This document shows, one piece after another, positions 1 through 33,235 of a stretch of DNA of 33,235 nt. The stretch comes from a virus. The stretch lies in IMG/VR virus record IMGVR_UViG_3300042515_001404, positions 1-33,235 of that record. One strand, written 5' to 3'. A model generated the notes under the pieces. It saw only the letters and a program-made list of their open reading frames with translations. It had not been told where the DNA came from and did no database searches. The position numbers and the translations under genes are program-made. Numbering within the stretch: the first letter of the stretch is position 1; each line of letters starts with the position of its first letter.

Positions 1-3000
1 AGTGACCCAAGTTCTTCCTCCATATGATCCTATAATTTGCGTATCTCTTCCACGTGGATCTAGTCTTGTTTTATTTTTTTGCTCTGCAAGTTCAGCTACT
101 CGTTTTCTATATTCAGATATCTTATCTTTAAAAAGTGGTCTTATAGTAAGTGCAGGAACTCCATAACTAGATCTAGACAGCTTAATTTTTCCTCCAGCTG
201 CATGCTGTGGAAGAGGAACTCCATTATTTGCTGCATCTACTGCTCTGAAAAGTTCTGGGTTATCTTGAATGCCTGGACCAAATACTGTTTCTTTTGGTGT
301 AAGTAAAGCAGTTATGTTGCTTCCAGAATTATCATATGTAGATGGTGCAGCTGCAACCAGTGGAGCATTTCTTGGATCCATTGATGCAGATTGGTTTAAT
401 ACATATCCTCCTAGTGGAACATCTCCCATTCTGTCATCATATGTTATAGATGCTGGACCAGTAACCTGAGTTTTATTTGGGCCAAACGATTCTATTTTTC
501 CGCCAGTATTAAATCTAGGCTTTGTTGTATGAATACTATATCCAGCACCAGAAGTTCTAACTCCCAAACCTCTTGCAATTGCATCCACCATTTTTGCAGT
601 TTCTGTTTTGTGGAAAAGCTCTTTCATATTAGACTTTCCAGTTGCGCTTACAACTGGCTGGCTAGTTAATGGTACTGTAGTTAAGCTAATAGTTCTTGCT
701 TGAGCGGCGGCAACACCTTGTGCTGTTTGAACCATCATTGCTTCAACCTGAGCATTTAATGCAAATATTTTAGCTCTTGCGGCTTCTACAGTAATCTTTC
801 CAGCCTGCAGTTGTTGAACTATCAATGCTGTTTCATCTGCAGCAAGGGTAGTTATTCTTGTCATTTGTGGTAGAAGTGCCTGGTAAGAATCTGCAAGCGA
901 TGCTGTTATTGTTCCTGTTGCAGCAACTTCTGTCTTAAGTATTGCTAATTCTGCCTTTGATTGCATAGCAATTGCTGCAGTCATTGAGTGCCACTTGGCA
1001 GCTTCTGATGCAACTATTCCATTAGAAACTCCATTGACTGCAGTAACTCCATGAATTCTTGGAAGATCCTCGTGCATATATGTTTGTGGTGAATTTGAAA
1101 GTCTTAGATTTACTGGCTTAGGACCAGGAACTGTAGAGAATATTGTTTCATCTGCTCTTTGTTGAGGAGTCTTAGATCCAGTTGGTATAACATGTGACAT
1201 GTCTCTTGAGTATGGCCTACCTACAAGAGGATTGTCTTTGTCTACAATTCTTCCGCCGCCCGAAAGCACTGTGCTTCCTCCAACTGTAGAAATTCCATTG
1301 GATGTCGCAACTGTTGCGCTCATAGCACTTGCTTTTAATCTATCAAATGAGGCTGCTAAAGTAAGTACTGCATCTGAGAATGTAGCAGCCGCCTTAGTAT
1401 CGCTATAGAATGACTGCTCTACAGTTTTAGCAGCAGCAGATGCTGCCATTAATTCTGGTGTTAATAATTTAAATCCAGTTCCGCCCTTACCAATATTTTT
1501 AAGAGCTAATACTCCCTTAATTATGTATCCAAAGAAGTTTGCAAGCACACCAGTAAGCATGATGATAGGACCAGCAATTGCTGTAAGCCCGCCAATAAAT
1601 CCTAGTACTGCTTTAATTGGTGCTGGTAGATTCCCAATAAACTTTAAAATGCCATCAATAGCATTTAATACAAATGCACCAATTTTTAAGAACTGATCTC
1701 CAACTACAGCCAGTTCTGCCTTAACAGATTCGAGTGCTCTTCTGTATTTACCAGATGCAGACTCTGTAAGCGCTGTTAATTCTCGTGCTGAAATTGCAGC
1801 TAAGTCTTGTGTACTTGCTTTCATCAAGTCTAAGACTTGAAGAGTCTGGCTTCCTTCTTTACCTAAGTTTTCGAATAAAGCATTTATTCTAGCAAACTGG
1901 AACTTTCCAAATAGCTGCTCAATTGCTCTTGCTCTTTGTAATGGCTCAAGTGAATCTAATGAATCCTTTAATGCCATTATTGTGCCAGTTAAATTTCCAG
2001 CATTTTTATTTACAATGCCAGATAAGTCTATGCCAAACCCCATGAACATTTCTTTTGCAACCTTTGTGGGGTTGATAACAGATGCTAAAGCAGACTTTAA
2101 TGCGTTAGCACCTTCTGATGCATTAATTCCACCTTCACGCATAGCAGTTAAATAAAGTGCAAGGTCTTGTACATCTCCGCCCAAAGCCTGAACAACTGGT
2201 CCTGCTTTTGGAATAGCAGTTACTAAGTCATCTAGAGTAGTAGACGTCTGGTTTTCAACTGCGTTCAAGAAGTCAATAGACTCAGCAAGCTCCATCGTAT
2301 TTTGACCGAAGGCTGTCTGAATTGCAAGTGTGGCCTTCATGGCTTCTTGTCTATCTACTTCACCAAGAATTGCAAGTCTAGTTGTTTGTCTTGTAGAGTC
2401 TATAAGATCTGCGCCTTGTTTTCCAGTTGCAGCAATATCTGCTGCTAAAGCGATAGTCTCTGTAAAGTTTGCTCCTAGTCCAGAAGCTAATTCTCTAGAA
2501 ACTGCCATAACATCTTTGCGAACTTGAAGAAGATCAGCGCTTGATGTTGCAGTTAATCCTCCGTAAACTTTTGTTAAGCGAGTTAATTCTTGATCTGCTT
2601 CTTTAAATGCTTTTGCTGCAGCCATACCAAATGCTGCTAAAGGAACTGTAAGACCAACTGTTAGCTGTCTACCAGCCCACTGTGTATTCTTACCCCAGTT
2701 AATTAGCTGATTAGATCCATCCATCATAACCTTATTCATGATGGCTAGCTCTTGTCTTAGAAGCGCTGACTTATTCTTTGTAACGTCTAGTCCAGATTGA
2801 ACCATTACGTTGTATTGCATTAATCCTTGTGCATTTTTACCAATAGGCTGAATTATTGCATTCTCAAGCATAACCTGCTGCTTGGCTAAATCTCTAACTA
2901 GTGAGCTAGTCTTTTGTGTATGACCTTGCCAAGTTCTAAAGTATTGGCCAAGCTTCATTCTTCCGCTATCTAGGTTTTGACCAAACTTAGATACGTCTGA

Positions 3001-3219
3001 AGTTAATGTTACAAAGTGTCTAGAGAACTGACCAGTGGAGCGCATGGTTTCGTCAAACTGACGATTCATGACTCCAACCTGGCTAGTCAGATTCTTATTT
3101 AAACCAATTGTTGTAGCTTGGAGTTTTAAGAGTTGCTGAGTAACCGCTTGTAACTGCGCTGTTAGGCTAGAAAAATTAGCCGTCGCAGTTATGTTGGTTA
3201 CTATATTTTGATCTGCCAA
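1..3219 (-). CDS. Tape measure protein (partial, 5' 1,073 codons)
   Basis: Tail length ruler and assembly scaffold for the tube. The frame is open from a TTG at 3219 to the left edge with no stop, giving at least 1,073 residues. AAGGAG (3226-3231) lies 6 nt upstream and overlaps the end of the preceding gene. A TP901-type tape measure core is seen: QWAGRQLTVGLTVPLAAFG at about residue 176, then a helical region (GGDVQDLALYLTAMREGGIN, FGIDLSGIVNKNAGNLTGTI, FGKFQFARINALFENLGKEG, ISARELTALTESASGKYRRA). Hydrophobic segments follow at about 528-570 (AVLGFIGGLTAIAGPIIMLT, GVLANFFGYIIKGVLAL), as expected for a protein that enters the cell membrane during DNA ejection. The rest is helical and Ala/Gln-rich. 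Confidence 0.9.
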   Translation of the reverse strand, partial: MADQNIVTNITATANFSSLTAQLQAVTQQLLKLQATTIGLNKNLTSQVGVMNRQFDETMRSTGQFSRHFVTLTSDVSKFGQNLDSGRMKLGQYFRTWQGHTQKTSSLVRDLAKQQVMLENAIIQPIGKNAQGLMQYNVMVQSGLDVTKNKSALLRQELAIMNKVMMDGSNQLINWGKNTQWAGRQLTVGLTVPLAAFGMAAAKAFKEADQELTRLTKVYGGLTATSSADLLQVRKDVMAVSRELASGLGANFTETIALAADIAATGKQGADLIDSTRQTTRLAILGEVDRQEAMKATLAIQTAFGQNTMELAESIDFLNAVENQTSTTLDDLVTAIPKAGPVVQALGGDVQDLALYLTAMREGGINASEGANALKSALASVINPTKVAKEMFMGFGIDLSGIVNKNAGNLTGTIMALKDSLDSLEPLQRARAIEQLFGKFQFARINALFENLGKEGSQTLQVLDLMKASTQDLAAISARELTALTESASGKYRRALESVKAELAVVGDQFLKIGAFVLNAIDGILKFIGNLPAPIKAVLGFIGGLTAIAGPIIMLTGVLANFFGYIIKGVLALKNIGKGGTGFKLLTPELMAASAAAKTVEQSFYSDTKAAATFSDAVLTLAASFDRLKASAMSATVATSNGISTVGGSTVLSGGGRIVDKDNPLVGRPYSRDMSHVIPTGSKTPQQRADETIFSTVPGPKPVNLRLSNSPQTYMHEDLPRIHGVTAVNGVSNGIVASEAAKWHSMTAAIAMQSKAELAILKTEVAATGTITASLADSYQALLPQMTRITTLAADETALIVQQLQAGKITVEAARAKIFALNAQVEAMMVQTAQGVAAAQARTISLTTVPLTSQPVVSATGKSNMKELFHKTETAKMVDAIARGLGVRTSGAGYSIHTTKPRFNTGGKIESFGPNKTQVTGPASITYDDRMGDVPLGGYVLNQSASMDPRNAPLVAAAPSTYDNSGSNITALLTPKETVFGPGIQDNPELFRAVDAANNGVPLPQHAAGGKIKLSRSSYGVPALTIRPLFKDKISEYRKRVAELAEQKNKTRLDPRGRDTQIIGSYGGRTWVT

Positions 3220-3222
3220 CTC

Positions 3223-3582
3223 TTACTCCTTTTTGTATCCGAGGCCAGCTCCGATACCAAATCCTGCGTCTGATGCAAACTGACCTTGTAGCGAAACAAC
3301 ATCTGATGCATCTGCAGTAATTCCAAGTGCTTTTCTTTTTACATCTTCAAAGCTCTTGGGTCTTTCTTCTTCGCCGCCATCAAGGTCTACACCTTGTATT
3401 GCAGCTAAGAACTTTCTTTTTTCTGACTCAGACTTTTGCATAGATGTAAAAGTTTGAATCAGTTCTGGCATTGAAAGATTATCTTCCAATTCCTCGTAAT
3501 TCTTATAGTTTCCTATTAGAAATACTTCTCCTTCTAAGGCAGCTAGATCTAGTTCTGACCAGCTAGAACCGCTGCTGCTAGC
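3223..3582 (-). CDS. Tail assembly chaperone frameshift extension (gpGT-like)
   Basis: The second frame of the chaperone pair. After slipping at 3582-3588 the ribosome reads 119 more residues (ASSSGSSWSELDLAALEGEV, then FLIGNYKNYEELEDNLSMPELIQTF), giving a fusion of 219 residues with the upstream frame. The extension resembles lambda gpT-type parts: a helical first half and a hydrophilic second half (KSESEKRKFLAAIQGVDLDGG ... SDAGFGIGAGLGYKKE). A TTG at 3489 could be read as an independent start of an 88-residue protein, but it has no properly spaced ribosome site and would drop the conserved first part. The stop overlaps the tape measure's ribosome site. Confidence 0.8.
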   Translation of the reverse strand, partial: ASSSGSSWSELDLAALEGEVFLIGNYKNYEELEDNLSMPELIQTFTSMQKSESEKRKFLAAIQGVDLDGGEEERPKSFEDVKRKALGITADASDVVSLQGQFASDAGFGIGAGLGYKKE

Positions 3583-3881
3583 AAATTTGGATCGTCCATC
3601 TTAATGCCGCCGCATACTTCAAGGATACGATTAATTGTTGGTACATCTAATACGTCCTCGAATGCGTCTCTATCTGCAACTAATTCTGGAAGCTGCTTTT
3701 CTAGTGCTACTGCACAAGCATCAATAAGAATTGTTAAAGTTTCATCTTCTGTAGTTACTTCTGCTGTCTTACTAATAGCAGCCATAAACTTTCTAAGCTC
3801 TTTAATTGTTAAAGGCTTTAGCTTTACGTTTGCCCCGTTTTGTAGCTGAATTTCTTCTACATCATATACTGTTGTTGCCAA
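3549..3881 (-). CDS. Tail assembly chaperone (gpG-like)
   Basis: A 110-residue protein, the short product of the tail chaperone pair. It starts at TTG (3881) with AGGAGG 7 nt upstream. It contains VKLKPLTIKELRKFMAAISK, then LTILIDACAVALEKQLPELVADRDAFEDVLDVPTINRILEVCGGI, the usual helical fold of these chaperones. These proteins coat the tape measure before tube polymerisation. Codons 99-100 form the slippery site A-AAT-TTG; ribosomes that do not slip finish 10 codons later at TAG. Confidence 0.85.
   Translation of the reverse strand: MATTVYDVEEIQLQNGANVKLKPLTIKELRKFMAAISKTAEVTTEDETLTILIDACAVALEKQLPELVADRDAFEDVLDVPTINRILEVCGGIKMDDPNLLAAAVLAGQN
3582..3588 (-). promoter_or_regulatory. -1 programmed frameshift site (A AAT TTG)
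   Basis: Minus-strand heptamer AAATTTG in the frame A-AAT-TTG, a canonical X-XXY-YYZ slippery site, at Asn99-Leu100 of the chaperone. The -1 frame is open from here to 3223. GC-rich inverted segments follow (GCAGC ... GCTGC, and GGTTCT ... AGAACT) and could form a stimulating stem. Confidence 0.8.
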
Positions 3882-3911
3882 TTTAAATCCTCCTAGGATC
3901 TCGTCTTAATT

Positions 3912-3940
3912 ATTGTATCATATCAGAAATACCAATACAA
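3912..3940 (-). promoter_or_regulatory. Promoter for chaperone/tape-measure genes
   Basis: Minus-strand TTGTAT (3935-3940), a 17-nt spacer, and TACAAT (3912-3917) preceded by TGA (TGn-extended). It starts right after the major-tail terminator; a leader of about 25 nt contains AGGAGG before the TTG at 3881. Confidence 0.5.
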
Positions 3941-3943
3941 TAG

Positions 3944-3973
3944 CAAAACCCCCTAATTTCTTAGGGGGTTTTG
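3944..3973 (-). terminator. Terminator after major tail gene
   Basis: A 13-bp perfect stem (CAAAACCCCCTAA / TTAGGGGGTTTTG) with a GAAA tetraloop on the minus strand, 17 bp past the stop. Its shape is very like the terminator after the capsid gene. Confidence 0.85.
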
Positions 3974-3990
3974 TAATTAATTATTATTAA

Positions 3991-4755
3991 TTATACTGCT
4001 AGAACGCGGTCTACGATGAAACCATATTCTTGGCCGACCTTTGCGCCGTCTGGTAGCAAACGGAATGTAACTGGGAATGTTGATGCTGCGTTACGAGCCA
4101 AAGAGAACTGTGACTGTTGTACAGAAAGAACACGACGTGCATAGTATACACGCTCAGTTAGAGTTGCTTCAGATGTTGGTGCCTGACCTACTGCAATAAG
4201 TTGACGCTCTGTTGGCTGCTCACCAAGAGCTCCACCTGCAAGTCCAAGCTTGTCCTCTGCTGCTAAACCAGTAGCAACAGTCTGTCCTGTCATCTTAGGT
4301 ACTAATGTGCTTGAACGCTGACCGAATACTGCTAGAACGTTCTCAAGAGTACCTTCTGCCATTTCTGTTGCGATCATAACTTCCATTGACTCCTTGAAAA
4401 GCTTTGCTGTATCAAGAAGCTGATCTACTGTTACTGAACCGTATGATGGGTTGTATGTAACCTGAAGACCGTTATTTGTAAAACCTACGTTGCGATAAAA
4501 TGCACCCTTGTCATCAAGAGCTGGTGCTGTTGCGCCAGTTGCTGATGTTGCTACATCTACTGCATTCAAAGAATCAATGTATGATGTTGCTGACTTAAAT
4601 GCTGGTACTGTCTTGTTCTTGTTTGCTGCAAAAGCATTAAGAACTCCTGCTTCAGCATTTGGGACGTAATCTGAATCGGTAACATCTGTCACTGAAAGAA
4701 ACAGTGGTGATGCACCAACAAGTATGTTTTTTGCATTACCTGTAATTTGTGCCAT
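3991..4755 (-). CDS. Major tail tube protein
   Basis: A 254-residue protein and the only tube-like gene between the connectors and the tape measure. It contains AQITGNAKNILVGASPLFLSV at the N-terminus, a central set LQVTYNPSYGSVTVDQLLDTAKLFKESMEVMIATEMAEGTLENVLAVFG, and ends ARNAASTFPVTFRLLPDGAKVGQEYGFIVDR. This pattern of a strand, helix and tube-wall strand (F-P-V-T-F-R) is usual for siphovirus tail tube subunits. It has its own promoter upstream and a strong terminator downstream. Arginines are mostly CGN, as in the capsid gene, which fits very high expression. Confidence 0.85.
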   Translation of the reverse strand: MAQITGNAKNILVGASPLFLSVTDVTDSDYVPNAEAGVLNAFAANKNKTVPAFKSATSYIDSLNAVDVATSATGATAPALDDKGAFYRNVGFTNNGLQVTYNPSYGSVTVDQLLDTAKLFKESMEVMIATEMAEGTLENVLAVFGQRSSTLVPKMTGQTVATGLAAEDKLGLAGGALGEQPTERQLIAVGQAPTSEATLTERVYYARRVLSVQQSQFSLARNAASTFPVTFRLLPDGAKVGQEYGFIVDRVLAV

Positions 4756-4845
4756 GTTGTAAAACCTCCATTAAATAAATATATATATATTGACTTGCTG
4801 TATAACTTTAAATTAAGCTGGCTAGGCTCTTTTCCTCTTGGTATA

Positions 4846-4874
4846 ATTTTATCTTACAATCAACTAAAAGGCAA
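4846..4874 (-). promoter_or_regulatory. Promoter of the major tail gene
   Basis: Minus-strand TTGCCT (4869-4874), a 17-nt spacer, and TAAAAT (4846-4851), in the 120-bp gap before the major tail gene. Identical in both boxes and spacing to the promoter at 10525-10553. Leader of about 85 nt, ending with GGAGG 9 nt before the ATG. Confidence 0.45.
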
Positions 4875-4875
4875 A

Positions 4876-5382
4876 CTAGTCAAATCTACCCTTTGGGCCA
4901 ACTGTCCTAGAGTATTTGACCTCTATAATAACATCTGCCGCCAAGAAGCCTGCTAGCTCTGTAGATGGCTCTGTTGGGGACATCTCTAGTATAAGGGTGT
5001 TGTGGAATATGATCTTGTCTGTTGATCTTGATTTATTTAGGTCTCTGGCTGAATCGTCCATTCTTCTAAAAACATCCATCATCATGTTTCTGATTATATT
5101 GATTTCGGCAAAGTCCACTGAGTATATTGTAAAGGATATCTTCTCACAGCATATAAGCCAATTTTCTTCATAGGTGCTTCCAATCTTGTCATAAACAATA
5201 TGGGTCTTGCCGCTTAAGAATTGATTCATTTCTGGAGCCTGCTGAACTGGAATAATTGGAATTATAGATTCGCCAAGATTATCGCTATAGTAAGCATTTT
5301 GATCAATTATGTTATTTGACAAAAGCTCTTGCCAAAGATGTTTTCTTATCTCGTACATGGCGTCTATTCCATAATTAGTCAT
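4876..5382 (-). CDS. Tail terminator protein (putative)
   Basis: A 168-residue protein directly before the major tail gene, the place of the tail terminator (gpU-like), which caps the tail tube before head joining. It has an N-terminal helix (DAMYEIRKHLWQELLSNN), a central strand pair (ENWLICCEKISFTIYSVDFAEINIIRNMMMDVFRRMDD) and a terminal beta region (TLILEMSPTEPSTELAGFLAADVIIEVKYSR). The alpha-beta order suits the tail-terminator fold. CGGAGGAG lies 6 nt before the ATG. The assignment rests on order, size and secondary-structure pattern. Confidence 0.55.
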   Translation of the reverse strand: MTNYGIDAMYEIRKHLWQELLSNNIIDQNAYYSDNLGESIIPIIPVQQAPEMNQFLSGKTHIVYDKIGSTYEENWLICCEKISFTIYSVDFAEINIIRNMMMDVFRRMDDSARDLNKSRSTDKIIFHNTLILEMSPTEPSTELAGFLAADVIIEVKYSRTVGPKGRFD

Positions 5383-6176
5383 TAAAATACTCCTCCGAAT
5401 TTTTCTGTTAGTGCCGCCTCGGCCTGTAGTCTAATTGTACCTGGACTAAAGGAATAACGCACCTTGGCAATAGATGAAGGAACTTTCATCGCTCTTTCAA
5501 ATTTAGCTCCGAATAGGTTCTGAAATCCAGACATCTTTATTGAGTTGCTAACCATTGGTCCGCTAAAATATCTACTATATGTTAAATCGAATTGATTTGT
5601 TGATGCTCTGCCTCCAGGGCTCTTTACTGTAACTGACTTACCCTTTGGCATAAAAACCTTTTCTCCATCAATTTCAAAAACTAATCTCTCAGCAGATTTT
5701 GGTCTAATTACAACTGGCATTCCTTTTTCCATAACAGCTGCTTTTCTTTCAAAAACATATCTACTTGTCTGCTCTCTATTTTTAGATGGGACCGAAGATT
5801 TTGAAATCTTAAACTCATAGTTAATTCTAAATGATAGCCCAACTCCGTCTAGCTGGTTTAATTTAAAAAGACGAGCAGTTGCTTGTCCTGTCTTATTCCA
5901 CTCATATACATGATGTAATGACTTTGGCTTTGTTCTGGCTTGCGAATCAATAAACAAACCAAAATCTTTTTCTATCTGATTAAATATTGTTGTCTTAAAT
6001 AGTCTTTGAAATGCCTTATTGGATTCTAGTCTGGCTGCAACATTAGCCTGATAGTAAAGAAATGCAGATATCTGTGCCACATTGCTATCTCTTAAAACTC
6101 CTGCTTGAGGTGCACCTACCATCAATCTCTCTAGACCAGAAGAAGCTTGAAGTAATGCTACTCCACTAGTCTCCAA
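5382..6176 (-). CDS. Neck/connector protein of unknown fold
   Basis: A 264-residue protein at the place where the tail-completion protein (HK97 gp10-like) usually sits, between the stopper and the tail terminator. It has an N-terminal helical part (QISAFLYYQANVAARLESNKAFQRLFKTTIFNQIEKDF), a basic middle (RYVFERKAAVMEKGMPVVIRPKSAERLVFEIDGEKVFMPKGKSVTV) and a C-terminal helix (TIRLQAEAALTEKFG). The start used here is a TTG overlapping the previous gene by 11 nt; an ATG at 6122 with AGAGAG just upstream is a good alternative (246 residues). It overlaps the next gene's ATG by 1 nt. The function is inferred only from position. Confidence 0.5.
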   Translation of the reverse strand: METSGVALLQASSGLERLMVGAPQAGVLRDSNVAQISAFLYYQANVAARLESNKAFQRLFKTTIFNQIEKDFGLFIDSQARTKPKSLHHVYEWNKTGQATARLFKLNQLDGVGLSFRINYEFKISKSSVPSKNREQTSRYVFERKAAVMEKGMPVVIRPKSAERLVFEIDGEKVFMPKGKSVTVKSPGGRASTNQFDLTYSRYFSGPMVSNSIKMSGFQNLFGAKFERAMKVPSSIAKVRYSFSPGTIRLQAEAALTEKFGGVF

Positions 6177-6594
6177 TTAACTGGCTCTCTGATCTTTTAG
6201 CAATTGAGTTGTAAGCCATTAAATTACCAAATGGGTCTGTTATTGGTGTTGAGCTTGTTATTTCAAATACTGTTGGAGTATCGTTTGGATAGTTCAATTC
6301 TATCCAAATTGGATTATTTGAGTTGTCTCTGATATTAGTTACTTTTTCTCTGTATGTCAATCTTGTTTCTGTTCTAATCTCAATAGTTTGATTGTCTACA
6401 TACTTAACAGAGATTGCTCTATTGTCCCCGCCTCTGCTTGTAGCAGAGTTTGTTATTATTCCTTTTGCAAAACAAGGTATAGTTCTTTGATATATCCAAG
6501 ACTTTTTAATTGCACCAGTGTTTGGATCCTGATAATCATCTTGAGCATAAACATCTATTTTCATGCTAAGAATAGAGTCTACGAGTCTGTTCAT
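6166..6594 (-). CDS. Head closure / stopper protein
   Basis: A 142-residue beta-rich protein that follows the adaptor with a 1-nt overlap. It contains KIDVYAQDDYQDPNTGAIKKSW, a head-closure-like opening (SPP1 gp16 type: V-x-x-Q-x-x-x-D-x-x-T-G-x-x-x-x-x-W), and a middle strand set (ISVKYVDNQTIEIRTETRLTYREKVTNIRD). By size and order in the operon it should be the stopper that closes the head after packaging. No direct proof beyond order and the opening motif. Confidence 0.55.
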   Translation of the reverse strand: MNRLVDSILSMKIDVYAQDDYQDPNTGAIKKSWIYQRTIPCFAKGIITNSATSRGGDNRAISVKYVDNQTIEIRTETRLTYREKVTNIRDNSNNPIWIELNYPNDTPTVFEITSSTPITDPFGNLMAYNSIAKRSESQLIGD

Positions 6595-7574
6595 TATATC
6601 AAAACCATAGTGCTTAAGACATACTCAGACAGAAGCTGATCAGCGTAATTGTTTCCAGTTCCGCTAAATGTTGCAGTGTCATATTCAAACTGCCAGTCAA
6701 ATGTCTGTATGCTCTTTAAGTACTTGTTTCTCCAGTCTTTATCTTTAGAGAAGAAGTCTTTCATTAACTCTATGGTAGCTAACTCAACTTCATACGGTAC
6801 TTGATCCCAGCCATATCTTCCTTCAATTCTATAAGCTCCACCATTTACAAAAGACCCATTATTGTAGTCATTAATACTTGGAGGGACCATTCCGTTTGCT
6901 GTGTAAACTACATTATCTAATAAGCCAGACTTATTTACTTTTATTCCAAATCCACTAGAAGATATTTCTACTGGGACATTCCAATTATCAATATTATTTA
7001 TTCTATCAATAAGAAGTATGTCGTTTAGATGTATGGAATGTATCTCATTTATTTTGTGTGGCAATGGGAGAATTTCTGATCCAGTTGCGTATATCACATT
7101 TACATCATCATATAGATAAAACTCTTGTCCAGTGTAGCTTTCAATAAGTTTTCTTGCATATCTTTCTGCTGCTGCTAAATCTACAAATGTTTTGTAGTTG
7201 GGATCAGATTGATCAAAGCCAAACCCTAAAGCATCTGCAGCATTTGTTAAATCAACATATGGCTTTACAACATCAAGAAGATGCTCTTTAACTACACTTT
7301 CTTCATCTACTTCATATTCCCAAACTAGCCTCAATGTCCTTGGTCTATTCGTTAAGGATATTGGAGGGTATACCAAATATACGCCTCTATCTGTTTCTGC
7401 CTCTTCGGCAGTTTGGGTTAGAAGTAAAGTGTTTGGATTTATAGAAGGCTCTATTGATGGATCATTTGTTACATCATAAAATTTAACAGTAGGCAAAGAG
7501 TCTGCTTGAGCTATCCCGCCCTTCCAAAATACTCTTTGCTTTACTGGTGAGTTTGTTCCTACTATAATTTCCAT
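6594..7574 (-). CDS. Head-tail connector (adaptor)
   Basis: A 326-residue protein. The N-terminal half is a beta domain (NSPVKQRVFWKGGIAQADSLPTVKFYDVT ... TLRLVWEYEVDEE). Residues about 120-326 correspond to the connector found after the capsid gene in many siphoviruses: FVDLAAAERYARKLIESYTGQEF, a beta part LPLPHKINEIHSIHLNDIL, an insertion, and YRIEGRYGWDQVPYEVELATIELMKDFF. The last motif (G-x-x-G-W-x-x-x-P-x-x-x-x-A) is characteristic of gp6/gp15-like adaptors. The stop TAA shares its last A with the next ATG. It probably forms the ring below the portal. Confidence 0.7.
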   Translation of the reverse strand: MEIIVGTNSPVKQRVFWKGGIAQADSLPTVKFYDVTNDPSIEPSINPNTLLLTQTAEEAETDRGVYLVYPPISLTNRPRTLRLVWEYEVDEESVVKEHLLDVVKPYVDLTNAADALGFGFDQSDPNYKTFVDLAAAERYARKLIESYTGQEFYLYDDVNVIYATGSEILPLPHKINEIHSIHLNDILLIDRINNIDNWNVPVEISSSGFGIKVNKSGLLDNVVYTANGMVPPSINDYNNGSFVNGGAYRIEGRYGWDQVPYEVELATIELMKDFFSKDKDWRNKYLKSIQTFDWQFEYDTATFSGTGNNYADQLLSEYVLSTMVLI

Positions 7575-7589
7575 TTGTTGCGTTTAAGC

Positions 7590-7985
7590 TTAGCCGTAAT
7601 ATTCCTGAACTTCCTTTGGTGTGGCTAAACGAAAACCCTCCTCTTTATCAAAAATTTGTTGAGCTGAATCTTTGTGCATTGCTACAAACGGATGGGTCTG
7701 AGTAAATGTATGTCCCATAATATCATATCTATGGTTTGCTCTTGTCATCATAACTAATACTGTATCCTCTGTGCGCTCTGCCTTTGGATCAAATACTGGT
7801 AGGACCTCAACCTCTTCTTTTGCATCTTCTACATCTTTAAGTGTTTTTTCATATACTGCATATGTAACACCTTCTTCTGCTAGTGCTGCAATTATATCCT
7901 GCTTGTTCTTAAGCCCGTCTGTTTCAACTGCAAACTCTTCTGCAATTGCCTTTAGATCCGCGACCTTTAATGTGTCAAAAGACAT
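7590..7985 (-). CDS. HeH/SAP-like small head protein
   Basis: A 131-residue protein. The N-terminus (FDTLKVADLKAIAEEFAVETDGLKNKQDIIAALAEEG, residues 3-39) is a helix-extended-loop-helix fold of the HeH/SAP/Rho-N type, often found in small phage head proteins next to the capsid. The C-terminal half (VLVMMTRANHRYDIMGHTFTQTHPFVAMHKDSAQQIFDKEEGFRLATPKEVQEYYG) is a compact domain that actinophages also place directly after the major capsid gene. The protein may be a head-completion or capsid-decoration protein. A strong AAGGAG precedes the ATG, and it has its own promoter after the capsid terminator. Confidence 0.6.
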   Translation of the reverse strand: MSFDTLKVADLKAIAEEFAVETDGLKNKQDIIAALAEEGVTYAVYEKTLKDVEDAKEEVEVLPVFDPKAERTEDTVLVMMTRANHRYDIMGHTFTQTHPFVAMHKDSAQQIFDKEEGFRLATPKEVQEYYG

Positions 7986-8012
7986 TTAATACTCCTTTTT
8001 CTAGGTAAAACC

Positions 8013-8041
8013 ATTATAGCATTGTATAATTAAAATGAAAA
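8013..8041 (-). promoter_or_regulatory. Promoter for connector genes
   Basis: Minus-strand TTTTCA (8036-8041), a 17-nt spacer, and a perfect TATAAT (8013-8018) preceded by TGC. The -35 overlaps the foot of the terminator stem. A leader of about 20 nt with AAGGAG leads to the ATG at 7985. Confidence 0.6.
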
Positions 8042-8068
8042 GCCCCCAAATTTAATTGGGGGCTTTTC
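8037..8068 (-). terminator. Terminator after major capsid gene
   Basis: A 13-bp perfect stem (GAAAAGCCCCCAA / TTGGGGGCTTTTC) with a 6-nt loop; on the minus strand its last arm runs into CTTTTCATTTT. It lies 17 bp past the capsid stop. Confidence 0.85.
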
Positions 8069-8084
8069 TGTGATTAATTCCTAA

Positions 8085-9134
8085 TTAGGAAGCAACCTTA
8101 ACGTTCTTTACAACGACCCAAGCGTCTGCCTGCTCGATTTGAACGCCAACACGAGTATACATTGTGTACTCGATTGAGTCCTTGCGTGGCCAGAAGAATC
8201 GGTAAACAGTTACGTCACGCTTAACACCAACAACAACGTTGTTAGGGAATGTTAAGTGAACATCTCCGTGTGATCCTGTAGCCTGTGCGTAATCGCCAGT
8301 CTGTGTCTCTGGAAGAAGTGGAACTTCAACGATTGGAATACCGAAAGCGTATGGAGCTACGTATCCTGCTGGTCCACCTAGAGGAGCTACATCTCCACGG
8401 ATGATGCCTGAAGCAATATCCTGTGGGTTAACATTCTGGATGTTTTGTGATGTTGCGTATAGGTAATCCTGGATCAAGTTAGATCCTGCAAGGAAGCGTA
8501 GGTCTGTGCGACGCTGCTTGTACTTACGTGGAAGTGCCTTAAGTGCTGAGTTAAATACAGCACGAGAAAGTCCTGCACCTGCTGCGTCTACGACGTGTGC
8601 ATTTGCCTTGGCCTTCTTTACAACACCGTCAAATGCCTTGTAAAGAGCATCTGATGAAAGTGCTGTGTTACCGTTAAGTAGAACGTCTTCAATATCGTTA
8701 CCAGCCTGAGTTGCCATCATACGTGCGATGTGGTCTTCTAGATCTGGACCTTCGATATTGTCTTCTAGTGACTCTGTTGAGAGCTCCCAGTCAAGACGTA
8801 GCTTCTTTGTTGTGAGAGAGATCTTTGAGAATGTGACTGCTGCGTTTGTGCCAGTGTTGTCACCTTCTGTTGCGAGCTTCATAAGCTTCTCGCCTACTCC
8901 GACTCTATCAATTTCTGTTGTGTCAGACTTCATTCTAACTGTACGTGCGACTTTTCCGATTACGGTTGCGTCGAACATATAGTCTAGGAAACGAGCTGAT
9001 TGCTCTGGGTTGAGAAGACCACCATTGCCATTTTCAGACGCAGTGTGAATTCCATCTCCACCAGTTGTTGATGCGAAAGTACCTGTAGCTGTTGTACCAG
9101 CTGCGATTGCTTTCTCTAATGTTTCATTACTCAT
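8085..9134 (-). CDS. Major capsid protein (HK97 fold)
   Basis: A 349-residue capsid subunit. The N-terminal arm (residues 1-35, Thr/Gly-rich) leads to LLNPEQSARFLDYMFDATVIGKVARTVRM, then FSKISLTTKKLRLDWELSTESLEDN, DLEDHIARMMATQAGNDIEDVLLNGN (spine helix), and the C-terminal LTFPNNVVVGVKRDVTVYRFFWPRKDSIEYTMYTRVGVQIEQADAWVVVKNV. This is the usual ending of actinophage HK97-fold capsids. It follows the protease/scaffold gene by 15 bp and is followed by a strong terminator. Arginine codons are almost all CGN, whereas neighbouring genes use mainly AGA, a sign of selection for high expression. Confidence 0.9.
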   Translation of the reverse strand: MSNETLEKAIAAGTTATGTFASTTGGDGIHTASENGNGGLLNPEQSARFLDYMFDATVIGKVARTVRMKSDTTEIDRVGVGEKLMKLATEGDNTGTNAAVTFSKISLTTKKLRLDWELSTESLEDNIEGPDLEDHIARMMATQAGNDIEDVLLNGNTALSSDALYKAFDGVVKKAKANAHVVDAAGAGLSRAVFNSALKALPRKYKQRRTDLRFLAGSNLIQDYLYATSQNIQNVNPQDIASGIIRGDVAPLGGPAGYVAPYAFGIPIVEVPLLPETQTGDYAQATGSHGDVHLTFPNNVVVGVKRDVTVYRFFWPRKDSIEYTMYTRVGVQIEQADAWVVVKNVKVAS

Positions 9135-9149
9135 ATTATTTCACCTACC

Positions 9150-9728
9150 CTAGTTAAATATTTCGTTTACGGAACCGAGGAAAGAACCGTTCCATTTTGA
9201 TTTGTTTACTGCTTGTACCGCAGACCCGCCGAGGTCTGAGGACTTCTTAATTGCTGTATCGCCTTCTACGGCATCTACACGCTTTTGAACACCATCAATG
9301 GTGCCCTTTATTTCTGTTACAGCTGCACTAAGTGCGCTGTGCTTTTCTGCTAATTCTGTGATTTGAGCATTTAAGCCCTTGCTAAAAGTCTCTACAGTTT
9401 CTTTGATTTCAGAAACCTGTAATGCATTTGCCTCTGTAGCCTTGCTAAGAGTATCTGCAAAGAATCCCTTTAGGTCTACTAACATTTTTGCAAAATCAGG
9501 CTCTTGTCCTTCAACTGCAGCTGACGCATCTGCGTCTACTGACTTAAAGACATCTACAGAAGCAGAGTCTGCATCTTCTGCTTTAGCAGCTGGTGCATCT
9601 TCGACGGCCTTGACGTTAGTCTCAACCATGGTCTCTTCAACGACGACAACTTCTTCAGCAGCTGGTGCTTCTGCAACTGGTGCTTCTGCAACTACTGGAT
9701 CTGTACCGTGTACGTTTAGTTTTTCCAC
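9150..9728 (-). CDS. Internal in-frame scaffold protein (predicted)
   Basis: Within the protease gene, a perfect AAGGAGGT (9735-9742) sits 6 nt before an in-frame GTG at 9728. Translation from there would give a 192-residue protein starting EKLNVHGTDPVVAEAP and containing only the acidic linker and coiled-coil scaffold part. This is the lambda C/Nu3 arrangement, in which a protease gene also encodes a separate scaffold from an internal start. The overlapping ATG in AATGAAG gives only a five-codon frame, so GTG is the meaningful start. Prediction only. Confidence 0.55.
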   Translation of the reverse strand: MEKLNVHGTDPVVAEAPVAEAPAAEEVVVVEETMVETNVKAVEDAPAAKAEDADSASVDVFKSVDADASAAVEGQEPDFAKMLVDLKGFFADTLSKATEANALQVSEIKETVETFSKGLNAQITELAEKHSALSAAVTEIKGTIDGVQKRVDAVEGDTAIKKSSDLGGSAVQAVNKSKWNGSFLGSVNEIFN

Positions 9729-10517
9729 TTCATTACCTCCTTGTGCGTTTGCCTGTTTTGCTATTGTTTGTGTTGCAGGCAACGTAACTCTTGACTTCTT
9801 GAATGAAGCAAGAACTTTATCTATCTCTTTTGATTTGTTTATGTCTGAGCTTTCAACCCATCCAATTAGCGTAGCCTCTTTACCAGTAACTGGAGATGAG
9901 TATGTCTTGTCTGTCGAGATGAAAACAGAGTCGCTATCTTCGCAATAAAAAATATTTTCTGTGACAACATCTGCTGCCATTCCTTTAAAAATAAGTTGAC
10001 CATTCATTTTTTCTATTGAAATAATATTGCACATTTCATTTGCTGGTGAATCTACAATTGAAAGTTCTACTAAGTCATATTCTTTAATAAAACGAACAGA
10101 CTCTCCTGTTGCCTTATTTATTTCATTATCTGAATCTTTAATCTTTCCGCCAATTGAAAAACCAGAAAGAGTTCCATCAAGAACCTTCTCCCAAGTATCC
10201 TGTGCGCCCTTTGATATGTATGAAGTTACATAAACTCCATTATAAAATTCTTTTGATTTTTGATCGTAGTAAGTCTCTGGCTTAAATGAAACTACTTTGC
10301 CAACTGCAAGTGGCTGATGCATCTCTCTAAGATTTCCTCTAAATGCTTCAAATGCCTTTAGGCTTGCTTCTGCTGTTACGACGTCACCAGTTTGATCTAC
10401 ATTATCTAGAGTTGCAAATCCAGACACGGTTCTATTCTCCCTGTTTACTTTTGTAAAAGGAACAGATAAATGAAGGTTTTGGCCGTCAGAAGACCACTGA
10501 CTTTTTTCTATGTTCAT
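9150..10517 (-). CDS. Prohead protease fused to scaffold
   Basis: A 455-residue protein. Residues 1-175 are an HK97-type prohead protease (serine protease, U35 group). His67 lies in REMHQPLAVGKV, the Ser region in TLSGFSIGG (Ser118/Ser121), and Glu151 in DLVELSIVDSPAN. Such proteases digest the scaffold and trim the capsid during maturation. Residues about 264-455 look like scaffold: a long acidic Ala/Val/Glu stretch (VVAEAPVAEAPAAEEVVVV), then a helix and coiled coil (AKMLVDLKGFFADTLSKA, ITELAEKHSALSAAVTEIKG). An internal ribosome site and GTG at 9728 could make the scaffold alone. The gene lies between portal and major capsid, as expected. Confidence 0.85.
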   Translation of the reverse strand: MNIEKSQWSSDGQNLHLSVPFTKVNRENRTVSGFATLDNVDQTGDVVTAEASLKAFEAFRGNLREMHQPLAVGKVVSFKPETYYDQKSKEFYNGVYVTSYISKGAQDTWEKVLDGTLSGFSIGGKIKDSDNEINKATGESVRFIKEYDLVELSIVDSPANEMCNIISIEKMNGQLIFKGMAADVVTENIFYCEDSDSVFISTDKTYSSPVTGKEATLIGWVESSDINKSKEIDKVLASFKKSRVTLPATQTIAKQANAQGGNEVEKLNVHGTDPVVAEAPVAEAPAAEEVVVVEETMVETNVKAVEDAPAAKAEDADSASVDVFKSVDADASAAVEGQEPDFAKMLVDLKGFFADTLSKATEANALQVSEIKETVETFSKGLNAQITELAEKHSALSAAVTEIKGTIDGVQKRVDAVEGDTAIKKSSDLGGSAVQAVNKSKWNGSFLGSVNEIFN

Positions 10518-10524
10518 ATGCTTA

Positions 10525-10553
10525 ATTTTATACTTATCTATCTAAAAAGGCAA
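10525..10553 (-). promoter_or_regulatory. Leaderless promoter of protease/capsid genes
   Basis: Minus-strand TTGCCT (10548-10553), a 17-nt spacer, and TAAAAT (10525-10530), ending 7 nt before the ATG at 10517, with no Shine-Dalgarno. Exactly the same -35, -10 and spacing occur upstream of the major tail gene. Confidence 0.5.
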
Positions 10554-10570
10554 ATCGCAGTTGATTGGAT

Positions 10571-12154
10571 TTAGTCAACTCTGCTTCCGTCGCCTTTTGC
10601 ATTTCTTCCTTCTCCGACTTTATCGGAAGAGGCTGCGGATCTTTCTGAATCTCTGGCTCTAGTTTTCCCAGCCGTTGCTTTTTGGTCAGCTGCCTGCTGA
10701 GGCCTTAGATCTACCATTTCATCTCCGCCTTCCACTGGAATCATACCTTTTTTAATTCTAACTTCATTAGGGGTAATTACCTGCATTCTAAGATATCTTT
10801 CATCTATTTGAGATTGCGTGTCTTCATCAGTTAATGTCAGCTCTTCGAATTTAATTTTTAGGGCGTCAGTCTTTTCTTCAATTATTGCATTAATTCTTTT
10901 TTCTAGTCTCATTTGTGCTGGACGACAAACCTGCTCTTTAAATGTTTTGTCTGCGTCTCTTGCAACCGCTAAATTAACTCCTTCTGGAGTTCCAATTTTA
11001 TTAATTGGCACACGGTGAGCCAATAGTATTTCATCTCTATTAGATTGTCGATAAATATTAAATGATGATTCTTGAGCTCCAGCTTCAACTGGCTCCATTT
11101 TAAATTCAACCTTGTTGTCTGGAGTATCCGCTGGAAGCGGGATATAAAGTGATCTATGGTTTTTCCCCTTTAGTCCAACCTGGAAAAATTCTAGCAACTT
11201 TCTTTCTGACTCTGGAGAAAGTTTTGCTCCCTTTACTGTAATAATATATCTTGGTACCGCTTTATTCTCAAAGTAATCTAGGTTATATCTTCCAGCAAAT
11301 TCATTGCCAGCCAATGACATTTGTGCAGCAACAATATCTGGTATTCCATAATAGTTGTTCATCGGAGTATACTTCTTTAGATGAATGATTTCATTTGGAC
11401 GATCCTCAACATCACCAATTGGGTTGGGTGTATCTAAATCTCCAAAGTTTCTAAAAAATACAGCCTTGCCATAAAGCAGCTGCATGAATCCATCACGAAG
11501 TCTTCTTACTCTCATTGTCTTTGCTGGGATATGTCCAATATATCCTATATCTCCTGCTGTTGTTCTTCCAATTTCAATATAGCCATTACCTGTAGCTTCT
11601 AAATCAGTGTAAACTTTTATTAAAGTTTCAGTAAATGTATCTTCATCGTTAGTAGTGTCGAGCCACTCTTGTAGGTCCTGCTTTAACTTATTAAGCTTAC
11701 GTCTAGCTCTTTCTAATTGCTTTGTATCTGTTATTGCGTCTATAGCATCATTAGTTTTTCTAGTTTCAGTAAATGAGTACCCTAGTCCAACTATATTTGC
11801 TACCTTTGCATTGATTGCAGCATAGTTATAAGTTGATACCTCATAAATTTGAGACAAATACTCTAGGTTATATACTGGCTGCACAAGGTCGAACATAGCA
11901 TATCCAGTTACAGCCTGCTGAAGAAGATTCTGTTGTGTTGCTGCACCATCTTTACCAGTAAATGATTTTGCAAAATCTCTGTTTACTTTTCTTTTAAAAT
12001 TGGTGCCGAGCCCTCTTACTTTTTTAAGTTCATCTATTCCAATTGCAAACGGGTCAACATGCTCTTTTTCTTTCTTAAATGAAAAAAGATCTGAGCTATT
12101 TTTTACTGATACCTCATATGTATCTTCTGGGCCATCTTCTAAGAATTGTGTCAT
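10571..12154 (-). CDS. Portal protein
   Basis: A 527-residue portal, the dodecameric ring at the capsid vertex through which DNA is packaged and to which the tail joins. Typical portal features appear in order: an N-terminal region (LVQPVYNLEYLSQIYEVS), the wing (DLEATGNGYIEIGRTTAGDIGYIGHIPAKTMRVRR), the clip/stem part with IHLKKYTPMNNYYGIPDIVAAQ, and the C-terminal helices (FNIYRQSNRDEILLAHRVPINKIGTPEG). The last about 40 residues are hydrophilic and likely disordered. GAGGGGG precedes the ATG. The order portal, protease, capsid is the usual one. Assignment by motif order and context. Confidence 0.85.
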   Translation of the reverse strand: MTQFLEDGPEDTYEVSVKNSSDLFSFKKEKEHVDPFAIGIDELKKVRGLGTNFKRKVNRDFAKSFTGKDGAATQQNLLQQAVTGYAMFDLVQPVYNLEYLSQIYEVSTYNYAAINAKVANIVGLGYSFTETRKTNDAIDAITDTKQLERARRKLNKLKQDLQEWLDTTNDEDTFTETLIKVYTDLEATGNGYIEIGRTTAGDIGYIGHIPAKTMRVRRLRDGFMQLLYGKAVFFRNFGDLDTPNPIGDVEDRPNEIIHLKKYTPMNNYYGIPDIVAAQMSLAGNEFAGRYNLDYFENKAVPRYIITVKGAKLSPESERKLLEFFQVGLKGKNHRSLYIPLPADTPDNKVEFKMEPVEAGAQESSFNIYRQSNRDEILLAHRVPINKIGTPEGVNLAVARDADKTFKEQVCRPAQMRLEKRINAIIEEKTDALKIKFEELTLTDEDTQSQIDERYLRMQVITPNEVRIKKGMIPVEGGDEMVDLRPQQAADQKATAGKTRARDSERSAASSDKVGEGRNAKGDGSRVD

Positions 12155-12489
12155 GTTACTGATCCCCCTCGCAATACTGAATCTTTGTATTCGCCTATGT
12201 CAAGCGGGTCTGGTGTAAGTCCCCACTTAAGTCTTTGGTTTTGATATTCAAACTCTTCATCATCAATTTTTCTTCTTCCAGACAAAAACTTAGGCTGTCC
12301 CTCATAAATTCCATAGTGTCTTACTGCATCCGCCAGCAAAGCCATGCGGGCACGATTTCCTTTTTTAGAAGTTATTGAAAGAAAGTTGCCATCGTCGTCA
12401 CCAATCCAGCGTCCGTCTGGCATTTCCCATACGTATATTCCGAGAGTGGTTTCCTCGATTACCTGGCTTTTTTGGTTTAAGATGTCCAT
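12151..12489 (-). CDS. Conserved phage protein upstream of portal
   Basis: A 112-residue acidic protein of unknown function. Residues 15-60 (LGIYVWEMPDGRWIGDDDGNFLSITSKKGN) form a short beta unit, followed by a helix (RARMALLADAVRHYG) and a charged C-terminus (KWGLTPDPLDIGEYKDSVL). Proteins with 'VWEMPDGR.. D.DGNFL' beside the portal are familiar from actinobacteriophages, where they have no assigned role. It overlaps the portal start by 4 nt, so co-translation is likely. It occupies the place where one would expect the terminase gene to end, but it has no terminase motif. Confidence 0.6.
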   Translation of the reverse strand: MDILNQKSQVIEETTLGIYVWEMPDGRWIGDDDGNFLSITSKKGNRARMALLADAVRHYGIYEGQPKFLSGRRKIDDEEFEYQNQRLKWGLTPDPLDIGEYKDSVLRGGSVT

Positions 12490-12498
12490 ATGTTAAAC

Positions 12499-12527
12499 AG
12501 TTTATCATTATTCTTAGTAAAAGTCCA
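12499..12527 (-). promoter_or_regulatory. Candidate leaderless promoter for the head operon
   Basis: Minus-strand TGGACT (12522-12527), a 17-nt spacer, and TAAACT (12499-12504), which ends 9 nt before the ATG at 12489. No Shine-Dalgarno precedes that ATG. The match is moderate; position supports it. Confidence 0.3.
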
Positions 12528-12574
12528 GTCTTGATGCCAGCCTGATACACTTTTGTTGCAAATTGTGCACCCTA

Positions 12575-14377
12575 CTAGTCAAATTGCCTTATGAAATATG
12601 GTGTTCCATCCTGACCATGGACACTTTCAGATATAGTTACTCCTGGGTCAGTTATAACCTTTGAGTTATCTGAGCAATAAAGCCTGTAGTTAGTTATTGC
12701 TTCTGCGGATGTAAATGCTTTCTCGTAAAAAGCTATGTTGTTATATAGGTTTGAAGTTCCATATTCTGTATCTAATTGATTTTGATTAAACTTAATATTT
12801 AAGGCTGGCTGATTTAATACAATTATAATATGATGGGCAACATCATTTAGCAAAAATGTCGATACATTAGTCTCTGATGTCCTATTTATACCATTTACGT
12901 ATATGGCAGAAATTCCAGCTTTTGTTATTAATCCGTTAGCCGCCCATTTAATTGATGAGGATGCTGAAGAAAATAATACATTTTGTCCACCCCTTGGAGT
13001 AAAAAACATCTCTATTGTTCTTGGCTGAATAGAAAGATCTACAGAAAACCCATGGCCAGAATGCATTGACAGTCCGTTGTATTTATTTTGCATTCTTACT
13101 GGGTAATTGTATTGTCCTACTGCATAGTCGTATGCTGAGTATATTTTTGATCCAGAATTATCTGCATAAAAATCTTTATTTGAATACATATCAATTTCTA
13201 ACTTATCAAAATAAGGTAGGTCAAAGGATGAATCTTGTGTAGTCATTGTTACCCTTATATCTAGTATTGGGCTTCCTGAGTTCTGGTTTTTGTTGTAGTA
13301 TGGCATCGGAGAATTATTTTTGCAAACTACCCATGGCTGATTTGGGATTTGTATTTCAACCAAAATATTATCTACATCCTGCCCATAGCAAATTCTAGAA
13401 GAAACAATATCTTCTGGATTTGATATATACAGTCTTTCTTGAAAAGAAAATGTTTTTGTTTCTACGGCATCTGTTTCTTCAAACTCAATTCTGTTATATT
13501 CTGAGTTATAATATGCATCTCCAGAAGCAAGTTCTTCTAGTGCTTTTATTCCAGGATACCTATATGAAATGTCTGGTCTTACTGATGCCGAGTTTAATGA
13601 AAAAAGAATTCCATTATTTGAATAAACAATTTGTGAGTACTTTGTCTCTTTGTATCCCGACAGATAATGATTTAATATTTTTGCTTCTTCTAGCTCATAG
13701 GCATATATTGCTGCTGAATCAACAATAAATTTTTTGCCTGAGTTGGCTGGTCCCAAGGATAGGTTTAAGCTTGAATTAGTAAATTTAAAGCTATCTACAA
13801 CTGGACTTTCAGAAACAATTTTTCCATCGACATAAAGTGAAATTGTATCTTTAGAAAACATACCTACAACATGCATAGCTTTATTTTTTGTAATCTTATG
13901 CCAAACCATCTGTGTTGGACTACATTTAAAAATAATATTTTCATTTTTATAGAATAGACCAATTGAATTGGCAGCATCTCCTAGAATAATATATTCGGCA
14001 TTGTCATCTTTGGCTGGACTAAACCATATTTCAAATGAGAATGGGCCATCTGGATTTCTATTCATACCAAGTCCTAGGGCTTTTAGGCTTATCTGTGCAT
14101 TTTCATTTATCTCTGTTCCTCTTACTCCCGCCCCAATAATAGGAAGAACTTCCATATCTGAGGTATTAATTGCATAGCCCTCCATTGAATTTCCAGTGTA
14201 ATCAATTATTGGTAGCCCGCTTACAGCAGCATATGATACGCCATTATCTTTTAAATCTTGATATGTTGAATATAGAGTTGTTAAATTGCTGTATACGCCA
14301 ACTTCTCCAGAACGAACTTCATCTAGTAAAAAAAATGCAACTGGATTATCTTTTAAGACAGTATATTTATATGACAT
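12575..14377 (-). CDS. Minor tail protein with LamG-like domains
   Basis: A 600-residue protein. Two concanavalin A/laminin G-like jelly-roll regions can be seen. One lies near residues 100-230 (GPFSFEIWFSPAKDDNAEYI, HVVGMFSKDTISLYVDGKIV, ALNHY-like exit AKILNHYLSGYK). The other lies near 470-590 (RTIEMFFTPRGGQNVLF, AHHIIIVLN, AFYEKAFTSAEAITNYRLY). The opening YKYTVLKDNPVAFFLLDEV is the typical LamG start seen in actinophage minor tail proteins. Such domains often bind glycans, so a receptor-binding role is reasonable. It starts 3 nt after the collagen-like fibre stop and is followed by an 85-bp gap before the head genes. Confidence 0.7.
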   Translation of the reverse strand: MSYKYTVLKDNPVAFFLLDEVRSGEVGVYSNLTTLYSTYQDLKDNGVSYAAVSGLPIIDYTGNSMEGYAINTSDMEVLPIIGAGVRGTEINENAQISLKALGLGMNRNPDGPFSFEIWFSPAKDDNAEYIILGDAANSIGLFYKNENIIFKCSPTQMVWHKITKNKAMHVVGMFSKDTISLYVDGKIVSESPVVDSFKFTNSSLNLSLGPANSGKKFIVDSAAIYAYELEEAKILNHYLSGYKETKYSQIVYSNNGILFSLNSASVRPDISYRYPGIKALEELASGDAYYNSEYNRIEFEETDAVETKTFSFQERLYISNPEDIVSSRICYGQDVDNILVEIQIPNQPWVVCKNNSPMPYYNKNQNSGSPILDIRVTMTTQDSSFDLPYFDKLEIDMYSNKDFYADNSGSKIYSAYDYAVGQYNYPVRMQNKYNGLSMHSGHGFSVDLSIQPRTIEMFFTPRGGQNVLFSSASSSIKWAANGLITKAGISAIYVNGINRTSETNVSTFLLNDVAHHIIIVLNQPALNIKFNQNQLDTEYGTSNLYNNIAFYEKAFTSAEAITNYRLYCSDNSKVITDPGVTISESVHGQDGTPYFIRQFD

Positions 14378-14380
14378 GTC

Positions 14381-15493
14381 TTAAATCTCTTCTAGTGCTT
14401 TAACTCTCGCTGTAAGCTCTTGTACTGCTTTAATTAATGGTGAAATAAATTGATCGTATCTTAATCCTTGCATAGAATCTTCTTCAGACATATCAATCTT
14501 TACCCAGCCAGCAAAGTCTTCTACTCCAGATTCATCTAAAGCTTCTTTTACTTGCTGAGCTATAAGTCCATAATGAGTTCTTGTTCCAGGAAGTGAAACT
14601 AAGTCTCCATCTACTAATTCTTTCCCGCCCTCAATAAATTTATATTTTACTGGATTTAAATTGTTTATAAAATCTAATCCTAAGTCGGAAGAAAAAATAT
14701 CTGTCTTTAGTCTTTCATCAGAAGTATTTATTGTTCCAGTGTTAGAGTATATAGTTTTCCAAAATCTATTTGATGCTACACCAGCACCCGCATCTATTGG
14801 CTGTCCTATTGAGTACAAGTTATTTGCAAGTGGGTACCAGTTTGAGTTTACTCCATATCCAGACGTTGTTGGAATATTTAATGAAATAGTTGTAGGTACT
14901 GGATCAATAGTTGCACTAGATCCAGGGATTCCTTGTGGGCCTTGTGCTCCAGTTAATCCAGTTGCGCCTCTAGGTATTGTAAAAGCAAATACAGCATTTG
15001 TAGCGGTTCCAGTATTTGTGACAGAAGCATTTGTTCCAGCTGCACCAGTTGTTGTTGTTCCAATTGCTAGTGTCGTTGGCCCTGGTATTCCTTGTGGTCC
15101 TGCTGGGCCAACAGGCCCTTGTGGTAAAACAAGATTTAAAGTTTGTGAGGGACTTGTGCCAGATATAGTTGCATCTGCATTTACACCAGACTCAACAGTT
15201 CCTATTGAAAGAACATTAGATGGTCCTGGGCCTCCAATTATTCCATCTACACCTCTAGGTAATGTTAAGTTTAATATTGCTGCTTCTGGTGTTCCTACAT
15301 TTACTACTGACGCTGGAGTTGATGCGCTAACAGTTGTTACAGAGCCTATCGTTAAAGTCCCTGAAGGCCCTTGTGGGCCAGGATGAGCATCTAGATAAGC
15401 ATCTACATCAGCAGCAAGGTACCCTAGGTCTCTAGGGACGTCTGGCGTGTCTGTATACTGCGGGTACCTAAACCCTTTTCCTGTTGTGCTCAT
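14381..15493 (-). CDS. Collagen-like tail fibre with S74 chaperone domain
   Basis: A 370-residue fibre. The N-terminus (GFRYPQYTDTPDVPRDLGYL) attaches to the tail. Three collagen-like Gly-X-Y stretches follow, e.g. GPQGPSG, GPVGPAGPQGIPGP and GATGLTGAQGPQGIPG, alternating with TIGxVTT-type beta segments. The last 113 residues are an intramolecular chaperone auto-processing domain (peptidase S74): SDERLKTDIF starts at Ser258, the expected self-cleavage nucleophile. It is followed by NPVKYKFIEG, YGLIAQQVKEAL and a terminal coiled coil (AVQELTARVKALEEI). In known S74 fibres the domain folds the trimer and is then cut off. It lies directly after the five dioxygenase genes. X-Pro-Gly steps are present as possible hydroxylation sites. 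Confidence 0.85.
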   Translation of the reverse strand: MSTTGKGFRYPQYTDTPDVPRDLGYLAADVDAYLDAHPGPQGPSGTLTIGSVTTVSASTPASVVNVGTPEAAILNLTLPRGVDGIIGGPGPSNVLSIGTVESGVNADATISGTSPSQTLNLVLPQGPVGPAGPQGIPGPTTLAIGTTTTGAAGTNASVTNTGTATNAVFAFTIPRGATGLTGAQGPQGIPGSSATIDPVPTTISLNIPTTSGYGVNSNWYPLANNLYSIGQPIDAGAGVASNRFWKTIYSNTGTINTSDERLKTDIFSSDLGLDFINNLNPVKYKFIEGGKELVDGDLVSLPGTRTHYGLIAQQVKEALDESGVEDFAGWVKIDMSEEDSMQGLRYDQFISPLIKAVQELTARVKALEEI

Positions 15494-15499
15494 TTTTTT

Positions 15500-15508
15500 A
15501 TTATACCA
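15500..15508 (-). promoter_or_regulatory. Leaderless extended -10 promoter of collagen-like fibre
   Basis: Minus-strand TGG TATAAT, then six A residues, then the ATG at 15493. No Shine-Dalgarno is present. There is no clear -35 (it would fall at the end of dioxygenase gene 5). Confidence 0.45.
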
Positions 15509-15513
15509 CCTAT

Positions 15514-16164
15514 TTACTTAATATATACATGTGCTGGGCTCATGTATCTTGTCCCAGAAGTGATTGGCATAACTTCATGTACATAAGGCTGCTGTGATGG
15601 GAACATAATTAGACTTCCAGCCTTTGGCTTAATTGTAATGTTTTGATTAGGAAAATGAATTTCTCCGCCTTCATAATCGTCATTTACATAGGCTACCAAA
15701 GAAAATGCTAGAGTTGAATCTCCATCTTGCCCATCAAAATGTGGGCCCATGGACTGGCCCTGGTTCCACTTTTTAATTGGAACTTGGTTTAGCTCTAAAT
15801 TATATCTATTTTTATCCAGGTTATTTCCAGCTAAATATCTATCGGAACACATTTCAAATGCCATCAAAAAGCTATTTGCTATGTAAAGAGTTTTTTTATC
15901 AATTGCATCAGACCCAGTAGATTTTTTTAGATTAGATGAAAATATATTTTTTGTAGCCCCGTACACTATAGATTCATTATCGCTTGCTGTCCAGTTTTCC
16001 CACTTTGAAATTCTACTAAATGATGATGGCTCTAAATCTATCTCTTCTATAAAGTCCTTTAAGTACTCTGGAAAACTAAGTGCATTCTCCCAGTACCATA
16101 TATTTTTTTCTACAATCTGCAAATTAAACATTGTAAATTGCTTGAATATTGGCTCGCCTTCCAT
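15514..16164 (-). CDS. Fe(II)/2-oxoglutarate dioxygenase (P4H type), enzyme 5
   Basis: A 216-residue 2OG-Fe(II) oxygenase and the last of the set. It has His142-x-Asp144 (GPHFDGQ), the hallmark VAYVNDDYEGGEIHFPNQ, His196 (YVHEV) and Arg206 at +10. The beta-helix core resembles that of enzyme 1 most closely (VAYVNDDYEGG, IKPKAG, then IMFPS or YIFPS), so these two may be the closest pair. GAGGG precedes the ATG. The stop lies 20 nt before the collagen-like fibre gene, and that gap holds an extended -10 element. Position next to a collagen-like protein makes prolyl hydroxylation an attractive but untested role. Confidence 0.85.
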   Translation of the reverse strand: MEGEPIFKQFTMFNLQIVEKNIWYWENALSFPEYLKDFIEEIDLEPSSFSRISKWENWTASDNESIVYGATKNIFSSNLKKSTGSDAIDKKTLYIANSFLMAFEMCSDRYLAGNNLDKNRYNLELNQVPIKKWNQGQSMGPHFDGQDGDSTLAFSLVAYVNDDYEGGEIHFPNQNITIKPKAGSLIMFPSQQPYVHEVMPITSGTRYMSPAHVYIK

Positions 16165-16165
16165 A

Positions 16166-16918
16166 TTAGCCCTCTACTTCTGATGCTGGATAAACTTCTC
16201 CACGTGGAGTTATTCTTAAACCTTTATTTCTATAGTCTTCCCATTCAATGGCTTCATCTGCCTGCATTGCTCTAACTTTAGCAAGCTCTTCAGCCCAGGC
16301 ATCTCTAACCTCTTGTGGGTAGTCACTCTCTTCTCTGTCATCCCAGAATGAGCCAAGTGTGTACCTGATTGATTTCTTAACTGTAGTAACTTCGTGCATA
16401 TTGTGGAATCCTCCAGCAAAAGTGACTAAGGTTCCAGTTTTCGGAACAATTGTAAGCCCATGCTTAAAGTTTAAAACTCCATCTTCAAAGTCATCATTTA
16501 AATAAAGAAATGTTGCATATCTGCTTCTAGTAAATGCTCCTGAAACTCCATCATTAGATGTATTGTCAGAATGCATATTGGCAAAAGCTCCTGGGGCCCA
16601 TCTTTGAGAATGCCAGCTAATTTGTGACATTTGTGCAGGATCTTTTCCAGCCATATCTGCTGTAACGTCAACTACTCTTTGTTTTAGAACTTGAAAAAAA
16701 TCTCCTGGGAGCCCATTAGCAATTGTATCTGGATCATTTAGCTCTGGAGTTCCTGATGAGTATGACTCATAGAATGAAATTGGCATCCATCTTAATTGAT
16801 CTTTTTCCATTTTAATTGCCAAAACTTTAATTATTGCTTGACATTCTTCTGGAGTAAGAAAGTTTTCATACTCAACTATATCCTCTTTATGTCTTTTAAC
16901 AATCATATTTCTTTCCAT
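16166..16918 (-). CDS. Fe(II)/2-oxoglutarate dioxygenase (P4H type), enzyme 4
   Basis: A 250-residue 2OG-Fe(II) oxygenase. It has His116-x-Asp118 (NMHSDNTS), the hallmark TFLYLNDDFEDGVLNFKHG (the second Gly of the usual EGG is missing: EDG), His175 (NMHEV) and Arg185 at +10. A C-terminal extension (DYPQEVRDAWAEELAKVRAM, then ITPRGEVYP) forms a likely helix plus strand. The ATG has GGAG 11-14 nt upstream and overlaps the upstream stop by 1 nt. It ends 1 nt before the next dioxygenase start. Catalytically complete as far as can be seen. Confidence 0.85.
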   Translation of the reverse strand: MERNMIVKRHKEDIVEYENFLTPEECQAIIKVLAIKMEKDQLRWMPISFYESYSSGTPELNDPDTIANGLPGDFFQVLKQRVVDVTADMAGKDPAQMSQISWHSQRWAPGAFANMHSDNTSNDGVSGAFTRSRYATFLYLNDDFEDGVLNFKHGLTIVPKTGTLVTFAGGFHNMHEVTTVKKSIRYTLGSFWDDREESDYPQEVRDAWAEELAKVRAMQADEAIEWEDYRNKGLRITPRGEVYPASEVEG

Positions 16919-17736
16919 TAGTACATTTCTCCATCTTCTGTTGGATTGTAAACCTCATACGGAACCTGAACTCCATCTTTAAAATAAATCATATTTCTTT
17001 TGTTTTCGTAATTAGTTCTTTCCATTTCCATCTTAGCCCATCTAAATGCACCAAATTTTCTTTGGTTGGCAAGCCACTCCTCTGTTCCGTTATGAGGAAC
17101 CATTATAAAGTTTCTTACAAAAAACTTCTCATTGGTGTTAATTGTTTTAACGCCATGGTAGTATGGCTCAGTAGAAGGGAATACTAAAATATCTCCTGCA
17201 GCTGGCTTATGGTTTATAAACTTGCCGTCTACGTAAAATTCTATGTCTCCGCCGTCATAATCATCATTGATATACATAGTACATGTAAGGTAAAATTTGC
17301 TTCCAGGCATATCTTTTTCTGAAGTAATATGGTCTGTATGATACTGCATTGTCATCTTATTTGATAGAGTATCTATTTTAGCGTTATACTTTGAGTAAGA
17401 ACATCCACTAAAATGCCAGCCTTCTGGAAGATCAACACCATGTCTTTCTACATAGTCTAAAAGAACTTTATTATAAGCTGCCTCTACTTCTTCAACAAAC
17501 TTTTTCTCTTTGATAAACATTTCGTCAGACAAAACTTCTGTAGAAACTTCTCGCATGTCTTTCTTTTGTGTGTATGTGCCAAAATGTGCCCAAGGATCCC
17601 ACGTCTTCAAAAAGTACTTCCCATCTGATGTTTTTTCAGACTCATTCATTGTTTGATACAGTTCTTGTGGATTAGATAGAACGTTTCTGTAGACATCAAT
17701 TTTAGGATGTAGCTCTATGTACTCTAAATTACTCAT
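16918..17736 (-). CDS. Fe(II)/2-oxoglutarate dioxygenase (P4H type), enzyme 3
   Basis: A 272-residue 2OG-Fe(II) oxygenase. The core has His133-x-Asp135 (YHTDHIT), the hallmark TMYINDDYDGGDIEFYVDGK, His194 (YYHGV) and Lys204 at the +10 position for 2-oxoglutarate. A C-terminal extension of about 60 residues, rich in charged and aromatic residues (RWAKMEMERTNYENKRN), is absent from enzymes 1, 2 and 5. I chose the ATG at 17736, which has AGGAG 10 nt upstream and overlaps the previous stop as ATGA. A TTG at 17772 would add 12 residues but is less likely. The stop overlaps the next start by 1 nt. Substrate unknown. Confidence 0.85.
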   Translation of the reverse strand: MSNLEYIELHPKIDVYRNVLSNPQELYQTMNESEKTSDGKYFLKTWDPWAHFGTYTQKKDMREVSTEVLSDEMFIKEKKFVEEVEAAYNKVLLDYVERHGVDLPEGWHFSGCSYSKYNAKIDTLSNKMTMQYHTDHITSEKDMPGSKFYLTCTMYINDDYDGGDIEFYVDGKFINHKPAAGDILVFPSTEPYYHGVKTINTNEKFFVRNFIMVPHNGTEEWLANQRKFGAFRWAKMEMERTNYENKRNMIYFKDGVQVPYEVYNPTEDGEMY

Positions 17737-18407
17737 GGCTGTTTTTCTCCTGTATGTTTTCTTATCGTCCAAAAAAATGGCGAAGTAAATCTATTTCCAG
17801 ATTTTACTGGTCTTACCCCGTGAGTATAATTCATATCTCCTGGGAAAAAATATGCTGCTCCAGCAACAGGCTGGAACTCAATTCCATGTTGTGGGAAGTA
17901 AAGCTCTCCACCTTCATAATCATCGTTAAAGTAAAACAGTCCAGCTAAATCGTACCATGGGAAATTATTTGGTCTACCTTTTTCTGGGCCAGAGTGAAAT
18001 TCTTTGTCTGCATGAGGCTCTTGTCTTGCACCTACTGGCCAGCGAACAATAGCTGGACCAGTTTCTTGTGCATCTACGCTAAAAAATTTATCTACTTCTA
18101 TTTTTAATCTTGCTATCATGCTATAGATTAAATCTAATATTTCTGGATCAGAAGCCATAAGAGATGCATAGGTACAAACTCTATCTTCCCATACTGTGTG
18201 ATCATATAGCACAAGGCCGTCTGCATCTCTGCGTGTTTCAGTTATATCCCAAATTTTATTATTTTTTGCAAAGTCCATGAGTCTTTTTCTCTCATCTTCT
18301 GATAAGAAATTTCTTAGCTCTACAATGTTGTCTGAAGAGTTGCCAAAAAAACCAGAAGGTGTAATAGATTTAGGTGCATTGTTTTCCCAGTTATCTGCTA
18401 ATTTCAT
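17733..18407 (-). CDS. Fe(II)/2-oxoglutarate dioxygenase (P4H type), enzyme 2
   Basis: A 224-residue 2OG-Fe(II) oxygenase. Metal ligands are His132-x-Asp134 (EPHADKEF) and His196 (YTHGV); Arg206, ten residues on, should bind 2-oxoglutarate. The hallmark LFYFNDDYEGGELYFPQHG is present. I chose the ATG at 18407 because GGAG lies 6 nt upstream; an ATG at 18419 would add four residues but includes that GGAG in the coding part. The gene overlaps the DUF6065-like gene by 17 nt and the next dioxygenase by ATGA. The active site looks intact. Identity to its neighbours is limited outside the core, so these are old paralogs or separate acquisitions rather than a fresh duplication. Confidence 0.85.
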   Translation of the reverse strand: MKLADNWENNAPKSITPSGFFGNSSDNIVELRNFLSEDERKRLMDFAKNNKIWDITETRRDADGLVLYDHTVWEDRVCTYASLMASDPEILDLIYSMIARLKIEVDKFFSVDAQETGPAIVRWPVGARQEPHADKEFHSGPEKGRPNNFPWYDLAGLFYFNDDYEGGELYFPQHGIEFQPVAGAAYFFPGDMNYTHGVRPVKSGNRFTSPFFWTIRKHTGEKQP

Positions 18408-19137
18408 CTTTATCTCCATAATTAATTATATCATTGCTTACCTTAAGCCTTATTGATTTTACCTGGTGAGAGCCTATTTTTCTCTTTAAATGATCAACTG
18501 CATCCCTATAAAAATTTGACCAATCTCCAGAATTATTTAACCCTTTTATTGTTTCCCTGTATTCATTTGGGTCAAATACATCATTGTATGGATTTTGGGG
18601 AAATTTTGAAATATCCTGAAAAACCATTTCAGAATTATTTAATGAGCTTAAATCTATTGGTAGTACTGCTACTACTGGGGTTCCTGCCTTAATGGTTATT
18701 ACTTCATTTGGCTTTGTTATCATCCAGGCAATAGGGAGTGGGCCAGTAAAAAAAGAACTACTCATAATTGTAGTAAACGGAACTGCACCATCAATAAATA
18801 AATTTGGAACTGGCATTGAAAGCAAGCTTAAGTTTGTATCTGTTTTAAAAACTAATCCGCTATTAAAACTAATAGTTCCATTTGCTCTTCCAGAATATGC
18901 ATATTTTTGTCCAGACAATATTTTTACGTGATCTGGGCTGCTATCAGAAATTCCATCCCATATAAAAGATATGTCTTCTGGAAAAGATATTCCCCAGCCA
19001 AGCTGGTTACTTAAACTAACTGGAAAGCATTTGTATGCATGAGATTCAAATGTGTTGTCCATCCACTCTCTTTTTGCAGATAATGGCTCAAGTATACCAA
19101 GTCCTTCTTTAGTTATAAATACTTCTATTTTATCCAT
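18391..19137 (-). CDS. DUF6065-like protein
   Basis: A 248-residue protein that is not a recognisable dioxygenase: no H-x-D...H triad is in place. It begins with KREWMDNTFESHAYKCFPV, then NQLGWGISFPEDISFIWDG, followed by alternating beta strands and a final ITIKAGTPVVAVLPID. This order (R-x-W-M-D, A-Y-K/R-C-x-P, N-x-x-G-W, W-x-G, then x-x-G-x-P-x-x-x-x-P) is what I recall of DUF6065, a family of unknown function. It is wedged between two dioxygenase genes with overlaps on both sides, so it is surely co-expressed. A binding partner or a second step on the same substrate is conceivable, but the sequence does not tell. Confidence 0.6.
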   Translation of the reverse strand: MDKIEVFITKEGLGILEPLSAKREWMDNTFESHAYKCFPVSLSNQLGWGISFPEDISFIWDGISDSSPDHVKILSGQKYAYSGRANGTISFNSGLVFKTDTNLSLLSMPVPNLFIDGAVPFTTIMSSSFFTGPLPIAWMITKPNEVITIKAGTPVVAVLPIDLSSLNNSEMVFQDISKFPQNPYNDVFDPNEYRETIKGLNNSGDWSNFYRDAVDHLKRKIGSHQVKSIRLKVSNDIINYGDKDEISR

Positions 19138-19834
19138 TTTGGTTTTTGCCAGTTGACAAATCTTCTTCTACCCATTTTGACCTCATTTGCATAAACTCTT
19201 GTCTATGAGCATGGTCATTGTAATCTAACATGGTTACTATTGAAAATTTCATTCCAGATTCAACTGGCATGGCTCTATGTGAAAATAAATATGTAGATGG
19301 GAATATATATAGGTCTCCAGCTTTAGGCTTAATGTCTAAGTTTAATTTAGGAAAATATAGGTTCCCTCCCTCATAGTCATCGTTTACATAAGCTACAAGA
19401 GATACTGTGGCGCTGTATGAAAACCCATGATCAGCATGCTCTTGAAAATGCTGTCCTTTGCCATATCTAATACAATTCATTACTTCCCAGTAATTCATTT
19501 TTACGTTATACATATTACAATAATCTTCTACTGCTGGTAACTGATGCTGCTTTAAATCCTGCCATAAATCTGAAACCAATGATTGTGTTTTAGATTGTGG
19601 ATTAGATATTTCTCCTACCTTAATATCTTCACAATCTCTGTAAGATGGTCTTTTTTCGCTATAACCAACAAATCCAAATGTCCATTCATATCTAGACTCT
19701 TTGTCTTCAATTGCAGACTGACCTATTACATTTAACCTATTTATTACGTCAATTTCTTTTTTAATTACATCTCTATACACCCAAACTCCTGGGAAAAGCT
19801 GTTCTTTAGAAGAAAAATTATATATGTTATTCAT
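19130..19834 (-). CDS. Fe(II)/2-oxoglutarate dioxygenase (P4H type), enzyme 1
   Basis: A 234-residue oxygenase of the prolyl-4-hydroxylase superfamily. These enzymes couple oxidative decarboxylation of 2-oxoglutarate to hydroxylation of a protein or small molecule. The double-stranded beta-helix shows the full Fe(II) triad: His133-x-Asp135 (HADHGF) and His186 (FSHRA). Lys196, exactly ten residues after the distal His, takes the place that binds 2-oxoglutarate in P4H enzymes. The family hallmark VAYVNDDYEGGNLYFPKL lies between them. It is the first gene of the operon, apparently leaderless, and overlaps the next gene by 8 nt. The P4H-like core argues against DNA-repair AlkB or TET enzymes. Substrate unknown. 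Confidence 0.85.
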   Translation of the reverse strand: MNNIYNFSSKEQLFPGVWVYRDVIKKEIDVINRLNVIGQSAIEDKESRYEWTFGFVGYSEKRPSYRDCEDIKVGEISNPQSKTQSLVSDLWQDLKQHQLPAVEDYCNMYNVKMNYWEVMNCIRYGKGQHFQEHADHGFSYSATVSLVAYVNDDYEGGNLYFPKLNLDIKPKAGDLYIFPSTYLFSHRAMPVESGMKFSIVTMLDYNDHAHRQEFMQMRSKWVEEDLSTGKNQNG

Positions 19835-19841
19835 ACTATGA

Positions 19842-19871
19842 AGTATAGCATTTTTTAATTAGTAAAGTCAA
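19842..19871 (-). promoter_or_regulatory. Leaderless promoter of the dioxygenase operon
   Basis: Minus-strand TTGACT (19866-19871), an 18-nt spacer, and TATACT (19842-19847) preceded by TGC. The -10 ends 7 nt before the ATG at 19834 and there is no Shine-Dalgarno, so the transcript should start at or within a few nt of the start codon. The -35 overlaps the terminator stem by 2 nt. Confidence 0.6.
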
Positions 19872-19905
19872 TAAAGGACGGGAGATTTCTCTCCCGTCCT
19901 TTATT
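19870..19905 (-). terminator. Strong terminator after FFAPPG fibre
   Basis: A 16-bp perfect stem (19890-19905 with 19870-19885; GC core GGACGGGAGA) with a GAAA tetraloop on the minus strand. Its descending arm ends in CCTTTATT. It separates the fibre module from the dioxygenase operon. Confidence 0.8.
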
Positions 19906-19916
19906 TGTGTTTTATA

Positions 19917-20750
19917 TTAAACTGCAAAGACTCCTGGTGCTCCGAATCCTGGCGGTGAGAAGAATCCTGGCGGTGCGAAGAATGCTGGCGGTGCGAAGAA
20001 TCCTGGCGGTGCGAAGAATGCTGGCGGTGCGAAGAATCCTGGCGGTGCGAAGAATCCTGGCGGTGCGAAGAATCCTGGCGGTGCGAAGAAACTTGGCGGT
20101 GCGAAGAATGCTGGAGGGAAGAATGGTGGTGCAAAGAATGACGGTGCTAATGTCGTAACAGTATTTGTGTTATTTGATGCTGCTGATCTTCCATTAGCAT
20201 TATCTGCATAAACATTGTAGTACTGAGATGTACTAGCTGTATCTGATATTGATATAGATAAGTTAGTTGTATTTCCAGTTGTTCCATCATTACCTTGAAC
20301 AAAGTAGTTGGTTATTGGCTTTCCACCTGTTGCAGGTGCTCCCCAGCTAACCGTATTTGCATTAACTCCAGCAGTTGCAGATGCGCTTGTTGGTGCAGCT
20401 GGCTTTGTTGTTGCTGTTGCTGATGCTGAATTAGAATCTGCTGATGTTCCATAAAGGTCAACTGCTTTTACTGTATAAGAGTAAGAAGTTCCACCAACTA
20501 GTCCAGTATTAGAGAAGGTAGTAGTAGGAGCACTTACTGTTCCTACCTCTACTCCACTTCTAAATATTTTGTATTGAGTTGGTGCATTTCCTGTTGCTGG
20601 TGCTGTCCATGACAGATTAATCATTCCATCGTTAAAGTTTCGTTGGTTATTAACGCCGTTCAAATGATCTGCTGCGGTTAGCCCAGTTGGTGCATTTGGG
20701 CCAATGAAGTTGTCTTGAGCTGATGCTCTTCTGCCTATATTTTTTGACAT
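19917..20750 (-). CDS. Fn3 fibre with C-terminal FFAPPG repeats
   Basis: A 277-residue protein. A short N-terminus (MSKNIGRRASAQDNF) leads into two fibronectin type III domains, about residues 20-115 (LSWTAPATGNAPTQYKIFR ... YTVKAVDLYG) and 118-200 (VSWGAPATGGKPITNYFV). Residues 204-277 are almost only Phe, Ala, Pro and Gly: nine FFAPPG/FFAPPA-type hexapeptides followed by FGAPGVFAV. The end is nearly identical in protein and DNA to that of the 799-residue fibre at 25940. AGGAG precedes the ATG, and a strong terminator follows the stop. The PPG steps are the type of site used by prolyl 4-hydroxylases, and the dioxygenase operon begins 82 bp downstream. Probably an adhesion protein; the tail's function is unknown. 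Confidence 0.7.
   Translation of the reverse strand: MSKNIGRRASAQDNFIGPNAPTGLTAADHLNGVNNQRNFNDGMINLSWTAPATGNAPTQYKIFRSGVEVGTVSAPTTTFSNTGLVGGTSYSYTVKAVDLYGTSADSNSASATATTKPAAPTSASATAGVNANTVSWGAPATGGKPITNYFVQGNDGTTGNTTNLSISISDTASTSQYYNVYADNANGRSAASNNTNTVTTLAPSFFAPPFFPPAFFAPPSFFAPPGFFAPPGFFAPPGFFAPPAFFAPPGFFAPPAFFAPPGFFSPPGFGAPGVFAV
19951..20112 (-). repeat. Nine 18-bp tandem repeats (FFAPPG)
   Basis: Nine units of 18 bp, plus-strand form ggcggtgcgaagaatNct, each encoding one FFAPPx hexapeptide. Several copies are identical, which suggests recent copy-number change. Confidence 0.9.
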
Positions 20751-20770
20751 TTTATTCTCCTATTCCCCAA

Positions 20771-23062
20771 TTATGCTTTCAAGTCTCCAGCAAGTAACCA
20801 TGTATCTGTTGCTACCTTGGTTATTGTTGCTGATGAATATAATGCTCTTAGCTTTAGTCCTGGAGTTCTCAATATTGTAACTCCAGATGCTTCTGCAAAT
20901 ACTGCGTCTGCTCCAGCTGACTGGTAGAAGCTTATTGAAGTTCCTATTGGATAAGCTGTAGTTGCATTTGTAGGAACTGTAATTGTGTGTGCTCCAGAAA
21001 CTGGAATTAACTGATCTCTTAGCGCTAATCCACCTGTTGATAGATTGTATGCTCCAGCAATTGCTGTTCCAATTACAGTCCGTGAAGGAACGCCTTCCTT
21101 TGTCTGAGTTCCATCTGTAAACGCTACACCTGCTGCTGCAACCGTTACTGTTCCAGTAAATGTTGGTGAAGCAATTGGTGCTTTAGATGCAAGACTGGTA
21201 GTGACTGTTGTTGCAAAGTTTGCATCGTCACCTAGTGCTGCAGCAAGCTCATCAAGGGTGTTAAGGGCTGCTGGGGCTGCTGCAATTACTGCATTTACCT
21301 GAGCTGTTGCATCTGCAATTGCTTCTGACTTAGCAGTTGCTATTGCTGAAGCCTGTGCTGTGGATACTGGCTTTGATGCATCTGATGTATTATCAACATT
21401 TGCAAGGCCTACTGAAGACTTTGTAAGTGCTGCTACTGCATTTGCAACCTTTGTGTCTGCTGCTAATCCTGCTGCTGTAATTGCATCTGCTTCTGCAGTG
21501 TCTGCATAAGACTTTGTTGCAAGAAGTGCTGTATCTGCAATTCCATGAACATCAGTTGTATCTGATGCGTGATTTGAAAGAGCTGTTGCAGCTGATCCAA
21601 ACTGTGTTTGAATTGAAGATGTAACTCCATTTAGGTAAGTTATTTCTGTTGAATCAACATTACCTATGGTTGTTGACTCTGGCAAAACAACTAGACCTGC
21701 AAATGTTGGTCCACTTAGTGGTGCTTTGGCATCTAGTGCGTCTCCTAGTCCAGCAATCTTGGACTGTGCAATTTCTGCACCGTCAACAATTTTTGCATTT
21801 GTAATAGACTGAGCAGCAATCTTAGATTCTGTAACTGCATTGTTTGCAATTTTTGTTTCTGTTATGGCACCGTCTGCGATTTTACCATTAACTACTGCAT
21901 TGTCTTGAATTTTTTCGCTAGTTACTGAATCAACAGCTAACTTTACATCAGTTACAGAGCCAGTTGCAATTTTGTCAGTTGAGATAGAACTATCTGCAAC
22001 TTTATCGTTTGTTACTGAGTTGGTTGCCAATTTTTGTTCTGTTACAGAGCTATTTGCAATTTTTTGTGTTACCACAGCGTTTGCTGCAAGCTTTTCTTCT
22101 GTTACTCCTTGACTTTCAATTTTATCAGTTGTAACTGCACCGTTTGCAATTGAAGCAGATATAATTGATGAGACTGGAACATCAAGTGTTCCAGTAAATT
22201 CTGCGTTATTTATTGTTGCGCTAGATGTTGCTTCCAATCTTCCAAGGGCTAGTGTGTCTAAGGATCCTTGAGCAAAATTAACTACAGTGGTTGGAGTATC
22301 TGTAACTCCTTTGAAAAGCTTCCACTTGTCTGCTGATGCATCACGAACTAGTCCAGTGTGGTTTGCTACTCCAGTGTTATGGTTAGCAACAAATCCTAAG
22401 TCTAAAATGTTTGTTGTATTGTCTTTTCCAATTGATAGAAGTGCATCTTCAAAAGCAACATTTTGGGTATCAATAGTTGTGGTTGTTCCGCTTACAATTA
22501 AGCTACCATTAATAACTACGTTTTGAGCTGTTAGATCTCCCTCTGTTGAAATATGTGTTGTTAGGCCTGTTAGTTTTAGTTGAGCTTCTGGAACTTTAAC
22601 GTTTCCATCAAGTGAAGCAACTCCGTTTGCTATGCCTCTGTCACCTGTCTCTAGGTATCCTGACAATGAGCTATTTACTCCATTTACAGCAGCATCTGTG
22701 TAACCTTCTGCTGCTGAAATAGCTGCTTCTCTAGCTGCTGATGCTTCTGATGTTGCAAACGCTTTTGTAGAAATAACATTTGTATCTACAGTTATTGTTA
22801 TTGTGTTTGATCCATCATTATAGGTCTTTGTAAGACCTGCTCCCATTGAAAGAGCCTGATCTATAGCATCTTGTGAAATTTCACCAATTGCTGCTGTGTC
22901 GGCTGCTGCATATGAAAGAGCGGTCCATGTAGATGAACCATTACCGAATTTAAATTTATTAGTGTTTGTTTCAACACCCATTTCACCTGCAGCTAATACT
23001 GGATTTGCTGCGGTCCATTCTGAAGATAAACCTCTACGTACTTGAATTCTTACTGTTGACAT
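20771..23062 (-). CDS. Long tail fibre with Mtd-like N-terminus and decapeptide repeats
   Basis: A 763-residue fibre. Residues 1-55 (VRIQVRRGLSSEWTAANPVL, GEMGVETNTNKFKFGNG) are the same N-terminal domain as in the fibre at 28349. Residues about 310-430 contain twelve consecutive 10-residue units of the form V-T-x-x-K-I-A-x-x-S/A, a beta-solenoid or trimeric shaft pattern. Later segments are shared with other fibres here (ALNTLDELAAALGDDANFAT, KAPIASPTFTGTVTV). The C-terminus is a beta domain rich in Thr/Ala. AGGGGTGG precedes the ATG, and an extended -10 lies 31 nt upstream. Probably the longest fibre of the virion; receptor unknown. Confidence 0.75.
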   Translation of the reverse strand: MSTVRIQVRRGLSSEWTAANPVLAAGEMGVETNTNKFKFGNGSSTWTALSYAAADTAAIGEISQDAIDQALSMGAGLTKTYNDGSNTITITVDTNVISTKAFATSEASAAREAAISAAEGYTDAAVNGVNSSLSGYLETGDRGIANGVASLDGNVKVPEAQLKLTGLTTHISTEGDLTAQNVVINGSLIVSGTTTTIDTQNVAFEDALLSIGKDNTTNILDLGFVANHNTGVANHTGLVRDASADKWKLFKGVTDTPTTVVNFAQGSLDTLALGRLEATSSATINNAEFTGTLDVPVSSIISASIANGAVTTDKIESQGVTEEKLAANAVVTQKIANSSVTEQKLATNSVTNDKVADSSISTDKIATGSVTDVKLAVDSVTSEKIQDNAVVNGKIADGAITETKIANNAVTESKIAAQSITNAKIVDGAEIAQSKIAGLGDALDAKAPLSGPTFAGLVVLPESTTIGNVDSTEITYLNGVTSSIQTQFGSAATALSNHASDTTDVHGIADTALLATKSYADTAEADAITAAGLAADTKVANAVAALTKSSVGLANVDNTSDASKPVSTAQASAIATAKSEAIADATAQVNAVIAAAPAALNTLDELAAALGDDANFATTVTTSLASKAPIASPTFTGTVTVAAAGVAFTDGTQTKEGVPSRTVIGTAIAGAYNLSTGGLALRDQLIPVSGAHTITVPTNATTAYPIGTSISFYQSAGADAVFAEASGVTILRTPGLKLRALYSSATITKVATDTWLLAGDLKA
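21776..22135 (-). repeat. Twelve 30-bp/10-residue repeats
   Basis: Twelve units in register, e.g. VTEEKLAANA, VTEQKLATNS, ISTDKIATGS, ITETKIANNA. The DNA has diverged while the amino-acid pattern (hydrophobic-Thr-x-x-Lys-Ile/Leu/Val) is kept, so the repeat is old and maintained by structure. Confidence 0.75.
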
Positions 23063-23092
23063 TATGCCACCCCTTTAATTTGATATATTGAA

Positions 23093-23101
23093 ATTATAGC
23101 A
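23093..23101 (-). promoter_or_regulatory. Extended -10 promoter for long fibre
   Basis: Minus-strand TGC TATAAT (in ATGCTATAAT), a perfect extended -10 in the 61-bp gap before the 763-residue fibre. The -35 region is poor (CTCAAG at 17 nt), which an extended -10 can tolerate. The same 10-mer occurs at 8013. Confidence 0.45.
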
Positions 23102-23123
23102 TTAAAACGATTATACTTGAGCA

Positions 23124-23486
23124 TCATGCTACTAACGCTCCTGAATCAAAAGTTATTCCGAATTCAGATGTTGATGGCTCTCCGCCAGATATGAACTTGT
23201 TTGTTCCTGTTGGAGTTACACCGTTTGCCTGAATTATATATGTTGGTTGACCATCGTAATCAATAGCCAATCCTACGTCCATAAATGTAAGCATGTTAGC
23301 TTCATTTGGAATCTCTGAATATAAAGCAATAGGCTGCCAAGTTCCATCTATCTGAACCTTGAGCCTATTTGTTGTTGTATCAAAAGATATTGGGGCTGAC
23401 CCTAAAACTATGTCTGTGTCAAACGTCGCAGTGCCTGCTACATTTAACCCGTTCTTTACTCTAAAATTTTTATTTACTGTTGCCAT
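23124..23486 (-). CDS. Short tail fibre protein
   Basis: A 120-residue protein. The N-terminal 20 residues (ATVNKNFRVKNGLNVAGTAT) repeat the opening of the Ala-rich fibre upstream, so the two probably dock to the same partner. The middle contains SFDTTTNRLKVQIDGTWQPI, the 'label-and-value' strand module common in environmental phage fibres. The rest is beta-rich with a Gly/Ser loop (FISGGEPSTSEFG). No Shine-Dalgarno is visible near the ATG at 23486 and I see no convincing leaderless promoter; translation may depend on the upstream gene. Function is inferred from paralogy. Confidence 0.55.
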   Translation of the reverse strand: MATVNKNFRVKNGLNVAGTATFDTDIVLGSAPISFDTTTNRLKVQIDGTWQPIALYSEIPNEANMLTFMDVGLAIDYDGQPTYIIQANGVTPTGTNKFISGGEPSTSEFGITFDSGALVA

Positions 23487-23516
23487 TTAAGTTCACATAT
23501 CCCCTAATTGTTATTG

Positions 23517-23541
23517 TGGGGGATTTTTAAGGAATCCCCCA
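23517..23541 (-). terminator. Hairpin after Ala-rich fibre
   Basis: A 9-bp stem (TGGGGGATT / AATCCCCCA) with a 7-nt loop, just past the stop at 23556. On the minus strand no clear U-tract follows (ACAATAAC), so this may be a weak terminator or a 3'-end stabiliser. Confidence 0.4.
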
Positions 23542-23555
23542 AAACCTTTATTTAA

Positions 23556-24962
23556 TTATTTAAGAAGTGTTCCAGTTACTTTGATTGTTGAATCATTTAC
23601 TGGATCTACTCTTAGCTGAACATTTGCACCAGATACTGATGCTGTAATTGTGCCTCGTGCTCCATTAGTTCCAACGATTGCATACTCTGTAATTGCTACG
23701 TTGTCTGATGAATCTAGAGTTACTAGAATTTCTGATATTTCGTTGTGTGTTCCGTTGTCAATCTTAACAACAAACTTTCCTGAGCGGTAAGCCGCCTTTG
23801 GCCACTCGTATGCAGTTACAACAACTGATCCAAGTGATGTTGATGATGCTGCAATTTGCTTAGCCTCATCATTAATGTTTAATGCTGTGAATGCTGTAGT
23901 TCCATCTTGCTGTGCTGTATTAGCTGCTGCTGCTGTTGCTTCTGCTGCTGCTTGAGCGTCGTTAGCCTTAGATGTTGCATCTGCTGATGCAGTAGCTTCT
24001 GCTGCTGCTTGGGCTGCGTTAGCCTTAGATGTTGCATCTGCTGATGCTGTGGCTTCTGCTGCAGCCTGTGCTGCGTTAGCCTTAGATGTTGCATCTGCTG
24101 ATGCTGTGGCTTCTGCTGCAGCCTGTGCTGCGTTAGCCTTAGATGTAGCGTCTGCTGATGCATTTGAAGCGGCAGTTGCAAGACTTGCAGTTACATCTGC
24201 TGAATTAGCCTTTGTTGCTAATGCTGATGTAAGAGTTGTTGTGTAATTAGCGTCGTCATTTATTGCTGCTGCCAATTCATTTAATGTGTTAAGAAGAGCT
24301 GGTGCTCCATCTACTAATGAATCTACTGCATTTGAAATTGCTGTATTGCGGTTTGAAACCTCTGTTGATATTGCAGATGAAAGAGCTGATGCTGCAGTTG
24401 CTTCTGCTGCTGCTTGAGCGGCGTTAGCTTTTGTAGTAGCATCTGCTGCTGCTGCAGAGATTGCTGCAGACTGTGCTGCATTGGCCTTTGATGTTGCATC
24501 TGCTGATGCTGTAGCTTCTGCTGCTGCTTGAGCGGCGTTAGCCTTAGATGTTGCATCTGCTGCTGCAGTTGAAACTGAAGCTGCATCGCCTGATACTCTA
24601 AGTGCTGCTTCTGCGGCTACCTTAGTTGTAGCATCAGTTGCTGCTGCTGTAATTGCAGCTGACTGTGCATTTGAAGCTTTTGTGCTTGCATCAGTTGCTG
24701 CTGCAGAAATTGCTGCTGCTTCAGCTGCTGAAGCGGAACCGTATGAGTCAAATGTATTAGCATTTACTGTAAGGTTACCTGAACCATCTACAGAAAATAC
24801 TCCTGTATCTACTGACTTTACAAGTGTAGCTCCACCAACGAGGTTGAGAATATAGGAATCTCCACCTGTTTCTGTAAGTATATTTTGACCACCGATTGTA
24901 CCTGTGTTACCTTCTACAATGAGGCCTGATTTAATTCTAAAGTTTTTTACTACTGTTGCCAT
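23556..24962 (-). CDS. Alanine-rich repetitive tail fibre
   Basis: A 468-residue fibre. The N-terminus (ATVVKNFRIKSGLIVEGNTG) is paralogous to that of the next gene (ATVNKNFRVKNGLNVAGTAT). Residues about 75-370 are an Ala/Ser/Lys-rich, probably alpha-helical coiled-coil rod. They are built largely from a 19-residue unit (S-ADATSKANAAQAAAEATA) encoded by 57-bp repeats, and interrupted by an 'ALLNTLNELAAAINDDANYTTTLTSALATKA' element that recurs in other fibres here. The C-terminus (about 385-468) is a beta domain shared with the fibre at 24992. GAGGAG precedes the ATG, and a hairpin follows the stop. A trimeric shaft carrying a terminal head is the likely architecture. Confidence 0.7.
   Translation of the reverse strand: MATVVKNFRIKSGLIVEGNTGTIGGQNILTETGGDSYILNLVGGATLVKSVDTGVFSVDGSGNLTVNANTFDSYGSASAAEAAAISAAATDASTKASNAQSAAITAAATDATTKVAAEAALRVSGDAASVSTAAADATSKANAAQAAAEATASADATSKANAAQSAAISAAAADATTKANAAQAAAEATAASALSSAISTEVSNRNTAISNAVDSLVDGAPALLNTLNELAAAINDDANYTTTLTSALATKANSADVTASLATAASNASADATSKANAAQAAAEATASADATSKANAAQAAAEATASADATSKANAAQAAAEATASADATSKANDAQAAAEATAAAANTAQQDGTTAFTALNINDEAKQIAASSTSLGSVVVTAYEWPKAAYRSGKFVVKIDNGTHNEISEILVTLDSSDNVAITEYAIVGTNGARGTITASVSGANVQLRVDPVNDSTIKVTGTLLK
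23930..24170 (-). repeat. 57-bp tandem repeats in fibre shaft
   Basis: About four copies of a 57-bp unit, encoding 19 residues (SADATSKANAAQAAAEATA). Two adjacent copies around 24045-24140 are almost identical; the others have point changes. The recent near-identity suggests expansion and contraction of shaft length by slippage or recombination. Confidence 0.7.
24390..24580 (-). repeat. Second block of the 57-bp-type repeats
   Basis: Further, more diverged copies of the same Ala/Lys-rich unit, separated from the first block by the 'NTLNELAAAINDDANY' element. Confidence 0.5.
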
Positions 24963-24991
24963 TTATATGACTCCTCTTACTGCTTTTTTTG

Positions 24992-25549
24992 TTATGCCTT
25001 TAATGCTGTTCTTACAAATCTTACTGCGATTTCACCAGAAACAGGGGTGACTCTTAAACTAATTATACCTGAATTTTCTTCAAAGGTATAAGTAAATAGG
25101 CTATTGTTTGTGTTTGATATGATGTTAGACTCTGATACTAGCATGTCTGATCCAGATTGTGTTGCCGTGATCTCAGATGCATAAACATCTGCTCCCCTTG
25201 TAACCTGAAGATTATATCTTACTGTTTTCCATGTATTTTTTGCAAATGAATCTACATTAGTTGCATTTTCAATTCCATAAACTGCAAGGTCGTTATTACC
25301 TTCTAGGCCAAGTAGCTCTATTACATTGTCTGTGCTGTTATCTAGGTCTCCTAGAATAGAAACTATATCGTTAATTTTATAGGTTAAAGAATCTGGATCT
25401 TGTGACCCATCTATTCCTACCTTTATTTGAAGAGCTTCAATTGCATCATTTGCATTTGCATGTTGCTCTGAATGTGATGGCGCTGATAATTGATCAGTGC
25501 CGTTTGGATTAATTAATTCGTCTAGATTGTTTGGATAATTGGTGGCCAT
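24992..25549 (-). CDS. Tail fibre protein
   Basis: A 185-residue protein. The N-terminus (YPNNLDELINPN, SAPSHSEQHANANDAIEALQ) is a familiar phage fibre opening in which a His/Asn loop leads into a helix. The C-terminal beta domain (residues about 105-185: TWKTVRYNLQVTRGADVYASEI to LRVTPVSGEIAVRFVRTALK) aligns by eye with the C-terminus of the next gene (AYRSGKFVVKIDNGTHNEISEI to LRVDPVNDSTIKVTGTLLK), so the two share a terminal domain. GGGGG lies 6 nt upstream of the ATG. A 70-bp gap before it contains a TATAAT but no good -35. Probably a short fibre or fibre tip. Confidence 0.6.
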   Translation of the reverse strand: MATNYPNNLDELINPNGTDQLSAPSHSEQHANANDAIEALQIKVGIDGSQDPDSLTYKINDIVSILGDLDNSTDNVIELLGLEGNNDLAVYGIENATNVDSFAKNTWKTVRYNLQVTRGADVYASEITATQSGSDMLVSESNIISNTNNSLFTYTFEENSGIISLRVTPVSGEIAVRFVRTALKA

Positions 25550-25619
25550 TGGCTACCCCCTTGTGTAAGTCTTGTTACTTAGTCAATTATATCCTACAAA
25601 TATTTATAATCCACCAAAT

Positions 25620-25856
25620 TTACCATTTATTTATAGGGCATTGAGCAGCAGAAAGCTTGGTTTTTAACTTCATTATACATCCGCATTTTTTGCATTGTGT
25701 AGTTAAGTCAATGAACTCTGGACAAGACCTACACACGCTATACCTTTGTTCTTGCAATTCATTTGGTGCAAAATCTGTGTTGGGGTTTAACAAATCCCAA
25801 GGCCTAGTGTCACCTAAGTTTTCTTTGTATTTTTCCCATGCACTTTTTTCTGTCAT
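25620..25856 (-). CDS. Small zinc-ribbon protein (DUF6171-like)
   Basis: A 78-residue protein of unknown function. The N-terminus has the motif RPWDLLNPNTDFAPNE. The C-terminal half has six Cys: C42, C45, C55, C58, C60 and C73, in the order CRSC - x9 - CKKCGC - x12 - C, followed by PINKW. This is a zinc-ribbon-like arrangement. I know the same architecture from small proteins of marine and freshwater phages, often labelled DUF6171. It is embedded among fibre genes but has its own promoter candidate and no clear Shine-Dalgarno. A regulatory, assembly or host-interaction role is possible; nothing in the sequence decides. Confidence 0.7.
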   Translation of the reverse strand: MTEKSAWEKYKENLGDTRPWDLLNPNTDFAPNELQEQRYSVCRSCPEFIDLTTQCKKCGCIMKLKTKLSAAQCPINKW

Positions 25857-25891
25857 AGTTTAACTTTCTAGTGTTGTAAGCTTGTATTATA

Positions 25892-25921
25892 ATTTTAACA
25901 TAATTTACATTAATATGTCAA
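25892..25921 (-). promoter_or_regulatory. Promoter upstream of zinc-ribbon gene
   Basis: Minus-strand TTGACA (25916-25921), an 18-nt spacer, then TAAAAT (25892-25897) preceded by TGT, i.e. a TGn-extended -10. It lies in the 83-bp gap between the large fibre and the small zinc-ribbon gene, and predicts a leader of about 25-30 nt. Confidence 0.5.
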
Positions 25922-25939
25922 TGTAAGTTTTATATTTGT

Positions 25940-28339
25940 TTATACAGCAAATACTCCTGGTGCTCCGAATGCTGGCGGTGCGAAGAACTCTGGTGGCGCA
26001 AAGACTGGGTCTGGGTCTGGTTCTGGGAATGCTGGTGGTGTAAAGACTGGTTCTGGATCTGGATCTGGAAATGCTGGTGGTGAAAAGAATCCTGGTGGCG
26101 CAAAGAATGATGGTGGTGCAAATACAGCTGGTGCACATCCTGCTTGGGCTGCGGCTGCTAAAGCGGCAGAAGATGTTGATCGGTATCTCAATACTTCTCG
26201 TGCACTACTTGGACCTGAAATTACATCTGTTGGAATTGATGAAGCAGTATAAGGACCACTAACAGATGGACTTGAGCCATAATTTCCAGAGTTATTGTTA
26301 CACAAAGAATATCCTATATAATAAGTTACTGTTACTGGTGGTGTACATTCCTGAGTTTGTGTTTCAGTATATGCAGTGCATGATCCAGCATGATAGTTTG
26401 TTCTTGTTTTAGTTTGTGTTCCTTCAGAAGAACATGTGCTCCATGCGCTCCATGCACTTGGTGTTGGACATGAAATAAAATCACCGCAGCATTGCTGTCC
26501 AACGCTTATTGCATAAGTTGTAGAGTTACCAAGTAACTGTCTTCCAAGCTCAGCACAGGTATATGCTGCTGCATTTGTTATAGTTCCTGGACATGCTGGT
26601 TTTTCTTGTGGTGGTGGGAAATCTGGGGATGCTTGATACGTAAACTTATTTACTGTAATTGTAGGTATTGGAGATGAATTTACAATAGTTCCAGCAGCGG
26701 GGGATTGTGAAGAAACTAGTCCTTCTTTTGTATAATCAGTGGTGCCAACTGCTGTTCCTGCTGCAATGTTGTAACTTGATGTGCTAGAAGGATTATATGT
26801 TCCAACTAGGTTTGGGATTGTATATGTTGTGGGTACGCAAACTGGGGTTCTAGATACTCCTCCAGCAACCTGATTATTTATTCCTGGCTCATCAGCGTTG
26901 CAAGCTGCATTTAATCCTGTAAGAGCTGCGCTGCTATTTGCATAAGTTCCAGTTACTCCAGCCCCATTGCCGCAACAGGCCCAATATTGAACTGGTGAAG
27001 TAGGCTCTTCTGCTTCTTTTGTTGTAGATGCAACTGAGTTACTGCTATATGTTTTTGAGGTAGTATTTAAATCGGTAGTCAATACATAAACAGAAGATGT
27101 TATTGACTTGTTGTCATATTGAGTTGTGTCGCCTAGGCTTAATGTACTTCCAATTCCAAATGGTATGTTGACCCCATCCGCATACCATTCATGAATATAA
27201 GAATAAATTGAAGAAGAATTACTCCATGTTCCATTTGTTGATGTAAATGATCTTCCAGTTCCAGAAACTGTTGGTGCAACTTGATTTACTGGTAAAGGAA
27301 CTGATGGATATACTATAGGTAATCCTGGGAAAGAAGACCATGATGTTTCAGTAAATCTTGGAGCGGTTCCAGTTACAGTAATTGTGTATGATCCATATGT
27401 TGTTCCGCCAACCCCTATTCTTTCAATCCAATATGAGGTTTGAGAAGGACCTCCAGAAAAATATGAACTAGACTCCATATTACCGTTGTTATATACAATC
27501 CATTCTGTTGGCTGTATTAAATTTAAAGACCAAGACAGGGTTCCTCCATTTGAGCTTGAAGACATAGTCGTTGTAACTCCAGGCTTATTTGGCTTTACAT
27601 CAGAAACTGATGCATTAGCACCAATACCTTGAACTGTAGTTCCGCTAATATTAGATGTATTTAGTGGTCTTACTAATAACAAAAGTCCGCCGCTTCCATT
27701 TCCAGTATCTATCTCATATGTATTTACATCTCCAGTAAGCTGTATTTCTCCAGAAGCGGCACCTGAATATTGTATATAAAAATCATTTGCTCCAATTGGC
27801 TTTGTCCAATCTACTTTTATTACTCCATTTGATACTACAGATGCAGATACAACAGAAAGTTTTTGTGGACCTATTAATGGGCTCGGTAAAGTATAGACAT
27901 CTGGATCATTATCTCCAGCAGCATTTGTAGCTGTTACCTTACACCTTACAACATACCCAACATACTTTAAAGTTCTAGTAGAATTCCATTCGTCTTCATC
28001 TAATTGAAGTGTATTTGATGTCTTGCCTGTAATGTTTGACCAATTATATGAAGACCCAGTCCATGCTGCTTTTTGCCATTGATATTTAAATGAAGTTGGA
28101 GAATTTTCCCAGACACCGTTTGAAACAGAAACAGTTTCTTGTGCTGCATACCAGAAAGCTCCTCCTTGCAATGAAAGTATAGGAAGCTCTGTGTTTTTTG
28201 GTTTTAAGTCAAGTAGGGATTTCCATTCAGAACCATCCCATATATATGCCGCTTTAGATTCATTCCATGTGCTTCCATCATGAATCTGTACTTTTTTTAA
28301 AGGATTCCAACTGGAACCGTCAAAAATATTTAGCGGCAT
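25940..28339 (-). CDS. Large Ig/Fn3-type fibre with PASTA, TSP1-like and FFAPP tail
   Basis: A 799-residue adhesin-like fibre. The N-terminus has three short 'DGSxWn..K' tail-attachment repeats (residues 1-45). Ig/Fn3-like beta domains follow to about residue 450. Then comes a Cys-containing stretch, a PASTA-like module (about 505-563: IPNLVG, GLVSSQSPAAGTIVNSSPIP), and a Cys-rich thrombospondin-1-like module (about 627-667: WSAWSTCSSEGTQTKTRT, later TQTQEC). The last about 65 residues are Pro/Phe-rich (FFAPPG, FPDPDPEPVF, FFAPPAFGAPGVFAV) and end identically to the 277-residue fibre at 19917. AAGGAG precedes the ATG. PASTA domains bind peptidoglycan or muropeptides in other proteins, which would suit a cell-wall receptor; this is inference. 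Confidence 0.7.
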   Translation of the reverse strand: MPLNIFDGSSWNPLKKVQIHDGSTWNESKAAYIWDGSEWKSLLDLKPKNTELPILSLQGGAFWYAAQETVSVSNGVWENSPTSFKYQWQKAAWTGSSYNWSNITGKTSNTLQLDEDEWNSTRTLKYVGYVVRCKVTATNAAGDNDPDVYTLPSPLIGPQKLSVVSASVVSNGVIKVDWTKPIGANDFYIQYSGAASGEIQLTGDVNTYEIDTGNGSGGLLLLVRPLNTSNISGTTVQGIGANASVSDVKPNKPGVTTTMSSSSNGGTLSWSLNLIQPTEWIVYNNGNMESSSYFSGGPSQTSYWIERIGVGGTTYGSYTITVTGTAPRFTETSWSSFPGLPIVYPSVPLPVNQVAPTVSGTGRSFTSTNGTWSNSSSIYSYIHEWYADGVNIPFGIGSTLSLGDTTQYDNKSITSSVYVLTTDLNTTSKTYSSNSVASTTKEAEEPTSPVQYWACCGNGAGVTGTYANSSAALTGLNAACNADEPGINNQVAGGVSRTPVCVPTTYTIPNLVGTYNPSSTSSYNIAAGTAVGTTDYTKEGLVSSQSPAAGTIVNSSPIPTITVNKFTYQASPDFPPPQEKPACPGTITNAAAYTCAELGRQLLGNSTTYAISVGQQCCGDFISCPTPSAWSAWSTCSSEGTQTKTRTNYHAGSCTAYTETQTQECTPPVTVTYYIGYSLCNNNSGNYGSSPSVSGPYTASSIPTDVISGPSSAREVLRYRSTSSAALAAAAQAGCAPAVFAPPSFFAPPGFFSPPAFPDPDPEPVFTPPAFPEPDPDPVFAPPEFFAPPAFGAPGVFAV

Positions 28340-28348
28340 TTGGTCTCC

Positions 28349-29995
28349 TTAGTATTGAATGTAGATGTCTCCAGCAGAGTTTCCGCTTGAAGGTGGTGTT
28401 ATATCTGTTCCATAAGTAATTTTATTAATATTTGATCCTGATATACCATTTGTGTATCCAGTAACAACAGTTCCGCCAAGTGCTATCGCTGTTCCATTTA
28501 TGGTAATTGAATTATTTTCAAGCATTGTATTTGATATTGCTGGCACAGCAGATGTTAATATCTTACCTGCTGAATCTAGACCAGCATACCCATTGCTTTG
28601 GTTTCTTTCATTTTCTGGCTGATATCCACCAAGTGAGTTTTCTATTCCTTCTATTGCCAAGTCAGTGTAATCATTAGCAGAGGCTAAAGTAGAAGCCAAA
28701 CCTGAAGTTAGGTTGATAGCTGTTGCATATCCAGATATTAATGCCCCTGCTGGTATTGTAACTGTACCAGTAAATGTAGGAGAGGCAATTGGTGCAAACC
28801 CTGCAATACTTGCTCCTTCTGGAATTGTTACTGTACCAGTAAATGTAGGAGAAGCAATTGGTGCCTTTAATCCAATTAAAGATGTTAAAGAAGAAGCTGC
28901 AGTTTGATCTTGTGCAATATAATCTGAAATCTCTTTAAGAGTATCAAATGCAGTTGGTGCAGAAGCAATAACTCCTTCAATAGCAGAGACTAAATCTGAA
29001 GATCTTGCTATTGTTTGTGGTATAACAGATTCTAATACCTTGCTATTTGAGTCCAAACCAGCAATTCCACCAGAAGAATTTCTATCTGAAACTGGAATGT
29101 AATTTGTTAATTCTGAAATTGGGACATAATTTGTTAAGCTAGTATTAACTTCTGTTCTTAAATCATCGACTGCTGTTAATGCAGATACAAGCACAGCTGT
29201 TCTAGCATTGTTTGTGGCTGAAATTGCTCTAGCATTAGTAAAATATAAATTGCTGCCTTCTGGAACGTCTGAAGTAGAAGATATGTTTGATATAGGCGGG
29301 ATAAAACCTGAAAGTGCTTCGTCTGTATATTCCTTGGCCCCAGCGACTTCTTGATCTACATAGCCTCTTGTTTGTGTAATAAGTGGATTTACTATGTTAT
29401 TAACTCTAGACTCTGTAAAATAAAGTCTTGTTCCTTCTTCTATATCAGATGTGCTTAAAGCATTTATTGATGCTACTGTAAATTCTTCAGCGTCTGCTTT
29501 AGCGGTAACAAGTGCGGCAGCAACTTTGTCTGTTGCATCTATTGCTGCAGCTAGTTTAGCTGCATTTACTTTTGTTGTAGAATCTTGTTTTGCTTCATCT
29601 AGTGCATCATCTGCAGATCCTATTGGGTCAAATAACCCTTGCACTGCATTGACTGCTCTAGGTTCTGAAAAATATAAATTTCCTGATTCTGTAATGTCAT
29701 TTGTTGTAATAGAAGACAAAGCATTTTGTATTGCAAGCAGAGCTTCGGAGTCTAATGAAACTTGATCTGGAAGCTGGGATAAAGGAATTTTGCCATCTGA
29801 ATTTAATGTAGCAACTCCGTTAGCCATTCCAGGTTTAAGGGCATAAGAAGTTATTGAGTTCCATCTTTGAGTTCCATTGCCTATTTTAAACTTAAGCGTG
29901 TCTGTTTCTATTCCTATTTCACCGTTCAAAAGCAATGGGTTATTTGCTGCCCAGTTTGCTGCAACATCTCTTCTTAATTGAATTTTATATGCCAT
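28349..29995 (-). CDS. Tail fibre with Mtd-like N-terminal domain
   Basis: A 548-residue fibre. Residues 1-55 (YKIQLRRDVAANWAANNPLL, GEIGIETDTLKFKIGNG) match the N-terminal domain found on many tail fibres and on the Bordetella phage tropism determinant Mtd. Next come repeated strand-turn units (ITESGNLYFSEPRAVNAV, IEEGTRLYFTESRVNNIV, VPEGSNLYFTNARAISAT), then an 'ApxAfdTLkEIsdyI' helix and two tandem IASPTFTGTVTIP blocks near residues 375-420. The C-terminus is a short beta domain. Similar blocks occur in the 763-residue fibre at 20771. It is 9 nt from the next gene, and GGAGGT precedes its ATG. A fibre role is well supported; which receptor it binds is unknown. Confidence 0.75.
   Translation of the reverse strand: MAYKIQLRRDVAANWAANNPLLLNGEIGIETDTLKFKIGNGTQRWNSITSYALKPGMANGVATLNSDGKIPLSQLPDQVSLDSEALLAIQNALSSITTNDITESGNLYFSEPRAVNAVQGLFDPIGSADDALDEAKQDSTTKVNAAKLAAAIDATDKVAAALVTAKADAEEFTVASINALSTSDIEEGTRLYFTESRVNNIVNPLITQTRGYVDQEVAGAKEYTDEALSGFIPPISNISSTSDVPEGSNLYFTNARAISATNNARTAVLVSALTAVDDLRTEVNTSLTNYVPISELTNYIPVSDRNSSGGIAGLDSNSKVLESVIPQTIARSSDLVSAIEGVIASAPTAFDTLKEISDYIAQDQTAASSLTSLIGLKAPIASPTFTGTVTIPEGASIAGFAPIASPTFTGTVTIPAGALISGYATAINLTSGLASTLASANDYTDLAIEGIENSLGGYQPENERNQSNGYAGLDSAGKILTSAVPAISNTMLENNSITINGTAIALGGTVVTGYTNGISGSNINKITYGTDITPPSSGNSAGDIYIQY
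28741..28863 (-). repeat. Tandem fibre module repeat
   Basis: Two neighbouring, nearly identical DNA copies of about 45 bp (about 28744-28786 and 28814-28862) encode FAPIASPTFTGTVTIP and KAPIASPTFTGTVTIP. A diverged third copy lies at 21143-21181 in the fibre at 20771. This looks like duplication and exchange of fibre modules. Confidence 0.6.
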
Positions 29996-30450
29996 TATGA
30001 ATTACCTCCATCGAGTGATGGTGCATCAAAGTCTTCCGACCCTCCGCCTCCCAAAATCTCTTCCTCTACTACTGTTGTTCCATCAAAAAGACCTGCATCA
30101 AACAATGTTTCTTCAACAAACGACGGGCTATTAAGATTACTACCAGGCAATCCTCCGTCATATCCAATTATCTCAGGTAAAACAAGTCCAGGAGTATTTG
30201 GATTATCAAGATTCTTAAAGTCAATTTGATTCTGTATATCTATTGTATGTACATCTCCATCAAATGTGTGGGTGTGCATATAGAATGGAGTTGGATCTGT
30301 ACTTGGAGGAGTAAGCTCTATCCAAGTAGTTCCATTGTGAACACGCAAGTTTTTTGTAGTAGTATTTATGTATACTTCTCCAACTTGCCCAAATGCTGGG
30401 TCTGTTGACAAGGCTAATAGCCTTAAAGGTACCAGCATCTGTCTAGACAT
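29995..30450 (-). CDS. Small fibre-associated protein, Gly/Asp-rich end
   Basis: A 151-residue protein. Residues 1-48 form a short 'GQVGEVYINTTTKNLRVHNGTTWIEL' module, shared in style with the larger fibre upstream. A Thr/His stretch (FYMHTHTFDGDVHTIDI) follows, then an acidic Gly-rich C-terminus (EEEILGGGGSEDFDAPSLDGG). The His-x-His pattern could bind metal, as in several trimeric fibre tips, but nothing here proves it. Its stop codon overlaps the next ATG in TAATG, and that overlap contains GGAGGT, the next gene's ribosome site. No enzymatic motif is recognised. It is probably an adaptor or tip protein of the adsorption apparatus. Confidence 0.5.
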   Translation of the reverse strand: MSRQMLVPLRLLALSTDPAFGQVGEVYINTTTKNLRVHNGTTWIELTPPSTDPTPFYMHTHTFDGDVHTIDIQNQIDFKNLDNPNTPGLVLPEIIGYDGGLPGSNLNSPSFVEETLFDAGLFDGTTVVEEEILGGGGSEDFDAPSLDGGNS

Positions 30451-30452
30451 GA

Positions 30453-31424
30453 TTAGCCTACTACAACTACTCTGTATTCTCCAGCTGATGGAGCGGATGC
30501 AAAGTTGATTGTTACTGAATTAGCATTTGGCCTAAGAACATCTGCCTCAACTTGTGCATATGGTACGGCAGCTTCAAATATTTGAACTGTCACATCTGTT
30601 GTTCCTAAATTGTGTGTAATTGTATAAGATGTTGCAGATGCGCCTAAAGTCTGTGCGAACTTTCTTGCAATATCATGATAGTTTGATCCATTATTTGTTA
30701 ATGTCCATTTATCGGATGTTTCGTTCCATAGTATTTCTACATCTGATTCTGTTCCACGCTCTACTACTACTCCAGCATCTGTTGTTGGAGTTCCAGTAAA
30801 ATTGCTGTTAAGCTTTACTTTATTATCTTCAATGTTAATCTGTGTTGTATTTACAGAATTAACAGTTCCTATTACATTTAAATTTCCGCCAACTTGTAAG
30901 TTGCCAGCTATCTCAACATTGTCTGGCAAACCAATTGTTACTGCAGCATTATGTCCGCTATTTGGTGAAACAGTAACTTCATTTGCTGTTCCAACAATTG
31001 TTGCTACATAATCACCAGTTGTTTGTTCATCAAGTGGTATGATTAAGTCTACTTCGCCTGCGTTTGTAAGTCTACCTTGTGCATCTACTGTAAATGTAGG
31101 AACTTTCGTTGTTGATCCATAATCTCCAGCTGATACCGATGTATCATCTAAATCTATTGTTGTTGTGCCAGTTGAATCATTATAAGATTTTGTTAGACCA
31201 ACTCCGCCATTTATATATGAACCAATAGCATCTTGAATGACTTCTAGTGAACCAGATGTAGAGATCCACTCTGTACCATTCCAGAAGTACATAATGTTGT
31301 CTTGAGAATTGTAATAAATTTGACCTGATACTGGACTCGATGGAGCAGAACCTAAGTTTTGAATTCTAGCATTGAGTAACTCATTCTTGTTTAGATCAAC
31401 GCTAACTAAAAATTTTCTTGCCAT
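30453..31424 (-). CDS. Tail fibre protein
   Basis: A 323-residue fibre. The N-terminus ([20 protein letters not shown], then [21 protein letters not shown]) is the usual capsid- or tail-proximal module of environmental phage fibres. The middle contains [21 protein letters not shown] and [24 protein letters not shown], low-complexity beta repeats that also occur, diverged, in the 763-residue fibre at 20771. The C-terminus is a compact beta domain shared with the preceding small fibre. A strong ribosome site (AAGGAG) precedes the ATG. It stops 3 nt before the next start. A structural role in adsorption is very likely; the receptor is unknown. Confidence 0.7.
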
Positions 31425-31438
31425 TTTTTATCTCCTTT

Positions 31439-31876
31439 TTAGGACAGGTATGCTGTCCCCGAAAATGGCTGAGCCATTGTCAATGTTATTTGGTTAATAC
31501 TATTATAGTCTATTCCAGTTTCTAACAAGTCACCTGAACTTGACTTAACAGAAACATTAGGGTGAAATTGTAAATTATGGGTAATTGATACAGAATATAC
31601 TCCATTTACTGGGCCAGATATTTGGCTCATTTCCCAAGAGTACATATAGGAAACTTGCTTGTCTAAAATAAAGCTGCTGTCCACATCCCAAGAATCTGAG
31701 TCCAATGATTTTGGCCCCCAAAACCTTGTAGTTAATGTGTCAAAGTAAAAATCTCCTGGGGATCCTAATGAATTTGCTGGATTTCCTTCGCCACTTATTA
31801 TTGTTCTTCCAGGAGAGCCAGAAGCTCTTACTACTACTAGTGGATTATTTTCGGTTACTATTAGGCGGGTTGCCAT
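31439..31876 (-). CDS. Small tail fibre protein
   Basis: A 145-residue beta-rich protein. Residues 30-55 hold a 'GSPGDFYFDTLTTRFWGPK' module that many phage fibres use near their N-termini. The C-terminal part (ITHNLQFHPNVSVKSSSGD, then a strand NQITLTMAQPFSGTAYLS) aligns by eye with the C-terminus of the next gene ([17 protein letters not shown], then [18 protein letters not shown]). The two proteins therefore share a terminal beta domain, perhaps used for trimerisation or receptor contact. The start overlaps the upstream stop by 1 nt, and the gene is 14 nt from the next gene. Function is inferred from composition and context. Confidence 0.55.
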   Translation of the reverse strand: MATRLIVTENNPLVVVRASGSPGRTIISGEGNPANSLGSPGDFYFDTLTTRFWGPKSLDSDSWDVDSSFILDKQVSYMYSWEMSQISGPVNGVYSVSITHNLQFHPNVSVKSSSGDLLETGIDYNSINQITLTMAQPFSGTAYLS

Positions 31877-32220
31877 TATAAGGTTACCGCCCTATTCAAG
31901 GTTAGATATCCTTCTAGAAGTCTTGTTATATTAACGCTTGGGTCAATTAATACTAAATCATACGCCGATTTTGGATAAAAAAGTTTTTTAGTTCTTTCTG
32001 ATGAAACTGAAATAGAAAGCTTTCCCAATGATGGAGTTATTGTAATACCGTCTTGATCAGTTAGAGTGAATGCTAATTTTTTTCCACCTTGAGTATCTCT
32101 TACTTGCATTTTAGCGGTGTGGTGATTTAATTGTATAGGGACATTATCTTCGTCTAAGTATTGAACTTCAAACGTAAATGTGGTGTTTTCGTCTACTTGA
32201 AAATTTTTTTGCGCTGCCAT
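31876..32220 (-). CDS. Small baseplate/fibre-associated protein
   Basis: A 114-residue all-beta protein (FQVDENTTFTFEVQYLDEDNVPIQL near the N-terminus). It resembles the beta-sandwich N-terminal modules seen in many phage baseplate and upper-fibre proteins, which open with a line such as 'x-G-D-T-x-x-F-x-V-x-Y-x-D-x-x-G-x-P-x-D-L'. It is the first gene of the fibre cluster, starts 8 nt after a terminator hairpin, has AGGGG upstream, and overlaps the next gene by 1 nt, so the two are probably translationally coupled. No catalytic motif is seen. A role in attaching fibres to the tail tip is inferred from resemblance and position. Confidence 0.5.
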   Translation of the reverse strand: MAAQKNFQVDENTTFTFEVQYLDEDNVPIQLNHHTAKMQVRDTQGGKKLAFTLTDQDGITITPSLGKLSISVSSERTKKLFYPKSAYDLVLIDPSVNITRLLEGYLTLNRAVTL

Positions 32221-32227
32221 TTTATAC

Positions 32228-32270
32228 CCCTAAAGAGAAATGCCCTTACACTATTTTAGCATAAGGGCAT
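32228..32270 (-). terminator. Hairpin terminator after the holin gene
   Basis: A 9-bp perfect stem (32262-32270 with 32240-32248, ATGCCCTTA / TAAGGGCAT) with a 13-nt loop. Read on the minus strand it is followed by TTCTCTTT. It lies between the holin stop and the next gene, and ends about 8 nt before that gene's Shine-Dalgarno, so some read-through or a new promoter is needed. Confidence 0.55.
32253..32262 (-). promoter_or_regulatory. Candidate extended -10 inside terminator loop
   Basis: Minus-strand ATGCTAAAAT gives a TGn-extended -10 (TGC TAAAAT). It resembles the ATGCTATAAT/ATGCTATACT elements at 8013, 19842 and 23093, but there is no convincing -35. It sits in the loop and edge of the hairpin, so transcription could restart just past the terminator for the fibre genes. 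Weak on its own; supported by the repeated pattern. Confidence 0.3.
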
Positions 32271-32287
32271 TCCTAATTGACTAATAA

Positions 32288-32530
32288 TTACTTAGACTTA
32301 AATCCGAAGCTGTGGTCGCTAGGCGACAAAGCCTTCAAAATAACTGGGGCAATTGCTGCAAATCCAGCAGCTACTAAATCTTTTGGATCTGTATTTCCAG
32401 TCATGTAAAGAGCCATTGCTGCGGCTAAAAATGCTCTTCCGTAAGAGCCTAGTGCAGATAAAATTTGTTCTTGCATAGTTACTTTCCCGTCTTTATTTAA
32501 ATCAGCTTTATCAAAATTTTTGATAGCCAT
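32288..32530 (-). CDS. Putative holin with EF-hand-like loop
   Basis: An 80-residue protein with a short charged N-terminus and two hydrophobic helices: roughly residues 30-46 (YGRAFLAAAMALYMTG) and 51-69 (PKDLVAAGFAAIAPVILKAL). Small actinophage holins look like this, including the ending AL-P-D-x-x-FG. The N-terminus holds DLNKDGKVTMQE, a complete 12-position EF-hand loop (D1, N3, D5, G6, V8, E12). I chose the ATG at 32530 because GGAG lies 8 nt upstream (32539-32542); an upstream in-frame ATG at 32581 would add 17 residues but has no Shine-Dalgarno. No endolysin is seen nearby, so the holin role rests on shape and family resemblance. A structural membrane protein is the alternative. Confidence 0.65.
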   Translation of the reverse strand: MAIKNFDKADLNKDGKVTMQEQILSALGSYGRAFLAAAMALYMTGNTDPKDLVAAGFAAIAPVILKALSPSDHSFGFKSK

Positions 32531-32596
32531 ATTATCATCTCCATTTGGGCGGTGTTGCCCATGAATTTTGGTTTTACCCAATACTTAATTCTACCA

Positions 32597-33235
32597 CTAG
32601 GCAGATATATCTACAAGTTCGCAATTTCCGTCTGAACTGCAAGCCAAGGTGGCGTTTGTTGAAGTTCCATCTTCTGTTTCATAAAAAGAGAGATCTTCCC
32701 ACCTAATATTCTTTGGCATTTTAGATAAAAGCTCTTCATATTCTTCTTTTGAAATTTCTTGATAAGGTGCTTGCTTATATGTATGCTCTGAGTGTGGCAG
32801 GAAAGAAATTCCAGATACTTCATCAAAATTCTTGTATACCCAAGCTCCTACTTCCATCCACTCTTCTTCTTTTACTGAAACAGTAATAGAAGGCTTATGC
32901 TCACACCAAGCTCTTTGATAAACAAGCCAAATATTTAAGTGGTCAATTGCAGTTAAATCATTTCTAACAATTGCACCTTCTGGTGCTTTTACTGGGAACG
33001 AAAATACATATGTTTCATTAGGCTTCATTACATCATCTTCTACTGGTATTCCAACTTCTTTTAGGAAAACAGAAATTGGATCTCCTTTTGAACCACGGAC
33101 TGTGCGAACATAATATGGTGAATGCCATGGATGCATTCCTGAAGATACCCCGACCAATTGAGATACTGTTCCAGAAGGTTTTACGCATGTAATAGCTGCA
33201 GACTCAGGAATTCCAATTTTTTCAGCCTCTTCTTT
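32597..33235 (-). CDS. nrdJ: Class II ribonucleotide reductase, C-terminal part (partial)
   Basis: Adenosylcobalamin-dependent ribonucleotide reductase, which makes deoxynucleotides for phage DNA synthesis. Only the last 212 codons lie in the window; the reading frame is open to the right edge (33235), upstream of the first ATG at 33157. The signature KPSGTVSQL, followed by GVSSGMHPWHSPYYVR, is typical of the monomeric RTPR-type class II enzyme, where this segment belongs to the substrate-binding barrel. The C-terminus carries a Cys pair (ACSSDGNCELVDI), expected to be the thiol shuttle that re-reduces the active site. The gene ends 66 bp before the holin candidate. The B12 cofactor would have to come from the host. 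The family call is firm; the exact subtype is from memory of the family. Confidence 0.9.
   Translation of the reverse strand, partial: KEEAEKIGIPESAAITCVKPSGTVSQLVGVSSGMHPWHSPYYVRTVRGSKGDPISVFLKEVGIPVEDDVMKPNETYVFSFPVKAPEGAIVRNDLTAIDHLNIWLVYQRAWCEHKPSITVSVKEEEWMEVGAWVYKNFDEVSGISFLPHSEHTYKQAPYQEISKEEYEELLSKMPKNIRWEDLSFYETEDGTSTNATLACSSDGNCELVDISA

Follow-up and report, generated by a model that had tools for sequence, protein, structure and literature searches.

As described in PMC8508860, bacteriophages P2 and lambda obtain both protease and scaffold from a single gene; in HK97, the protease gene lies directly before the capsid gene and there is no separate scaffold, this role being served by the first 102 residues of its capsid protein (the delta domain). 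In herpesviruses, the protease and scaffold genes overlap (PMC8539031). In the lambda record, C (an S49 peptidase) and nu3 are both given as CDSs and have a common stop. The scaffold of phage T4 is encoded by a separate gene, that of P2 is thought to be freed by cleavage of gpO, and the herpesvirus scaffold UL26.5 is made from its own promoter. To our knowledge, no nested start has been described for P2 gpO.

The window analysed here is the whole virus record IMGVR_UViG_3300042515_001404 (33,235 bases; positions 1 to 33,235). On its minus strand, a portal, a protease and a capsid gene follow one another and are succeeded by a gene that weakly matches a SAP domain, with 53 nt between the portal stop and the protease ATG and no extra gene between these two (Table 1). 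As with HK97 gp4/gp5, the protease gene is found just ahead of the capsid gene. However, an HK97-type delta domain, with about 100 residues before the capsid domain, was not found in the window capsid protein. Here, the PF05065 profile starts at residue 38 of 349, and with just 37 residues ahead of the match the protein has no built-in scaffold of the HK97 type. Searching it against PDB sequences returned a single weak match (E 0.34). Since the named relatives infect Streptomyces (the full-length ones) or Rhodococcus (the partial ones), the host of the window phage is likely actinobacterial.

The protease gene of this phage is very likely a nested protease-scaffold gene, in which a leaderless start would produce the fusion and an internal start led by a Shine-Dalgarno (SD) sequence the scaffold alone, both from one mRNA in a unit closed by a terminator. 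Nested scaffolds are of a known kind; what is new is that one would occur within a protease gene of the S78 type, where leaderless and SD-led initiation appear to divide the labour. The scaffold would thereby be located in a large phage group comprising the Stanwilliamsviridae, their Rhodococcus relatives and many uncultured phages.

Table 1. Features of the portal-to-capsid region, in window coordinates
Feature	Position	Strand	Remarks
Portal gene	12154-10571	-	
Promoter-like block (TTGCCT, 17-nt spacer, TAAAAT)	10525..10553	-	9/12 consensus matches; kept in 64 lineage members
Protease-scaffold fusion ORF, 455 aa	9150..10517	-	ATG start; SD +0.6 kcal/mol; phrog_9427, PF04586
Protease domain, residues 7-158, beta-rich	10044..10499	-	Model; invariant H67 and S121
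Small beta domain, residues 168-222	9852..10016	-	Model; Streptomyces relatives have CxxC-like pairs
Block of raised synonymous conservation, codons 242-265	9723..9794	-	Ends at nested start
Internal SD AAGGAGGT	9735..9742	-	Strongest in window
Nested start codon GTG (codon 264)	9726..9728	-	ATG in some relatives
Predicted nested scaffold ORF, 192 aa	9150..9728	-	C-terminus common with fusion; putative product
Long helix, residues 342-424	9246..9494	-	Model; likely coiled-coil scaffold core
C-terminal tail, residues 425-455	9153..9245	-	Unstructured in model; conserved K-S-x-W-x-G-x-F segment
Major capsid protein gene, 349 aa	8085..9134	-	PF05065 from residue 38; phrog_1623 and phrog_10; SD -10.9
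Intrinsic-terminator-like hairpin	8037..8068	-	Closes protease/scaffold-capsid unit
Gene with weak SAP-domain match	7985-7590	-	Downstream of capsid gene

The fusion protein matched phrog_9427 (head maturation protease; 4.2e-123) and PF04586 (Peptidase_S78; 30 bits, the curated cut-off being 21; E 6.7e-07), and is homologous over nearly its full length to the Stanwilliamsviridae capsid maturation protease (phrog_9427). Residues H67 and S121, which we take to be the catalytic His and Ser of the active site, are invariant in 40/40 aligned proteins. An AlphaFold2 model was obtained from this 40-row alignment (mean pLDDT 61.8). Plain Foldseek searches against the PDB gave no match at E <= 0.001, and the fold match consequently rests on a second aligner, VIA-align, applied to the same candidates. 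T4 gp21 (5jbl) was the best match, with a Z of 9.5 over 119 residues (3.0 A), far exceeding the unrelated rows, which scored 4.6 and below. Herpesvirus proteases came next (VZV, Z 6.4; KSHV, Z 5.7; HCMV, Z 5.5; and EBV; range 4.5-6.4) and occupied 20 of the top 22 rows, although with Z values under the tool's caution level of 8 ('middling'). The window protease is an S78-type prohead protease with a fold as in T4 gp21.

The sequence-only reading had likened the gene to lambda C/Nu3. This parallel stands for the gene layout, with a single frame, the protease domain first and the scaffold as the in-frame C-terminal part, but fails for the protein, lambda C being annotated as an S49 peptidase. 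Membership in the lambda C protein family was rejected for the window protease, which falls in S78, has T4 gp21 as its best fold match and showed no Pfam match to an S49 domain at E <= 0.1. In protein, the herpesvirus UL26/UL26.5 pair, with its overlapping protease and scaffold genes and an apparently similar protease fold, is probably a nearer parallel, because the fold matches T4 gp21 best and then the herpesvirus proteases. The window case appears nearer to herpesviruses by its protease fold and nearer to lambda by its internal ribosome site; with P2 gpO, it has in common that protease and scaffold come from one gene. A herpesvirus-style nested design would occur in a phage with an apparently similar protease fold, the short form being made apparently by internal translation instead of from a nested promoter.

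On the protease side, the last structured element of the model is a helix (residues 228-243), followed by a stretch without structure (residues 244-341), a predicted disordered linker that holds codon 264. The nested start is located 21 residues past this helix and 78 residues ahead of the long helix. Its position at the protease-scaffold boundary, as proposed from the sequence alone, thus holds on a model of modest confidence, by which this boundary is predicted. When the fusion profile was searched against PDB sequences, mostly helical stalks of viral fusion proteins were found among the matches listed (60 of 276). The C-terminal tail is possibly the capsid-binding end. In the Streptomyces phage loci L082-L094, residues at about 190-220 of the protease include CxxC-like cysteine pairs, suggestive of a zinc ribbon downstream of the protease domain; one of these cysteines, C192, is retained in the window protein.

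The perfect AAGGAGGT reported 6 nt before an in-frame GTG of the protease gene is indeed present, as the single copy in the window on either strand, and is separated from this GTG by AATGAA. When the 3437 ATG, GTG and TTG codons of both strands are ranked by predicted pairing to the 16S tail, codon 264 comes first (-12.6 kcal/mol; runner-up, -11.7), and it outscores in SD pairing each of the 35 scored gene starts of the window. One copy of AAGGAGGT in 33 kb is unremarkable, with 0.88 expected and at least one copy in 59 of 100 dinucleotide shuffles; this 8-mer alone proves little, and the strong evidence is comparative. An internal ORF in another frame was also considered and rejected: the ATG within GGTAATGAAGTG opens a frame of only 5 codons and is lost in those relatives with AAAGAA, AATAAA or ACAGAA at this place.

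In all 81 close loci (own included), AGGAGG was found 7 nt ahead of an in-frame start at the homologous codon. A wider set of 196 matched loci, to which L098 (THSA-485A) does not belong, had the best-scored start within the gene in frame in 192, the four exceptions being Rhodococcus phage Francesca and three short proteases without a scaffold tail. These short proteases (L099-L101), which lack the site, were left out of the sets that follow. Among the 193 fusion loci, which represent 153 distinct sequences and include partial ones, the best-scored start of any frame was in frame in 192, and the codon alternates between GTG and ATG, so that the conservation of the site in relatives, raised in the sequence-only reading as a check, is borne out. 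As their best in-frame start, 144 loci have GTG and 49 have ATG. It is accompanied by GGAGG in 191 loci and by GGAG in two, and was always located 140-219 residues from the protein end. Because the loci are interrelated, these counts are not independent. For dereplication, 188 complete genes were reduced to 90 by shared 12-mers and, minus the three short proteases, to 87. In these 87 genes, the nested start was GTG (64) or ATG (23) and no other codon, whereas GTG accounts for 5.9% of their valine codons (210/3567, the 64 sites included). GGAGGT preceded the nested start in 85/87, at an SD-start spacing of 7 nt in 73, 10 nt in 12 and 11 nt in two genes. In an 86-row alignment, from which L197 was left out for its extra domain, column 277 contained GTG in 62 rows, ATG in 20 and another codon in four; four genes, Rhodococcus ones by their letters, have their site 22 columns off.

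The nested site is retained in Streptomyces phages at about 42% identity and, weaker in some, in Rhodococcus phages at 32-38% identity. The same site was read in 16 Streptomyces and Rhodococcus genes, being weak in two; the conserved codon is number 256 in Karimac and 268 in Faust, both Stanwilliamsviridae phages. Weak sites occur in three genes of the Rhodococcus type. NiceHouse, for which no relative was found in viral contigs, has GGAGA. In Francesca (GGAGT), the boundary site (-7.3) remains ahead of all other in-frame starts, but an out-of-frame start scores higher. Its relative L201, outside the counts, has the same weak site (-7.3) and a better in-frame start (-10.2) at codon 218, within the zinc-ribbon-like part. 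In L196 and L197, with genes of 740-750 aa, the site occurs at codon 554 or 557 and still reads AAGGAGGT-GTTGAA-GTG; about 300 extra residues separate the protease domain from the nested start in L197, just before the boundary, and the start is kept. The comparison makes a hidden in-frame start almost certain and shows its retention in a broad range of related phages. An internal ribosome site that is conserved, in frame and placed at the predicted domain boundary is the mark of a nested protease-scaffold gene of the lambda C/Nu3 type.

The start of the full-length fusion has other features. Upstream of the protease ATG, the conserved block TTTGCCTTT ... TAAAATTAAGCAT-ATG contains the promoter-like elements of Table 1; its TAAAAT -10 box ends 7 nt before the ATG, and the mRNA would therefore begin at or next to this codon, with no leader. 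A promoter matrix derived from 63 relatives, window excluded, scored 44.5 bits at this block and at most 6.8 bits elsewhere in the window. No SD precedes the protease ATG in the window (+0.6 kcal/mol). Over the 87 genes, the fusion's own start had a median of +0.6 kcal/mol and a strongest value of -2.9, none being a real SD, against a median of -13.6 for the nested start, which was the better one by more than 3 kcal/mol in 87/87. In this respect the gene differs from lambda C, which has a strong SD of its own (-11.9). A strict sigma-70 test, with the -10 at 4-12 nt before the ATG, was passed by 61/87 protease starts, 0/83 capsid starts and 407/8700 random places. The 26 failing protease starts all possess a -10-like box and fall short just in the -35, with 3/6 matches instead of 4, and in 87/87 genes a -10-like box ends 6-10 nt before an ATG devoid of SD. 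These features make a leaderless start of the fusion likely. Leaderless starts can be efficient in actinobacteria, so a scarcity of the fusion is not implied by the missing SD alone. An alternative for this step would leave the nested start real and couple the full-length start to translation of the upstream gene, as the 4-nt overlap between that gene and the protease start in four Samistivirus records might suggest. We consider it unlikely, given the 53 nt that follow the portal stop in the window and the -10-like box placed 7 nt ahead of the ATG.

Around the nested site, constraint is also found at the nucleotide level. Synonymous conservation, expressed as codon identity compared with that expected from codon usage, peaks at 0.99 at codons 253-261, compared with 0.31 on average over the gene (per-codon sd, 0.36). 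The constrained block extends about 60 nt upstream of the SD, beyond what a ribosome site needs. Other stretches of high synonymous conservation are codons 441-450, adjoining the capsid ribosome site, 337-343 and 232-238. Codons 242-258 (about 9794-9744) include near-invariant nucleotides, among them TTGCCT and GCAAAACAGGCAAAC, in the window lineage and not in the Streptomyces relatives. The short scaffold might then come from a nested transcript of its own, with a promoter inside the protease gene and the SD serving that mRNA, since the conserved block reaches upstream of the SD and its almost invariant TTGCCT is the same hexamer as the -35 box before the protease ATG. Yet, a sigma-70-type promoter with its -10 at 18-60 nt before the nested start was detected in 5/87 genes versus 286/1740 random in-gene places, so that, as judged by the sigma-70 consensus, an internal promoter is rarer than chance, and the spacing after TTGCCT varies by codon-sized gaps. 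This makes a nested transcript improbable, and sets the gene apart from UL26.5 with its own promoter.

Codon choice at the site bears on another reading, in which the scaffold would be freed only by self-cleavage of the fusion, as for P2 gpO, and the SD-like string would result incidentally from the coding of a Gln/Glu-Gly-Gly linker. Directly ahead of the boundary, an I-A-K-Q segment, common to the window lineage and to most of the Loccivirinae-type Streptomyces genes listed, is a possible cut site. However, the two glycine codons of the site are GGA then GGT in 64/64 lineage members despite a roughly even use of GGA, GGC and GGT overall, and the start is only GTG or ATG despite the rarity of GTG among valine codons; a linker needs neither. 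Invariant codons are not unique to the nested site: 6 of the 55 invariant four-fold columns are without codon change in the lineage (median entropy of such columns, 1.27 bits), only two being the Gly-Gly pair and four lying elsewhere. Cleavage as the sole source of scaffold thus appears very improbable, but it may well occur in addition to the nested start.

The RNA around the site is weakly folded, with a mean of -7.9 kcal/mol in 80 nt versus -15.3 at random places of the same gene, a control not matched for base composition, which contributes to the difference. The site region was less structured than random places of its own gene in 84/86 cases, which fits an open landing stretch. That the site acts without any initiation, either by pausing ribosomes as they elongate past the domain boundary or as a cis-acting RNA element, is scarcely credible: the synonymous constraint reaching about 20 codons upstream of the start would agree with it, but pausing needs no in-frame start codon at a fixed spacing nor a GTG/ATG exchange, and the unusually unstructured region argues against an RNA element.

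With the internal SD-led start retained as the preferred reading, the extent of the transcript can be considered. A terminator-like hairpin with a T-rich tail was found after the capsid gene in 75/79 dereplicated genes with enough sequence and after the protease gene in 0/79, and the protease/scaffold and capsid genes therefore look like one short transcription unit. The ribosome site, its conservation and the promoter-like and terminator-like elements are all read directly from the DNA; the following steps are proposed on this basis. A promoter at the protease ATG would yield an mRNA starting at or beside this codon, from which leaderless initiation would provide the 455-aa fusion in presumably modest amounts. 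Further along this mRNA, AAGGAGGT would turn codon 264 into an efficient internal start, for a 192-aa scaffold made of an acidic disordered arm, the long helix and the conserved tail, with the C-terminus it has in common with the fusion. The capsid protein would be translated from its own strong ribosome site (-10.9) before the terminator ends the unit. Fusion and scaffold might co-assemble via their common C-terminal part, so that proteases would enter the prohead in limited number and later cut the scaffold there. The scaffold product and its co-assembly with the fusion, as well as the small amounts of fusion and large amounts of scaffold put forward in the sequence-only reading, are what we infer from this arrangement. 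One mRNA would thus carry three starts: the fusion would have a leaderless one, weak or differently regulated, the scaffold the strongest ribosome site of the window, and the capsid protein another strong one, matching the need of a prohead for many scaffold and capsid subunits and few proteases.

Whether the protease-to-scaffold ratio is set by these two modes of initiation on one mRNA, leaderless for the fusion and SD-led for the scaffold, is a more tentative matter, for which we see a little less than an even chance. If so, this ratio would be sensitive to the initiation state of the host. We know of no such two-mode arrangement in lambda or the herpesviruses, and the conserved leaderless-versus-SD pair would offer a natural system for initiation competition on a single mRNA.

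In the 14 annotated Streptomyces and Rhodococcus stretches, the phrog_9427-type gene is labelled as protease only, and neither a scaffold gene name nor a nested CDS was found. In 12 of these 14, a gene for an unnamed or 'membrane' protein lies between the portal and protease genes, which makes it a possible other scaffold candidate in these stretches. The titles and abstract openings listed by literature searches contained no report of a nested start in this protease family. In a distant S78 fusion of the type found in Thermoanaerobacterium phage THSA-485A (L098, L199 and L200), AAGGAGGT also precedes an in-frame start, at codon 343, which is GTG in one of the distinct sequences and ATG in the other. 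This lineage has one relative besides itself in viral contigs, three distant partial ones in phages and none in bacterial genomes. The GTG/ATG exchange behind AAGGAGGT in L199 and L200 is a hint that S78 fusions may commonly contain nested scaffold starts.

Several minor observations were made along with these analyses. In the lambda gene C (L198), the best in-frame site is at codon 309 (-9.7), and the annotated nu3 start, at codon 239, lacks an SD (+0.5); the latter may be placed too far upstream. In the window, the protease-promoter matrix gives its second-highest score (6.8 bits) at 4838 (-), upstream of a gene for an Ig-domain protein (4755-3991, -) that has its own SD and leader. At 19834 (-) and 18419 (-), a -10-like box is found right before the first ATG, with no SD there; both genes match 2OG-Fe(II) oxygenase and endonuclease profiles, and are possible further leaderless genes.
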